Source of the DNA: Granulosicoccus sp.
GTDB lineage: Bacteria > Pseudomonadota > Gammaproteobacteria > Granulosicoccales > Granulosicoccaceae
Direction: 5' to 3'
DNA length: 60,327 nucleotides
Assembly: GCA_020627685.1 (NCBI GenBank)
Contig: JAHDGK010000030.1
Span: 1 to 60,327 of the forward strand
Each line of letters begins with the position of its first letter. Positions within the stretch are counted from its first letter, which is position 1. Both the position numbers and the translations under genes were made by a program. The notes beneath the pieces were generated by a model, which had not been told where the DNA came from, ran no database searches, and saw only the letters and a list, made by a program, of their open reading frames with translations. Positions 1 to 60,327 of this stretch are shown piece by piece.

Positions 1-150
1 ATAAGTGTCCAGTTCACCGTACGCTAACAGGACAGCTGGAAATTCGAACGCGAGAGAAAACGCAATAGCGCACACGAAAAACAAAATAATTGTTAACTAT
101 GCTGAATTGCGGATTATTCCCTAGCGATAAAACCCGCTAGCCTATACCGT

Positions 151-178
151 TGCAGGCTTCGGAGAAAATGAGGCCTGC
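151..178 (+). promoter_or_regulatory. Hairpin over the ribosome-binding region of the solute-binding protein gene
   Basis: An inverted repeat TGCAGGC ... GCCTGCA lies directly before the ATG at 181. A purine-rich stretch (GGAG, then GAGG) sits in the loop and at the start of the right arm. A folded mRNA could therefore mask the ribosome-binding site. This is seen in the sequence, but function is inference; a 7-bp stem can occur by chance. Confidence 0.3.
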
Positions 179-180
179 AA

Positions 181-1473
181 ATGACTATAAAACCCATCCG
201 ATTCGCTGCATTGTTTTGCGTCTTACTGAGCATATTAGTTTCTGCCGGTTGCTCTGGCGGCTCTTCTTCATCTCCAGTCGGTCTAAACATTGACCCGAAT
301 TCTGTCAATGGCGAATTACATCTGGCCAACAATTCAAATGGTGCCGCTCAAAACGCCGCGATAGAGGAACTCGCTGTTCAATTCAGAAACGCATATCCAA
401 ACGTATCTCTGAGGATCACCCATAACAGCGAATTGCGTACACCAGACACTCTGGTAGAGCTATTACAAAGCGACACACCGCCAGACGTTTTAAGCATCCA
501 TACGGGGAATAGGCTCCAACGTTTAGTTGATGCTAGCTTGGTACGCGACATCAGTGATATTTGGTCTGCCAATCTGCTCAGCTCCGCAATGGCTGCTGCA
601 ACTCCCGCTGTCGAACTCAATCAAGCTCAATGGGCGATACCCTATTCAAATTATGGCTGGGGCATTTACTATCGAAAAGATATTTTCGAAAACTTAAATC
701 TGACAGAGCCCACCACATGGTCTGAATTTCAATCAATTGCGGAAACATTGAAGAGCAACAATATTACGCCTTTAACTATCGGCACTCGATTTCAATGGCC
801 TGCGGCAGCATTGTTCGATTATTTAAACCTGCGCATAAACGGATATGCCGTGCACCAAGAATTAACGCTGGGGAATATCAGCTACACAGACGAAAGAATC
901 AGATCTGTTTTCCTTGCTTGGAAAGACATGATAGACGCTGACTACTTTATTGATGGGCATCAGAATATGGATTGGCAAGAAGCCATAGCCCCTCTGTCCA
1001 ACGGCGACGCCGCGATGTATTTGATGGGTGGTTTTATCGTCAATCGTTATGGCGAATTTGGTAACACAGAAGATGAACTCGGTTATTTCATGTTCCCCGA
1101 AATAACCGCTGGTTTAGCCCGGGCAGAGGAAGCCCCAACGGATGCTTTTGTCATTTCCAGTGGCACTTCTAATCTTGATGCCGCGCGTGCATTCCTCGAC
1201 TTTGCCGCTAAACCAGATGTGCAATCAGCTCTCAATATCAAATACGGTCAGCTTCCCGTACACACGGGATCTTCACTGTCTGACAGTATTTTTATTCAAG
1301 AGGCTCATGCAACCGTGAGTACTGCAAGCGCACACTCGCAATTTTACGATCGCGATACCCCTGCTGCTATGTCTGCACCCGCGATGCAAGCGTTTGTTGA
1401 ATTTATGTTAGACACGACAAAACTCGATACAATTCTAAATCAGTTGGATACTTTCCAAGACAGCGCTTACTAA
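181..1473 (+). CDS. Extracellular solute-binding lipoprotein (ABC sugar-type, family 1)
   Basis: This 430-residue protein looks like a periplasmic binding lipoprotein of the sugar-type ABC uptake family (SBP family 1/8). It begins with a hydrophobic signal ending in the lipobox SAGC, so Cys24 should be lipid-modified. The mature part has typical family features: an early segment of the type IEELAVQFRNAYPNVSL, the PYSNYGWGIYYRKDIF hinge region, and a TTWSEF segment. No permease or ATPase of such a transporter lies next to it; the next gene, 8 bases on, is an AzlC-type exporter. It is thus an orphan binding protein or its partner genes lie upstream of the window. The ligand cannot be told from sequence, though sugars or polyols are usual. 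The ATG at 181 is chosen because it gives a complete signal peptide. Confidence 0.85.
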   Translation: MTIKPIRFAALFCVLLSILVSAGCSGGSSSSPVGLNIDPNSVNGELHLANNSNGAAQNAAIEELAVQFRNAYPNVSLRITHNSELRTPDTLVELLQSDTPPDVLSIHTGNRLQRLVDASLVRDISDIWSANLLSSAMAAATPAVELNQAQWAIPYSNYGWGIYYRKDIFENLNLTEPTTWSEFQSIAETLKSNNITPLTIGTRFQWPAAALFDYLNLRINGYAVHQELTLGNISYTDERIRSVFLAWKDMIDADYFIDGHQNMDWQEAIAPLSNGDAAMYLMGGFIVNRYGEFGNTEDELGYFMFPEITAGLARAEEAPTDAFVISSGTSNLDAARAFLDFAAKPDVQSALNIKYGQLPVHTGSSLSDSIFIQEAHATVSTASAHSQFYDRDTPAAMSAPAMQAFVEFMLDTTKLDTILNQLDTFQDSAY

Positions 1474-1481
1474 CTATTTTA

Positions 1482-2177
1482 ATGTCGTCCGAAACCCCTC
1501 AAGCCGAATTCTGGAGCGCAGTTAAGGACATATCCCCATTGGCTATAGGCGTTGCTATTTACGGGCTCGCCTTTGGCTTGCTGGCCGCTCAAGCCGCAAT
1601 GAGCGAACTGCAAATAGGCGTTATGGGCACGTTTGTTTTCGCAGGTGCTTCGCAAATATTAGCGGTAGAAAGACTGGTCGCTGGTGCCGGTGCAATCACC
1701 GCTGTGGTTGCAGCGGTAGCCATAAACTTGCGCATGCTATTAGTCACTGCCTCTATACGCGAAGTTTATCAGGGACGGCCATGGTGGCAGCTAGTCATTG
1801 GCGCACACATGACAACCGATGAAAATTGGGCGTTGATGTTGGCTACTCGGGCTAAGGGTAGAAACGTTGGATATTGGTACTTAGTTGGTGGCGGCGCCTG
1901 TCTTTTTTTAACCTGGGTGATCTCCACCGTGTGTGGTGTGATTTTCGCCAACAATATTCCCGAACCGAAAGCACTCGGGATGGACTTCGCGTTCACAGCG
2001 GCTTTTATCGCTATAGCGAGATCTCTATGGCGGGGCAATAAGGACCTACTCCCTTGGTTGGTGTCAGTCAGTATAGTTGCCCTAACGCTTCTTTCAGGTC
2101 TGCTTGATTCATCCTGGGCACTCATTGTTGGAGGTTGTGCAGGAGCTTTAACTGCAGGGTTAATACCTAGTGAGTGA
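1482..2177 (+). CDS. azlC: AzlC family branched-chain amino acid exporter subunit
   Basis: The protein is 231 residues long, close to the usual AzlC length, and rich in membrane segments. It starts with the family's typical soluble lead followed by a GVAIYGLAFGLLAAQAAMS helix, and has the conserved FAGASQ segment. AzlC forms the large subunit of a two-part exporter of branched-chain amino acids or their analogues in the inner membrane. The small AzlD subunit follows at once, sharing 8 bases with its end, so translation is probably coupled. Assignment to AzlC is by recognition; the transported substrate is inferred from the family. Confidence 0.88.
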   Translation: MSSETPQAEFWSAVKDISPLAIGVAIYGLAFGLLAAQAAMSELQIGVMGTFVFAGASQILAVERLVAGAGAITAVVAAVAINLRMLLVTASIREVYQGRPWWQLVIGAHMTTDENWALMLATRAKGRNVGYWYLVGGGACLFLTWVISTVCGVIFANNIPEPKALGMDFAFTAAFIAIARSLWRGNKDLLPWLVSVSIVALTLLSGLLDSSWALIVGGCAGALTAGLIPSE

Positions 2178-2457
2178 CCCGTGGTTTGTCATCGTCGTCC
2201 TCGCCATCGCAACGTTCAGCATTAGGATTGGCGGTGTTTTATTGGGGCAAAAACTACCCAATACCGGCCCTTGGGCTCGCGCTCTGAATTCACTACCCGG
2301 CTGTTTGATAATTTCACTGGTATCAGTCCTACTTTTGTCCGGTGGACCAAACGAGTGGATAGCGGGCAGCATTGCATTAGCTGTGGCATGGTTTACGAAA
2401 AACCTGCCACTGACCATGGTGGCGGGAATAGCGGCAATTTATTTATTGCGGTTGTAA
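2170..2457 (+). CDS. azlD: AzlD family transporter small subunit
   Basis: A 95-residue, very hydrophobic protein with about three membrane helices, matching AzlD. The start is a GTG at 2170 lying inside the last codons of azlC, a typical coupled arrangement. The N-terminal stretch (TFSIRIGGVLLGQKL) and the LPGCLIISLVS segment resemble the family. It should pair with AzlC to form the exporter. No regulator (for example an Lrp-type AzlB) is seen beside the pair. Confidence 0.82.
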   Translation: MSDPWFVIVVLAIATFSIRIGGVLLGQKLPNTGPWARALNSLPGCLIISLVSVLLLSGGPNEWIAGSIALAVAWFTKNLPLTMVAGIAAIYLLRL

Positions 2458-2802
2458 CGCCGTTTTTCAGATATCTCAGTTATGTAGTTACGACTACTAG
2501 TGACTGGGGATCTGAATGTGCAGTAGCGACAGATCAAAGGCAAAATTCGGCAAAGACCTCTAATTATAGGCTTAAAAGTTCGCCTGCCCTCGCAGTTTCT
2601 TGAGTAAAAGAAGCTACAAAATGACTCATGAAAATATAGAACGCTCATTAATGGTGCGAAAGATCACTAGCGTGCATCGCGCTCCTGATGCTCAATTCTC
2701 ATTCTGGATAAATGAAACCTATTTTATTACTTAAGATCTCAGAACCAAGTTATGATTTTATCAAGCTGATTTTTGTGTGTAGCCTGAGAGGTTCCGATTT
2801 CA
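2458..2802. other. 345-base gap without a convincing gene
   Basis: This stretch between azlD and a small membrane protein gene holds only short frames with poor composition. There is one short inverted repeat, GTAGT TACG ACTAC at 2484-2497, with no T-tract after it, so it is a poor terminator. I find no tRNA-like or other RNA fold that I can support. Confidence 0.5.
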
Positions 2803-3108
2803 ATGTTGTTTGTGGTGTTGATTGTCGTTGTCCCGTATCTGGGCTTCGTCTTTTTCGGAGAAAAATTCAATCCTTGGTCATTCCCTCGAGAAGTGGGTAA
2901 ACGCCAGCGCTGGCGACGCGGTAGACGAATAGGATTTACCCTATTCATCGTTGGCACTATTTACTCCGTGTTGTCACTCAATATTCATCAGTCCTACTTT
3001 GAGGCTGCTCTATTTATATCCGCCTCGTTAACCATCTGCCTACTTTTGGCATTGCTAGTCTCATATATTGAGAAAACAGTGAATTCATTTAAGAATTACG
3101 ACAGTTAG
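2803..3108 (+). CDS. Small hypothetical membrane protein
   Basis: A 101-residue protein of unknown function. It has an N-terminal membrane helix (MLFVVLIVVVPYLGFVFFG), then a basic stretch (GKRQRWRRGRRIG) that should stay in the cytoplasm, and two more hydrophobic segments before a short charged tail. The layout suggests a three-helix inner-membrane protein and supports a real gene rather than a chance frame. I do not recognise the family. It is convergent with the ABC transporter genes that follow. Confidence 0.55.
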   Translation: MLFVVLIVVVPYLGFVFFGEKFNPWSFPREVGKRQRWRRGRRIGFTLFIVGTIYSVLSLNIHQSYFEAALFISASLTICLLLALLVSYIEKTVNSFKNYDS

Positions 3109-3136
3109 TATGGTTCACAAAAACTAAAGTGACTTT

Positions 3137-3151
3137 CAGCTTTTTAAGCTG
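3137..3151. terminator. Weak hairpin between convergent genes
   Basis: A perfect 6-bp inverted repeat CAGCTT TTT AAGCTG lies between the stop codons of the small membrane protein gene and the ABC ATPase gene. It could end transcription from either side but lacks a good T-tract, so the call is tentative. Confidence 0.28.
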
Positions 3152-3152
3152 A

Positions 3153-4055
3153 TTATGTCTGATCACCATACAATCGCTCCTCTAATGACTTCCCACGTGA
3201 CAATTGTCGGTAACGCCAATTCTTATCTATAAGTAGCTGCATAAGTGCTGCGCTTGTCGCCATATCGTCTTGCGTTTTAATGAGGAAGTCTCCTCCGGTG
3301 GTTTTGCTAACGTCGCTCACACCCGGCAGCATATTGGCCGCATTAATGAATTCCGATTCATTGACGGCTCCCATTCTTAAGGTGATGTACTCGTCGTCCG
3401 CATCATCGCTTAATGGGCCCGCACTGATTAGTCGCCCCTTTTCCAAATAGACTACGGATCCACACAGCCTTTCTAGCTCATCCAGATTGTGTGAACTCAC
3501 GATAAAGGTGGTGCGGCTCGATTGTTCTCTTACAAGATCCCGAATCATTTTGGCGTTAGGAGGATCAATACCTGCTGTGGGTTCATCTAAAAGAACAAGC
3601 TCGGGCGAGCCTAGCAATGCTTGAGCAATGGCAATTCTCTTACGCATACCATGAGATAAATCCGCAGGCTTCGTGTGCATAGAGTCGGACAAGTCAACTA
3701 ACTGTAGAACCCGTTCAACTTCTTTCTTAGCGCCCGCCGCTCCCATACCCTGTAAGCGCGCGAAAAACCGTAACTGCCGACCAACGCTTAAGCGCGGATC
3801 CAACAACGCGTCTTGGGGTAATGCCGATAAACGCCCAGTCAAACCCGCACTACCCGGCCTCTCTCCCAGTATGGATACCTCTCCATTGCTAGGCCTGATG
3901 AACCCGCACAGCACACTCAGCAATGTCGTCTTGCCCGCTCCATTAGGGCCGATTAACGCAATAGGTTCGCCTGCAGGTAAGGATAGGGTTAAATTATCCA
4001 GCGCAAGTGTCGATCCATAGCGCTTGGTTAAACCCTGGCATTCAATTGGATTCAT
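3153..4055 (-). CDS. ABC transporter ATP-binding protein (ABC-2/NosF-like)
   Basis: An ABC ATPase of about 300 residues. It shows a Walker A motif (IGPNGAGKTT), a slightly altered signature (LSHGMRKRIA instead of LSGGQ), and Walker B with the catalytic Glu (LVLLDEPTAG). A C-terminal extension after the H-loop region (SSHNLDELE) is typical of exporters of the NosF/GldA type. The start is set at the ATG at 4055 because it overlaps the stop of the permease gene as ATGA; a longer frame would run far into that gene. It should energise the permease encoded just upstream. The substrate is unknown. Confidence 0.87.
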   Translation of the reverse strand: MNPIECQGLTKRYGSTLALDNLTLSLPAGEPIALIGPNGAGKTTLLSVLCGFIRPSNGEVSILGERPGSAGLTGRLSALPQDALLDPRLSVGRQLRFFARLQGMGAAGAKKEVERVLQLVDLSDSMHTKPADLSHGMRKRIAIAQALLGSPELVLLDEPTAGIDPPNAKMIRDLVREQSSRTTFIVSSHNLDELERLCGSVVYLEKGRLISAGPLSDDADDEYITLRMGAVNESEFINAANMLPGVSDVSKTTGGDFLIKTQDDMATSAALMQLLIDKNWRYRQLSRGKSLEERLYGDQT

Positions 4056-4855
4056 AGGTCTTTCTGCCTCATCAGGATGGCACCTATGCCAAGAAATATC
4101 AGTGTATGCACAATCGGAATGGCTGCAAAATTTAGCGTTTCCCAATTGGTCAATCGTAAGAGCTGGCTAATCTGAGATCCAGGCAATGCCCAATCCAGCA
4201 AAGCAAGCGGACCAAACTTGGCCTGCAAGTAGCCCACAAGTAAGGACACAGTGATCCAAAGGATAAACGCATACAGTGTTGCTTGTCGGGCAGACTTAGC
4301 CAAGACAGATACCAAAGCCATCAAAGCGACATAGGGCGCCAGAACCAATTCCAGGTTGAGTACGATTAGCGGAACTTTGGCTACGGTTGCTGCAAGCTTA
4401 TCCGGGTTATAAAAGGCCACAACAACTAGCACCGTAGCAAGCGTAGCTGCGACGACTAGAAACATGATGATGCACTGGCCTAAAAATCTTCCCAGGAATA
4501 TCTCTATCCTGGAACATCGCAGTACCAAATAACGCAGTGTGCCCCGACTTCTATCCGATGCAGTTTGATCGGCAGATGCAATCAGCGCAAAGAACGGCAG
4601 TAAATAGAGGGTCACAACCCAGTAAACAGCCAACTCGGCTGCCGGCCAATTCTCCCAAGCTTGCAAACCTAGCCGGGGAAACAGAAATTCGAGAATTCCT
4701 GAGTGAGCAGCATCCTGCAAAAGAGCCGCGGCCGGCAATATGCCGTAGTAAAGAACCGCCACCCAAATTAGCAGGAATCCGAAAAGTGCGACCAGCCCCC
4801 GCCGAGTGCTAAACAGGCGCATTACCTCGTCCTGAGCCAATACTAGAATTCTCAT
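4052..4855 (-). CDS. ABC-2 type transporter permease (NosY-like)
   Basis: About 267 residues with six predicted membrane helices, the pattern of ABC-2 permeases of the NosY type. The segment SADQTASDRSRGTLRYLVLR, just after the second helix, is characteristic of these permeases. The ATG at 4855 is preceded by a GGTGGG ribosome-binding-like stretch; a GTG three codons upstream at 4864 is also possible. The stop overlaps the start of the ATPase gene by four bases, so the pair is one translational unit. No third gene (for example a NosD-like protein) accompanies them, so the cargo is open. Confidence 0.83.
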   Translation of the reverse strand: MRILVLAQDEVMRLFSTRRGLVALFGFLLIWVAVLYYGILPAAALLQDAAHSGILEFLFPRLGLQAWENWPAAELAVYWVVTLYLLPFFALIASADQTASDRSRGTLRYLVLRCSRIEIFLGRFLGQCIIMFLVVAATLATVLVVVAFYNPDKLAATVAKVPLIVLNLELVLAPYVALMALVSVLAKSARQATLYAFILWITVSLLVGYLQAKFGPLALLDWALPGSQISQLLRLTNWETLNFAAIPIVHTLIFLGIGAILMRQKDL

Positions 4856-4956
4856 AGAGCCCACCGATCTTTTTCAGTTAAGCAGACATTTTGATTCTGC
4901 TGTATGTTCGCCTGCAACGGCAATTTACACCACAGCAGTATAAAGGCAGAATCCCC

Positions 4957-5826
4957 ATGCAGGACCAAAGTTATCGTCGCGGCGTTTTATATATTGTGCT
5001 CGCGGGAGTCTTTCTGAGCACAGGTGGTCTGTTCGTACGATTTATCGAAGATGCCAGCCCCTGGACAGTGCTCTTTTATCGCTCTTTAACGTTCACCGCG
5101 ACGGTGTTCGTTTTCATGGCTTTACGCAATCCGGGAAGTTTAACGAATAAGTTAAAAGCCGTACGTCTGAGCGACTTGGTGATCAGTGCAAGTCTTGCTT
5201 TCGGATTTATCACTTACGTGCTCAGTCTTTTCAGCACAAGCGTAGCGAATACCGTGCTCATACTCAGTACGGGACCTGTTTTCGCTGCCATATTAGGATG
5301 GCTGGTTCTTAGAGAGCGCGTAAGTATCATCACGTGGCTTGCCATGGTTATGGCTTTTGCAGGAGTCGCGGTGATGGTATCCGGCGGTATCGCCGCTGAT
5401 GACATGCGAGGGATTATCTATGCATTCTTAGCTGTATTCTCTTTCGCCATCATGATCGTTATGCTCAGGCGGGTACCGGCAACACATGACTCAATGGCCG
5501 CTACGGCTTTGGCAGGACTGATAGCTGCTTTTGTCTGTGCATTTGTAATGCCCACATTTTCTATATCGTTACACGACTTGATGGTTTCTATGGCCTTGGG
5601 CTGCCTGCAAGTGGGTATGGGATTTATTCTTATTACTCTTGGCTCTCGCAGTGTTCCCTCTGCGCAGGTGCCATTACTTGCGTTAGCTGAAACCGGCCTA
5701 TCCCCTCTCTGGGTATGGCTACTCGTTAACGAGACTCCGGCGCGTAATACGCTTCTCGGAGGCGCTGTCGTTTTAGTTGCAGTTGCCTTTCAAGGCCTAG
5801 CGGGTTGGCGCAATCGAAATACATAA
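4957..5826 (+). CDS. EamA/DMT family permease
   Basis: A 289-residue protein with about ten membrane helices made of two related halves, the fold of the drug/metabolite transporter (EamA) family. The first half begins YIVLAGVFLSTGGLFVRFIE, a familiar EamA opening, and each half ends in a GA-rich last helix. The ATG at 4957 is chosen over an upstream in-frame start because AAAGGCAG lies at the right distance before it. The substrate is not predictable. It is divergent from the ABC-2 pair and in the same direction as the enolase-superfamily gene, from which a 50-base gap separates it. Confidence 0.85.
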   Translation: MQDQSYRRGVLYIVLAGVFLSTGGLFVRFIEDASPWTVLFYRSLTFTATVFVFMALRNPGSLTNKLKAVRLSDLVISASLAFGFITYVLSLFSTSVANTVLILSTGPVFAAILGWLVLRERVSIITWLAMVMAFAGVAVMVSGGIAADDMRGIIYAFLAVFSFAIMIVMLRRVPATHDSMAATALAGLIAAFVCAFVMPTFSISLHDLMVSMALGCLQVGMGFILITLGSRSVPSAQVPLLALAETGLSPLWVWLLVNETPARNTLLGGAVVLVAVAFQGLAGWRNRNT

Positions 5827-5876
5827 AACTATGATAATTTAAGAATTGCATACACCAACCGCATGACGAACCTGCT

Positions 5877-6986
5877 ATGGCCTGTATAGAAAAAGTCGAC
5901 ATCCTGATGGTAGACCTCGTACCGAAGGTACTTAGAACCGACGCTATTCAGTCCTTCGACAGTCAGCAAACTCCGTTGGTTAAAATTACCGATAGCGACG
6001 GTGCAACAGGATGCGGATACTCCTACACAATCGGGCAAGGCGGCCCGGCCATAATTTCATTGCTGAAGGAGACGCTTGCTCCCCAGCTCATTGGTGAAGA
6101 TGCTGAAAACATCGAACGAATCTGGAAGAAACTACTCTTTTCTACTCATGCAACGGCCGTAGGGGCAATCACATCCTTAGCGCTAGCCACAATTGACACC
6201 GCGTTGTGGGATCTTCGTTCGCGAAAAGCCGGGCTTCCGCTGTATCAACTATTAGGGGGTAGCAAGAGCAGTGTCCCCATGTACACCACAGAAGGGGGCT
6301 GGTTGCACATTGATACTGAGGACTTAGTAGCAGATGCTCTGCAGGCAAAAGCAAACGGGTTCTCCGGCTCCAAAATAAAAATCGGCAAACCCCATCTTTC
6401 CGAAGACAGAGAAAGACTGCAAGCTGTGCGCGAAGCTGTTGGCCCACGCTTTGAGATTATGGTGGATGCTAACCAATCGTTCGGCCGTGCTGAGGCAACA
6501 CGTCGGGCAAGAATGCTGGAGGATTTCAATATCGCTTGGTTCGAAGAACCCATGCCAGCAGACGATATTCAGGAACATGTAAGACTTGCGGCCAGCACAT
6601 CGGTGCCTATCGCGGTCGGTGAAAGCCTATATTCCATCAGTCAGTTTAAAGATTACTTATGCTTAGGCGCCGCTTCCATAGTGCAGGTGGACGTAGCACG
6701 GATAGGAGGCATCACCCCGTGGTTAAAAGTTGCTCACATGGCAGAAGCCTTTAACGTTTCCGTTTGCCCCCACTTTTTAATGGAGATGCATGTGAGTTTG
6801 GTGTGCGCTATTCCCAATGCACCATGGTTAGAATACATTCCTCAGTTAGACGATATAACCGCGCAAGGAATGTCCATGACAGACGGTCGGGCGATGCCGA
6901 GCGATAAGCCAGGCCTGGGAATTGAGTGGGACTGGGATAAAATTGCAGCGCAATCGTTACCTGCCTACCACTCCACTCTGACTTGA
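5877..6986 (+). CDS. Mandelate racemase/muconate lactonizing enzyme family protein
   Basis: A 369-residue enolase-superfamily enzyme. The key residues follow the mandelate racemase pattern with a constant offset: the KxK pair at 166/168 (KIKIG), the metal ligands Asp197 (VDANQS), Glu223 (WFEEPM) and the Glu of VGESLY near 249, the Asp of the DVARIGG strand near 272 and the His of CPHFLMEMH near 299. A complete Lys and His-Asp pair suggests an active acid-sugar dehydratase or racemase, acting on an alpha-carboxylate. The exact substrate cannot be read from the sequence. An upstream EamA permease and the catabolic genes that follow on the other strand would fit a sugar-acid or hydroxy-acid pathway, but that is inference. 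Confidence 0.87.
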   Translation: MACIEKVDILMVDLVPKVLRTDAIQSFDSQQTPLVKITDSDGATGCGYSYTIGQGGPAIISLLKETLAPQLIGEDAENIERIWKKLLFSTHATAVGAITSLALATIDTALWDLRSRKAGLPLYQLLGGSKSSVPMYTTEGGWLHIDTEDLVADALQAKANGFSGSKIKIGKPHLSEDRERLQAVREAVGPRFEIMVDANQSFGRAEATRRARMLEDFNIAWFEEPMPADDIQEHVRLAASTSVPIAVGESLYSISQFKDYLCLGAASIVQVDVARIGGITPWLKVAHMAEAFNVSVCPHFLMEMHVSLVCAIPNAPWLEYIPQLDDITAQGMSMTDGRAMPSDKPGLGIEWDWDKIAAQSLPAYHSTLT

Positions 6987-7019
6987 AACTAAGACAAGAT
7001 AGTGATCGAAAGGTTATGC

Positions 7020-8408
7020 CTAAAGCAAGACGTCACTTTTAATCACTAACATTTTTTCTCGAGTCATTTCATGCATGGAATACTGAATTCCTCCCATACC
7101 CATACCAGACTCATCTCTGCCACCAAACGGCATCCAATCTACCCGAAATGCAGTGTGATCGTTAACCATGACTGCAGTGGCGTTTAGCTTTTGAGAGGTA
7201 TCCAATACGTCCGTTAGATCATTGCTATAAATAGATGCCTGAAATGCATATGGCAGAGCGTTAGATTGCGCAATAGCATCTGCTTTGTCGTTATATGAAT
7301 ATACACACACTACCGGGCCGAAAATTTCACGCTGCGAAACAGTTGAATTAATATCTGGGTTCAATATCACGGTAGGTGAGTAGCAAGACTCTGATAGACG
7401 CTTTCCCCCACAAAGAATTTTTGCACCGGCCTGCTCCGCCTCTTCAACCCAACTCTGTACCCGATCGGCTTCGCGCGGGAGAATAAGCGGACCAACCTCT
7501 GTCGCTTCATCCAATGGGTCGCCAACCACTAGTTGACTAGCCCCTACACTGAGTTTTTCACTAAAGGCATGACACACAGCCTCGTGAACAAAGACTCTTT
7601 GTACAGACACACAAACTTGGCCCGCATGGTAGAAGCCACCTTTAAGCACACTCTGTACGACAGCGTCGATGTCCGCAGACTGATCAACAATAACCGGAGC
7701 TGCCCCACCATGTTCAAGTGCACAACGAGTACCCGGAGCAAGCTTTGAACGTAACATCCAGCCTATGGCGGCCGAGCCTATAAATGAAAAGAAATTAACC
7801 CGTGCATCGGTTACCAGCTTTTCGGCCTCAGAATTCTCAACCACCAATGCCTGACACCAACCTTCGGGTAATCCAGCTTCTTTTAGAATTTCTACAAACC
7901 GCAGACAAGACAACGGTGTAGTTTGCGCAGGTTTGATGATGACCGGAGCACCCACAGCTATCGCAGGAACCGTTTGATGAACAATAAGATTGAGCGGGTG
8001 ATTAAACGCACTTATGGAACTGACAACACCGATAGGTTCGCGCTGTGTAAAAGCCAATCTATTAGCTGAAGACTCCGTATGCCCCATAGGTATTTGCTCA
8101 CCCTTTATTTGAGGGATGTGTTCTATGGCAAGCTTTAAACCATTGATGGCCCGGTGCACTTCTACTTTAGAATCTACATAAGGCTTCCCGCCTTCTGACG
8201 CGGCCAATTGAGTCAGCTCTTCGACCTGCCCTTCCATGATGCGAATGGCATTTTCAAGAATTGAAATACGTATATGAGCGGGTAACCACTGGCTCCTATC
8301 TTCAAAAAGCTCATGCGCTCTAGCTAGTGCGCTTTCAACATCTTCTGCACTATTGAGCTCTATATTTTTTAGCAGCTGCCCGTTGTACGGGTTATTGATA
8401 CTTAACAT
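7020..8408 (-). CDS. NAD(P)-dependent aldehyde dehydrogenase
   Basis: A 462-residue aldehyde dehydrogenase. The catalytic Cys266 lies in HAGQVCVSVQRVF and the general-base Glu in CALEHGGAAPV, where the usual LGG has become HGG. The NAD-binding Asn/Lys segments (SSISAFNHPLN, VIIKPAQTTPLS) are present, and EIFGPVVCVYSY is the usual later motif. The ATG at 8408 is chosen because GGAGG stands eight bases before it; a TTG six codons upstream lacks this. It is 19 bases after the stop of the ThDP enzyme gene, so the two are probably co-transcribed. It may oxidise an aldehyde made by that enzyme. The aldehyde is unknown. Confidence 0.88.
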   Translation of the reverse strand: MLSINNPYNGQLLKNIELNSAEDVESALARAHELFEDRSQWLPAHIRISILENAIRIMEGQVEELTQLAASEGGKPYVDSKVEVHRAINGLKLAIEHIPQIKGEQIPMGHTESSANRLAFTQREPIGVVSSISAFNHPLNLIVHQTVPAIAVGAPVIIKPAQTTPLSCLRFVEILKEAGLPEGWCQALVVENSEAEKLVTDARVNFFSFIGSAAIGWMLRSKLAPGTRCALEHGGAAPVIVDQSADIDAVVQSVLKGGFYHAGQVCVSVQRVFVHEAVCHAFSEKLSVGASQLVVGDPLDEATEVGPLILPREADRVQSWVEEAEQAGAKILCGGKRLSESCYSPTVILNPDINSTVSQREIFGPVVCVYSYNDKADAIAQSNALPYAFQASIYSNDLTDVLDTSQKLNATAVMVNDHTAFRVDWMPFGGRDESGMGMGGIQYSMHEMTREKMLVIKSDVLL

Positions 8409-8427
8409 ATCAGTGCCTCCGCACAAC

Positions 8428-10065
8428 TTAAACGATACAGGCGCTTTCTTTTAACAGCACATTGAGAATGGAATGGTTAAGTGAGTAATCGATAGGTAGG
8501 TCGATGACATGAACGCCTTTCGAATTTAGAGCAGTAGACAAAATGTCTTTAAAGTTATCGTAGCTTTCTGCTCGATATCCGTGAGCACCGAAACTGTTTG
8601 CATACTGAACAAAATCGGGATTGTTAAAATCAAGCCCAAAGTTACTAAAACCAACGCCCTCTTGCTTCCACTTAATCATTCCGTAGGCATTGTCCGTCAG
8701 GACAATAACGACCAGATCAAGATCCATTCGAACAGCAGTCTCAAGCTCTTGAGAATTCATGAGGAAACCACCGTCACCATTAACAGATACCACCTTGCTA
8801 TTCGGCTTTAGTTGCTTGGCAGCCATTGCCGATGGCAAACCTGCTCCCATCGTCGCCAATGCATTGTCCAGAAGCAAAGTGTTGGCAGCGTGGCACTCAT
8901 AGTTACGCGCAAACCAAATTTTGTAAACGCCATTATCCAAGGTCACTATGTCTTCATCGTCTAAGCTTTCACGCAATACGCTAACCAAAGACTGCGGCAA
9001 CATAGGAAAGCGCTCATCTTTAAAGTACTTAGTGACGTGAGAATCTACCTCATCTCTTACGCGTTCAAAAAAGCTGAAATCTTGATCAAGCTTGCCCAGC
9101 TTTTCGGTAATACGTTCTATGGAGCTCGAAATATCACCTACAACATTCAATTGCGGAAAATACACATCATCGATATTGGCGGCGTTAAAGTTAATATGAA
9201 TAACTTCCTTGCCGCCTTTTTCCATAAAGAACGGTGGCTTCTCAATGACATCGTGCCCAACGTTAATAATTAGGTCTGCACGTTCAATTGCACAGTGCAA
9301 ATAATCATCCGATGAGAGTGCTGCTGTACCAATATATTGAGCATGCCTTTCATCGATAACACCCTTACCCATCTGTGTATCGAAAAAGAAAAGCCCTGAT
9401 TGATCAACCAGAGATTTCAGGGCATTGCTCGTACGCTTTCGATTTGCACCTGCTCCAATTAACAGCAAAGGCAGCTTTGCAGCCTGAATCATTTCAACAG
9501 CTTTATCAATGGATTGACCACTCGCATCAGGACGGCGATGACCCACTGCATCAAAGACCGTAGCATCAGTTTGCTCTTCTGCAATATCCTCAGGCAACTC
9601 AATATAAGCGGCACCGGGTCGTTCATCCATAGTCAGTCTGAACGCTTCTCGTACCATGGATGGAACGTTATTGCCATCGACAACCTGCTCTGAATACTTA
9701 GTTACAGGTTTCATTAAGCTCACAACATCAACAATTTGAAATCTGCCCTGCTTACTCTTTCTAATGGGCTTCTGACCGCCCAACATAATCATTGGCATAC
9801 CACCGAGTTGGGCATAGGCGGCGGACGTAACAAAATTTGTTGCACCGGGCCCCAAGGTTGAAAGGCAGACACCAGGTTCACCTGTTAGTCGCCCGTAGGT
9901 CGCAGCCATAAACCCCGCCGCCTGCTCATGACGAGTTAAAACAAGCTCAATACTGGAGTCTTTTAAAGAGTCCAGAAAATCCAGGTTTTCTTCGCCGGGA
10001 ATACCAAATATGTACTTTACGCCTTCATTTTCGAGCGCTTTAACAAACAAGTCTGATGTTTTCAT
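8428..10065 (-). CDS. Thiamine-diphosphate enzyme, acetolactate synthase large-subunit family
   Basis: A 545-residue ThDP-dependent enzyme of the acetolactate synthase type. The ThDP-activating Glu is in LTRHEQAAGFMAA near residue 47, and the Mg/ThDP-binding motif is GDGGFLMNSQE followed by the N of LTDNAYGM. Length and N-terminus (FGIPGEENLDFLDSL) match the catabolic/AlsS-like branch more than the anabolic IlvB, and no small regulatory subunit (IlvN/IlvH) gene is adjacent. The neighbouring aldehyde dehydrogenase suggests the real reaction may be a decarboxylation or carboligation that yields an aldehyde. Name the family with confidence, not the reaction. Confidence 0.85.
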   Translation of the reverse strand: MKTSDLFVKALENEGVKYIFGIPGEENLDFLDSLKDSSIELVLTRHEQAAGFMAATYGRLTGEPGVCLSTLGPGATNFVTSAAYAQLGGMPMIMLGGQKPIRKSKQGRFQIVDVVSLMKPVTKYSEQVVDGNNVPSMVREAFRLTMDERPGAAYIELPEDIAEEQTDATVFDAVGHRRPDASGQSIDKAVEMIQAAKLPLLLIGAGANRKRTSNALKSLVDQSGLFFFDTQMGKGVIDERHAQYIGTAALSSDDYLHCAIERADLIINVGHDVIEKPPFFMEKGGKEVIHINFNAANIDDVYFPQLNVVGDISSSIERITEKLGKLDQDFSFFERVRDEVDSHVTKYFKDERFPMLPQSLVSVLRESLDDEDIVTLDNGVYKIWFARNYECHAANTLLLDNALATMGAGLPSAMAAKQLKPNSKVVSVNGDGGFLMNSQELETAVRMDLDLVVIVLTDNAYGMIKWKQEGVGFSNFGLDFNNPDFVQYANSFGAHGYRAESYDNFKDILSTALNSKGVHVIDLPIDYSLNHSILNVLLKESACIV

Positions 10066-10194
10066 AATGAGCTATTACCTAAGCAATCTTTCAAGGATTG
10101 AGACATAACCAGGAAAAACATCATTGAGATGCGTACAACACGGTGGATAAACCGGATCGCCCCTGATTATGAACTTGTTAACTAACTGCTAGCA

Positions 10195-11775
10195 CTACCA
10201 CTTCTCAGCAGTGGCATAGTTCCAATCGTCGCGCCAGTCATCAGGAATAGTGGCTTCATCTAACAAACAGTTAGCCGCTATGCCGGGATACATCTGCGCG
10301 TAGTTCTTAATGGTTGTACCTTGCACACGATGGTTGATATGCCTTGGCTCAAGCTCATCGAGCGTTTCTAAGCCGGCAGCAGCGAGCAACTCAGCCAAGT
10401 TTTCTACCGTTGCCCGATGGAAGTTCGCCACACGTTGTGCCTTATCGCTTACAACGAGTCCATTAGCTCGAGCTGGATTCTGCGTCGCTATTCCGGTTGG
10501 GCAGTGATCCGTATTACAACTCCTAGCCTGGATACAACCTAAGGCCATCATCATGCCACGCGCAGAATTAACCGTGTCCGCACCTAATGCAATGACTCGA
10601 AGTACATGAAAGGCTGAAAAGATTTTTCCGGAGGCGATGATACGTAGTTGATCACGTACACCTATCCCAATGAGTGCTTGATTAACGAATATGAGGGCAT
10701 CCCGCAGTGGAGTCCCAACGGAATTCGTCATTTCAGTAGGTGCTGCCCCTGTTCCCCCTTCACCACCATCAACCGTTATAAAATCCGGAACTTTGCCTGT
10801 TTGGAGCATTGCCTTGCAGATGGCTAAGAATTCATCTCGTCGACCTATACACAATTTGATACCCACAGGCTTTCCACCCGACAGTTCCCTCAAAGTCTCG
10901 ATAAAATCAAGCAATTCCAGCGGCGTGGAAAAAGCGGAATGAGAAGGTGGTGAAATAACATCCTTACCCATGGGTACTTTTCGAATCTCTGCAATTTCTT
11001 CGGTCAGCTTTGCTGCCGGTAAAATTCCGCCATGACCGGGTTTGGCACCTTGCGAGAGCTTTATCTCGATCATCTTGACGATGTCCAGTTGTGCTGACTC
11101 TTTAAATTGCTCCGGGTTGAAATCCCCTGACTCGGTACGACAACCGAAATATCCTGTGCCAATCTGCCAGACAATATCTCCACCTTGTTTATGGTACGGG
11201 CTTAAGCTGCCTTCTCCGGTGTTATGAGAAAAGCCACCCATCTTGGCACCACGATTTAAAGCCTTGATGGCATTGCCACTTAGCGAACCGTAGCTCATGG
11301 CAGATATATTCAGCGGAGATGCCATGTAAGGCTTGGCACACCTATCACCACCAAACTTAACGCGCGGGTCTGTGTCGTGTGCATGTAAAGGCACCAGTGA
11401 ATGATTAATCCATTCATAGCCCGGTCGATTTACATCGAAAATGGTTCCGAACGGACGTGTGTCCCTATCGCCTTTTGCTCTTTGATACACCAGAGAGCGG
11501 AACTCTCTGGGAATGGGTGCACCGCTGGTGTCAGACTCTACAAAGTATTGTTGGATTTCCGGCCGCACCGATTCGAGCAGGTAACGAAACCTGCCAAAAA
11601 AAGGATACAGCCTGCGTATGGTTTGCTTGGTTTGAAACATGTCGTACAAACCAAGCGCAACAATCGGCACAATGAAAACCAGCAACCAGATTGCTGGTTT
11701 CCATAGCGCGGAAAGCCCGAGAACGAGTAGAGGCCCACTGATTGCAAATATCGCAAAATAGTGACGCATTAACAT
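10195..11775 (-). CDS. FMN-binding glutamate synthase family protein (GltB central-domain-like)
   Basis: A 526-residue protein with one or two N-terminal membrane helices (about residues 5-45) followed by the FMN-binding barrel of glutamate synthase. Recognisable parts are SAMSYGSLSGNAIKALN, GAKPGHGGILP, the FMN-phosphate segment ITVDGGEGGTGAAP, and a cysteine trio CIQARSCNTDHC spaced like the [3Fe-4S] ligands of GltB (C-x5-C-x4-C). It lacks the glutaminase domain, so it is a stand-alone synthase-like flavoprotein of still uncertain role. It is encoded upstream of the ThDP enzyme, with a 129-base gap, so shared transcription is possible but not shown. Confidence 0.82.
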   Translation of the reverse strand: MLMRHYFAIFAISGPLLVLGLSALWKPAIWLLVFIVPIVALGLYDMFQTKQTIRRLYPFFGRFRYLLESVRPEIQQYFVESDTSGAPIPREFRSLVYQRAKGDRDTRPFGTIFDVNRPGYEWINHSLVPLHAHDTDPRVKFGGDRCAKPYMASPLNISAMSYGSLSGNAIKALNRGAKMGGFSHNTGEGSLSPYHKQGGDIVWQIGTGYFGCRTESGDFNPEQFKESAQLDIVKMIEIKLSQGAKPGHGGILPAAKLTEEIAEIRKVPMGKDVISPPSHSAFSTPLELLDFIETLRELSGGKPVGIKLCIGRRDEFLAICKAMLQTGKVPDFITVDGGEGGTGAAPTEMTNSVGTPLRDALIFVNQALIGIGVRDQLRIIASGKIFSAFHVLRVIALGADTVNSARGMMMALGCIQARSCNTDHCPTGIATQNPARANGLVVSDKAQRVANFHRATVENLAELLAAAGLETLDELEPRHINHRVQGTTIKNYAQMYPGIAANCLLDEATIPDDWRDDWNYATAEKW

Positions 11776-11886
11776 AGTCTCTAACCCTCAATAAGCCAAG
11801 TGCAGTCCAGATACTAAAACTGCGACAGGATATTCAGGCAGTCGTTCACCCGAAAACTAATTTATTTCGAGGCAGACGAAAAAGAA

Positions 11887-13377
11887 CTATGCCTCTGGAC
11901 GCATATGCGGAAACAAAATGACGTCTCGAATACTCGGCGACGCGGTCAGCAACATCACTAACCGATCGATACCAATGCCCTCTCCAGCTGTAGGCGGCAT
12001 TCCATATTCCAGCGCCCTGACATAGTCAGCGTCATAATGCATCGCCTCTTCATCGCCGGCGTCTTTATCAGCTACCTGCGCCTTAAAGCGCTCTGCCTGG
12101 TCTTCCGCATCGTTTAATTCAGAAAATCCATTCGCGATTTCTCGACCACCCACAAAAAGTTCAAAACGATCAGTCACAAAAGGATCATCGTCGTTTCGAC
12201 GCGACAGTGGTGATACTTCTGTTGGGTATAAGGTAATGAAGGTCGGGTCCATTAAGTTTTCTTCGACCGTTGCTTCAAAAATCTCCGTTTGAATTTTGCC
12301 CAAACCCCAATTGGGTTTGACATCGATGTGCAACGACTTGGCGATTGCTGTCGCTCCATCCAAATCAGACAATTCTTCAGATTTAACATTCGGGTTATGC
12401 GATAGGATAGAGTCAAACAGACTTAATCGCGTAAAAGGCTTTTCAAAGTCAAATTCGCGATCACCATTTTCAGATTTGATTTGTAAGGTGCCAACGACAT
12501 CCTTAGCCAAGCCTCTGAACAGCTCTTCGGTTAAGTCCATCAATTCGCGATAGTCCGCGTATGCCCAATAGAATTCAAGCATGGTGAATTCTGGATTGTG
12601 ACGAGTGCTAAGCCCTTCGTTACGAAAGTTTCTATTGATTTCAAAAACCCGATCGAACCCGCCGACCACTAAGCGCTTTAAATACAACTCAGGCGCTATT
12701 CGGAGATAAAGATCGATATCCAGAGCATTGTGGTGAGTAACGAAAGGCTTGGCTGCCGCCCCACCCGGGATGACCTGCATCATCGGTGTTTCAACTTCTA
12801 GAAACTCTCTTTGCATAAAGAAGTTCCGGATATACGCAATTACCATAGAACGCAATCGAAACGTTGTGCGAGTCTCTTCGCTCGTCATTAGATCAACGTA
12901 CCGCTGGCGATAACGTGTTTCCTGATCACTTAGGCCATGAAATTTTTCAGGCAATGGGCGCAAGGATTTTGTAAGCAGCTCAACGGACAACACTTTGATA
13001 GAAAGCTCACCGGTTTTGGTAATGAACAAAACACCACTTACGCCGAGAATGTCACCGACATCGAGGTGTTTGAAATGCTCGTAGGTTTCTTCGCCCAAGG
13101 TTCCCTGATGGAAGAAAAGCTGGATGGATCCACTCACATCCTGTAAATCAGCAAAACTTGCCTTACCCATGATGCGCTGAAACATCATACGACCCGCGAC
13201 ACTGACCGATACGGCCTCTTCAGCGAGTTCAGCTTTGTCCCGCCCGTCGTATTCTGAATGAAGATTCGCCGCTAAATGAGTGGGGCGAAAGGTATTCGGG
13301 AAGGCATTGCCTGCTTCACGCAGTTCGCTAAGCTTTGCACGGCGCTGCTGGATAAGTTGATTGTCGTCGTCTGTCAT
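11887..13377 (-). CDS. lysS: Lysyl-tRNA synthetase (class II)
   Basis: A 496-residue class II lysyl-tRNA synthetase, normal length. An N-terminal OB-fold tRNA-binding domain (roughly 60-150, with [20 protein letters not shown]) is followed by the catalytic core with motif 1 around [19 protein letters not shown], motif 2 around [20 protein letters not shown] and motif 3 [13 protein letters not shown]. It charges tRNA-Lys in the cytoplasm. It follows prfB with a 42-base gap, the same order as in E. coli (recJ-prfB-lysS), which supports a gammaproteobacterial origin and one transcription unit. Confidence 0.97.
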
Positions 13378-13419
13378 GATGGTATTTGGTTGTTAAGCTT
13401 AAGCGCCTAGCCGAAAAAC

Positions 13420-14518
13420 TTAGAGTCCGGCTTTCAAACTTTCGGTAAGGAAGGCTGTGATGTCGCCATCAAGTACAGCCTGCGTATTACTGGTTTCAAG
13501 ACTGGTCCGTAAGTCTTTTATACGTGATTGATCGAGAACATAGGAACGTATCTGACTTCCCCAGCCTATGTCGGACTTGCCTTCCTCTACAACCTGTTGA
13601 TCGCCTTGTCGTCTCTGCAACTCAGCTTCATGCAACTTCGATTTCAACTGCTTCATTGCTGTTGCTTTGTTCTTATGCTGCGAGCGATCATTCTGACACT
13701 GCACGACTATACCGCTGGGCGCATGAGTGATACGTACAGCAGACTCGGTTCGGTTTACGTGCTGACCACCTGCCCCGCTGGCGCGATAAACATCGATCCG
13801 CAAATCTGCCGGATTGATATCGATATCGATATCGTCGTCGACTTCCGGTGACACGAATACCGCTGCAAACGACGTATGCCTTCTACTGCCAGAGTCAAAT
13901 GGACTCTTTCGCACCAAACGGTGGACCCCGGTTTCAGTTCTTAACCAACCGAATGCATGATCGCCTTCAAACCGAATGGTCGCAGACTTAATACCGGCCA
14001 CATCGCCAGGGGATACTTCAATGAGTTCTGTTTTGTAGTTTTGCTGCTCGCCCCAACGCAAGTACATTCGAAGCAGCATCTCGGCCCAATCCTGAGCCTC
14101 AGTTCCACCACTGCCAGATTGAATATCCAAAAATGCGGGGGCTGGATCGGAGTCTCCTGCAAACATGCGACGAAATTCCAGGCCTGCCACTCGTTCTTCA
14201 AGACTGGCTAAATCCGACGCAACGGCCTCAACCGTTTCCTCGTCATCTTCCTCTCGTGCCATATCGAGTAGATCGGACGCATCAACCAAGCCTGCTTCCA
14301 ACGCATCCAGCACATCTATGGTGTCTTGCAGGGTGGCACGACGCTGTCCGAGCTTCTGAGCTTTTTCCGGCTCATTCCAAACAGCAGGGTCTTCAAGTTC
14401 GCGAAGAACTTCTTCTAGCTCTTCCTTTTTAGCGTCGTAGTCAAAGATACCCCCGGAGGGAATCGGCCCGTTGCCGAAGATCCTCAATGTGAGTCAGGTA
14501 GGGATTGATTTCAATCAT
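13420..14518 (-). CDS. prfB: Peptide chain release factor 2, with programmed +1 frameshift
   Basis: Release factor RF2 (UAA/UGA recognition). The ATG at 14518 opens a 25-codon leader frame ([16 protein letters not shown]...), ending CTT TGA C at 14446-14440. A GGGGG Shine-Dalgarno-like element stands three bases upstream of CTT, as in E. coli. Slipping one base forward reads GAC (Asp26) and continues to 13420, giving exactly 365 residues as in E. coli RF2. The stop-recognition tripeptide SPF falls at 205-207 and the catalytic GGQ at 250-252. The frameshift is autoregulatory: low RF2 makes ribosomes pause at UGA and shift. An annotation that starts at 14487 would give a false N-terminus. Confidence 0.96.
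14436..14455 (-). promoter_or_regulatory. prfB +1 recoding site
   Basis: The minus strand reads CCGGGGGTATCTTTGACTAC: internal Shine-Dalgarno-like G-run, three-base spacer, slippery CTT and in-frame TGA followed by C. This is the conserved RF2 frameshift cassette. It is identical to the E. coli site except that the first purine of AGGGGG is C here. Confidence 0.95.
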
Positions 14519-14560
14519 GAAAAAACGCGCTGTTAGTGAATAGTGAGCAAGACGGCAAGT

Positions 14561-16318
14561 TTACCGCAAAGCAGACTGTTCAAGATGATGAACCCGAAGT
14601 TGTACGGACTGAACATCGCGCCACGTATTAACTTCTAACGAATATATAGCGAACAGCGGCTGATCCTTCAATGGCTCGATCGAACAATTAAACGCAATAG
14701 CATCGATTGCCGCTGCATCCGGTTCATTCCAAACTCTCATCCTCAATTTCAAATGGCCCTTCCCAACCTCCCGATGATCGGCTGCAGCGAAGAAACCGGC
14801 GAATAGCGGTGCCTCAAAGCCCTGCCCCCAGGGCATAACATGAGCAAGCGCCGCCGCATTTTCCAGCGTCATTTGGCTTGTCTGCAGTGTGCCGTCAGTC
14901 AGGTACTCTCTGATTTTGAGCGTATGGTTACAGGCAGTTTTCACCTCCTGTTCAAAAGCTGTTTTAAAGGCCTGGAATTGGGAGCGAGGCAGAGTCAGGC
15001 CAGCGGCCATAGCATGGCCACCGAATTTTTCGATCATACCGCTGTGCTTAGTCGCTACGGCTTGCAATACATCGCGAATGTGCACACCCGGAATACTGCG
15101 CGCCGAGCCTTTTATATGATCATCATCGTCGTGAGTGAAAACCACGACCGGGCGATGCACAGTCTCCTTTATGCGTCCGGCCAAAATGCCGATGACACCC
15201 TGGTGCCACTCGTCATCATGCAAACACAGTGAAAAGTTGTCTGCTTGTTGCAAAGAATCCAGACCCAGAGCGTCAAGCTGCTCATTAGCCGCTTTTCGCA
15301 TATCGGTTTCGATACTTCGACGCTGCTCATTAAACGAGTTGAGTCTGGCCGCAATGATGACCGCTTCATCGGGGTCAGGGCATAAAAGACACTCAACCCC
15401 CAGCCGCATATCAGCTAAACGACCCGCCGCGTTTAATCGCGGGCCAATTCCAAAGCCAATATCCTGCGTACTCATCTTGTGAGGCTGGCGACCTGCGGCC
15501 TGAAGAAGCGCTAGAACCCCTGGGCGCGTTTGATTCGCACGGATTCTACGTAAACCCTGCTCGACCAAAATACGATTGGTCGCATCTAACGGTACGACAT
15601 CGGCAACGGTTCCAATTGCCACAAGATCTAGTAAGTCTGCCAACGGAGCGCTTGCATGAGAATCAGATTGCTTCGAAAGCTCTGCACGTAGCGCTATCAG
15701 CGTGTAAAAGAGCACACCGACTCCGGCTAGATGCATTGCAGCAAATCTTGACCCGGACAAATTGGGGTTAACGATTGCTGCCGCGTCAGGCAGGATCGTC
15801 GGTGGTAGATGATGATCGGTGACAACGACCTCTATACCCAGCTCTCTTGCGCGCTCGACACCTTCAACAGACGCGACACCATTATCAACCGTTAGGATGA
15901 CGTGTGGCTTATGTTGATCGTGAGCGATATCAACAATGGCCGGTGACAGACCGTAACCATGTTCAAAACGATTGGGAATCAGATAATCAACCTCCGTAAA
16001 CCCAAGCTGTGCCAGTCCTGTCATCGCGACTGCTGTGCTCGTGGCCCCATCGCAGTCGTAATCACCAACAATTAAGATACGTTCTTCATCAAGCCTTGCT
16101 TTGAGCAAGCGTTGAACGGCTAAATCGATATTGGGGAGTAAATCTGGCCGAGGTAGGCCACTTAAGGCTAATTCAACTTGACCTGCATCTACAATACCGC
16201 GTGATGCCAGCACCTGACTAACCAGACGATTGCTGTGCAATGCGTCTGTCGTAGGCTGTATTTCTCTGGTGCCTACTTTGACCGATAAGGGCTGGAATTC
16301 ATCGAACAAACTAATCAC
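14561..16318 (-). CDS. recJ: Single-stranded-DNA-specific 5'-3' exonuclease RecJ
   Basis: A DHH-superfamily nuclease of about 585 residues that degrades single-stranded DNA 5' to 3' in recombination and mismatch repair. Metal-binding motifs are visible in order: VGDYDCDGATS, LTVDNGVAS, VVTDHHLPP, and the DHHA1 segment FGGHAMAAGLTL. The start is uncertain: the GTG at 16318, overlapping the preceding gene by eight bases and with GGTGG seven bases before it, is preferred; a GTG at 16363 would add a poor-looking Gly-rich stretch. It lies 42 bases upstream of prfB, as in E. coli. Confidence 0.94.
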   Translation of the reverse strand: MISLFDEFQPLSVKVGTREIQPTTDALHSNRLVSQVLASRGIVDAGQVELALSGLPRPDLLPNIDLAVQRLLKARLDEERILIVGDYDCDGATSTAVAMTGLAQLGFTEVDYLIPNRFEHGYGLSPAIVDIAHDQHKPHVILTVDNGVASVEGVERARELGIEVVVTDHHLPPTILPDAAAIVNPNLSGSRFAAMHLAGVGVLFYTLIALRAELSKQSDSHASAPLADLLDLVAIGTVADVVPLDATNRILVEQGLRRIRANQTRPGVLALLQAAGRQPHKMSTQDIGFGIGPRLNAAGRLADMRLGVECLLCPDPDEAVIIAARLNSFNEQRRSIETDMRKAANEQLDALGLDSLQQADNFSLCLHDDEWHQGVIGILAGRIKETVHRPVVVFTHDDDDHIKGSARSIPGVHIRDVLQAVATKHSGMIEKFGGHAMAAGLTLPRSQFQAFKTAFEQEVKTACNHTLKIREYLTDGTLQTSQMTLENAAALAHVMPWGQGFEAPLFAGFFAAADHREVGKGHLKLRMRVWNEPDAAAIDAIAFNCSIEPLKDQPLFAIYSLEVNTWRDVQSVQLRVHHLEQSALR

Positions 16319-17339
16319 GAGAGAACCACCCACACACCTGTGTCCACCGCCTACCCCAAACACTTTGCGTTCGGTCGTATGCCTGCTGGGTAGCTAGCGT
16401 CAGAGCGCCAGAATCTCCGTCCTCGTTCGCGATAGCCACTGAGCTTATTTGCCTGCGTCGAACTCGGTCGCTTAAAACAGCAAGCCATTCCTCATCGACA
16501 CGCTGTGTCGCCTCTGTCAGTGCAGATTCACTTCTGGCGAAATGAGCAGACGCGATACGGGTATCCACGATGACCGCCTCGCTTGATGACACGGGGTCAA
16601 AATTAGCCAGATCGTGACATGGAACACCCAGATACGAACACAGTGATTTTGAAAAATCATCGTCAGCGTAAACGCTCACCCCCACCACCTGAGACGGGAA
16701 CGCCCTTAAGTTTGTACCGCCCCAGAACCAAAGACTGTTAACTGGAAGTTTGCCTTGCTGCGCTCTGTATTCGTTCACGGGATGAGTGTGCAGCAACATC
16801 TGAATCTCTGTCATGAGACGACGCCAGGATTCAGAATTATTACCGCTCGGCAGAAACGCCGATGCATTTCTATCGGCCAAAAACGACGGCGGGTAACTCT
16901 CTAATGTAGACGCGTCCATACCTGTCATGTACCAACCTTGATCCGGACCCGGAAAAATATTGAGGCCGTCAGCGGCTAAGAATTCGTTGAGTGCAGCAAT
17001 CAGGGCTTCAGATTCACTCTCCTCGAGTGCGAGCATTTGAACTGGAAGTAGTTTGGCTGTGTCCCGATCCGCTTGTAAATGCACAGGGTCCGCCCTGACA
17101 ACGCTGCTACTGCTAGGCAGATCAGGTTGCAGAAGCTCGGCTACTGGCAACCTGGAACCCGATGTCTCTGATTGAGTGAGGCGAGCAAAGAGTGACGCTT
17201 GCCACGGAATTTGCACACCCGGCTTGGTCCACTGCATTGCTTCCGGACTGGAGGTGCCACCCTTGCCAAAAGTGTGGCCTTCACGCCGAGCAGGGCTCAA
17301 ATAACCAGGAATCAGTAACGATATTTCGATATCGGTCAT
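16311..17339 (-). CDS. Conserved protein of unknown function, phosphoglycerate-mutase-like (COG4255-type)
   Basis: A 342-residue soluble protein. It resembles a group of proteobacterial proteins often labelled as phosphoglycerate mutase-like or regulatory without proof; typical segments are LLIPGYL at the N-terminus, GPDQGWYM, a MTEIQMLLHTHPVNEYRA stretch and LPVNSLWFWGGTN. I see no complete set of catalytic residues that I can name. It overlaps the likely start of recJ by eight bases, so the two are probably co-translated, which hints at co-expression rather than a shared function. Family memory is uncertain here. Confidence 0.62.
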   Translation of the reverse strand: MTDIEISLLIPGYLSPARREGHTFGKGGTSSPEAMQWTKPGVQIPWQASLFARLTQSETSGSRLPVAELLQPDLPSSSSVVRADPVHLQADRDTAKLLPVQMLALEESESEALIAALNEFLAADGLNIFPGPDQGWYMTGMDASTLESYPPSFLADRNASAFLPSGNNSESWRRLMTEIQMLLHTHPVNEYRAQQGKLPVNSLWFWGGTNLRAFPSQVVGVSVYADDDFSKSLCSYLGVPCHDLANFDPVSSSEAVIVDTRIASAHFARSESALTEATQRVDEEWLAVLSDRVRRRQISSVAIANEDGDSGALTLATQQAYDRTQSVWGRRWTQVCGWFSRD

Positions 17340-17545
17340 TAGTTATACAAAGGTCCGGGAACTCTTACGCGACTCGGTAATCACAAAAACGTCAGGAACG
17401 GGCTCTATAAAACGACACCCTGCTTGATTTTACAGGCTTGTGGATAAGGAAATTGGACAGAAAAACCAATATCCAATAGCGTAACTACAATAATAAGACG
17501 GGATCGCAATTTATCGCGCTCCATAGCTATCAGAGAATACGAAGT
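17340..17545. promoter_or_regulatory. Divergent intergenic region, likely holding two promoters
   Basis: These 206 bases separate the minus-strand recJ-side operon from the plus-strand VTT/flavin reductase gene. Promoters for both directions must lie here or close by, but I cannot point to a convincing -35/-10 pair. Confidence 0.35.
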
Positions 17546-19678
17546 ATGCAGAACAGAAAGCTGGTTATTTCCGTCATTGTGTTGTTGGTGGCCGCCTTCT
17601 TCTTTTTTGATTTGGGACGTTTTTTTAGCCTTGAGTACATCAAAAGCGAACAAGCCGCTTTAGCGGATCTGTATGCAAATAAGCCTGCGATGGTGATCGC
17701 CGGTTTTTTCCTAATTTATGTACTGGTGACGGCTCTGTCTTTGCCAGGCGCCGCCATTCTTACACTCGCAGGCGGTGCTCAATTCGGGCTGGTGCTGGGT
17801 GTGATTATCGTCTCCTTTGCCTCGACCATCGGCGCGACATTGGCATTTCTGGTCTCGCGCTATTTACTCAGAGACACCATTGAAAGCCGGTTTGGCGACA
17901 AACTGCGCACCTTCAACGACAACATCGATAAAGACGGAGCCTTCTACTTATTCACCGTCCGACTCGTGCCTATTTTCCCGTTCTTTTTAGTCAATCTGGT
18001 GATGGGCTTAACTCGATTGAAAACCGGCATTTTTTATCTGGTTAGTCAAATCGGCATGCTGGCCGGGACGATTGTTTATGTCAATGCGGGCACTCAGCTA
18101 GCCAAAATTGACTCCTTGAGCGGCATCTTGTCTCCAGGGCTGATTTTCTCTTTCGCTTTACTCGGTATCTTTCCTTTAATTGCTAAAAAAATTGTAGACA
18201 TGATCAAAGCCAAAAAAGTGTACCAAGGGCACACAAAACCTGAAAAATTCGATCACGACATCGTCGTTCTCGGGGCGGGCTCTGGTGGCTTAGTGACGTC
18301 TTACATCGGTGCAGTGGTCAAGGCGAAAGTCACCCTCATTGAGAAGTTTCAGATGGGCGGCGACTGCTTAAACACGGGTTGCGTTCCTTCCAAAGCGCTT
18401 ATCCGTAGCGGCAAACTGATGCACACGATTCAGAACAGTCAGAAATACGGTGTACAGGAAGCTCAAGGTTCGATCGACTTCGAAAAAACCATGCAGCGAG
18501 TGCATGAAGTTATTGCGAAGATAGAACCTCACGACTCCGTAGAGCGATACACAAATTTAGGCGTCAACGTTATTGAGGGTGAAGGCCGTATCACGTCCCC
18601 GTGGACCGTCGAGGTTAATGGCGAAACACTCGTGACTCGTAACATCGTCGTCGCAACCGGCGGTTCGCCTTTTGTTCCGCCTATTCCAGGATTGGAAAAA
18701 GTGAACTACCTGACGTCCCACAATCTCTGGGACCTTAAATCACAACCAAAACGCCTCGTTGTACTGGGTGGCGGTCCCATCGGTTGTGAGCTTACGCAGG
18801 CGTTCCATCGTTTGGGCAGTGAAGTCACGCAGGTTGAGCGTGTCGGCAAAATCATGGGACGCGAGGATCCAGACGTCGCTGATATGGTCTTGCAGCGATT
18901 CAAGGCCGAGGGCATCAATGTCTTGGTGAACACCAACGCCGTTGCCGTTGAAGTGAACGGTGACGAAAAGGTGCTTGTCTGTGAACAGGACGGGCAAGAG
19001 CTAAAAATTCCATTCGACGAAATCATCGTAGCGGTGGGACGAAAAGCGAACGTCTCAGGATTCGGTCTGGAAGAGCTCGGCGTCGAACTCTCCGAGCGCG
19101 GTACTGTCGCGGTGAATGAATACCTACAAACTAATTTTCCAAACATATACGCGGTTGGAGACGTTGCAGGCCCTTACCAATTCACACACGTAGCTGCCCA
19201 TCAGGCTTGGTACGCGGCAGTCAATTCTCTGTTTGGAATGTTCAAGAAATTTCGCGTCGACTATCGAGTTATACCCTGGGCTACATTTACCGACCCTGAA
19301 GTGGCTCGCGTTGGTTTGAATGAGACAGACGCTAAAGAGCAGAATATTGCGTACGAGCTGACTACTTACGGCATTGATGATCTGGATCGCGCCATCGCTG
19401 ACAGCAGCGACTACGGTGTTGTTAAAGTGCTGACAGTGCCGGGTAAAGACAAAATCCTCGGTGTGACGATTGTCGGCGAGCATGCTGGCGACCTAATCGC
19501 AGAGTATGTTCTTGCGATGAAACACGGATTGGGTTTAAACAAAATCTTGGGCACCATTCATATCTACCCCACTCTTTCAGAGTCCAACAAGTACGCTGCC
19601 GGTGAATGGAAGCGCGCTCACCAACCTGAAAAGCTACTGGGATGGATCAAGAAGTTTCATGCATGGCGACGTGGCTGA
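17546..19678 (+). CDS. Fusion of a TVP38/TMEM64 (VTT/DedA-type) membrane domain and an FAD-dependent disulfide reductase
   Basis: A 710-residue two-part protein. Residues 1 to about 225 form a membrane domain with the VTT signature area (LTLAGGAQFG, RLVPIFPFFLVNLVMGLT), related to DedA/TVP38 proteins. From about residue 232 a pyridine-nucleotide disulfide oxidoreductase follows: FAD-binding VVLGAGSGGLV, redox pair GGDCLNTGCVPSK (Cys274/Cys279), NAD(P)H-binding VVLGGGPIGCE, the second FAD motif NIYAVGDVAG, and the C-terminal HIYPTLSES base/dimer motif, as in mercuric or lipoamide reductases. No N-terminal metal-binding domain is present. Such fusions occur in other proteobacteria, but their substrate is not settled; membrane-linked thiol or quinone redox work is an inference. 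Confidence 0.9.
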   Translation: MQNRKLVISVIVLLVAAFFFFDLGRFFSLEYIKSEQAALADLYANKPAMVIAGFFLIYVLVTALSLPGAAILTLAGGAQFGLVLGVIIVSFASTIGATLAFLVSRYLLRDTIESRFGDKLRTFNDNIDKDGAFYLFTVRLVPIFPFFLVNLVMGLTRLKTGIFYLVSQIGMLAGTIVYVNAGTQLAKIDSLSGILSPGLIFSFALLGIFPLIAKKIVDMIKAKKVYQGHTKPEKFDHDIVVLGAGSGGLVTSYIGAVVKAKVTLIEKFQMGGDCLNTGCVPSKALIRSGKLMHTIQNSQKYGVQEAQGSIDFEKTMQRVHEVIAKIEPHDSVERYTNLGVNVIEGEGRITSPWTVEVNGETLVTRNIVVATGGSPFVPPIPGLEKVNYLTSHNLWDLKSQPKRLVVLGGGPIGCELTQAFHRLGSEVTQVERVGKIMGREDPDVADMVLQRFKAEGINVLVNTNAVAVEVNGDEKVLVCEQDGQELKIPFDEIIVAVGRKANVSGFGLEELGVELSERGTVAVNEYLQTNFPNIYAVGDVAGPYQFTHVAAHQAWYAAVNSLFGMFKKFRVDYRVIPWATFTDPEVARVGLNETDAKEQNIAYELTTYGIDDLDRAIADSSDYGVVKVLTVPGKDKILGVTIVGEHAGDLIAEYVLAMKHGLGLNKILGTIHIYPTLSESNKYAAGEWKRAHQPEKLLGWIKKFHAWRRG

Positions 19679-19701
19679 ACACAGCCCAAATGGTGTAATT
19701 G

Positions 19702-20103
19702 ATGAACGACAGCAAGTCCGTTAAGGGGAGCTGCCTGTGCGGCCAGATCACTTTAACCGTGAAGGCATTCGATAGAGATGTTGTTGCCTGTCATTGCAAA
19801 CAATGTCGAAAACAAACGGGGCATTTCGTCGCCGCAACCCGTGTTGACAACGATAAATTAGTCATCGAAGGAGCTAACAGCCTAACTTGGTTTCGCGCAT
19901 CTGAAGATGCGGAACGAGGGTTTTGCAGCTGCTGCGGCTCTATTTTGTTTTGGCGCCGCGACGATTCTGACAAGACATCGATCATGGCGGGATGTTTCGA
20001 TGGAGACACGGGCCTGTCGATAGACCGACATATCTTTGTGGCAGATAAGGGCGACTACTATGAGATCAACGACGGTGCTAAGGAGTTTCCACAAGCCGAT
20101 TGA
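19702..20103 (+). CDS. GFA/CENP-V family zinc-binding protein
   Basis: A 133-residue protein of the glutathione-dependent formaldehyde-activating (GFA) fold. All zinc-binding cysteine clusters are visible: GSCLCGQ near the N-terminus, CHCKQCRKQTGHF in the middle and GFCSCCGSILFW later. The family name comes from Gfa, which speeds glutathione-formaldehyde adduct formation, but many members have unknown substrates. The ATG at 19702 is preferred to the TTG just before it. It lies 23 bases after the flavin reductase gene in the same direction and likely shares its transcript, suggesting a thiol-linked detoxification role by inference only. Confidence 0.85.
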   Translation: MNDSKSVKGSCLCGQITLTVKAFDRDVVACHCKQCRKQTGHFVAATRVDNDKLVIEGANSLTWFRASEDAERGFCSCCGSILFWRRDDSDKTSIMAGCFDGDTGLSIDRHIFVADKGDYYEINDGAKEFPQAD

Positions 20104-20152
20104 TTAGCTTTCTCCCTCTGCCCTGCTCCAATTCCTCACTGAGCAAAAATGC

Positions 20153-20189
20153 AAAAAGCCCCTGAGAATTAGATTCTCAGGGGCTTTTT
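20153..20189. terminator. Strong bidirectional intrinsic terminator
   Basis: A perfect 17-bp inverted repeat AAAAAGCCCCTGAGAAT / ATTCTCAGGGGCTTTTT encloses a TAG loop (20170-20172). A-tract on the left and T-tract on the right make it work in both directions. It sits between the convergent GFA gene and the GH16 gene. Confidence 0.95.
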
Positions 20190-20241
20190 TATTGCCTTTG
20201 CCCAGCACTTTCGGGCCAGCAACAATTTCTACATAGAGGCG

Positions 20242-21978
20242 CTACTTAGGGGCGTAAACCCTTACATAGTCTATTTCCAATGCAGGATTATTAAAGTTGT
20301 TCAAGTCGTCCTGATTGGGGAAATGCTGGTCTGAAGAGCGGCCTAAACCACCTGAATTTGCTGGGAAATTAGTCCAGTTGCCGCCAATAGCCAAGTTAAG
20401 TTTGACGTATAGCTCTTCGAAGTCCACTTCACCATGCTCTAGCTCGCTGACTTTATTACCGTCAATCATCCAGGTGACTTTACCCGGCTCCCACTTGACT
20501 GCATACACATGATAATTCTGGCTGTAGTCTGTGCCGGTGTAAATCTGCCCATTAGGATAAGGCTTTACAAAGTTAGCATCGCCGTTATACGTCGTACTCA
20601 CATTTTTGAAGTAATGAAAGGAGTTATAGATATACCAAGGAGCGTGTCCCAGGTTTTCCATGATGTCGATTTCAGTACGCTGAGTACCTTCCCAAGCCCG
20701 GTTCTCATGGAATAGCCAAAAAGCCGGGAACGAACCAACGTGGCTAGGAATTTTAATGCGTGCTTCGAAAATTCCGTATTTCCTGCTGAATTTGTCATGC
20801 GTCGTGATCGCTCCAGACAAGAAGTTCTGCTGGGATGCTATCTGACTCAAAGCCCCGTAGGAAAGCTCACCGTTATTGGTTTTTAGAGGATTCTTGATCG
20901 CTCTGATGGCAAGACGATTACCGTTGAATTCAAACGGATTGTGCACAGGGGCGATATCACGAAGATGCTCTTGATCTTCACTGAATATATTCACATACAA
21001 TTGGTCTTCACCGTTCACAACGCGATATTCGTAGCGCTCGCCGTTGTATTCGCCGTCCCAGCGCAAACCTGTGTTCCAACGGAAAGGGTTGAGAGAAGTT
21101 CCATCGAACTCATCGCTGAACACTAAGTCATAGCCTGATTTTTGATAAACCTCATCGTAGTTGTACGAGGCGGGGTCAATCATGCTTTGGATGCTGGCAG
21201 CATCTGGATTACCTGCTGGTGGTGGTGCAGCAACTTCAGGCGCAGCCGTAACTTGCGGAACATCGTTTTGCACAGCTTGAGAGGTATTTCCTACGCTAAC
21301 CCAAAGCTTTACGGTGTCAGAGCGTTGAGATACTTCACCCTGAGAGTTCGCTGCGACGACGGTCATTGAATGATCGCCTTCCCACAAGCCATTGCTTGTG
21401 AAAGAGGTATCACTGGTCGTGCCGGCATAACCGCCATCGACAGTGACATCGTAGGAGTTGGCGCCTGATACCGAGTCCCACTCCCATTTAACAGAACCAG
21501 AGCCAATGATAGTGCCCCGAACGCCGCCTGGCACTTGAAGACCGGTAGAAGAGGACACTGCTTGTGCAACTGGAGCCGGAGCTGTCACAACCGGATTGGA
21601 AGGCTGCTGCCCGACCAAGAAGCTACGATTCAGGCTGGAAGCGCTGAACCAATCGCGAACAATGATTTTAACCGTGGGGGTTCTGGCAGAGTAGCTACCA
21701 TCAGAGGCTCTCGCTCTAACAGTCATTGAATGCTCACCCGCCCACAGATTAAAACTGAAGTATTGAGGGTCGCGAGTCATATCAACATGACTTCCATCGA
21801 CAACCACTTCATACATCTCTGCACCGGGTACCCGATCCCATTCCCACTTAACCAGTGACTGACCCACCTCGGTACCGCGCGGATCGGCCGGAGCATCGAT
21901 TGCGAAGGCGGAAGTGACAGAGCAACAGAGAAGAGTCAGAAATAGGTAGGTTCTGAGAGATATCGCTTTACGTATCAT
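20242..21978 (-). CDS. Secreted glycoside hydrolase family 16 enzyme with two repeated N-terminal modules
   Basis: A 578-residue exported endo-glycosidase. A signal peptide (residues 1-26, ending TSAFA) is followed by two related modules of about 85 residues (about 28-112 and 148-230), each with a VKWEWD motif 120 residues apart, an internal VDG turn and a LWxGxHSMTV motif; these look like Fn3/Ig-type or carbohydrate-binding folds. A Pro/Ala linker leads to the GH16 domain (about 275-578) with the catalytic EIDIME, Glu436 nucleophile, Asp438 and Glu441 acid/base. GH16 enzymes cut laminarin, lichenan, agar, carrageenan or porphyran; the substrate is not readable here, though a beta-1,3-glucanase is likely. 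A 364-base leader with many palindromes precedes it. Confidence 0.93.
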   Translation of the reverse strand: MIRKAISLRTYLFLTLLCCSVTSAFAIDAPADPRGTEVGQSLVKWEWDRVPGAEMYEVVVDGSHVDMTRDPQYFSFNLWAGEHSMTVRARASDGSYSARTPTVKIIVRDWFSASSLNRSFLVGQQPSNPVVTAPAPVAQAVSSSTGLQVPGGVRGTIIGSGSVKWEWDSVSGANSYDVTVDGGYAGTTSDTSFTSNGLWEGDHSMTVVAANSQGEVSQRSDTVKLWVSVGNTSQAVQNDVPQVTAAPEVAAPPPAGNPDAASIQSMIDPASYNYDEVYQKSGYDLVFSDEFDGTSLNPFRWNTGLRWDGEYNGERYEYRVVNGEDQLYVNIFSEDQEHLRDIAPVHNPFEFNGNRLAIRAIKNPLKTNNGELSYGALSQIASQQNFLSGAITTHDKFSRKYGIFEARIKIPSHVGSFPAFWLFHENRAWEGTQRTEIDIMENLGHAPWYIYNSFHYFKNVSTTYNGDANFVKPYPNGQIYTGTDYSQNYHVYAVKWEPGKVTWMIDGNKVSELEHGEVDFEELYVKLNLAIGGNWTNFPANSGGLGRSSDQHFPNQDDLNNFNNPALEIDYVRVYAPK

Positions 21979-22342
21979 CGTTTATTTTTTTAAGTTCCTA
22001 ATTAGTCATGCTGTATAAAACCGGGTGGCACCTACCTGGCTTCCCAATTTAATCAGTTGACCTAGTCTCAACCCAAACAACACCTATCGGTCAATTACCC
22101 CTTTGACCGACTACAGATGTTGCAACGAAATAAGTAATTTTTAAGTGGTCGTAACAAGACCGTTAACCAAACGGTATTAATACCGCTAGTCTTAAGTCAT
22201 AGAGTTTAATGTAAATCAACGTAACAACACGAGCTTTTATCTTACGAATTCGTGAAGATTTGGTTATTAACCGTATAGGAAGCGTTAAAACACTAACTAT
22301 AGTTACACTTCGTTGATTGAACTCTTGAGCGTTTTACGCTGA
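21979..22342 (-). promoter_or_regulatory. Palindrome-rich leader region of the GH16 gene
   Basis: This 364-base, AT-rich gap has no gene but an unusual density of inverted repeats: TCGGTCAA-N8-TTGACCGA (22087-22110), the perfect palindrome CGGTATTAATACCG (22172-22185), ACCGTT-N5-AACGGT (22159-22175), GGTC-N7-GACC (22147-22161), GGTTATTAACC (22262-22272) and GTTGA-N7-TCAAC (22056-22072). Close to the start codon the minus strand can fold CCAGGT...ACCCGG (about 22022-22040) followed by TTTTATA. It probably holds the GH16 promoter, operators and perhaps a structured 5' leader. The individual functions are inference. Confidence 0.5.
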
Positions 22343-24832
22343 CTAGATGAGTTCCGGTTCACCCAGATGATAGCCCTGACCGAAATCTATACCGATTTCT
22401 TTTACCGCTTCGAGCAGCGTAGGTGACTCTACAGATTCAGCGACGGTGCGCTTCCCCATAGACTTACTGATATCACTTATCGCCTTCACTAAAGTGAAAT
22501 CCATAGGGTCATCGAGAATGTCTTTGACCAATAAACCATCAATTTTTAAAAAGTCGACGGGCAGTTTTCTTAAGTAGGCGAACGACGATAAACCAGAACC
22601 AAACGCATCGATACCGAATCGACAACCCACCTCTGATAGCTCATCCATAAAGGTGCTGACCTTCGATAAATTTGCAATCACCGCTGTTTCAGTGATCTCG
22701 AAGCACAGTTTCTCAGCAGGAATACCACTGTTTGCAATGGACTTTTTCAACCTGGCGCGAAATTCAGGATCGATTGCAGACCCGGCTGATAGATTGATTG
22801 AGACATGCCGGAGGCTCGCCAACAGCGAAGGATTTGCAAGCAACCACTCCAATGTAAGCTGGATTGCACGCTCATCCAAAGCTGGCATTAGCCCATAGCG
22901 TTCGGCGGATGGAAGAAAAGACTGAGGTGAAACCATCTCTCCATCAGGCATTTCCAAACGCAGCAGCATTTCAAACCGAAGTCCTTCAGGTTGATTGTGC
23001 AACGGAAGAATCTTTTGGCAGGCAACTTTTAACCGTCCTGCTTCAAGAGCTGTATTTATTTCCTCAACCCAATGGGTGGCGACTTTTCTATTGCTCGCAT
23101 TACCCTCACCCTCGCGGTACACAACAACTCGGTTACGACCCTCGTTTTTGGCGATGTAGCAAGCTGAATCCGCCGCACTGAACAAAGATTCTATGTTCTC
23201 CCAACGATCATCGACGACAACCAATCCAACACTGACACCGACTGTGAATCGATTTTCCTGCCATAAGAACTGGAAATTCTCGACTTCGTGCCGGATCTGA
23301 TTGGCTAGTTTTAACGCTTCCGCAACGCTACATTTGTAAAGCAGCACGCCAAACTCATCGCCGCCCAGTCTTGCGAGTACGTCGCTTTTCCTGACCAGAG
23401 AGTCGAACAACTGCGCAAGCTGCCTTAGTAATTCGTCGCCGGCCTGGTGGCCACAGGTGTCGTTAACGATCTTGAACGAGTCGAGATCCATAAAACAGAG
23501 TGCATGCGCTTGCCGGTTTTGCCGGGAAGTTTCCAATGCGGTATTGACGGTATTTTCAAACGATCGGCGGTTAACCAGACCTGTCAGGGCATCATGATTC
23601 GCATGATAGGCAGTGGTTTCTGCCAGTCGAACTGACGCCGTGACATCGCAACCTGCCCCGCGATAACCGACAAATTCCCGAGCGCGATTAAACACCGGAA
23701 TGCCGCTATAACGAATTACCCGAGTTTCCCCTTCATAAGACCAGCGGAATTCAAAATCACGAAACGGTACCCTCGCCTGAAGATGAGTGAGATGTTCATC
23801 CCAGTGATGTTCTTCATTAATGTTGGCCGGGTGATCCAACAATTGTTGGAGACTTCTACCCAGGATGTGCTCTCGAGGGATACCCAGAATATTAGCCAGG
23901 CCATCGGACACAACACGAAAAACCATCTGCGCATCCATCTCCCAGAAGAAATCTGCGGTTGCGCTGGCATAGTGTCGATATCGCATTTCGTTAACACGAA
24001 GACGCTTTAACTCTTCCAGTTGAGCTGCCGGCAAAGCCATGAGCTGCTGATTCGACTCTGAAGGGTTTGAATCTGAAACAGCGACGTCAACAAAAGAGAG
24101 CAATGTTGCTCTGGATGCACCCCACTGAACGTGATTCACTCGGGCTATCAGCCGGATAAGGCTTCCGGTACGTGATGTTGCCTGAAGATTAACGCGCTGC
24201 AGTGAGCTGGGCACGGACGCATCGGTCACGATCATATCCAAAGCCCGTTGATGTTCCGACGCACTGAATATGTCCGAGACTCTGCTGCTATCAATTAGCG
24301 CTTGCGCACTGGGATAGCCTAGCACCCGAGCTGCGTTGTCGTTCGCGAATAGAATGGATTCGCGGGAAATGATCAGACTGCCTTGGATACCATCATTAAC
24401 AAGGGTTTGATAATCGATAGAGACGGCGGATCTAGGGGCATTAATGGCAGGTCCGCCCAGCAATCTGATATCGACGCCCCTCACCTTGTTATCTTCACCC
24501 ACAACAGGTGTCCGCACTATCATTGCGTGTCGCGGATCGGGACTATCGGCCGAGGGCCCCAGATTAATGGTACTGATGTCAGCTTCAGCTGCGTAGATAG
24601 TTCGGCTATCAAGCGCCATTTGCTCTCGGGCCACATCACTGGGAAAAAGATCGAAGTCAGTCTTTCCAATGACATCTTTAGCACTAAGGCAACCGATGCT
24701 TTGAGCAAACGCTGTTGAGCAAGCGCGGTATACCAGACGCTCGTCTTTCAGGGCAACGCGGTCGGAAGACTGCCCTAGATTGGCACCACGACTCAACATA
24801 AGGTTTGCACAACTCGATGATCCGATCGGCAC
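22343..24832 (-). CDS. PAS-GGDEF-EAL protein (cyclic-di-GMP turnover or signalling)
   Basis: An 829-residue protein without clear membrane helices. Two or three PAS-type sensor regions occupy roughly residues 20-400 (for example the FFWEMDAQMVFRVVSDG segment). The diguanylate cyclase domain has an intact RLGGDEFG site (GGDEF at 490-494) with an inhibitory RKSD motif five residues before it. The EAL domain begins EML (Glu621) and keeps INLS, EITETA, KIDG, ESVES and QGYHLGEP, but the usual DDFG is DAFG (Asp742, Ala743), losing a metal ligand. The protein may make cyclic-di-GMP and bind rather than cut it. The start is a GTG at 24832; an ATG at 24799 is an alternative. Confidence 0.92.
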   Translation of the reverse strand: MPIGSSSCANLMLSRGANLGQSSDRVALKDERLVYRACSTAFAQSIGCLSAKDVIGKTDFDLFPSDVAREQMALDSRTIYAAEADISTINLGPSADSPDPRHAMIVRTPVVGEDNKVRGVDIRLLGGPAINAPRSAVSIDYQTLVNDGIQGSLIISRESILFANDNAARVLGYPSAQALIDSSRVSDIFSASEHQRALDMIVTDASVPSSLQRVNLQATSRTGSLIRLIARVNHVQWGASRATLLSFVDVAVSDSNPSESNQQLMALPAAQLEELKRLRVNEMRYRHYASATADFFWEMDAQMVFRVVSDGLANILGIPREHILGRSLQQLLDHPANINEEHHWDEHLTHLQARVPFRDFEFRWSYEGETRVIRYSGIPVFNRAREFVGYRGAGCDVTASVRLAETTAYHANHDALTGLVNRRSFENTVNTALETSRQNRQAHALCFMDLDSFKIVNDTCGHQAGDELLRQLAQLFDSLVRKSDVLARLGGDEFGVLLYKCSVAEALKLANQIRHEVENFQFLWQENRFTVGVSVGLVVVDDRWENIESLFSAADSACYIAKNEGRNRVVVYREGEGNASNRKVATHWVEEINTALEAGRLKVACQKILPLHNQPEGLRFEMLLRLEMPDGEMVSPQSFLPSAERYGLMPALDERAIQLTLEWLLANPSLLASLRHVSINLSAGSAIDPEFRARLKKSIANSGIPAEKLCFEITETAVIANLSKVSTFMDELSEVGCRFGIDAFGSGLSSFAYLRKLPVDFLKIDGLLVKDILDDPMDFTLVKAISDISKSMGKRTVAESVESPTLLEAVKEIGIDFGQGYHLGEPELI

Positions 24833-25064
24833 CGAAAGACATGCATAAATGCCTTTTGATGCACGCAGCTGTGTGCGGGCAGACGCAACATGTGTTGGCT
24901 GGCGAGCATCACTACGTCAATCGTCACTCGTGAAAAAGGTGCCCCGATTATAGTTCACGAAACATGAAGCATCAGTCGATAAGCGCACTTTTTAGTCAGG
25001 TTTTAACTGTACAAACCCCGATTTATGGTCTACGGCTGTGTATCTTTACCCTTTTCTTGTTCGA
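24833..25064. other. Intergenic region upstream of the GGDEF-EAL gene
   Basis: These 232 bases lie after the icmF stop and before the GGDEF-EAL gene on the minus strand. I see no gene, no convincing hairpin terminator for icmF and no clear promoter motif. Confidence 0.4.
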
Positions 25065-28000
25065 TTACAGGTTACGACGATACTGACCCCCGACTTCAAA
25101 AAGAACATCTGTCAGCTGTCCCAGCGAGCAAACCTCTACGGCATCGACCAATGCCGCAAAGACATTTTCATTTCTTATAGCGGTATCCCGTACCTTCGCT
25201 AACGCATCAGCTGAGGAATCAGCATGACGCTTATGAAAATCAGCAAGGCGATTAATCTGATCATTTTTCTCATCGTCATCGGAACGGGCTAATTCGATTT
25301 CTACAGGCTCATCACCCTCCGGGTTTCTGAACATATTGACGCCGACGATCGGTAAAGAACCGTCATGTTTTCGGTGCTCGTAGTACATAGACTCATCTTG
25401 AATCTTGCCCCGCTGATAGCCAGTTTCCATGGCGCCAAGTACACCACCACGATCAGATAAGCGGTCAAACTCGGCTAGAACCGCTGCTTCTACAAGATCG
25501 GTCAGCTCATCAATCACGAAACTACCCTGATTCGGGTTTTCATTGAACGCAAGCCCCCATTCCCGATTGATCACCAATTGAATTGCCATGGCGCGTCGAA
25601 CAGATTCATCCGTGGGGGTAGTGATGGCTTCGTCATAGGCATTGGTGTGTAGTGAATTACAGTTGTCGTAGACCGCTATAAGCGCCTGCAACGTGGTTCG
25701 TATGTCATTAAAAGCCATTTCCTGCGCGTGCAATGACCGACCCGATGTTTGAATGTGGTATTTCAATTTTTGGCTACGCTCGTTGGCGCCGTAACGCTCG
25801 CGCATAGCCACGGCCCAGATTCGGCGCGCCACACGGCCTAAAACGGTGTATTCGGGATCCATACCGTTACTGAAAAAGAACGACAAGTTCGGCGCAAAGT
25901 CATCAATCGCCATACCTCTGGCCAGATAACTTTCAACATACGTAAAGCCATTAGACAACGTCAGCGCAAGCTGCGTAATCGGGTTAGCGCCCGCCTCAGC
26001 GATGTGATAGCCGGAAATGGATACGGAATAAAAATTTCGCACATCGTTTTCAATAAACCATTCCTGTATGTCTGCCATCATTTTCAAACTGAATTCCGTT
26101 GAAAAAATGCAGGTGTTCTGACCTTGATCTTCTTTGAGGATGTCGGCTTGGACGGTTCCTCGCACACGCTTGTAGGTGTTTTGCCGCAACGTATCTATTT
26201 CCGCGCCTTCAGGTGATCGACCGTTTTGTGCAACAAAACGGTCGCGCTGCTGGCGATACGCAGTAACGAAATAGAAAGCAAGAATGGTCGGGGCAGGACC
26301 ATTGATCGTCATCGATACAGACGTTGCCGGGTCGCAAAGATCAAACCCGTCGTACAGCACCTGCAAATCTTCAACAGTGGCTATCGATACTCCGGAATTA
26401 CCCACTTTGCCGTAGATGTCCGGGCGTACGGCCGGATCATTGCCGTATAGCGTTACAGAATCAAACGCGGTGGACAGTCGCTTGGCAGGTGCATGCTCTG
26501 ACAAGGCTTTAAAACGTTTATTGGTTCTAAGCGGACCACCCTCGCCAGCAAACATACGCGTAGGATCTTCCCCGCTACGCTTAAACGGAAAAACTCCGGC
26601 AGTAAACGGAAAACGCCCCGGCAGGTTTTCGCGGCGAATCCAGGAGAGTAAATCGCCATGGTCTGAGTAGGTTGGCAATGAGACCTTTGAAATTCTGCTT
26701 CCAGATAGCGTGGTATGGAACGTCTGCGTCCGAATTTCTTTGTCACGAACGTAGGAAACCAACTCATCTTGTTCGTAGGCTGCAACGGTATCCGGCCACT
26801 CATCCAGCAGTGTCTGCGTGTCAGTCGTCATGGATTTTTGAGTGATGGATATCAGTGTCTGCAAGCGGGCAGACGCTGATTCCAACCCCGTTTCTAAGTC
26901 TGCAGAACGTTGCTCACCCGCGGCCATCCCATCCTTAGCGATTAGGCGCTGCGCGGTTTTTAAATGCTGAACCTGCCGCGCAAATTCAGCTTGCTCCAGG
27001 GTTTGAGCATGATAGCCCCGGACACAATCTGCGATATCCGACAAATAGCGCTGAGCCGATGTCGGGATGATGGTGGATTGCTTTGTACTGGATTTAACGT
27101 CAACCCTTGGCAGCAGCCCGTCTGTTAAACTCAGCCCCAACAACTTAAGTTGCTTCGCCAATTCCTGATAAAGCGCCGTCACGCCATCATCATTAAATCG
27201 CGCGGCGATTGTCCCGAATACCGGCATTTCATCGGGTGTTTGATTGAAGCGCTCATGATTGCGCTGAACTTGTTTGCTGACATCTCTCAGTGCATCAAGA
27301 CCCCCTTTTCGCTCAAGTTTATTGATAGCAATGACATCAGCAAAATCGAGCATATCGATTTTTTCAAGCTGACTGGCAGCCCCGAATTCAGGCGTCATCA
27401 CATATAAAGAAAGATCGCTAATACTGACAATGCCGGCATCTCCTTGCCCGATACCCGGCGTTTCGACAATGACAAGGTCCACACCGGATAAACGGCACGC
27501 GGCAATCATGCTGCTCAACGACTGTGGAACTTCCCCGCTGGCATCACGTGTCGCGATAGAGCGCATGAAAATTCGCGGATGCTCAATCGCATTCATGCGA
27601 ATTCGATCACCTAGCAACGCACCACCGGTTTTCCGGCGAGTGGGATCAATAGCTAGTAGTGCCACCGAGATCGAATCTGACTGGTCTAGTCGTAGCCGAC
27701 GGATTATTTCGTCAGTCACCGACGACTTTCCTGATCCACCCGTGCCGGTAATTCCCAATACCGGTGCTTTATGGGTTAGTTTTTCGCTTTGAGAGTGCAA
27801 TCGAGAAACTGCCGCTTCTGACAATTCATCATTTTCAATCGCCGTTAGCAAGGTGGCCAACGGGCGATGAGCCATCTCACTGAACGGTTCACTGGCTGGT
27901 GAAAACAACTCGTTGTAGACAGCTTCGTTCTGTTGGGTCGCGTTGCGGAGGGTCGCTTGTCGGGTATGTTCGATCATGTGATCGATCATTCCCTGGAGTC

Positions 28001-28403
28001 CCATACTCTGACCGTCTTGCGGTGAGTAAATTCTCGCTACCCCGTAATCATGTAATGCCGCTATCTCTTCGGGAATGATGACGCCCCCGCCGCCGCCAAA
28101 GACTTGAATGGAATCTGCTCCCCGTTCTTTCAGGCAATCGATCATGTAACGAAAATATTCTACGTGGCCCCCTTGATAAGAACTGATGGCGATACCTTGA
28201 GCATCCTCCTGAATAGCGGCAGAGACAATTTCGGCCACCGAACGGTTATGCCCCAGATGCACCACTTCCACCCCTGATGCCTGCAGCATGCGCCGCATGA
28301 TATTGATGGAAGCATCGTGGCCATCAAATAAACTCGCCGCCGTTATAAATCGCAGCGGAGCCATGGCCTTTGCCGGGGAAATTGACGCTGGGGCTTGGGA
28401 CAT
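25065..28403 (-). CDS. icmF: Fused isobutyryl-CoA mutase (cobalamin-dependent, with its own G-protein chaperone)
   Basis: A 1112-residue IcmF-type protein, the usual length. The N-terminal B12-binding domain (about 15-150) shows DGHDASINI with His29 as the cobalt ligand. The middle MeaI-like GTPase has a P-loop GTGGSGKS (220-227). The C-terminal mutase domain carries [20 protein letters not shown], where the Phe favours isobutyryl-CoA over methylmalonyl-CoA, and [13 protein letters not shown]. The enzyme interconverts isobutyryl-CoA and n-butyryl-CoA, and some family members also act on isovaleryl-CoA. It is divergent from the liuR-like gene and next to beta-oxidation genes, which supports a role in branched-chain amino acid breakdown. 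Confidence 0.95.
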   Translation of the reverse strand: [1112 protein letters not shown]

Positions 28404-28450
28404 ATTAACTAGACTCCGTTACTGGAAAACCCTATTAAGGGTGCCCGCTC

Positions 28451-28472
28451 TTGACGTTAACGTCAACGTCAA
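28451..28472. promoter_or_regulatory. Likely LiuR/MerR operator between icmF and its regulator
   Basis: A perfect 16-base palindrome TTGACGTTAACGTCAA (28451-28466) is followed at once by another CGTCAA half-site. On the plus strand TTGACG can serve as a -35 with an 18-base spacer to TACTCT (28475-28480), the stretched spacing favoured by MerR regulators. It sits exactly between divergent icmF and the MerR gene, so it likely controls both. Confidence 0.78.
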
Positions 28473-28487
28473 CTTACTCTATCGCCC

Positions 28488-28886
28488 ATGAGCGCTAAAG
28501 CTGACGACGTCGAACCTGTCTTTTCTATCACTGATTTAGCACAGGAACTTGATCTCACAACCCGAACTATTCGTTTTTACGAAGATAGAGGTTTGTTGCG
28601 CCCCGCCAGACGAGGCCAGCAACGCGTCTACTCCAGAGCGGACCGTACTCGTTTGAAACTCGTGCTTCGCGGCAAGCGACTTGGCTGGCCCCTGGATGAC
28701 ATACGCGAAATGATTGAGCTCTACGACACCCCCGATGGTGAACGGAAACAGCTGACGGTCATGCTGAACAAAATCGCGCAAAGCCGCGCCACCCTGCTGC
28801 AACAGCGAGAAGACATTGAACTAGCCTTAAGCGAGTTCGACGACATCGAAGCTCGCTGCAAAGCACAACTCGATTCAACTCACTGA
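28488..28886 (+). CDS. liuR: MerR family regulator, LiuR-like
   Basis: A 132-residue MerR-type activator/repressor. The winged helix-turn-helix covers about residues 10-80 (FSITDLAQELDLTTRTIRFYEDRGLL, then RVYSRADRTRLKLVLRGKRLG), followed by a coiled coil dimer helix. It matches the LiuR subgroup that senses branched-chain acyl-CoA metabolism in proteobacteria. The cysteine metal-binding loop of metal-sensing MerR members is missing, fitting an organic ligand. It stands divergent from icmF and upstream of thiolase, with a clear palindromic operator 16 bases before its start codon. If the TACTCT -10 is used, the transcript would be nearly leaderless. Confidence 0.85.
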   Translation: MSAKADDVEPVFSITDLAQELDLTTRTIRFYEDRGLLRPARRGQQRVYSRADRTRLKLVLRGKRLGWPLDDIREMIELYDTPDGERKQLTVMLNKIAQSRATLLQQREDIELALSEFDDIEARCKAQLDSTH

Positions 28887-28906
28887 TTATTCCGGACACA
28901 CTGAAT

Positions 28907-30103
28907 ATGACTACTACACCTGCTGATCCCATCGTCATCGTTGATGGGGCAAGAACCCCGATGGGAAGTTTTCAGGGTGATTTAGCGCAAGCTACCGCAC
29001 CTGAGCTTGGTGCCACCAGCATTCGCGCAGCACTTTCGAAGGCGGGTGTCGCAGCATCTGATGTCGACGAAGTGATCATGGGCTGTGTTCTACCAGCAGG
29101 TTTAAAACAAGCGCCAGCGCGGCAGGCTTCTTTAGGCGCTGGCATTCCTGAGGCAGCGGGGTGTACCACGATCAACAAGATGTGCGGATCTGGTATGAAA
29201 GCCGCCATGTTTGCACACGACTTATTAGTCGCAGGCAGCAACGACGTGATGGTTGCCGGTGGCTTAGAAAGTATGAGCAACGCACCGTATCTATTGCCGA
29301 AGGTTCGGGATGGTTTGCGCATGGGACACAGCGAAGTCAAAGACCATATGTTCCTCGACGGATTAGAAGATGCCTATCAGCCCGGCAAACTGATGGGCCA
29401 TTTTGCTGATCAAACGGCAACGCACTATCAGTTCACACGCGAGGCACAGGATGATTTTGCTATTCGGTCTCTTAAGCGAGCCCAGTCGGCCATCACTCAG
29501 GGCATCTTCACAACCGAGATAGAACCGGTAACAATCAAAACCCGCAAAGGTGAGCAGCTCATTGATACAGATGAACAGCCACCGAAAGCAAATTTAGAAA
29601 AAATTCCAACCTTAAGGCCTGCGTTTTCCAAAGAAGGAACGGTAACAGCCGCGAATGCCAGCTCCATATCCGATGGTGCAGCGTCTCTGGTCATGATGCG
29701 TCAGTCTGAAGCTGAACGACGAGGACTAACACCCAGAGCGCGGATACTGGCACACGCCAGTCATGCACAAGCCCCTGCCTGGTTCACAACAGCACCTGTT
29801 TATGCGATTGAGAAACTGTTGACCAAACTTAAGAAGAAAGCCGGTGAGATTGATCTTTATGAAATCAACGAAGCTTTTGCTGTCGTTGCTATGGCTGCCA
29901 CTCACGAATTAGGCTTAGACCCCGACACAGTTAATGTCTACGGTGGAGCATGTGCGCTGGGACATCCCGTTGGTGCATCAGGTGCTCGAATAATGGTGAC
30001 CTTAATGAACGCTTTAGAACGCCATGATCAAAAGTTAGGTATCGCCTCTTTGTGTATAGGCGGTGGAGAAGCCACGGCTATCGCCTTAGAGCGTGTGCAA
30101 TAA
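28907..30103 (+). CDS. Acetyl-CoA C-acyltransferase (thiolase)
   Basis: A 398-residue thiolase of the biosynthetic/degradative acetoacetyl-CoA type. The nucleophilic Cys is in [13 protein letters not shown] near residue 90, and the C-terminal catalytic elements are [13 protein letters not shown] (His) and CIGGGEA (second Cys). It cleaves acetoacetyl-CoA or a short 3-ketoacyl-CoA into acetyl-CoA units. It starts 20 bases after the liuR stop and runs straight into the acyl-CoA dehydrogenase gene, two bases away. The genomic setting fits the last step of butyryl-CoA breakdown. Confidence 0.93.
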
Positions 30104-30105
30104 CC

Positions 30106-31242
30106 ATGAAACTTAACGCTGAGCAACAACTGATCAAAGATACCGCGCGAGAGTTTGCCAGCGCAGTTCTCACCCCAAATGCCGCCGCTAACGACGCGGA
30201 ATCGACCTTTCCAGCAGACGCCATCAAACAAATGGGTCAACTGGGATTTTTAGGCATGCTGGTGCCTGAGGAATTCGGTGGGGCTAATACTGACAACGTC
30301 TCTTATGCTTTGGCACTTGAAGAAATAGCAGCAGGTGAAGGTGCTGTTTCAACCATCATGAGCGTTCATAATTCTGTTGGGTGTATGCCCATACTTAAGT
30401 TCGGCAATGAGACACAACAACAACGTTACCTCCCTAAAATGGCTGGCGGAGAAATGCTGGCCGCTTTTTGTCTAACAGAACCGGATGCGGGGTCTGATGC
30501 ATCTGCAATCAGAACAACCGCCACACTAAACGGCGATCACTACGTACTCAACGGCACCAAACAATTCATCACCAGCGGAAAACACGCGGATGTTGCGATT
30601 GTTTTCGCTCGAACAGCCGAGGGGCGACAGGGTATTTCAGCGTTCATTGTGGACACTAACGAGGCCGGATACATTGTCAGCCGCGTAGAGGAAAAACTTG
30701 GGCAGCGTGCGTCTGAGACTTGTCAGATTACACTTGAAGATTGCAGGGTTCCTGTTGAGAATCGTTTAGGTGATGAAGGTGAAGGTTATCGGATAGCATT
30801 GTCCAATTTAGAAGGTGGAAGAATCGGCATTGCCGCCCAATCCGTAGGCATGGCCCGAAGCGCCTATCAACATGCACTGAATTTTTCTCAAGAACGAAAA
30901 ACATTCGGCAAACCGATCATGGAACACCAGGCCATCGCCTTCATGCTAGCTGACATGGCAACACAAATAGATGCAGCAAGGCTGATGACGCTTAGGGCTG
31001 CAGCTTTGAGAGATGCCGAGGAACCTTGCTTGGTTGAAGCCTCTATGGCGAAGTTGTTTGCCAGCGAAATGGCTGAAAAAGTTTGTACGCAAGCGATTCA
31101 GATACATGGTGGCTATGGCTATTTGCGCGACTATGCCGTAGAACGGATAGCACGCGATGTACGAGTCTGTCAGTTGTACGAAGGCACTTCAGAAATTCAG
31201 CGCCTAGTGATCAGTCGCGCACTTATCACTCGTGAAGTATGA
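30106..31242 (+). CDS. Acyl-CoA dehydrogenase (short/branched chain)
   Basis: A 378-residue flavoprotein of the acyl-CoA dehydrogenase family. FAD/substrate motifs [22 protein letters not shown] and [17 protein letters not shown] are present, and the catalytic Glu lies in YEGTSEIQ near the C-terminus, the position used by short-chain and isobutyryl-CoA enzymes. The ATG at 30106 is chosen; an earlier in-frame start would overlap the thiolase gene. It would make crotonyl-CoA from butyryl-CoA, or methacrylyl-CoA from isobutyryl-CoA, passing electrons to ETF. The gene follows thiolase with a two-base gap, so the two are co-translated. Confidence 0.92.
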
Positions 31243-31289
31243 CACCACGAATTTTGAACACAGCAAGCAGTAAGGACTAGGAGATAGAC

Positions 31290-31904
31290 ATGTCAAACAC
31301 TATAGATTTTTACTTCGATTACTCATCGCCTTACGGCTTTCTGGCTAGCGAAAGAATCGAGTCTATCGCAGCGGCAAACGACCATACGGTTGTATGGCGC
31401 CCTATCCTCTTAGGAGCCGTATTTAAAGTCACGGGACAAACCCCTTTAACCGAAGCACCCCTTAAAGGTGAATATTCCATAATGGATTTCACTCGTTCAG
31501 CAAGAGAGCAGAAACTCAATTACAGTCACCCTGAGAAATTCCCCATTGGTGCAGTAGCTGCCTGCAGAGCAACACTTTGGCTAAGAGAAAACAGGGACGC
31601 ATCTCTTCAAGCACTCACGGGCAACTTCATCCATGAGGTATACCGCGCATACTTCACAGACAATAAAGACATCACTAATCCCGAAATCATTGCGGAGGTT
31701 GCAGGTTCGATGGGTATAGACGTCCCCACCATGGCCTCTGCACTAACAGAACAAGCGGTAAAAGACTTACTGCGCTCAGAGGTAGAATCTGCAATCGCTA
31801 ACGGCGTTTTCGGCTCTCCCATGATGATTGTGAATGGGGAAAAATTCTGGGGTAATGACAGACTCGATCAAATGGAACGCTGGCTGCAGAGCGGCGGCTG
31901 GTAA
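31290..31904 (+). CDS. DsbA-fold protein, 2-hydroxychromene-2-carboxylate isomerase-like
   Basis: A 204-residue protein of the DsbA/GST-kappa fold. It starts IDFYFDYSSPYGFLASERIE, where the SSPY replaces the CxxC of true DsbA, typical of the isomerase/kappa branch, and ends GVFGSPMMIVNGEKFWGNDRLDQMERWL. Family members isomerise 2-hydroxychromene-2-carboxylate in aromatic breakdown using glutathione, but many have other unknown substrates. A good purine-rich ribosome-binding site (AGGAGA) precedes the ATG. It sits inside the acyl-CoA gene group, so its role there is unclear; no other aromatic-pathway genes are near. Confidence 0.85.
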   Translation: MSNTIDFYFDYSSPYGFLASERIESIAAANDHTVVWRPILLGAVFKVTGQTPLTEAPLKGEYSIMDFTRSAREQKLNYSHPEKFPIGAVAACRATLWLRENRDASLQALTGNFIHEVYRAYFTDNKDITNPEIIAEVAGSMGIDVPTMASALTEQAVKDLLRSEVESAIANGVFGSPMMIVNGEKFWGNDRLDQMERWLQSGGW

Positions 31905-31906
31905 GC

Positions 31907-32248
31907 GTGACACCCCGAGGAAACAACGAGGAGGCAGCCAGAAAAAAATCACTGCTTGGAATCATTCTGCTTGCCCTGCATCCTTTGTTTGGGGTTACAG
32001 CAATTATGGGCATGTTGATCTCTGCGATGTCGCTGAAATCAACTGAAGGCACCCTTTATCACTCACATTTGAAATGGCAAATTACAACCTTCTGGATAGG
32101 TTTCGTAGCTTATACCCTCGGGTTTTGGTATTGGTCGGCATTTGGCCAAACGTGGGCCATCATTGTGGCTTTTGGTGTCATTGCTTACAGACTCTCCGTT
32201 AACATAAACCACTGGGTGAACAGCCAGGCGCTGAACCGAACCATTTGA
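31907..32248 (+). CDS. Small membrane protein of unknown function (DUF4870-like pattern)
   Basis: A 113-residue protein with about three membrane helices: a first hydrophobic segment LLGIILLALHPLFGVTAIMGML, a HSHLKWQITTFWIGFVAY segment and a final helix IIVAFGVIAYRL. The H-x-x-x-Q pattern before helix two recalls small DUF4870-type membrane proteins; I do not assign a function. It begins at a GTG two bases after the preceding stop and its end touches the start region of the enoyl-CoA hydratase gene, so it belongs to this operon. Confidence 0.7.
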   Translation: MTPRGNNEEAARKKSLLGIILLALHPLFGVTAIMGMLISAMSLKSTEGTLYHSHLKWQITTFWIGFVAYTLGFWYWSAFGQTWAIIVAFGVIAYRLSVNINHWVNSQALNRTI

Positions 32249-32250
32249 AA

Positions 32251-33027
32251 ATGAATTACATTAATACAACTACAGACTCCCGCGGCGTAACGACCCTTAC
32301 CCTCAATCGACCGGAGACTTTCAACGCGTTGAATCGAAGCTTTATTGATGAGTTAACCGATTGCGTAAACAACCTTGACAATCAAACTCGCATACTGGTT
32401 CTGGAAGCTACGGGAAAACACTTTTGTGCAGGCGCGGATATCAACTGGATGAAAGCCTCAGTCAATTTGACTGAGACAGAGAACCGCGAAGACGCCATGG
32501 CCTTTTCCAACATGCTTGATGCGGTTAACTCTTTTGCAAGACCCACCATAGCGCGCATTCAAGGAGCGGCTCTTGGTGGAGGGACAGGATTGGCATGTTG
32601 TTGCGATATTGTGGTGGCTGGCGAATCCGCCCGCTTTGCATTCTCAGAAGTTAAACTCGGCATTATCCCAGCTACCATCAGTCCATACTCGCTTGCGGCC
32701 ATTGGAGCCCGCGCTGCGCGACGTTATTTCCTAACGGGGGAAAGTATCAATGCGACTGAAGCTCACCGCATCGGATTAGTACACGATTTATGTACAGCCG
32801 AACAGTTAGACGAACGTATCGAACATCATGTTGTGTCTTTGCTCAGCGCTAGCTCTCAGGCGCAAAGAGCCGCTAAGAAATTAATAGAGGATATACCTGG
32901 AAGAGCAATTGATTTAGCACTTCGCGAAAACCTGGCTGATCGCCTTGCTAACATTCGATCGGGCCCTGATGCGCAAGAAGGCTTAGGTGCATTCTTAGAA
33001 AAGCGCGCACCTAAATGGACAAATTAG
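32251..33027 (+). CDS. Enoyl-CoA hydratase/isomerase family protein (LiuC-like)
   Basis: A 258-residue crotonase-fold protein. The oxyanion-hole segments HFCAGADINWMK and QGAALGGGTGLACCCDI are intact and the catalytic Glu probably lies in FSEVKLGIIPATISPY. The AGADINWM motif is that of methylglutaconyl-CoA hydratase (LiuC) and similar enzymes, but hydration of crotonyl-CoA is also possible. The ATG at 32251 overlaps no other gene and is preferred to TTG two codons earlier. It closes the gene group led by liuR, four bases from the convergent cheB stop. Preferred substrate within the group is inference. Confidence 0.9.
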   Translation: MNYINTTTDSRGVTTLTLNRPETFNALNRSFIDELTDCVNNLDNQTRILVLEATGKHFCAGADINWMKASVNLTETENREDAMAFSNMLDAVNSFARPTIARIQGAALGGGTGLACCCDIVVAGESARFAFSEVKLGIIPATISPYSLAAIGARAARRYFLTGESINATEAHRIGLVHDLCTAEQLDERIEHHVVSLLSASSQAQRAAKKLIEDIPGRAIDLALRENLADRLANIRSGPDAQEGLGAFLEKRAPKWTN

Positions 33028-33031
33028 GCAG

Positions 33032-34132
33032 CTAGACTACCCGGTTCAAAAGCCCACTGATTGAAGGACTGATTTGCAGTAAGGGCAAGACGCTATCAGC
33101 AGCGCCCATCTCGTATGCCCTGCCCGGCATTCCCCATACAGCGCTACTTTTCTCATCCTGAATAATCGTTAATGAGCCCGCTTCTTTCATTTCTTTTAAA
33201 CCGGATGCTCCATCGTCGCCCATACCCGTAAGCAAAACACCAATGGATCCGACGGGAGCTGCCTTGGCGACACTTTTAAATAAAACGTCCACCGACGGCC
33301 TGTGTCCGCAGACAGGATCCGTTTGCCGGGATAGTAGACTTAGCTCACCGGCTCGCCTAGTGAGTTCAAGGTGATGATCGCCTTGAGCTAAATAGCCCCG
33401 ACCAGCTTCAATTTTGTCACCCGAATTCGCAAGGGAAATATCAAAGCTAGACCATGAGTTGAGTCTATTCGCAAAAGACTTCATGAACCGATCTGGCATA
33501 TGTTGAGCAAACAGAATTGCGCAGTTAGATACATTGAGATCTTTCAGAAAGTGTTTAAGTGCCTCTGGTCCTCCGGTGGATGACCCGACAGCAATAACCC
33601 TAACCGCATCAGCACTTGCTGATTCTGTTGGCATAACTTTCGATCGATACGCGCTGAGTCTTTTGGCTGCTCCAGATGCAAGCACTGGCGCAGTGTTAGT
33701 CAATTTTATTTGCCCAGCTTGCTTTACGCGTCTAACAATCTCCCAGGCGTATAAATCAAGTTCCTTTTCACTCGTTGGATGACGTTTTACCATAAAGTCG
33801 ACGGCACCCGCATCTAATGCATCTAGAGTAACTTCGGCACCAGCAGCCGTTAATGAGGAAATCATAACGACAGGCATAGGCCTTAGACGCATTAGATTCC
33901 GCAAGAATGTTAAGCCATCCATTTTTGGCATTTCAACATCCAGCGTAATGACGTCAGGTTGAAGCTGTTTAATTTTATCACGTGCCTCGTATGCATCTAA
34001 GGCGTAGCCGACAACATCCACCTCAGGATCACGAGACATGATCTTTTGCAAGAACCTGCACAATGCCTCAGAGTCGTCGACAATGAGGACTTTGACACGG
34101 TTGGCGAAGCTTGGGGCAAATTGAGTATTCAT
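33032..34132 (-). CDS. cheB: Chemotaxis methylesterase/glutaminase CheB
   Basis: A 366-residue two-domain protein. The N-terminal receiver (about 13-130) has the phospho-acceptor Asp65 in TLDVEMPKMDG. The C-terminal esterase has the Ser/His/Asp triad in VGSSTGGPEA, FAQHMPDRF and LLTGMGDDGASG. It removes methyl groups from receptors on CheA signalling. It is the last gene of a five-gene minus-strand operon; its ATG overlaps the cheR stop as ATGA. Confidence 0.96.
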   Translation of the reverse strand: MNTQFAPSFANRVKVLIVDDSEALCRFLQKIMSRDPEVDVVGYALDAYEARDKIKQLQPDVITLDVEMPKMDGLTFLRNLMRLRPMPVVMISSLTAAGAEVTLDALDAGAVDFMVKRHPTSEKELDLYAWEIVRRVKQAGQIKLTNTAPVLASGAAKRLSAYRSKVMPTESASADAVRVIAVGSSTGGPEALKHFLKDLNVSNCAILFAQHMPDRFMKSFANRLNSWSSFDISLANSGDKIEAGRGYLAQGDHHLELTRRAGELSLLSRQTDPVCGHRPSVDVLFKSVAKAAPVGSIGVLLTGMGDDGASGLKEMKEAGSLTIIQDEKSSAVWGMPGRAYEMGAADSVLPLLQISPSISGLLNRVV

Positions 34133-34959
34133 AAGCGCTCGTACACCGTATTCGCAACGCGTTTGTACAAACGTGAAAACCCGTCCAGTGTTTCTGAATG
34201 CCCAATGAATAAGTAACTACCGGGTGTTTGCATGGCTGCAAACCCACTGATCAGTCTTCTTTGATATTCATCGTTGAAGTAAATGAGTACATTACGACAC
34301 ATAATCACGTCAACACCTGAACGCACCGGCCAAGGGCCAAATAAATTCAGACGTTTGCAATACAGCATTTGCCGTATCGCTATATCAGCCTGCCATCTAC
34401 CGTCTTCGGTTTCTTTGAACCATTTGCTACGAGCCTCAGGATCGAGCCCCCTGAGTTGTTCTCTGCCATAGATACCCACCCGAGTTGTAACAACAAGCTT
34501 GGAGTGAATATCGGTGCATAGAATTTTCACAGGCTGTTTTCGTATGTCCAATTTATCCAGCACGGTCATGCCAATGGAATACGGCTCCTGTCCGGAACTA
34601 CAACCTGCTGACCAGATTCTTATAGGCTCTGCGCGGCTTCTGCCTGCTGCCAACTTTGGCAGAACAACCTTGCCCAGAAAATCAAAATGATGAGGTTCTC
34701 TGAAAAAGTAGGTCAGATTGGTTGTAATAGTATCGATAAAATCGATAGTTTCAGGGTTGTTCTTCTTTGATACCAGTTCGATATATTCTTCAAACGTTTC
34801 GATGTTCAGTGCATTCAGTCGCCGGGTAAACCGGTTAACAATCATCGAGCGTTTATTATCGGTGAGATGTATCCCTGTATGCAGCAGCACAAGACGCTGA
34901 AACTCTCGATAGGAGGCGTCTGATAACGGTCGACGAGAATCTGAACTTAACGCTTCCAC
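34129..34959 (-). CDS. cheR: Chemotaxis receptor methyltransferase CheR
   Basis: A 276-residue SAM-dependent methyltransferase of normal CheR length. An N-terminal helical receptor-recognition part (residues 10-80) precedes the catalytic domain with the SAM motif WSAGCSSGQEPYS, and MCRNVLIYFNDE later. It adds methyl groups to receptor glutamates. It begins with a GTG that shares one base with the STAS gene stop. No tetratricopeptide extension is present. Confidence 0.95.
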   Translation of the reverse strand: MEALSSDSRRPLSDASYREFQRLVLLHTGIHLTDNKRSMIVNRFTRRLNALNIETFEEYIELVSKKNNPETIDFIDTITTNLTYFFREPHHFDFLGKVVLPKLAAGRSRAEPIRIWSAGCSSGQEPYSIGMTVLDKLDIRKQPVKILCTDIHSKLVVTTRVGIYGREQLRGLDPEARSKWFKETEDGRWQADIAIRQMLYCKRLNLFGPWPVRSGVDVIMCRNVLIYFNDEYQRRLISGFAAMQTPGSYLFIGHSETLDGFSRLYKRVANTVYERL

Positions 34960-35276
34960 TAAGCCGCCTTCTCGGCAGAGGCAATTGAACCTCCATATAA
35001 GTGTTCAATATCATCCGTAGGAACGCCAATGTCCGCTAGCGCAACGACAAGTGGTTCTCCCATGTTTTCAATGCAAGGGACATGGGCCAAATCACAGTTT
35101 GCAAATGCAACTAGGAACTGTAAGGCGGCACTATCAATACGCTCTACCTCTGACGCATCAAGTTGCACATAAAACCCACCGACAAATTTTTCGTCAATCT
35201 GAGCTTTTAACTCTGACAATGCCGGTTGTACAAACTCTCCAGGAAGCGGCAGCAGGTGTGGTTTGGAATCGCTCAT
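34959..35276 (-). CDS. STAS-domain protein within the chemosensory operon
   Basis: A 105-residue single STAS domain (anti-sigma-factor-antagonist fold). The conserved strand-turn VQLDASEVERIDSAALQF carries Ser49 at the place phosphorylated in SpoIIAA-type proteins. It is encoded between cheW and cheR, overlapping the former by four bases and the latter by one, so it is part of the pathway. Its role is not known from sequence; as a small phosphorylatable or protein-binding module it might link CheA to an output other than flagellar CheY. The latter is inference. Confidence 0.85.
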   Translation of the reverse strand: MSDSKPHLLPLPGEFVQPALSELKAQIDEKFVGGFYVQLDASEVERIDSAALQFLVAFANCDLAHVPCIENMGEPLVVALADIGVPTDDIEHLYGGSIASAEKAA

Positions 35277-35776
35277 ACGTCAGTTTCGGGCGTAGGCTCT
35301 AAAGTCGATACAATAATAGGGTCAAGGTTAAGCAGAATTATCAGCTTTTCATCGACTCGACCAAAGGCGCTGATGTAGCCGTCAGGGTCTACATTGCTAT
35401 TCACTTCGCTGGCCTGTTGAATGTCTTGGGGTAAAAGCTGATTTACTTCAGAGACACTATCAACCACCAGCCCCATAGTTCTAACTTGCTGTTCATATTC
35501 AGCGCTGATGATGATGATTGCGGTGGTCGAACTCACCTCAGTTGACGGCAGTCCCAAACGCGCTCGCAAATCCAGAATGGGGACTATCGCGCCTCTCAAA
35601 TTGATGACTCCCAAAACGAAATCGGGTGACCTAGGCAAAGGCGTATAGGGGCCCCAGCTTTTAATTTCCTGCACTTTCAGTATCTCTATGCCGTATTCCT
35701 CCCCATTAAGAAGAAACGTCAGATACTGGTTTGCAGTTTCGTCAATAGCGGTAGGGTTAGCGGATTCAGCTAGCAT
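35273..35776 (-). CDS. cheW: Chemotaxis coupling protein CheW
   Basis: A 167-residue CheW-domain protein with the typical opening YLTFLLNGEEYGIEILKVQEI and the core segment PDFVLGVINLRGAIVPILDLR. It bridges receptor and CheA in the array. It lies 13 bases after cheA and overlaps the start of the STAS gene, so is in the same operon. Confidence 0.95.
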   Translation of the reverse strand: MLAESANPTAIDETANQYLTFLLNGEEYGIEILKVQEIKSWGPYTPLPRSPDFVLGVINLRGAIVPILDLRARLGLPSTEVSSTTAIIIISAEYEQQVRTMGLVVDSVSEVNQLLPQDIQQASEVNSNVDPDGYISAFGRVDEKLIILLNLDPIIVSTLEPTPETDV

Positions 35777-35789
35777 CTATATCTTCCTA

Positions 35790-37835
35790 TTACGCAGCTT
35801 CTGCTTGCAAAGCAGGCTCGTTAAATTTTGCAGGATCGAGGATCAATGCAACTGAGCCATCACTCATGATTGTGGCTCCTGCAAAACCCACAATGTTCTG
35901 ATAATTTTTATCCAACGGCTTGATGACAACTTGTTGTTGCCCAACCACCTCATCGATAACCAATCCCATACGCTTTCCGTGTGTATCAACGACGACGATG
36001 AGCTCTCCACCAGTGGTATTCCCAAGTCCGAAAAACTCAGAAACCCGAAGCATATTTAGGTACTCACCCCGAAACTTAAATATTTCACCCGTGCCCGGTA
36101 CGCTCGCACAATCGGTCTTGCTAACTTCGAGTGTCTCAATAATGCTCAATACCGGAATGACATAGATTTCGCCCGCAATTTTTACTAGCTGACCATCTAA
36201 TATGGCCAGCGACAAGGGCAGATTGATTTCAATACGTGTACCTTCGCCGTAAGTGGAATACACATGTACTCGACCACCCAAATCAAGAATGTTGCGGCGA
36301 ACGACGTCCATTCCGACCCCTCGCCCCGAAACATCGCTGATTGTCTCAGCAGTGGAAAATCCAGGTGCAAAAATTAGTTGATTAATCTGATCGTTTGTTA
36401 GTTCTTCGTTACCAACAATTCCGTTCTCACGCGCCTTATTAAATACCGCCTCCGGATTAATTCCACGGCCATCATCAGTAATTTCTATGACAACGCTACC
36501 GCTTTCCTGCCGTGCGTTAAGTTTTAAAGTACCGGTCGGAGGCTTTCCATTAGCCATCCTTTCATCAGCTGTTTCTAAACCATGGTCCAACCCGTTTCGA
36601 ACAAGATGCACTAGAGGATCGATCATTCTCTCTAATACCGTTTTATCTAACTCTGTACTCTCTCCTTCCAATACCAGTTCAACATCCTTGCAAAGCTTCT
36701 TAGATAAATCGCGAACCAATCTTGGCAGCCGGCTAAAAGCAGACGAGATAGGCAACATTCGCACTTGCATAACGCTGTCTTGTAAATCCCGAGTATGGTA
36801 TTCAAGGTCTGCTAAGCGTTCTCGAAGCTCCGTGACGTCAATGGGATTCTGCGACTGACACACTCGGCTCAACATCGATTGAGTGATGACAAGTTCACCC
36901 ACCAGGTTGATCAAATGATCAATCTTATCCGTGGCAATTCTGATTGAACTTGACTCGGCGGTGCCGCCCGCGCCTGCCTTAGGGGTAGCACTTGCAGGTT
37001 CCGCGGCAGCGTTGGGGGATGCGCTTTTTTCTGCCTCGGAGGTTTTCTCAGCTGATACGGGCACGACCACCGGTTCAGGTGCCAAAACCGCTGAGGGCAT
37101 TTCTGCATTTTCTTTAGCGACTATTGGTGAGATAGATAAATCGCAATCTGTATCTACCCAATCAAATATTTCGCGCAGTTCCTCTTCAGGGCTTTCGGTT
37201 GTGACTTCAATGAGCCAAGACATGTAGCAGTTATCTGCATTGAATTCATCCCAGCCGGGGTACTTCGAAAAATTTTGAGTAACTTTACAGCTGCCTAGCC
37301 TTTGTATTTCACGGATTAACAACAACGGATTGTTGCCGCGCAAAAAGAAATTCTCATGCGGGGCAAATTCCACAAGCCAGCTTCGTTCTGCCTTTTCAGC
37401 CGGGACATCCTGGCAAACATCATCTGAAGATTGAGCAGGTGCTTGTCCATCGACAGATGTTTGAAGGCGGACTTGTAGATCTAATCGGCCATCGTGATCA
37501 GCGCTGGCTTTTAGTTCCCGGCTCTCGGTAAGAATAGCTTGAACAATGTCCAGCCCCTCTAACAGCAGGTCTACGTCATCGGGCACCACGTCTCGCCGCC
37601 CGGCTCGCATTTCATCAAGCAGCGTTTCCATAAAATGGGTTAGCTCTGCCATCGGCTGATAACCGAAGGTAGCCCCACCGCCTTTTATAGAGTGAGCTGC
37701 ACGGAAAACTTCATTCAGGGTATCCGGATCGGATTCCCCACTGTCCATTCGCATGAGTCCCCGCTCGAGTAACTCAACGTTCTCCAGGCACTCTTCGAGA
37801 AATATTTCTCGAAACTCCTCTAGATCATCATCCAT
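35790..37835 (-). CDS. cheA: Chemotaxis histidine kinase CheA
   Basis: A 681-residue kinase. The N-terminal Hpt domain has the phospho-acceptor His48 in FRAAHSIKGGG. A middle region of about 150-300 ends in an Ala/Pro-rich linker, followed by the dimerization helices (around IRIATDKIDHLINLVGEL), the ATP-binding domain (LVRNGLDHGLE, DDGRGINP, GRGVGMDVVRR) and the C-terminal CheW-like domain. The ATG at 37835 with GAGG six bases before it is chosen over a TTG four codons upstream. It is the first gene of the operon, divergent from the receptor gene. There is no cheY beside it. Confidence 0.96.
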   Translation of the reverse strand: MDDDLEEFREIFLEECLENVELLERGLMRMDSGESDPDTLNEVFRAAHSIKGGGATFGYQPMAELTHFMETLLDEMRAGRRDVVPDDVDLLLEGLDIVQAILTESRELKASADHDGRLDLQVRLQTSVDGQAPAQSSDDVCQDVPAEKAERSWLVEFAPHENFFLRGNNPLLLIREIQRLGSCKVTQNFSKYPGWDEFNADNCYMSWLIEVTTESPEEELREIFDWVDTDCDLSISPIVAKENAEMPSAVLAPEPVVVPVSAEKTSEAEKSASPNAAAEPASATPKAGAGGTAESSSIRIATDKIDHLINLVGELVITQSMLSRVCQSQNPIDVTELRERLADLEYHTRDLQDSVMQVRMLPISSAFSRLPRLVRDLSKKLCKDVELVLEGESTELDKTVLERMIDPLVHLVRNGLDHGLETADERMANGKPPTGTLKLNARQESGSVVIEITDDGRGINPEAVFNKARENGIVGNEELTNDQINQLIFAPGFSTAETISDVSGRGVGMDVVRRNILDLGGRVHVYSTYGEGTRIEINLPLSLAILDGQLVKIAGEIYVIPVLSIIETLEVSKTDCASVPGTGEIFKFRGEYLNMLRVSEFFGLGNTTGGELIVVVDTHGKRMGLVIDEVVGQQQVVIKPLDKNYQNIVGFAGATIMSDGSVALILDPAKFNEPALQAEAA

Positions 37836-38129
37836 GAGTAGCCTCAACAGACTTTACGAATCTCATGCGCAGTTACATCGCTTAGCAAATAAAGCAATTG
37901 GGCTTGCGTAGAAATCTCCCACCAAAAACCTGTTCACCCACCCACCAATCGACTGACAGTAATACTGAAGTAACGGCCAAACTGCGCTTTATATTGAGTC
38001 GCGAGAAACATGAAACACGTCAACTTTCGAGATCACGTTCACAGCTCGAAAATATAATTCAGTATTTATTGAATTCAGGTACGAATCAGCCGAAATACCC
38101 GATAGCAACAGAACAGAGCTGACAAAGCT
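37836..38129. promoter_or_regulatory. Divergent promoter region between cheA and the receptor gene
   Basis: This 294-base gap holds no convincing gene. An inverted repeat AATTCA-N8-TGAATT lies at 38056-38075 and a CCGATAG stretch, slightly like the -10 of flagellar sigma-28 promoters, at about 38098-38104, but no matching -35 was found. Promoters for both directions are expected here. Confidence 0.35.
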
Positions 38130-40457
38130 ATGATCAAAATGAGACCTCTTTTAATTGTGTGTATGCTCGCCTCAGGCTTGTTGCCCATGGGTATTGCGAG
38201 TCTGGTGATAAAGGAGCGTGCAAGCGACTCAAAAGAAGCTGCCGCCCTGAAGGGTCTCGAAGCTGATGTGGTAAAACGCAAAGATCAACTCGAGCAGTAT
38301 CTGACGTTTACCAGCGAGCTAAACGCCACAATGAGTGAGAATCCCACCGTTGTGAAAGCAATGAATAGCTTTGCGTCTAGCTTTCCACAGCTCTATGTTA
38401 AGGATTCTCCGTTTGAGACAGTCTCAATCATCGAGGCCAGAACAGAGCTAAAACGCTTTTATTCACGTGACTTTCTTCCTGTATACCGTGAACGATCCGG
38501 TGTAACGGGTGCGACAAATCCAGAGCAAATCATGCCTCAAACGAATACAGGCATCATGGCTCAGTATCACTACCTGGCATCAAACCAAAGCCCGCTAGGT
38601 GCGAAAGATAATCTGAAAACACATAACGAAAACACAAGCTACGGAAATCACCATAGCAATTTCCATCAGATGTTCAAAAGCAAGCTTGAGCGCTTTGGTT
38701 TCTACGACATATTCCTAATTGAACCAAACGCGGGAAACATCGTTTACTCAGTTTTTAAAGAGTCAGATTTCGGAACCAGCTTATTCAATGGCCCTTACCG
38801 AACAACTAATCTTGCAGAGGTCGCAAGAAAGGCGATGTCTCTGCAAGAAGGTGAAGTCGCCATGGTTGACTTCAAGCAATACACGCCATCTTACGAAGCC
38901 CCTGCCGCATTTCTTGCGTCTCCGATCTATGACAAAGGTAGCGTGGTTGGCGTGCTGGCTTTTCAATTGCCGATAGACACAATCAATCATATCGTCAATA
39001 CGTCTACAGGCTTTACGGAAACCGGCGAATCCATGGTTCTCGGCACCGACAACCTCATGCGATCTCAATCACGCTTCAACGAAGAAAACACAATACTGTC
39101 AAAGTCAGTAGTTACTGAAGCCATTACGCTAGCGCTAAGTGGGAAGCACGGCCTAATTCGAGAATCCAATGACGGTATCGAATACTTAACAGCCTATGCT
39201 CCGATCAGCGCCAATGGAATCGACTGGTCCATCGTTACTCGTGTAACCGCAGAAGAAGCACTTGAGTCTGTAACCACTTTGGCAAGAACAACCTATTTGG
39301 TAGCAGGAATCAGCGCAATCTTCGTTGCACTCTTTGCGTTTTTATTGGGGCGGCATTTTTACAACCTGCTCGGCGGGGATCCACAGGACATGTCTCGCAT
39401 CGCAGAAGACATTGCCAATGGAGATTTAAGTGAAAAGCCCGGTGATGAGAATGCTCGTGGTGCCTACGGTCAATTAGTCAACATGCGCTGTAAGCTTCGC
39501 ACCATCCTACAAGAAGCCGACCAAATAGCCCGATCGGTCAACAAAGGTTCAACCGAATTATCTGAAGGCAACCGTGGTTTAAGCGAACGCACCGAACAAC
39601 AAGCGGCAAATTTAGAAGAGACCGGTTCCAGTACGGAAGAACTCACCAGTACTGTGAAACAGAACGCTGACAACGCGCGATCAGCGAACTTACTGGCGAT
39701 AAGTACGAGGGAACGTGCTGTGAGCAGTGGCGAAGTCGCTGCGCGAGCTGTGCTGGCCATGAAGAATATCTCGGCATCGAGCGAACGCATCGCAGATATC
39801 ATCGGCGTTATTGATGAAATCGCCTTTCAAACAAACCTATTAGCATTGAACGCAGCTGTCGAGGCTGCACGTGCTGGCGAACAAGGCCGAGGTTTTGCGG
39901 TCGTTGCAAGTGAAGTACGACAACTTGCTGGGCGCAGCGCCTCAGCGGCAAAAGAAATCAAAGAGCTCATTGAAGATAGCGTATCCAAAGTCCGCGATGG
40001 AACCGGGTTAGTTACGGAGTCTGGTAAGGAACTGGAAATGATAGTAACTTCGGTATCTGAGCTTACTGATATCGTTGGTCAAATATCGGTGGCAACAGAT
40101 GAGCAGGCCATTGGTATTGATCAAATAAATCAGGCATTGGTGCACATGGACAGCGTTACCCAGCAAAACGCAGCCTTAGTACAGCAAGCGGCCATGACCA
40201 GTAGGTCAATGAGTGATCAAGCGAATCTCCTAAGCTCGAAAATCGGGTATTTTTCGCATGAGGACGAAGACGGAACCTCTGAACTTATTGGTCAGCCCGC
40301 GCCAACTGAAAGCGATCCATCAAACGTATCAATTCACAGCGCGTGGCAATCGGTCAAAGCTAACACCCCTCCTGGTGAACCCGCAGCCAACCAATCAATG
40401 AATACCCCTCCCGTGAAGCGCGCATTGGGGCAGGATGAATATTGGGATGAATTCTAG
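38130..40457 (+). CDS. Methyl-accepting chemotaxis protein with C-terminal CheR/CheB docking motif
   Basis: A 775-residue transmembrane receptor. The first membrane helix lies at about residues 5-25, a large periplasmic sensor (about 26-385, with Cache-like features such as [20 protein letters not shown]) follows, then a second helix at about 388-408, a HAMP domain and the signalling hairpin around [20 protein letters not shown]. The C-terminus is a flexible tail ending EYWDEF, matching the xWxxF pattern of NWETF-type pentapeptides that tether CheR and CheB. It is divergent from cheA and probably the main receptor of this system. The ligand is unknown. Confidence 0.93.
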
Positions 40458-40490
40458 GGCTTAAGCTAATTTGAACGAAGGTTTTCGATA

Positions 40491-40521
40491 AAGGCGCTCT
40501 CGCAATGAGAGTGCCTTTTTT
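40491..40521 (+). terminator. Intrinsic terminator after the receptor gene
   Basis: An 11-bp stem (AAGGCGCTCTC / GAGAGTGCCTT with one G-T wobble) closes a GCAAT loop and is followed by a run of T. It ends the receptor transcript and may also serve the convergent small gene at 40540. Confidence 0.88.
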
Positions 40522-40539
40522 ATTTCTTGATAAAAGTGC

Positions 40540-40923
40540 CTAGCCTTTGGGCAATTTTTCCATCGCTTTGTCGAAACAGATTCCCGCCTTCTCTTCCGTG
40601 AAACCTGCTTTTTCAAAGACTGCTTTTGGACAAGCCTCCAATGCGTTATTTTCGAGTTCTTCCAAAGGAATTTCTTCTGGGAGAGGAGTTAAGCACTGCG
40701 TAATAGCAGATTCGGATAGATCCATACACGACTGCGTCGTGAACCCCATACAACTGGCAAACGCCTCAGACTCGCACAATGTCGAATACTGACTTCTAGC
40801 CATTTCCTCAAGCATTGTCCTTGGGATGGTTTCTGACGACTGGGCAATAGAACCCGCCAGTAGCATCGTTCCCAACAGACTAAAACCCAAGAGCTTGCAG
40901 GCTTTGCTTTTACTATTTTTCAT
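40540..40923 (-). CDS. Small exported cysteine-containing protein of unknown function
   Basis: A 127-residue protein with a signal peptide (about 1-28, LLGFSLLGTMLLAGSIAQS). The mature part contains spaced cysteines (TLCESEAF, ASCMGF, QSCMDL, ITQCLTP, EACPKA, GICFDK), probably forming disulfides in the periplasm. I do not recognise the family. It stands alone, convergent with the receptor gene and divergent from the VWA lipoprotein gene. Confidence 0.6.
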   Translation of the reverse strand: MKNSKSKACKLLGFSLLGTMLLAGSIAQSSETIPRTMLEEMARSQYSTLCESEAFASCMGFTTQSCMDLSESAITQCLTPLPEEIPLEELENNALEACPKAVFEKAGFTEEKAGICFDKAMEKLPKG

Positions 40924-41030
40924 CGACTGTCAGACATTTTTAAGGATTTGCCCAGTATACGGCGAATCGCCTAACCCCGAATTCTCTTTCTCAGCGTTCT
41001 ATTGATTACCTGACTGAAAAGAGAGAAAAA

Positions 41031-42737
41031 ATGATGTATTTCACACAATCCCGCACCGTCGCGGCCCTGACCAGTAGCCTATTGGTGCTGATAGCGTGCT
41101 CATCCACTGAACAGACACCCTACTCCAGCCCGACGGAGATGGAACTCTCACGCCAAGTCTCCGAAATTGCAGTTTTAAGGTCTCGGGAAGCCTCGCCAAT
41201 GATGGTAAAGGCCGCCGACTACATAGACACAAATTCTATAGGGCTAGCTAAGCTACAACCCGCTGATGCACCTTCTGAGACTTATCAACACTACCCTATC
41301 AACGACACTTTACGGACTAGCTCTCAGAGAGTTTCTACATTCAGTATTGATGTGGATACCGGTGCATATTCGAACATGCGGCGTTCTATACAGCACGGCT
41401 CTCTTCCACCGGTAGATGCCATTCGGATAGAAGAACTAGTCAATTATTTTAACTATAGTTACCCATCCGTCAGCACGCCGGAAAAACCGTTTTCCATCAA
41501 TACTGAAATTGCCACCACACCTTGGAATGACAACACGCACTTATTGAGAATAGGACTCTCAGGCTACACCCCACATACTAACTACGAACCCGCTGCGAAT
41601 CTTGTGTTTCTGCTCGATGTATCCGGTTCCATGGACAGCCCGGACAAACTAGGATTGGTGAAGTCGTCTATCGGCATGTTGATTAAGCAATTGGATGAAA
41701 ACGACTCAATTAGCATTGTCGTGTATGCAGGCTCCAGCGGTACGGTGTTAGAACCAACCCCGGGAAACGATCACAAAAAAATTCTGCATGCGCTAAGTAA
41801 ACTGACGGCAGGCGGATCTACCAACGGACAACAAGGTATCGAACTAGCGTATCAACTCGCCACTGAAAATTTTATTAAGGATGGCGTGAATCGAGTTATC
41901 CTGGCAACAGACGGCGATTTCAATGTCGGTACAAGCGATGTTGCTTCATTAAAAAAACTGATTGCTCGAAAGAGGGACTCAGGAATAGCACTCACAACGC
42001 TAGGCTTCGGTTCAGGCAACTATAACGACTATTTAATGGAACAAATAGCCCAGGAAGGCAACGGGAACTACGCTTATATCGACACGCTGGGAGAAGCCAG
42101 AAAAGTGCTTGTCGAAGAATTAAACGCCAGCCTGATTAACATTGCTAGAGATGTAAAAATCCAGGTGGAATTTAATCCGGATACCGTCAGTGAGTATCGT
42201 CTGATCGGATACACTAATAGACAGCTGGCCAACGAAGATTTCGACAATGATAACGTCGATGCCGGGGAGATAGGTGCGGGTCATACGGTCACCGCTATCT
42301 ATGAAATAGCATTAGCCGGAAGCGGTGGCGAAAAACATACGGCGAACCGTTACCAGAACACGACTACGCCAACGTCCGGGCAGAAGTTAGGAGAACTGGC
42401 GGAAGTTCGACTACGCTATAAACTTCCCGATGAAGAACGTAGTCGTCTGATCAGTAGAGTTGTTCATTCAAACGAAGTAATTGACCAGTTTGATAAGTCG
42501 TCTGTTGATTTCAGATTTGCCGTCAGTGTTGCAGCACTGGGACAGCACCTGCAGGACAATAAGAATATGAATGCTTTGAGTCTTGCAGATATTCACGACA
42601 TGGCAAGCGCTTCCATTGGCAGCGACACGTTCGGCTATCGAAAAGAATTTTTGAATCTGGTAGACATGGCTGACACCTTGGATAAAATCGAGCGCGCATC
42701 ACTGGAACCCATGAATGAGCCTGAAGAGCGTGGCTAA
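41031..42737 (+). CDS. VWA-domain lipoprotein (YfbK-like)
   Basis: A 568-residue exported lipoprotein with lipobox LIAC (Cys23). An N-terminal segment of YfbK type (RIEELVNYFNY, TTPWNDNTHLLRIGL) is followed by a von Willebrand factor A domain whose metal-dependent adhesion motif is DVSGSMDS, with a later TDGDFN. The C-terminal part (from about 400) resembles the DUF3520 region of E. coli YfbK. Such proteins sit on the envelope; their partners are unclear. The ECF sigma factor gene follows 30 bases downstream, hinting at shared regulation. Confidence 0.88.
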   Translation: MMYFTQSRTVAALTSSLLVLIACSSTEQTPYSSPTEMELSRQVSEIAVLRSREASPMMVKAADYIDTNSIGLAKLQPADAPSETYQHYPINDTLRTSSQRVSTFSIDVDTGAYSNMRRSIQHGSLPPVDAIRIEELVNYFNYSYPSVSTPEKPFSINTEIATTPWNDNTHLLRIGLSGYTPHTNYEPAANLVFLLDVSGSMDSPDKLGLVKSSIGMLIKQLDENDSISIVVYAGSSGTVLEPTPGNDHKKILHALSKLTAGGSTNGQQGIELAYQLATENFIKDGVNRVILATDGDFNVGTSDVASLKKLIARKRDSGIALTTLGFGSGNYNDYLMEQIAQEGNGNYAYIDTLGEARKVLVEELNASLINIARDVKIQVEFNPDTVSEYRLIGYTNRQLANEDFDNDNVDAGEIGAGHTVTAIYEIALAGSGGEKHTANRYQNTTTPTSGQKLGELAEVRLRYKLPDEERSRLISRVVHSNEVIDQFDKSSVDFRFAVSVAALGQHLQDNKNMNALSLADIHDMASASIGSDTFGYRKEFLNLVDMADTLDKIERASLEPMNEPEERG

Positions 42738-42767
42738 CGATTTAACAACGCATTAAGCGACCGCAAT

Positions 42768-43328
42768 ATGTACATTGAAGATACTGAGCTTATGCAAGCC
42801 TATGCGTCTGGTGATACAGCAGCTTTTGAAGTGCTGTACACCAGACATAAAGGTGCTTTGTATCAGTATCTGATCAATAGCTGTGAAAGCGAAAGCACAG
42901 CGGGTGAACTTTTTCAGGATATCTGGCTTAAAGTAATCAACTCTCGTAATTACTATGAACCCCAATCACCCTTTGCAGCTTGGCTTTATAAGATTGCTCG
43001 AAATCGACTAATCGATCACTATCGACAAAAGGGTCGAAAACCTGGTACCGATAGTATCGATGAGGAAACCACTGACAATGTTGTGTCGCTTGCCACGCAA
43101 AGTTTGAGTCCAGAACAGATTGCAAGTTTGAGTGAACGACATGATGTTCTGCAAAGCACATTGTACGAACTACCTGATGAACAAAGAGAAGCTGTCTTAC
43201 TAAGGCATGTAGCCGGTATGACGACCACCGAAATATCGGACGTTATGGGCGTCGGCAAAGAAACAGTTAAAAGCCGACTTAGATACGCTGTTGTAAAGCT
43301 ACGCTCTTTGCTGGAGAAGAGACTATGA
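42768..43328 (+). CDS. ECF-type RNA polymerase sigma factor
   Basis: A 186-residue extracytoplasmic-function sigma factor. Region 2 runs from about residue 20 to 85 (LYTRHKGALYQYL ... FAAWLYKIARNRLIDHYR) and region 4 from about 130 to 180 (LPDEQREAVLLRHVAGMT, then TETVKSRLRYA-type helix-turn-helix). It recruits RNA polymerase to stress or envelope promoters. It follows the VWA lipoprotein gene and overlaps the next gene by four bases (ATGA), the usual layout for a sigma/anti-sigma pair. Confidence 0.93.
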   Translation: MYIEDTELMQAYASGDTAAFEVLYTRHKGALYQYLINSCESESTAGELFQDIWLKVINSRNYYEPQSPFAAWLYKIARNRLIDHYRQKGRKPGTDSIDEETTDNVVSLATQSLSPEQIASLSERHDVLQSTLYELPDEQREAVLLRHVAGMTTTEISDVMGVGKETVKSRLRYAVVKLRSLLEKRL

Positions 43329-43936
43329 CGCTACCATCAGAATCACAGACGGGTTCGCACGACGATAAAGACATAAGCACACTGTTGAAGCAGCAGACTA
43401 TTCGTGTACCCGACTCGCTGGATGAGTCAATACTTGCCGCTTCAAAATCTGACACAGCTATAGCAAATTACAAACGACGGTTATTACGTCAATCGCCATG
43501 GATGGCAGTTGCTGCAACGGTTGTTTTGGCAATTCTTGTTGCGCCACTCATGCTAAAAACACCGGAAACATTGCTAGAAGCCGAGCCTTCCAAGGTACAA
43601 CTCGAAGAACGAACTAGAGCCGTTAATTCAGTTCAAGCTGAGACTGAGGCTGCTGTCGCAATGGATGTAGATATTATGCAATCCAGAAAGGCATCAAGTA
43701 AGCCTGCGCCAAGAGCCCTCATAAGCAATGACTCAACAGCTACCTACAGTATGGAGACTGATCTATCAGACGAGACATTTGCGTACCGAGATACACCTGA
43801 GGAATGGGTAGAGGAAATTAGTCGTTTGATCACGGAGGGTGAGCTTTCATCAGCCGAAGAAGAGTATGATCTGTTCCGGGCTATACATCCTGCGTATAAA
43901 ACCACTATTCGATTACCAGAGCAAAAAGATCGTTAA
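43325..43936 (+). CDS. Single-span membrane protein, probable partner of the ECF sigma factor
   Basis: A 203-residue protein. Residues 1-56 are cytoplasmic, a single helix (about 58-77, PWMAVAATVVLAILVAPLML) follows, and the rest should be periplasmic. A C-terminal segment EEWVEEISRLITEGELSSAEEEYDLFR reads like a short helical binding module. It has no HxxxCxxC zinc anti-sigma motif. Position and topology suggest an anti-sigma factor of a non-canonical type, an inference. It shares one base with the HAD gene start. Confidence 0.7.
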   Translation: MTLPSESQTGSHDDKDISTLLKQQTIRVPDSLDESILAASKSDTAIANYKRRLLRQSPWMAVAATVVLAILVAPLMLKTPETLLEAEPSKVQLEERTRAVNSVQAETEAAVAMDVDIMQSRKASSKPAPRALISNDSTATYSMETDLSDETFAYRDTPEEWVEEISRLITEGELSSAEEEYDLFRAIHPAYKTTIRLPEQKDR

Positions 43937-44529
43937 TGAACCTCAAAGACAAACGCTATTGGATCTTCGACATGGACGGCACGTTGACTCAAGCCATGCA
44001 CGATTTTGACGCAATGCGAGCGGAATTATCTCTACCGATTGGCGTCCCTATTTTAGAAGCACTTGCTGCGCTCGAACCTGAGGAGGCACAGCAAAAGCAC
44101 CGGGAATTAGATGCCATGGAACTACGAATGGCAGCCGAAGCAACACCACAACCCGGTTGTGTAGAACTATTAAATTGCTTACAGGATAAAGGCGCAAAAA
44201 TCGGCATACTAACTCGCAATGGAAAAACAATTGCTGAGGAAACGCTGCGAGCCTGTCAGATCGACCACTACTTTAGCGATGAGACGATCGTTAGCCGCGA
44301 TTGTTGCGAACCCAAGCCGCATCCTGCAGGGGTCATCCAGTTAATGACGCTCTGGGGCGCAACAGTAGACGAAACCGTCATGGTGGGCGATTACTTATTC
44401 GATTTGGAAGCCGGACGGCGCGCTGGTGTCGCTAGCGTACACATGGATGTAACAGCACAATACGCATGGCCCGAAATGACAGATGTCGGAGTCGCCTCTT
44501 TAGCGCAACTACAAAACCATTTAAATTAA
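43936..44529 (+). CDS. HAD-superfamily hydrolase (phosphatase-like)
   Basis: A 197-residue HAD phosphatase of the phosphoglycolate-phosphatase type. Motif I is FDMDGTLTQ (nucleophile Asp then DxD), a T-containing motif II lies at ILTRNGK, a Lys motif III in CEPKPHPAG, and motif IV in VGDYLFDLEAG. A small helical cap lies between motifs I and II. It removes phosphate from a small metabolite, not identified. Its ATG overlaps the preceding stop as TAATG. It ends five bases from the convergent esterase gene. Confidence 0.87.
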   Translation: MNLKDKRYWIFDMDGTLTQAMHDFDAMRAELSLPIGVPILEALAALEPEEAQQKHRELDAMELRMAAEATPQPGCVELLNCLQDKGAKIGILTRNGKTIAEETLRACQIDHYFSDETIVSRDCCEPKPHPAGVIQLMTLWGATVDETVMVGDYLFDLEAGRRAGVASVHMDVTAQYAWPEMTDVGVASLAQLQNHLN

Positions 44530-44534
44530 CGGCG

Positions 44535-46001
44535 TTACCGTTTGTGCGCTGTCACCGGTCGGTAAAAACCAAAACCCATAAGAACCACTAACAACCACAA
44601 GGAGCCGCCCCCTCCACTGCGTCTCGTCGGAGTCACCGGCAGCTCCGACTGAATAGCAGCGACAGCGAAAGAGGCTGCGTCAGCTATTGCATCAGAGACC
44701 TCGAGGCGGGAAGCTGTACTACCGGACGGACATAAATCGGTCGCAATAAGCGTATCCGCAACACAAACATCAAGCGCGTGTTGCCCTTCTTGAATAAGCT
44801 GAAGCGTGGACCCTTCCCCACACGCGACCGACTCACGCAATTGCGCTAACGGCTGAACCTCAGTATTCACGCTCATAAGCTGCCGCCCGGCTAGCGCGTC
44901 GCACAATCGTATGGATTGACGCGCTTCCACCAGATCATCCTGCAGCCCATGAACCATCATTAACGGAGGTACTTCTAACGCCCCTTCAATAATGCGCGTT
45001 GGAAAACTATTTTCTGGTACCGGTGTAGCGCTTAAATCTGCTTCTTCGGCTGTGCCGCCTATGACCTTGGTTAAAATGTTTAAGCCCTGTGAATTCGTGT
45101 AATGACCATTACGTACTCTTAGTGCGAAATCGGTAAAGTCAGTGGGTGGATAGAACAACACTCCGGCGGCAACATCTTCCGGGTGATTTAACGCTAATGA
45201 GGCTGCCAGATGCGCACCTGCTGATTGACCAAACACCACAGGTTTCGCAGTGCTCCCATATTGAGCAGCGTTCTCACGTACCCACGTAAGCGCAGCACTG
45301 GCATCATTTGTTATATCGACTATGGAGGCGTTATGACAGGCAGCGCTACCCTCGCTATCGCCAAGCAATCGATAAAATGGTGCATAGACGACAAAGCCTT
45401 GATCGATAAAGTGCGGTATTGTCAGTTCCAAGCCAAAAAAACCAAAGCCTCGTGCGCTCCAGCTTCCACCGTGTAACGCGAGCAATGACCCCTTAGCAGT
45501 AACTCCGGGCCTAGGTGAATACACCCGCATTTCCAGATTACAGCTGCCGCCATCGGTCTCAACCGTTCGGTAAATAAGACGTTGCAGATACGGTTGCGCA
45601 ATTCCATCTAGCGGCCGTGCACCCAAATCAATTCTATTACCCGGTGAGAGCGTCCAGGTATCTGCTACCAGGCCATCACCCTCGCCAAGTCTTCCTGCAT
45701 CCAACAAAACCTCACAATGGCTCAGCAGCGCTGTTGCCTCGAAACTAATTTCCGAGCTGCAACTTGCATCCGTGTAGTACGTGCCATTTGATGAACTATC
45801 CGGAACCACGCTGACACAGTTAGCCGCATCGAGAACATACAGAGGTTCTGGCTCACTATCCGACAACAATGGCTCTATCAAAGCGCATGCAAGCACACTT
45901 TGAAAAATACTTGAGATACTAGGATTACTTTGCGCTGACGCATGTTGGCCGACAAGTAGTAAACCAGAGGCGATGGCAACTCTTACAACATTGCGAATCA
46001 T
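44535..46001 (-). CDS. Exported alpha/beta-hydrolase (esterase/lipase) with GlyGly-CTERM tail
   Basis: A 488-residue serine hydrolase of the carboxylesterase/HSL type. A signal peptide ends GQHASA. The oxyanion motif HGGSW and the nucleophile GQSAGAHLAAS are clear; the later Asp/His fall around MVHGLQDDLVEA and EGQHALDV. The C-terminus RRSGGGGSLWLLVVLMGFGFYRP is a Gly-rich stretch, a hydrophobic helix and basic residues: the GlyGly-CTERM sorting signal read by rhombosortase. The protein is probably cell-surface anchored or processed after type II secretion. It lies 13 bases after the M48 protease gene. Confidence 0.88.
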   Translation of the reverse strand: MIRNVVRVAIASGLLLVGQHASAQSNPSISSIFQSVLACALIEPLLSDSEPEPLYVLDAANCVSVVPDSSSNGTYYTDASCSSEISFEATALLSHCEVLLDAGRLGEGDGLVADTWTLSPGNRIDLGARPLDGIAQPYLQRLIYRTVETDGGSCNLEMRVYSPRPGVTAKGSLLALHGGSWSARGFGFFGLELTIPHFIDQGFVVYAPFYRLLGDSEGSAACHNASIVDITNDASAALTWVRENAAQYGSTAKPVVFGQSAGAHLAASLALNHPEDVAAGVLFYPPTDFTDFALRVRNGHYTNSQGLNILTKVIGGTAEEADLSATPVPENSFPTRIIEGALEVPPLMMVHGLQDDLVEARQSIRLCDALAGRQLMSVNTEVQPLAQLRESVACGEGSTLQLIQEGQHALDVCVADTLIATDLCPSGSTASRLEVSDAIADAASFAVAAIQSELPVTPTRRSGGGGSLWLLVVLMGFGFYRPVTAHKR

Positions 46002-46014
46002 CTCTTTAAACCCC

Positions 46015-47559
46015 TTAACCTGCTATTTCTGCTTTTAAGATAACGACCCTAACTTGATCTGCAGTGGCACGTGACATTTTTTGCCCCGTATCGAATACGT
46101 ATCTCTGTCCGGCGGGTATTCTATTTCGCAAAGTCTGTACGCGTTGCGGAGCATTAGCATTCATTCGCAAACCCAGTTGCACGTTGGTTACAGGCCGCGA
46201 TGTTTGGTTAATCAGTTCAATAACGAAATTACCATTTCTATTCAATCCCTGTCGCACCAGAAGTCTGGAGTCGTTCGACTGTGGAGGGTCTAACCTCATT
46301 AGTGCCGCTTTGGCTTTTTCAGCTTCCTGTCCTTGCGCCTGCGCAGCCATCGCGTAATAGCGTTTGGCTACCTGCAAGTTGCCTTGCTTCTCTGCAAATT
46401 GTCCTAATCCCAATTGAGCAGCGGTCGTGGGCAACAACTTCATACTGGTTGCGTAGTCCGCCTGAGCCGCTTTCGCGTTATTTTGCTGCTCAAATATTTT
46501 TCCGCGTTGCAGGTAGTAATAAAAGAATTCTTGGTTGAGGCCAATGGCCTTATCAAAGTTGCGCTTTGCCGTGGACAAGTTATTTTGCGATAACGCGATA
46601 TCACCCTGCAAGGAGTGAAAATGTGCCTCTCTGGGCTCGAGTCGAATGGCAGTTTTCAGTAATGATGACGCCTCAGATATTTTCTTATTTTTAAACGCTA
46701 CCTGCGCTTTGTCGTAGGCGTCGTATGCCTTCTGCGATTTGTACAGACGCGCCATTGCTTTTTTGTAGCTGGCCTCACCCACCGTGCCGCCTGGCGCTAA
46801 CGATCTAGCCGTTTTAATATTTTCTTCAACACGTAGCTGTGAGGGTGGATGGCTGGCAAACAATCGTGTAAGGGTGTTCGATTGCTGGCCTTTAGAGAGT
46901 TCAACAAAGGTTCTTTGCAGCCCTACCGCCCCTTGAGGATCAAATCCAGCACGCGACATATACGTCATTCCGAAATGATCAGCTTCAAGCTCCGCACCTT
47001 GACCGTACTGACTATTTATTATCTGCGCACCGACACTGGACAATAGCTGCGCCTGTTGTCCGTAGCCTTCTCGCGCACCGACAACTGATGCGGTGAGTAC
47101 ACCCAGTTGCAATCCGATACCACGCGTTTGCCCCTTGGCACCATGCTTCGCCGCCGAATGTACAATTTCATGTCCAAGAACGGCGGCAAGCTCAGACTCG
47201 TTTTTTAGCTTTACTAGCAAACCGCGATTGATACTGATTTTGCCCCCAGGCAACGCCCATGCGTTTGGCGTTGAATCATTGATTACATGAAATTCATACG
47301 GCAGCTTACGATCGCTTTGTGCCGCAAGACGCTGACCGATAGAGCGCACATAAGCTTCCACACCGGGATCTACTACGTAGTCTCCACCTTGAGATTGTCG
47401 TAGGGGCAGATATTGCTGCGCACCAACTTGCAGTTCCCAATCTTCGGAGACCAGCAAAAAATCTTTCTTCCCGGTTACCGGATTTTGTACACAACCAGCC
47501 AAAAGTGCGGCTATTGCAAAACCATAGATAAAGGCCGGAAGTCTATTCAATAGATTCAT
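46015..47559 (-). CDS. M48-family metalloprotease lipoprotein with TPR repeats
   Basis: A 514-residue outer-envelope protease of the BepA/YfgC kind. A lipobox LAGC puts the lipid on Cys23. The zinc motif HEIVH lies at 130-134 with the third ligand in ELEADHFGM further on. Residues from about 280 to 420 form tetratricopeptide repeats. Family members assist or degrade outer-membrane proteins. It is followed at 13 bases by the GlyGly-CTERM esterase gene on the same strand, so the two may be co-expressed. Confidence 0.92.
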   Translation of the reverse strand: MNLLNRLPAFIYGFAIAALLAGCVQNPVTGKKDFLLVSEDWELQVGAQQYLPLRQSQGGDYVVDPGVEAYVRSIGQRLAAQSDRKLPYEFHVINDSTPNAWALPGGKISINRGLLVKLKNESELAAVLGHEIVHSAAKHGAKGQTRGIGLQLGVLTASVVGAREGYGQQAQLLSSVGAQIINSQYGQGAELEADHFGMTYMSRAGFDPQGAVGLQRTFVELSKGQQSNTLTRLFASHPPSQLRVEENIKTARSLAPGGTVGEASYKKAMARLYKSQKAYDAYDKAQVAFKNKKISEASSLLKTAIRLEPREAHFHSLQGDIALSQNNLSTAKRNFDKAIGLNQEFFYYYLQRGKIFEQQNNAKAAQADYATSMKLLPTTAAQLGLGQFAEKQGNLQVAKRYYAMAAQAQGQEAEKAKAALMRLDPPQSNDSRLLVRQGLNRNGNFVIELINQTSRPVTNVQLGLRMNANAPQRVQTLRNRIPAGQRYVFDTGQKMSRATADQVRVVILKAEIAG

Positions 47560-47640
47560 GCTGCGTTCTCCTGTTGCGATATCCCTATTGCGATTTTGAT
47601 GTCTTTAGGTGTTCTAAACAACGATGAACAGTGTTAACAA

Positions 47641-48177
47641 TTAATGCTGATGCCCGCCCACACCGTGAGCGTGGCCATGGGCGATCTCTTCTTCGGAGGC
47701 GTCTCTTACAGACACTATCTGTACATCGAAGGTTAGATCAACCCCCGCCAATGGGTGATTGATATCAACATCGAGGTTGAATTTTCCGACTTTGATAATA
47801 GTGGCCGGGCTAGGACCGGATTCGCCACGGACGGTTATTATCTGGCCTGGACGGAACGTCTGCTGCTTTCCACCGTCTATCTTTTTACGAGACAGACGCT
47901 GAACCCTATCCGGATAGTGCCGTCCATAGGCTTTCTCATGAGGTATCGTTATGGAAAAATCATCCCCGGCAACCTTACCGACAAATGCATCTTGTAACGC
48001 CAGCAACACGCCACGTTCACCATGAAGGCACAATACTGGATCCCCTGATTTAGAGGACTCGATTTTTTTCGAGGATGCATCGTACAAATCGTAATGAAAA
48101 GCTACTACTTTGCCCGCACCAGCAACAACATTGCCCGACTCAGCCCCGGGGCTTTCAGACAAGGAAGAATCTGACAT
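47641..48177 (-). CDS. SlyD-like FKBP-type prolyl isomerase with His-rich tail
   Basis: A 178-residue FKBP with the SlyD pattern: N-terminal FKBP strand VVAFHYDLYDA, an inserted IF domain (about 75-150), FNLDVDINHPLAGVDLTFDVQIV near the end, and a His-rich tail HGHAHGVGGHQH that can bind Ni or Zn. An N-terminal 22-residue extension is not in E. coli SlyD. It folds and helps metal delivery. The start ATG is supported by the fixed N-terminal reading frame. Confidence 0.85.
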   Translation of the reverse strand: MSDSSLSESPGAESGNVVAGAGKVVAFHYDLYDASSKKIESSKSGDPVLCLHGERGVLLALQDAFVGKVAGDDFSITIPHEKAYGRHYPDRVQRLSRKKIDGGKQQTFRPGQIITVRGESGPSPATIIKVGKFNLDVDINHPLAGVDLTFDVQIVSVRDASEEEIAHGHAHGVGGHQH

Positions 48178-48326
48178 GGTAAAAACTCCTGATCCAGTGA
48201 TTACGACAAATGGAAGACAGTCCCATGATACCTATTGATTCAAGCACGTGGGAGATGGAAAGGCCTTCAAAAACCGGCACTTGTTTGCAAACCTTTACAG
48301 CTGAGCTGTCAAAGCGACGCAAGACG

Positions 48327-49241
48327 ATGCGCACTGTCGCAATTTTGACTGCGGTTCTTGTGCTGGCAGGCTGTACAAACAGCAAATTGATTATCGGGCC
48401 TTTGTACAATCGCCTTGACGATCAGATGCGCACAGAATTCAACAAACTAGGCGAATTCAACACCGCTCAAGTCGAGGCATTTGAACAAACCGTTGGCACA
48501 TTTCACGTTTGGCATCGGCAGAGCGAAATGCCCAAATACGCGACCCTACTGTCCGACATTGCCCAATCTATTGGTGAAAAAGGTGCAACAAGCCAAGCTG
48601 ACGTTGACGCCTGGGCGGCAGATTTAGAACAGTTTTCAAAAAACTTTCGTGACTGTCATCCAGTGAATTACTCGATAGAGTTGATCCAGTCTTTGTCCGA
48701 TGAGCAGATCGATTTTATAGAGCGCAGGTTTAAAGGAGAACGCGAAAAAAACCGTGAGCGCTATGCCGGACAGACAAAAGAAGAGCGGGTAGAACGCCGA
48801 TTAAAAAACATAGTGAAATGGTCAGGAAGACTGGGGTTAAATTTTACGACAGCCCAAAAAAAGATAATCAGGGATAGCCTGACTGAACAAATCAGTTTAC
48901 GAAAGGAATACTACCAACTGTCATCCGAGTGGAACGACTACCTTTTCTTGCTTGCTCGTAATCAGGAAAATCCGGCATACGCGGAAGCACTCTCTTCACA
49001 CATCTCGAATCTCTGGACCTTGCTGGAAAGAGCACACCCCGAAGAATGGCAATCTATTCGCGATTTGTGGCGAAACACCACTTACACACTGATAGGCACA
49101 TTCTCAGAGCCGCAGCGTACGGTGACGAAACAATGGCTGAGCAAGATGGGAAAAACTATCGATGCTATATCAAAAGACAAACCTTCTTTTAAGGTCAGCA
49201 ACGATGCCTCTCACGGCTGTCTGGTTGCACAAACTAATTAG
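48327..49241 (+). CDS. Lipoprotein of unknown function (DUF6279-like)
   Basis: A 304-residue protein if started at the ATG at 48327, which gives a clean lipoprotein signal (MRTVAILTAVLVLAGC, Cys16). An earlier ATG at 48210 would add an improbable 39-residue head. The body is highly charged and alpha-helical (RLDDQMRTEFNKLGEF, FIERRFKGEREKNRERYAG) and recalls DUF6279 lipoproteins of gammaproteobacteria; function unknown. The end overlaps the convergent dusC gene by eight bases. Confidence 0.72.
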   Translation: MRTVAILTAVLVLAGCTNSKLIIGPLYNRLDDQMRTEFNKLGEFNTAQVEAFEQTVGTFHVWHRQSEMPKYATLLSDIAQSIGEKGATSQADVDAWAADLEQFSKNFRDCHPVNYSIELIQSLSDEQIDFIERRFKGEREKNRERYAGQTKEERVERRLKNIVKWSGRLGLNFTTAQKKIIRDSLTEQISLRKEYYQLSSEWNDYLFLLARNQENPAYAEALSSHISNLWTLLERAHPEEWQSIRDLWRNTTYTLIGTFSEPQRTVTKQWLSKMGKTIDAISKDKPSFKVSNDASHGCLVAQTN

Positions 49242-50256
49242 TTTGCTGATTTGCCACTAACCATTCGCGATGCTCAGCGAAAGCACGTTGAATTTCGGGT
49301 ACGCCATGAAGGGTTCTTATGCGACCGAACAACTCCTGAGCGTTTTCATAACTGCGTTTTAAATAGGCCAGCCACTGTTTGGTTCTATTTCCAACATGGC
49401 GGGGACTTTGACTATCTGATCGCAGGAACTGCGCTTCAACCAAATGCGAGACCTGCATCCAATCGATGGGTTCTAGAGGTGATTTAAGTTGAGCGGCCTG
49501 AATTCTGAGCGCAAGATCCGGGGATGCTAACGCACCTCGCCCCAGCATAATACGACTGCAACCACTTGCATCCATGGCTTGCAGTGAGTCCTCGATAGTC
49601 CAGATTTCACCGTTTATATATGTATTGGTATCGCCTTCAGCGACAACAGCTTTGACAGATGACCACCAGGCAGGCGGTTTATAACCATCAAATTTTGTTC
49701 TGGCATGAATGGCCAGCTCTGTGGCACCGGCAGCTCTGATACCCTCTACGATCTCAGGTAACGAATCGCTGTTGTCATAACCTAAACGTATTTTCGCGGT
49801 TACGGGGACGTCTCCGGGTACCTGGTCACGCACAGCCTTAACGATCTCGGCGACATGCGACGGTGTGCGAAGCAAAATCGAGCCTCCCATGCTGTTATTA
49901 ACCGTTTTAGCTGGGCAGCCAAAATTCAAGTCAACACCCGGTGCTCCAAGTTGCACGGCCCTAACTGCATTTTTGGCCAGCGCCGCCGGATCGCTACCCA
50001 GCAGTTGGGTGTAAACAGGTACACCGTTTTCCGTGAGCCCGCCCGTGTCCAACTCCGGGCACAGTCGGAAAAATACTTTCTCGGGTAACAGCACATCGGT
50101 GACCCGAATAAATTCCGTCACGCAGCGCGAATATCCGCCAATTCCAGTGAGCAATCGGCGCATCGGAGCGTCAATAACACCCTCCATGGGGGCTAAGACA
50201 ATATTTCGCTTATCAGAAGACTGGTTGGAATGAGAAGTAGGCAAGTGAGACGCCAT
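49234..50256 (-). CDS. dusC: tRNA-dihydrouridine synthase C
   Basis: A 340-residue Dus-family enzyme, in length and motifs closest to DusC. FMN-binding barrel starts LAPMEGVIDAPMRRLL, the catalytic Cys lies in FGCPAKTVNNSMGGS, and LAIHARTKFDGY and IMLGRGALASPDLA follow. It reduces a uridine in tRNA (U16 in E. coli DusC). It is divergent from the CvfB-like gene and convergent with the lipoprotein gene. Confidence 0.92.
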   Translation of the reverse strand: MASHLPTSHSNQSSDKRNIVLAPMEGVIDAPMRRLLTGIGGYSRCVTEFIRVTDVLLPEKVFFRLCPELDTGGLTENGVPVYTQLLGSDPAALAKNAVRAVQLGAPGVDLNFGCPAKTVNNSMGGSILLRTPSHVAEIVKAVRDQVPGDVPVTAKIRLGYDNSDSLPEIVEGIRAAGATELAIHARTKFDGYKPPAWWSSVKAVVAEGDTNTYINGEIWTIEDSLQAMDASGCSRIMLGRGALASPDLALRIQAAQLKSPLEPIDWMQVSHLVEAQFLRSDSQSPRHVGNRTKQWLAYLKRSYENAQELFGRIRTLHGVPEIQRAFAEHREWLVANQQTN

Positions 50257-50361
50257 GGCTATGAAAGATTCTGGCCGTAATAATAGTGCGAAAGATCACA
50301 TGATAACGCTACACGCGTATCATCACTGGCATATCGTTCGACACCCCCCTACACTGCCTGC

Positions 50362-51201
50362 ATGTTGGAAATCGGCTACACATCAGAACTCCTCGTAAAA
50401 GAGGTAAATCGCGAACACATCACTCTTGACGGCCAGCAGTTGGGCCCTGTTTTGATGGATGCTAGCGAGGCCCCTTATGCGCAAATTGGTGAACAATTGG
50501 TTGTTTTTTTGTTCAACAATGGTCGGGGCGACCCCATTGCAACATTACAAATGCCACTGGTTCAGCGTGGTCAGTGCGCCTCTCTTAAGGTGGTGGATAT
50601 CACCAACGCCGGCGCTTTTCTGGACTGGGGAATTTCTAAAAACTTGCTCTTACCGTTTGCAGAACAACGCAGGCCTCTTGAAATCGGGCGTCACGAAAGT
50701 GTTTTGGTTTATCAAGACAATTCGGGAAGGCTTGCAGCAAGTAGCCGGCTTGATCATCACCTTCCTGAAATCGCTGATGACTTCAAACCGTGGCAGGCTG
50801 TTTCTTTGTTGATATTTCAGCGAACTGATTTGGGCTTGAAAGCGGTTGTCGATAATCGGGCAATTGGCTTGCTTTACAAGGATGAAATTTTTCAATCCAT
50901 TCGAGTTGGAGAGCATCATTCAGGGTACGTAAAACGTCTTCGTCATGACGGACGAATTGACCTGACACTGCAACCGCGATCCAAAGAAATAAAACCCGAG
51001 CTTTCGGCCCGTATTGTCAGCTATTTGGAAGAGAATGACGGTATCTGTCACTTGAGCGACAAAAGCTCACCTGAAGCCATCCAGGCAATTTTCCAAGTCA
51101 GTAAAAAGAATTTTAAGAAGGCAATAAGCGGTCTATACCGGGAAAGAAAAATCGTGATCCACCCCGAGTACATTGCTCTCAATATATCGTCTTCGGACTG
51201 A
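50362..51201 (+). CDS. CvfB-like S1-domain RNA-binding protein
   Basis: A 279-residue protein of the CvfB/YitL family. It contains several S1-like OB folds in tandem (first about 60-130 with VVDITNAGAFLDWGISKNLLLP, another near VGEHHSGYVKRLRHDGRIDLTLQP) and a C-terminal winged helix. It probably binds RNA and may regulate virulence or stress genes, as named in Staphylococcus. The RbgA-like GTPase gene follows after 11 bases. Confidence 0.88.
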   Translation: MLEIGYTSELLVKEVNREHITLDGQQLGPVLMDASEAPYAQIGEQLVVFLFNNGRGDPIATLQMPLVQRGQCASLKVVDITNAGAFLDWGISKNLLLPFAEQRRPLEIGRHESVLVYQDNSGRLAASSRLDHHLPEIADDFKPWQAVSLLIFQRTDLGLKAVVDNRAIGLLYKDEIFQSIRVGEHHSGYVKRLRHDGRIDLTLQPRSKEIKPELSARIVSYLEENDGICHLSDKSSPEAIQAIFQVSKKNFKKAISGLYRERKIVIHPEYIALNISSSD

Positions 51202-51212
51202 GGTCGCAGGTC

Positions 51213-52172
51213 ATGTCTATTCAATGGTTTCCGGGGCATATGCACAAAGCCCGGAAAGAGATGGCCAAGGTGTTGCCAGAGATAGACGTCATTCTGGAGG
51301 TACTCGATGCCCGGATTCCTTGGAGCAGTGAGAACCCAATGCTGGCAGAGATTGCCAAACAAAAACCGGTGCTCCGGGTTCTTACAAAATCAGACTTAGC
51401 GGACCCGGCCACGACTGAAGAATGGCTTGAGTTTTTAGCATCGGATGAGCAGAGAGATGCTTTGGCAATCTCTACTCAAGAGCCGAACAAATACAAAGAG
51501 ATTCCTGCTCGGTTGAAAGCACTTGAACCGGCCACCCAATCTGTTCGGCTCAAATCCCGTGTAGCTATGGTTGTGGGTATCCCCAATGTCGGTAAATCAA
51601 CGTTAATCAATAAATTGACCGGCAAAGTTGTCGCGAAAACCGGCAACGAACCGGCCATCACCAAACGACAACAGTTGATTGTTCTAAACGATTCGTGGAA
51701 TTTACGCGACACCCCTGGTGTCCTTTGGCCGAAAGTAGAAAATCCAGCCAGTGGGTTTAGGCTTGCAGCCACTGGAGCCGTCAGAGACACTGCCATGGAT
51801 AGTGCTGAGGTGGCTAGCCATCTGTTGGACCATCTATGCGTTACCTATGGCGATGCGCTTCGAGCCCGATATGGTAGCGATCTCCCTATCCAAGACAGCG
51901 TAGAAACTCTGGAAACCATTGGCCGTAAACGCGGCTGCTTAGGAGCAGGCGCTTTGGTGGATTTTGATCGTGCGGGAAGACTCTTGTTACAAGAATTTCG
52001 TGACGGACTTCTGGGTGGAATAACCCTTGAGACACCCACGATGCGGTTGAACGAAATTCGCGAAACTGAAGAGCGACTCGCTAAAGCTACGGCTAAAAAA
52101 GAGGCACGCAAAGAACGCAAAGCACAGGAGCGAGCGGCGAACCGCGCACGTAAGAATGCCGCTAAGCGATGA
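51213..52172 (+). CDS. Ribosome biogenesis GTPase YlqF/RbgA-like
   Basis: A 319-residue circularly permuted GTPase. Motif order is G4-G1-G3: TKSDLADP near the N-terminus (LPEIDVILEVLDARIPWSS before it), then P-loop GIPNVGKSTLINKL, then RDTPGVLWP. The N-terminal line IQWFPGHMHKARKEM is the signature. A highly basic C-terminal tail (KKEARKERKAQERAANRARK) should bind rRNA. Bacillus RbgA acts late in 50S assembly; the gammaproteobacterial role is similar by family. Confidence 0.93.
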   Translation: MSIQWFPGHMHKARKEMAKVLPEIDVILEVLDARIPWSSENPMLAEIAKQKPVLRVLTKSDLADPATTEEWLEFLASDEQRDALAISTQEPNKYKEIPARLKALEPATQSVRLKSRVAMVVGIPNVGKSTLINKLTGKVVAKTGNEPAITKRQQLIVLNDSWNLRDTPGVLWPKVENPASGFRLAATGAVRDTAMDSAEVASHLLDHLCVTYGDALRARYGSDLPIQDSVETLETIGRKRGCLGAGALVDFDRAGRLLLQEFRDGLLGGITLETPTMRLNEIRETEERLAKATAKKEARKERKAQERAANRARKNAAKR

Positions 52173-52354
52173 TGACCGAACTCACGCTTTAAACGATAGC
52201 TGAATCACAAAAAATCAACGTCGAATCAGACCTCGACCACCTAGCTGTGCCACACCTCTCGAAAATCAGGCGTACTCGCCGATAGCTTGATATCTCAATG
52301 AAATTCGTTAGGTGCGGTACCCGGGGACACCGGTTGCTCACTCGAGGAAAATCG

Positions 52355-52762
52355 ATGTCAGCTAAGCCCTTGGTCAGATTTATCCCCTTCGTTGCCGCGG
52401 CGTTATTCTGCAGTGCCTGTTCGGTGACTCAGCCGCAAAAATTCAGCGACCAGCAACAGCAGGAATCCTTAAGTCGGTGGTACCAATGTATTGAGCGTCA
52501 CCGCGATGCTCATGAGGGTTCGTTTCTAGACATGAAACGGGAAATTTCACTCGGCTGCGAGGGGCATCAGCGGGACGTACTGGCCACTTACCCGGAGCAT
52601 TTGGAGAACCAAGTGAGTGCTCTCCTGTCAGAGCATGCAGATCAGATGAGCGCGGAACACTTCTTGCGATCAAGTAAGCTCTCAGCGTGGAACACCCTTC
52701 CAGACGCCGATAATGATAATTTAAGCATCCGTCTGACCGGCGCATTATCAGACGATCTATGA
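52355..52762 (+). CDS. Small lipoprotein of unknown function
   Basis: A 135-residue protein when started at 52355, where a GAGGAAAA ribosome-binding site precedes the ATG and a lipobox SAC (Cys22) follows the hydrophobic segment. The body (QQQESLSRWYQCIERHRDAHEG...) has two further cysteines and no recognised family. It is 55 bases upstream of the FKBP gene on the same strand. Confidence 0.62.
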   Translation: MSAKPLVRFIPFVAAALFCSACSVTQPQKFSDQQQQESLSRWYQCIERHRDAHEGSFLDMKREISLGCEGHQRDVLATYPEHLENQVSALLSEHADQMSAEHFLRSSKLSAWNTLPDADNDNLSIRLTGALSDDL

Positions 52763-52817
52763 CATAGTGCGCGCTATCAGTAGACGAATAACCCCATTGA
52801 CAGGACTCAACCACCTA

Positions 52818-53495
52818 ATGAAAAAGACTTTTCTAGCCAGTGCCACTTCGCTGGTCCTCACCGGCATGTTAGCAGCACCTTCGTTCGCACAGGATGCGGC
52901 GCTGGACACTGATGAAGCCAAGGTCAGCTATGGGCTGGGCCTCATGATCGGCGAGCGTGTTTTAAAACAGTACGGCGAGCTCGATATGGACCTTGTGATG
53001 CAAGGCATGAAAGCCCAGTACGCGGGTGAAGAAACGCAACTGACACTCGAAGAAGCGCAAGCCGCTCTAGAAGCTCACCAGCAACGCGCTGCAGAAGAAG
53101 CTTCTGCCGCAGCCGCTCAAGTTGGTATTGATTATCTGGCAGCCAACAAAGAAAAAGAAGGCGTCATGACCACTGAAAGCGGACTGCAATATGAAGTACT
53201 TACCGCTGCAGAAGGCCCCAAGCCGACAGCCGATGACACCGTCAGCGTGCACTACGTGGGAACACTGATTAACGGTAATGAATTCGATAGTTCTATTGCC
53301 CGTGGCGAACCGGCGCAATTCCCGCTCAAAGGTGTAATCCCTGGGTGGACAGAAGGCCTACAGCTTATGAACGTCGGCAGTAAATATCGATTCGTTATTC
53401 CATCCGATCTGGCTTATGGTGATCGCGGTGCAGGCCAGGCAATCGGGCCCGGCGAAACTCTGATTTTTGAAGTCGAACTTTTGGAAATCAAATAG
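52818..53495 (+). CDS. FkpA/Mip-like periplasmic FKBP prolyl isomerase
   Basis: A 225-residue protein. A signal peptide ends PSFAQ, an N-terminal helical dimerization region (DAALDTDEAKVSYGLG ... about 30-120) and the FKBP domain (about 125-225, with VSVHYVGTLINGNEFDSS and ELIFEVELLEI-type ending) follow. It catalyses prolyl isomerization in the periplasm and acts as a chaperone. The ATG at 52818 is used because it yields the full signal peptide. Confidence 0.93.
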   Translation: MKKTFLASATSLVLTGMLAAPSFAQDAALDTDEAKVSYGLGLMIGERVLKQYGELDMDLVMQGMKAQYAGEETQLTLEEAQAALEAHQQRAAEEASAAAAQVGIDYLAANKEKEGVMTTESGLQYEVLTAAEGPKPTADDTVSVHYVGTLINGNEFDSSIARGEPAQFPLKGVIPGWTEGLQLMNVGSKYRFVIPSDLAYGDRGAGQAIGPGETLIFEVELLEIK

Positions 53496-53517
53496 CGCTA
53501 GGCCATTTGATATTCTG

Positions 53518-55197
53518 TCAGCGCTCGTGCCCGGTCACTGAGCGCTGACTAGTTTCCCAGTCATCCGGTTCCCAGACAGGAACCTCCTCTGCCGGCAGAT
53601 GTTGGTTTCGAATCAAATCGGCAGCGCGTTCTGCAACCATCATACTCGGTGCATTCAGATTGCCATTGGTGATCACTGGAAAGATTGAAGAATCTACAAC
53701 ACGCAACCCCTCGCATCCGCGCACACGACAGTCGCTATCCAGAACCGCCATAGGGTCATCATCCGAACCCAGTTTAACGCTGCAAGAGGGATGATACGCG
53801 CTCTCAACATTAGCTTTAACCCAAGCATCGATACTCTCATCTGAGTTGATCTGCATACCCGGCTGTATCTCATTACCGCGAAACGGGCTGAGCGAAGGCT
53901 GTTGTAAAACCTCTCGAGTTAATCGAATGCAATCGCGCCAATCCTGCCGGTCTTGCTCGTGCTGCAAGTAGTTAAATAATATGCTTGGGGAGGCTAAAGG
54001 ATCGGCAGAAGTTACGGCCACGCGCCCGCGACTACTGGGCTTATTTGGACCGACATGCACTTGAAAACCATCACCGGCAAACGCCGCCCGTCCATCGTAT
54101 CGCATGGCACCCGGTAAAAAATGGTACTGGATATTCGGAGATTTCAGACCCGCTCTTGAACGAATAAATCCACAGGATTCGAAATGATTGGTCGCACCCA
54201 AGCCCTTTTTGGTAGCCACCCATCGGGCACCGATAAGCCCTTTACGCCACCAGGACAATTCCCGATTAAGTGATACCGGCTGCGTGCATTCATATTGGAA
54301 ATAAACTTCTAAATGGTCTTGCAGGTTTTCACCCACTCCCGGTGAATCAACTAGAACATCAATGGAGGCGTTTTCCAGTGTCTTCGCAGGACCAATACCA
54401 CTGCGCTGCAATATGGTGGGAGATCCGATAGAACCCGCGCTCAGTATCACCTCACCACGACTCAACAGTTTGATAGACCGACCCGCAGTGATGTATTCGA
54501 CTCCGATAGCGCGGGTGCCATCCATAATAACTTTATCGACATGCACTCTCGAGATAACTTTTAAGTTGGGACGCGAGCGAACCGGGTCTAGATAGCTACG
54601 AGACGTGGAAGCCCGGATGCCACCTTTCACCGACATATGCTTCTGACCAAATCCTTCTTGTTGATACCCGTTGTAATCTGCAGTGAACGGATATCCGGCA
54701 TCTTGACCGGCATCGATAAACGCTTGGTATAAAGGGTTAAGCCGCATATCGTTACCGGCGTTAACACCCACCGGCCCCTGCCCGCCCCGGTACCGGCTCT
54801 CGCCATGATGCCAGGACTCCAGCTTTTTATAGTACGGAAGACAGTTCGTGTAGTTCCACCCGCTCGCCCCAGCCGACTCCCATTCATCGATATCGCAAGC
54901 ATGTCCCCTGACAAAAGCCATGCCGTTGATTGACGAGGAACCGCCCAGCACTTTACCTCGCGGACAATCCAGACGCCGGCCATCAAGGCCTGGTTCTGCT
55001 TCTGATTCAAAGCCCCAATTGAATCGGGACATATTCATAGGAATTGACAGAGCCGTCGGCATGCGTACAAAAATGCTGTTATCAGAACCACCGGCTTCTA
55101 GCAGTACAACACTGACGGAAGGGTCTTCCGAGAGCCGATTCGCCAGAATACAACCAGCAGAGCCCGCGCCGACAATAACGTAATCGAATTCGTTCAT
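53518..55197 (-). CDS. betA: Choline dehydrogenase (GMC oxidoreductase)
   Basis: A 559-residue GMC flavoprotein matching BetA in length. The FAD-binding [16 protein letters not shown] starts the protein; [15 protein letters not shown] and the C-terminal SAYHPSCS (active-site His) and [17 protein letters not shown] complete it. It oxidises choline to betaine aldehyde and partly to glycine betaine. The preceding gene is choline sulfatase on the same strand, 18 bases away. No betB (betaine aldehyde dehydrogenase) or betI regulator is adjacent. Confidence 0.9.
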
Positions 55198-55215
55198 AGA
55201 CTAAATCCTTTGATC

Positions 55216-56784
55216 CTAATTGCTTCCGTGATTCATCGGCGGCGTCAGTGGCCGAAGCGGCACACGATTACCTGCTTCTACATCGTTTAAATCCAGATGA
55301 TTACGCATAAAACGCTCTGAAGCATCCTGAACCGGTTGATGATCCCAGGGCGTGTATCGACCTTGTCGTAAGGCTTCGTAGCACACAATGCGTCTTTGCT
55401 GATTCTCCCGGATGTCTTCATCGAGTACATCCAGATTCCAACGCTCATTCATGGTGTCAACAAAATGCTGAAGCGTTACAGCATGATTCGCATCTCCTGC
55501 CAGATTGTTTAACTCAAGAGGATCGTCTTCAAGGTTAAACAGTTGCATGGGATCGGCCTCACAATAAATGAACTTCCACGGACCCTGTCGCAACATAATC
55601 ATTGAAGAGACAGACCCTTCAGCCATGTATTCCGTAGCAATCATTCTATCGGTCTGGACATCGCCCATGGCAGCACTGACGAGTGACTGTCCATCGAGTG
55701 GCATACCCAGTTTGGAATCATCGATGCCTGCAAGCTCGAGTAGCGTTGGCAGAACATCCATTGCGGTTGCAGGCATTGATACGTTGTGAGGTTTGAATTT
55801 CCCGGGGGCTGCAAACGATAGCGGAATTCGAGAGGCACCTTCAAAGAAATTCATTTTGTACCACAGCCCTCGTTCACCTAGCATGTCGCCATGATCGGAG
55901 ACGAAAACGACCACCGTGTCATCGCTCATACCGCAGCTGTCTAGCGTGTCCAGTAACTCTCCAATCTTATCGTCAAGGTAGCTGATGTTGGCACAGTAAG
56001 CACGGCGTGCATTTTTCACATGCTCTGGTGTGACGACAAATCGATTCGCATCTACCGCATCGTGGATTCGTTGACTATGCGGATCACGCTGCCCGGTTTC
56101 TAATGCCGGTACTGCAGGTTCGGGAATATCCACACCTTCATATTTATCCCAATATTCAGGTCTGGCTGTATAGGGGTCGTGAGGATGAGTAAAACTCGCA
56201 GTTAAACAGAACGGACGGTCATCTCTCTTTCGCGCGATGTTGAGCAAACAACGTTTAGCGTGATACACAACTTCATCATCATACTCTAACTGATTGGAGG
56301 TTAACGCAACCCCAGCTTCGGTAACCGACGACAGATTGTGATACCACCAGTCAACTCTTTCAAATGGAACGCGCCAATCGGGAGTCCAACCAAAATCTGC
56401 TGGGTAGATATCGGTCGTTAATCGATCTTCAAAACCGTGTAGTTGGTCAGCACCCACAAAATGCATTTTCCCGCTCAGTGCGGTGTAGTAACCCGCGGCA
56501 CGTAAGTAATGCGCAAACGTGGGAAGGTTGGACGGGAACTCGGCTGCATTGTCATATACAGTGGTAGAGGACGGCAGCATTCCTGCCATAAAAGAACCGC
56601 GTGCGGGTGTACAAAGCGGGCTGGGAGAATACGTATTCGAAAAATTGACACTTCTCTCGCTTAACTTTCGTAGATTGGGAACATCTAAGAAGTCAGCGGG
56701 TCCATTCTCCCAAAACATACCGGTGAGTTGATCGACCATCAGGATTAAAAAATTCGGCTTGCTACTCATCAGTTTTTTACTCAA
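55216..56784 (-). CDS. betC: Choline sulfatase
   Basis: A 522-residue type I sulfatase. The formylglycine motif lies in PSPLCTPARGSF, with the metal ligands in LILMVDQLTG and VFVSDHGDMLGE. Length and the segment HFVGADQLHGFEDRL match BetC, which releases choline from choline-O-sulfate. The active Cys must be turned to formylglycine by a maturase not encoded here. It is 40 bases after the MttB-like gene. Confidence 0.9.
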   Translation of the reverse strand: MSKKLMSSKPNFLILMVDQLTGMFWENGPADFLDVPNLRKLSERSVNFSNTYSPSPLCTPARGSFMAGMLPSSTTVYDNAAEFPSNLPTFAHYLRAAGYYTALSGKMHFVGADQLHGFEDRLTTDIYPADFGWTPDWRVPFERVDWWYHNLSSVTEAGVALTSNQLEYDDEVVYHAKRCLLNIARKRDDRPFCLTASFTHPHDPYTARPEYWDKYEGVDIPEPAVPALETGQRDPHSQRIHDAVDANRFVVTPEHVKNARRAYCANISYLDDKIGELLDTLDSCGMSDDTVVVFVSDHGDMLGERGLWYKMNFFEGASRIPLSFAAPGKFKPHNVSMPATAMDVLPTLLELAGIDDSKLGMPLDGQSLVSAAMGDVQTDRMIATEYMAEGSVSSMIMLRQGPWKFIYCEADPMQLFNLEDDPLELNNLAGDANHAVTLQHFVDTMNERWNLDVLDEDIRENQQRRIVCYEALRQGRYTPWDHQPVQDASERFMRNHLDLNDVEAGNRVPLRPLTPPMNHGSN

Positions 56785-56824
56785 AAATTAGCTCATACAC
56801 CACGGTTTAAACTTTCCGATTTGA

Positions 56825-58393
56825 TTAAAAATCGGTCGCCACACCACCAGCGGTTTTTCGTTTTGATACAAATGCATCAAGCTCTTCTTTAATGGCCACA
56901 TCAAGCGATGGTTCTTCATAAGCAGCCAGTCGCTCTTTCCAGATTCTATTGGCTTTTTGCATAGCGTTAGGCTGGCCTGCTTCATCCCAGCTTTCAAAGT
57001 TACGCCAATCACTGAGAACGGGTGAATAAAATGCATCTTTGTATCGCTGTTGTGTGTGGTCAGTTCCAAAGAAGTGACCGCCCGGCCCTACTTCAGTAAT
57101 GGTATCGACCGCTAACGACGCTTCGCTGAAGTCCAGAGGTGCTAAGAACTCTGTCACCATTTGAAGCAGATCAATATCCAAGATGGTTTTCTCATAAGAA
57201 CAGCACAGCCCACCTTCCATCCAACCGGCGCCATGCTTAAGCATGTTCATGCCACCGTTAATAGCGCCCCAAAGTGAAAACACACTCTCATATGCCGCCT
57301 GCGCATCAACAGTATTTGCCGCACAAACGTTTGAGGTTCTGTAGGGAAAGTTATAGCGACGGGCTAACTGACCACCAATAATTTGAGCCTTCATATATTC
57401 AGGCGTACCAAACGCAGGCGAACCTGACTTCATATCAACGTTAGAAGTAAAGCCCCCATATACCGCGGGTGATCCGGGATTGACGATCTGACTGAACGCA
57501 ATACCCGCCAATGCTTCTGCATTTTGCTGAACCAGCGCTCCGGCAATGGTGACAGGCGCCATGGCACCAGACAACGTAAATGGTGTGATAACAACCGGTT
57601 GCCCCATGGACGACATTTCAATGATGCCTTGCATCATAGGAATATCCAGTTGCAAAGGTGAATTGGTGTTTATGACTGTCCAAACAGAGGGTTGAGTTTT
57701 GAATTCATCAACACTGACACCACGCCCGATACGGGTCATTTCTATCGCATCGCGATTACGCTCGGCACCTAAGGAATAAATGCAATACGATTTATCCGTT
57801 AGCGTGAGTAAATCGTAAACACAATCTAGGTGTCTTACAGATGCATGAACATCAACGGGTTCGCACGGGTACCCTCCGTTGCCATGTAAAACTGTATGTT
57901 GCTGTGACAGGCGAAGGAAATTTTGAAAGTCCTCACGATTACCGGTACGACGCCCTTTATCCATACACGAAGCATTCGGAGCGCTCGCCATCATAAAAAA
58001 GGCAAGATGATCGCCGCCGATGACAATGTTGTGAGCCGGGTTTCTCGCATGCAAGATAAACTGTGCGGGCACTGTGCTAATCAATTGCTCTATGAGTTCA
58101 GGTGAGAAATGAACTCGTATACCGTCTTTTCCTATTTCGGCTCCAGCCCGCTCCATCATTTCACGCGCTTCATCATGAAGTACTGCTATGCCGGTATCAC
58201 GGAGTAAACGTAATGAGGCTTCATGTATAGCTTCTAGTTCATCAGCAGATGCCACATCTACCGGTACATTTCTCCCACGCCTAGGCTGAGCAAACGGTTT
58301 TTGCTCAAAGCTACCAGCGACTGGAGCAGCACGACGACCGCGTCGCGAACGTCTTGCTCCACGCCCTTCCGATGATGAATTTGCAGAAGACAT
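56825..58393 (-). CDS. MttB-family trimethylamine-type methyltransferase, non-pyrrolysine
   Basis: A 522-residue member of the MttB superfamily (trimethylamine methyltransferase family) read straight through, with no in-frame TAG, so it is of the non-pyrrolysine class. It has an Arg-rich N-terminus (GARRSRRGRRAAP), then an IHEASLRLLRDTGIAVLHDEA segment typical of the family. Some non-Pyl members demethylate glycine betaine to a corrinoid protein (Desulfitobacterium MtgB). The neighbours are choline sulfatase and choline dehydrogenase, which would feed betaine. No corrinoid protein gene is in the window. Substrate is inference. Confidence 0.85.
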   Translation of the reverse strand: MSSANSSSEGRGARRSRRGRRAAPVAGSFEQKPFAQPRRGRNVPVDVASADELEAIHEASLRLLRDTGIAVLHDEAREMMERAGAEIGKDGIRVHFSPELIEQLISTVPAQFILHARNPAHNIVIGGDHLAFFMMASAPNASCMDKGRRTGNREDFQNFLRLSQQHTVLHGNGGYPCEPVDVHASVRHLDCVYDLLTLTDKSYCIYSLGAERNRDAIEMTRIGRGVSVDEFKTQPSVWTVINTNSPLQLDIPMMQGIIEMSSMGQPVVITPFTLSGAMAPVTIAGALVQQNAEALAGIAFSQIVNPGSPAVYGGFTSNVDMKSGSPAFGTPEYMKAQIIGGQLARRYNFPYRTSNVCAANTVDAQAAYESVFSLWGAINGGMNMLKHGAGWMEGGLCCSYEKTILDIDLLQMVTEFLAPLDFSEASLAVDTITEVGPGGHFFGTDHTQQRYKDAFYSPVLSDWRNFESWDEAGQPNAMQKANRIWKERLAAYEEPSLDVAIKEELDAFVSKRKTAGGVATDF

Positions 58394-58402
58394 CGCTTAT
58401 TC

Positions 58403-59062
58403 CTACTTAGTACCAAAGATACGATCGCCCGCATCTCCCAGTCCGGGAACGATATACCCGTGATCGTTTAATCGAGTATCAACAGCTGCTGTCACAACAG
58501 GGACATCCGGATGAGCTTCGTTAAACGCCTTTATGCCTTCAGGTGCTGAGATCAAGCAGACAAAGCGCATGTCTTTGGCCCCTCCTTCCTTCAAACGTTG
58601 GACAGCAGCAATAGCTGAATTTGCAGTAGCAAGCATTGGATCGACCACAACAATAAGGCGGTTTTCCATGTGGCTAGGCACTTTGTAGTAATACTCTACC
58701 GCCTGCAATGTTTCAGGGTCTCGATATAAACCAACATGCCCAACGCGGGCCGACGGTATCACATCTAGCATGCCGTCCAACATACCGTTACCGGCACGAA
58801 GAATAGAAATAAACGCCAACTTACGACCTTTTAAAACAGGTGCATCCATTGCCTCGACAGGAGTCTCTATCGGGAGATACTCTAGCGGTAGGTCTCGAGT
58901 CACTTCGTAACAAAGCAACCACGAAATTTCTCGCAAGAGCGCACGAAATGCTGATGATGACTGCTCTCGCCGTCGCATGAGTGTCAGCTTGTGTTGCACC
59001 AAAGGATGCTGAGCAATGGTTGCTTTTATACCTTTGTCCTTCAAGTCCTGTTCAGTCAGCAT
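58403..59062 (-). CDS. upp: Uracil phosphoribosyltransferase
   Basis: A 219-residue enzyme that makes UMP from uracil and [20 protein letters not shown], a PRPP-loop segment [15 protein letters not shown] and the C-terminal uracil site [17 protein letters not shown] are visible. The usual DPMLATGGS reads DPMLATANS here. Family length is about 208 residues, so a short N-terminal extension is present. It sits nine bases from the MttB gene and 33 bases downstream of ettA on the same strand. Confidence 0.93.
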
Positions 59063-59095
59063 AGTCTTAGATCTCTTAACTTAGGAATGCGTTGA

Positions 59096-60327
59096 TTAGT
59101 TAGCCAGTTTTTTGTATCTGACCCGCTTTGGCTGAGTGGCTGCTTCGCCCAGGCGTTCGCGTCGGTCAGCTTCGTATTCGGTGTAGTTGCCATCGAAGAA
59201 GTTAATCTCGCTCGGATCTTCATACGCAAGAATATGAGTGGCTACCCGGTCAAGGAACCATCTATCGTGCGAAATGACTATGGCACAGCCGGCAAAATCG
59301 AGAAGAGCTTCTTCCAACGCTCGCAAAGTTTCTACATCAAGGTCGTTGGAAGGCTCATCGAGAAGCAGAACGTTGGCACCCTGCTTCAAGGTTAAAGCGA
59401 GATGCAATCTGCCACGTTCACCACCCGACAAATCTTTTACAAACTTCTGTTGATCGCTACCCTTGAAGTTAAAGCGACCGACGTATTGCCGGGCTGGCAT
59501 TTCATAGTTATTAATAGAAATGACATCGCTGCCTTCTGCCAAAACGTCGAAGACGGTCTTATCACCATCGAGATCGTCACGGCTTTGGTCAACATAAGCT
59601 AGCTGAACGGTTTCGCCTAAGGTGATAGAACCTGAATCGGGTTCCTCTCGGCCCATCAACATGCGAAACAAGGTTGACTTACCCGCACCGTTTCCACCAA
59701 TGACACCGACGATGGCACCTTTAGGCATGCTGAAAGATAGGTCCTCGATAAGCACTCGATCGCCATACGATTTAGTGACGTTCTCAAAGTCGATGACTTT
59801 GTCGCCTAAACGCTGACCAGGCGGAATGTATATTTCATTAGTCTCAGAACGTTTTTGAAATTCCTGAGATTGCATCTCTTCAAATCGCTGCAGGCGAGCT
59901 TTAGATTTTGACTGACGCCCTTTAGCGCCCTGCCTCACCCACTCCAATTCGGCTTTCATCGCCTTGGCATGTGAGGACTCCTGCTTAGACTCCATCTCTA
60001 AACGGCTGGATTTTTGATCAAGCCATCCGGAGTAGTTTCCTTCGTAGGGAATACCATGGCCTCGGTCGAGTTCAAGAATCCAGCCCGCAACGTTATCTAG
60101 AAAGTAACGATCGTGAGTAATGGCGACGACTGTTCCGTTGAAGTCGTGGAGAAAGTGTTCCAACCAGGCAACCGAATCTGCGTCAAGATGGTTGGTGGGT
60201 TCATCTAGTAGCAACATATCAGGGCCGGAAAGTAGCAACCGGCATAAGGCGACCCGGCGCTTTTCACCACCTGACAAATGGGCGACGTTCTCGTCCCAAG
60301 GTGGGAGCCTCAGAGCATCAGCAGCGA
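59096..60327 (-). CDS. ettA: Energy-dependent translational throttle protein EttA (partial, 5' end outside window)
   Basis: An ABC-F ATPase that gates ribosome translation initiation. The frame stays open to the window edge and reads ALRLPPWD at the start. First-domain signature and Walker B ([21 protein letters not shown]), the linker/arm [17 protein letters not shown], second P-loop GGNGAGKST and second Walker [12 protein letters not shown] are present. The first Walker A lies outside. About 410 residues are shown of about 555. The upp gene follows after 33 bases. Confidence 0.95.

Follow-up and report, generated by a model that had tools for sequence, protein, structure and literature searches.

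A putative corrinoid-dependent glycine betaine demethylase encoded in one run with choline sulfatase and choline dehydrogenase in Granulosicoccus sp.

Aerobic demethylation of glycine betaine by the MtgBCD(E) system has been proven genetically in Ruegeria pomeroyi, in which mtgC and mtgD mutants failed to grow on glycine betaine also when methionine was supplied, and in which two PF06253 proteins increase on this substrate, as reported in PMC12478193. According to the same report, mttB is often, not always, located close to the corrinoid genes, and in R. pomeroyi it is not. Corrinoid-dependent glycine betaine demethylation in aerobic marine bacteria was shown only recently, and PMC12478193 does not assign substrates to the additional MttB paralogues. 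For the MtgB protein, N199, R309 and H345 have been proposed by docking as glycine betaine contacts and Tyr94 as the cation-pi residue, i.e. the whole pocket set Y94/N199/R309/H345 is docking-derived (PMC6855144).

In the open-licence literature searched, as far as its accessible text goes, no description of a betC-betA-mttB run was found, and the accessible text of PMC12188728 mentions Granulosicoccus without such a system. The run described here belongs to a system type that is already known (PMC12478193), its paralogue clade and operon being new members. It links one paralogue type, in a clade-specific manner, to choline sulfate and choline oxidation, which leads to a concrete and testable substrate assignment, and it would combine algal osmolytes, B12 and one-carbon supply in a single gene run.

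Genes of the upp-mttB-betC-betA run

The window, i.e. the whole stretch of 60,327 nucleotides that was analysed, is the entire contig C14 of a 4.93 Mb genome in 117 contigs. Its minus strand carries the following four genes, given from the 5′-end of the run.

58403..59062, minus strand: upp, uracil phosphoribosyltransferase, 5′-most in the run (TIGR01091 261 bits, cut-off 208)
56825..58393, minus strand: mttB, non-pyrrolysine MttB-superfamily methyltransferase, 522 aa (PF06253 649 bits)
55216..56784, minus strand: betC, choline sulfatase, 522 aa, listed start TTG (TIGR03417 775 bits, cut-off 433)
53518..55197, minus strand: betA, choline dehydrogenase, a GMC oxidoreductase, 559 aa (TIGR01810 760 bits, cut-off 732)

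The intergenic gaps upp/mttB, mttB/betC and betC/betA are 9, 40 and 18 bases, respectively, and both the coordinates and the family searches agree with the preliminary description, which had read a minus-strand run of MttB-like, betC and betA genes behind upp. In betC, an in-frame ATG at 56769 is the sixth codon, and the mttB/betC gap is 55 bases if this codon is used as the start. We infer a single upp-mttB-betC-betA transcript, in which upp is probably metabolically unrelated to the rest.

BetC contains the sulfatase C-x-P-x-R motif as CTPAR at residue 58 and the PF12411 C-terminal domain (70 bits). BetA also exceeded the cut-off of PRK02106 (861 bits, cut-off 605), and of the two matches at E≤1e-150 in the whole genome it was the sole gene above the betA cut-off. 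The conversion of choline-O-sulfate to choline and on to betaine, initially ascribed to BetC and BetA, is judged to be the likely bet step.

The initial remark that neither BetI nor BetB was visible holds for the whole genome at curated cut-offs, the best genome-wide matches being 44 bits for BetI (cut-off 201) and 466 bits for BetB (cut-off 669); the BetB model does hit 11 aldehyde dehydrogenases of the genome at E≤1e-100. The betaine oxygenase route (GbcA) was rejected, as the six PF00848 Rieske proteins of the genome reached only 115–149 bits against a cut-off of 670. Two of these six are encoded on C66, which also carries another MttB gene. A full-length MetH is encoded on contig C95 (1719 bits, cut-off 1011), and a BHMT-like protein on contig C18 exceeded the NCBI betaine–homocysteine cut-off (461 bits, cut-off 338). 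Through the latter protein, Bhmt may conceivably contribute; PMC12478193 argues that such BHMT homologues are MtgE.

Elsewhere in the window, IcmF is encoded at 25065–28403, with domains that agree with its name. This B12-dependent enzyme had rightly been taken as a sign of cobalamin use, and dedicated corrinoid machinery is also present in the genome.

The MttB protein, its paralogue and the corrinoid genes of contig C18

The mttB gene is a 522-codon frame free of internal stop or in-frame amber codons, and PF06253 extends over residues 15–516 with 649 bits against a gathering score of 25. The pyrrolysine MttB model TIGR02369 gave 300 bits, below its cut-off of 525, and the non-Pyl class originally proposed is therefore correct. 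Eight MttB homologues, the window gene counted, were found in the genome at E≤0.001. The window MttB matches the PDB entries 4yyc (presumably of Sinorhizobium meliloti), 9yce and 2qne at E≤7e-96, with identities of 39.0% to 4yyc and 36.0% to 9yce (MtgB). For the paralogue on contig C18, the corresponding identities are 67.6% and 45.2%, and its score against MtgB is 425 bits versus 325 bits for the window protein.

The corrinoid protein and reductive activator, noted at first as not visible, are indeed missing from the window, but not from the genome: a search for MtgC-like, methyltransferase and activator partners returned an MtgC-like protein, a pterin methyltransferase and a RACo-type activator on contig C18, and a genome lacking partners is thus not what was found. 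The same-strand run on C18 comprises genes for the MtgC-like protein, DUF1638 (PF07796 100 bits, cut-off 27), a small PF13769 protein, DUF5981, MTHFR, the pterin-binding methyltransferase (PRK07535 360 bits, cut-off 259) and the RACo-type activator (PF14574 307 bits, cut-off 27), the last of which stays below the cut-offs of the NCBIfam AcsV and RamA models. The MtgC-like corrinoid protein is stand-alone (92822–93388; 236 aa) and has B12-binding and B12-binding_2 domains above the Pfam cut-offs; its best model is NF047996 (MtgC) with 213 bits, below the cut-off of 370. The partner names used here are taken from the Pfam matches and the pterin methyltransferase model. Some 8–11 kb away from the RACo side of the run, the contig carries a GbdR-like regulator (452 bits, cut-off 480), the second MttB and the BHMT/MtgE-like gene; the C18 MttB is ca. 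9 kb from the corrinoid genes, and the window mttB is on a different contig.

Among 57 genomes, our own counted, RACo was identified in 33 of the 35 with MttB (E≤1e-50) versus one (G049) of the 22 without. RACo was missing from G010 and G025, two MttB-bearing genomes with a completeness of 86% and 81%, respectively. Kinship accounts for part of this co-occurrence; G031 and G034, of the same family, have neither MttB nor RACo, and G052, of another family, has both.

The substrate pocket was compared in the best 80 loci of window-type MttB in species genomes (58–89% identity, mostly Alphaproteobacteria). Equivalents of N199, R309 and H345 are conserved in all 80 of these proteins, and Gly replaces Phe353 in every one of them, as well as in the C18 MttB and in 4yyc. 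At the position of Tyr94, the window MttB has Ala, and the best 80 loci have Ala in 72, Gly in 8 and Tyr in none, while Tyr94 is retained by the C18 paralogue and 4yyc. With the N/R/H set kept and Tyr94 replaced, the carboxylate side of the pocket is predicted to be intact and the methyl side to be different, the pocket residues being docking predictions rather than measured contacts.

A FastTree tree was built of 34 sequences, with G024 and G052 (48%) included in the tree and alignment, not counted as orthologues, and L091 entered as one row. It separated 22 sequences (window type, C2 paralogue, G024 and G052) from the other 12 with a support of 1.000, some inner nodes being weak. When rooted with the Pyl MttB outgroup, 9yce belonged to neither the window group nor the 4yyc/C18 group (0.976), and the tree alone thus cannot tell which paralogue is the true MtgB; neither the window MttB nor the C18 MttB is in an exclusive clade with the characterised MtgB. 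Identity, pocket and neighbourhood favour the C18 MttB as the better MtgB candidate, beside which another enzyme acting on glycine betaine would be redundant.

Conservation of the run and window-type orthologues elsewhere

Gene neighbourhoods were examined in 23 relatives with an orthologue of the window MttB (59–89% identity), excluding a 134-residue fragment in G001 (72%). The upp-mttB-betA order is kept in ten of them (G004, G006, G007, G010, G011, G013, G014, G015, G017 and G022), with upp located 5′ of mttB in all ten and with mttB orthologues 73–89% identical; upp of G014 was identified by tblastn, and the contig of G013 stops within betA. betC is present between mttB and betA in four of the ten (G004, G006, G007 and G017) and missing from the run in six, each of these six having a gene of the choline sulfatase family at another genomic location. 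Where betC is absent, the mttB/betA spacing is 3 to 158 bases, with starts taken from the longest frames. A 4-base overlap of upp and mttB occurs in four of the ten bet-linked relatives, and an FKBP-like gene follows 3′ of betA in seven, two contigs stopping there and one having a different gene. The recurrence of the upp-mttB-betA order in 10/23 relatives places the arrangement beyond chance.

In the other 13 relatives, neither betC nor a close betA was found adjoining mttB; in one of these, a betA homologue (38%) that scores below the cut-off is located at a distance of 2.3 kb, and two have betC ca. 9 and 11 kb away. The bet linkage is a trait of one clade of the genus, with mttB-betA as the steady core and betC as the variable member, and being limited to one clade it cannot alone identify the substrate. 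The preliminary description had named MttB homologues unlinked to bet genes as evidence against its proposal: linkage was present in 10 of the 23 relatives, and absent from the remaining 13 and from 76 of the best 80 named loci.

For the best 80 loci, neighbours were recorded up to a distance of 9 kb, or as far as the contig extended. The closest among the loci listed is L119 of an uncultured Granulosicoccus sp. (89%). betA was identified in four of the best 80 (one cut by a contig end) and betC in one, all belonging to Granulosicoccus or Granulosicoccaceae; neither gene is present at L123, a fifth locus of this family. Raw counts of other neighbours were 36 for DMGDH-like, 18 for BHMT/MtgE-like, 5 for RACo and 3 for MtgC genes, with any of the four in 41 loci. 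“DMGDH-like” refers to an FAD oxidoreductase with a GcvT-like part, and none of the DMGDH-like genes scanned reached the cut-off of an NCBIfam model. Loci L077–L088, which are C2-type paralogue loci, were scanned for the query genes. Window-type orthologues near corrinoid genes are those of L148, L190 and L193, in which the MtgC adjoining MttB is 76–78% identical to the MtgC of C18, making the latter a plausible partner of the window MttB.

Of 15 genomes chosen from the best 80 loci, 12 also carry a C18-type MttB at ≥60% identity, and a corrinoid-family match encoded by a frame of <300 aa is present in each of the 15. G063 has C18-like MttB copies at 52% plus a 70% fragment, and G058 has two MttB, both closer to the window type. 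G068, a possibly incomplete 2.1 Mb Comamonas MAG, has one MttB at E≤1e-60, which is of the window type and is followed by a DMGDH-like gene, soxB (641 bits, cut-off 529) and soxA (1187 bits, cut-off 1164), a downstream betaine pathway. Locus L165 (Cocleimonas) has a tandem pair of one window-type and one C18-like MttB, followed by a DMGDH-like gene.

Proposed function and comparison with described systems

We regard corrinoid-dependent demethylation of a quaternary amine by the window MttB as very likely, and glycine betaine as its main substrate as somewhat probable. On balance, the locus is best read as encoding a second non-pyrrolysine corrinoid-dependent demethylase of glycine betaine, or of a close carboxylated analogue, in an operon with betaine-making genes and using the machinery of C18. 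BetC would free choline from choline-O-sulfate, and BetA, either by itself or aided by a general aldehyde dehydrogenase, would oxidise choline through betaine aldehyde to glycine betaine. MttB would demethylate glycine betaine to dimethylglycine, passing one methyl group to cob(I)alamin bound by the C18 MtgC-like protein, after which the C18 pterin methyltransferase would pass the methyl group to tetrahydrofolate, and the C18 MTHFR-like protein would oxidise methyl-THF. RACo would re-reduce cob(II)alamin, and dimethylglycine may be processed further by DMGDH-like enzymes. Gene content, order and conservation, the partner families and the retained N/R/H residues are what the sequences show; the use of the C18 partners, the co-transcription, the substrate and these reactions are inferred, the reactions from homologues, above all from the R. 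pomeroyi work (PMC12478193). In favour of this reading are the partner genes on C18, the co-occurrence of RACo with MttB, the lack of a GbcA above cut-off among the PF00848 proteins, the DMGDH-, MtgE-, RACo- and MtgC-like neighbours of orthologues, the corrinoid frames of all 15 chosen genomes, the single window-type MttB of the Comamonas MAG, the N/R/H residues and the homologous R. pomeroyi system. The original suggestion of methyl-group removal from betaine or a related quaternary amine stands as the best reading, with its partners placed on C18, and is weakened by a bet linkage limited to one clade and by a C18 paralogue that is more MtgB-like. The BHMT-like protein of C18 and the scores of the C18 corrinoid and activator proteins below the NCBIfam cut-offs for MtgC, AcsV and RamA count against the glycine betaine reading too. 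Two doubts about glycine betaine are foremost: the C18 MttB could make the window enzyme redundant, and Tyr94 is lost.

Both doubts lead to the possible, albeit rather unlikely, alternative that the window MttB demethylates a different quaternary amine, e.g. a larger betaine or a sulfonium compound, the vicinity of betC-betA reflecting loose osmolyte clustering. The replacement of Tyr94 in all of the best 80 loci with the proposed carboxylate contacts kept, the separate tree group of the window type, its presence together with the C18 type in 12 of the 15 chosen genomes, and the retention of mttB without bet genes in other genera are consistent with such a substrate, as is the divergence of Eubacterium MttB members to proline betaine, carnitine, butyrobetaine and phosphocholine described in PMC12478193 and PMC12155760. 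Against it stand the relatives in which mttB adjoins betA or is separated from it by betC only (10/23), with gaps of 3 to 158 bases where betC is lacking, together with the DMGDH-like neighbours in 36 of the best 80 loci and the single window-type MttB of the Comamonas MAG. The neighbourhood could also be neutral, i.e. a betC-betA pair inserted 3′ of an mttB already behind upp, with no common pathway; pairs located off window-type mttB in G019, G008 and G003 and bet-less mttB in other genera would fit this. Such an origin appears very improbable given an order preserved over orthologues 73–89% identical in ten relatives, in which mttB-betA persists with or without betC.

The gene order mttB-betC-betA itself would also allow MttB to act upstream of BetA, demethylating choline or choline-O-sulfate, the latter an acidic ester of choline, with BetC then releasing dimethylaminoethanol and BetA converting it to dimethylglycine. 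MthB, which takes phosphocholine and not choline, an acidic group being thought necessary (PMC12155760), offers a parallel. This course is improbable, however, since betC is missing from the run in six of the ten bet-linked relatives (though with a choline-sulfatase-family gene elsewhere in all six) and is not found within 9 kb in 79 of the best 80 loci, and BetA is above the choline dehydrogenase cut-off. Scarcely likely, too, is a more specific form, in which the window type would be a separate specificity class within MttB, with the cation-pi Tyr changed to Ala, demethylating choline-O-sulfate with sulfate in place of the phosphate of the MthB substrate, so that BetC and BetA would yield dimethylglycine and free glycine betaine would be bypassed.

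As a putative glycine betaine demethylase, the window MttB shares the non-Pyl superfamily and N199/R309/H345 with MtgB of Desulfitobacterium hafniense (2qne according to PMC6855144; 9yce is named glycine betaine methyltransferase in the PDB), whereas it is only 36% identical to 9yce and has Ala for Tyr94 and Gly for Phe353. PDB entry 4yyc, “Putative trimethylamine methyltransferase”, is of the same superfamily and 39% identical to the window MttB, its close relative being the C18 paralogue (67.6%). Like the betABC genes of Ruegeria pomeroyi and roseobacters described in PMC4744692, the locus includes betC and betA, which serve the use of choline sulfate and choline; betB and betI above cut-off are absent here genome-wide. 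Phosphocholine demethylation by MthB/MthK of Eubacterium limosum (PMC12155760) likewise involves an MttB member beside a choline-modifying enzyme, which there is a kinase in a gut acetogen and here a sulfatase and a dehydrogenase. Another related system is MtgBCD(E) of R. pomeroyi (PMC12478193), with which the genome shares a PF06253 methyltransferase, MtgC-type protein, pterin methyltransferase, MTHFR-type MetF2, RamA/RACo, DUF1638 and an MtgE/BHMT homologue, and the eight MttB paralogues compare with up to seven per genome in that report. Unlike in the R. pomeroyi system, the window mttB is in one run with betC-betA and outside the 4yyc/C18 group, and full-length MetH is also encoded in the genome.

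Paired genes beside MttB and a second sulfatase

In a Cocleimonas metagenome-assembled genome (MAG; L165:1-5643), an orthologue of the window MttB-family gene and a relative of the second MttB, that of contig C18 of the window's own genome, were present in tandem ahead of a DMGDH-like gene (an FAD oxidoreductase with a GcvT-like part). As both paralogue types adjoin, the arrangement suggests that they serve complementary substrates or work as a pair. A glutamine-synthetase-like gene paired with an FAD oxidoreductase was located near MttB both on C18 (L014:16438-19113) and in the Comamonas MAG (L157:1162-3957), the two versions of the pair sharing 32% and 36% identity. Additionally, the window's genome contains a second choline sulfatase-family gene (C64:20692-22188), which scored 575 bits, above the cut-off of 433.

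Split RACo matches

In three of the 34 genomes (G002, G009 and G021), the match to the RACo-type activator was in two pieces inside a single open frame of 716-728 aa. The pattern looks like that of proteins whose C-terminal domain contains an inserted segment or a region that has diverged.

MttB loci on contigs C42 and C66

Contig C42 of the window's genome (L021:1198-11622) encodes a divergent MttB in which Glu occupies the position of H345, the MtgB residue for which docking proposed a glycine betaine contact. Its neighbours were a DMGDH-like protein, an arginase-family enzyme and an ADI/DDAH-like enzyme, together with a choline-type ABC permease whose match score was below its cut-off. The locus looks like one for a methylated substrate of a different kind, perhaps a guanidino compound.

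On contig C66, which also carries two Rieske proteins, a further MttB was flanked by an FAD oxidoreductase and an aldehyde dehydrogenase (L019:6815-12839), and the locus included a DHDPS-family gene and a GntR-like gene recognised by eye. We take this locus to resemble a proline- or hydroxyproline-betaine pathway.
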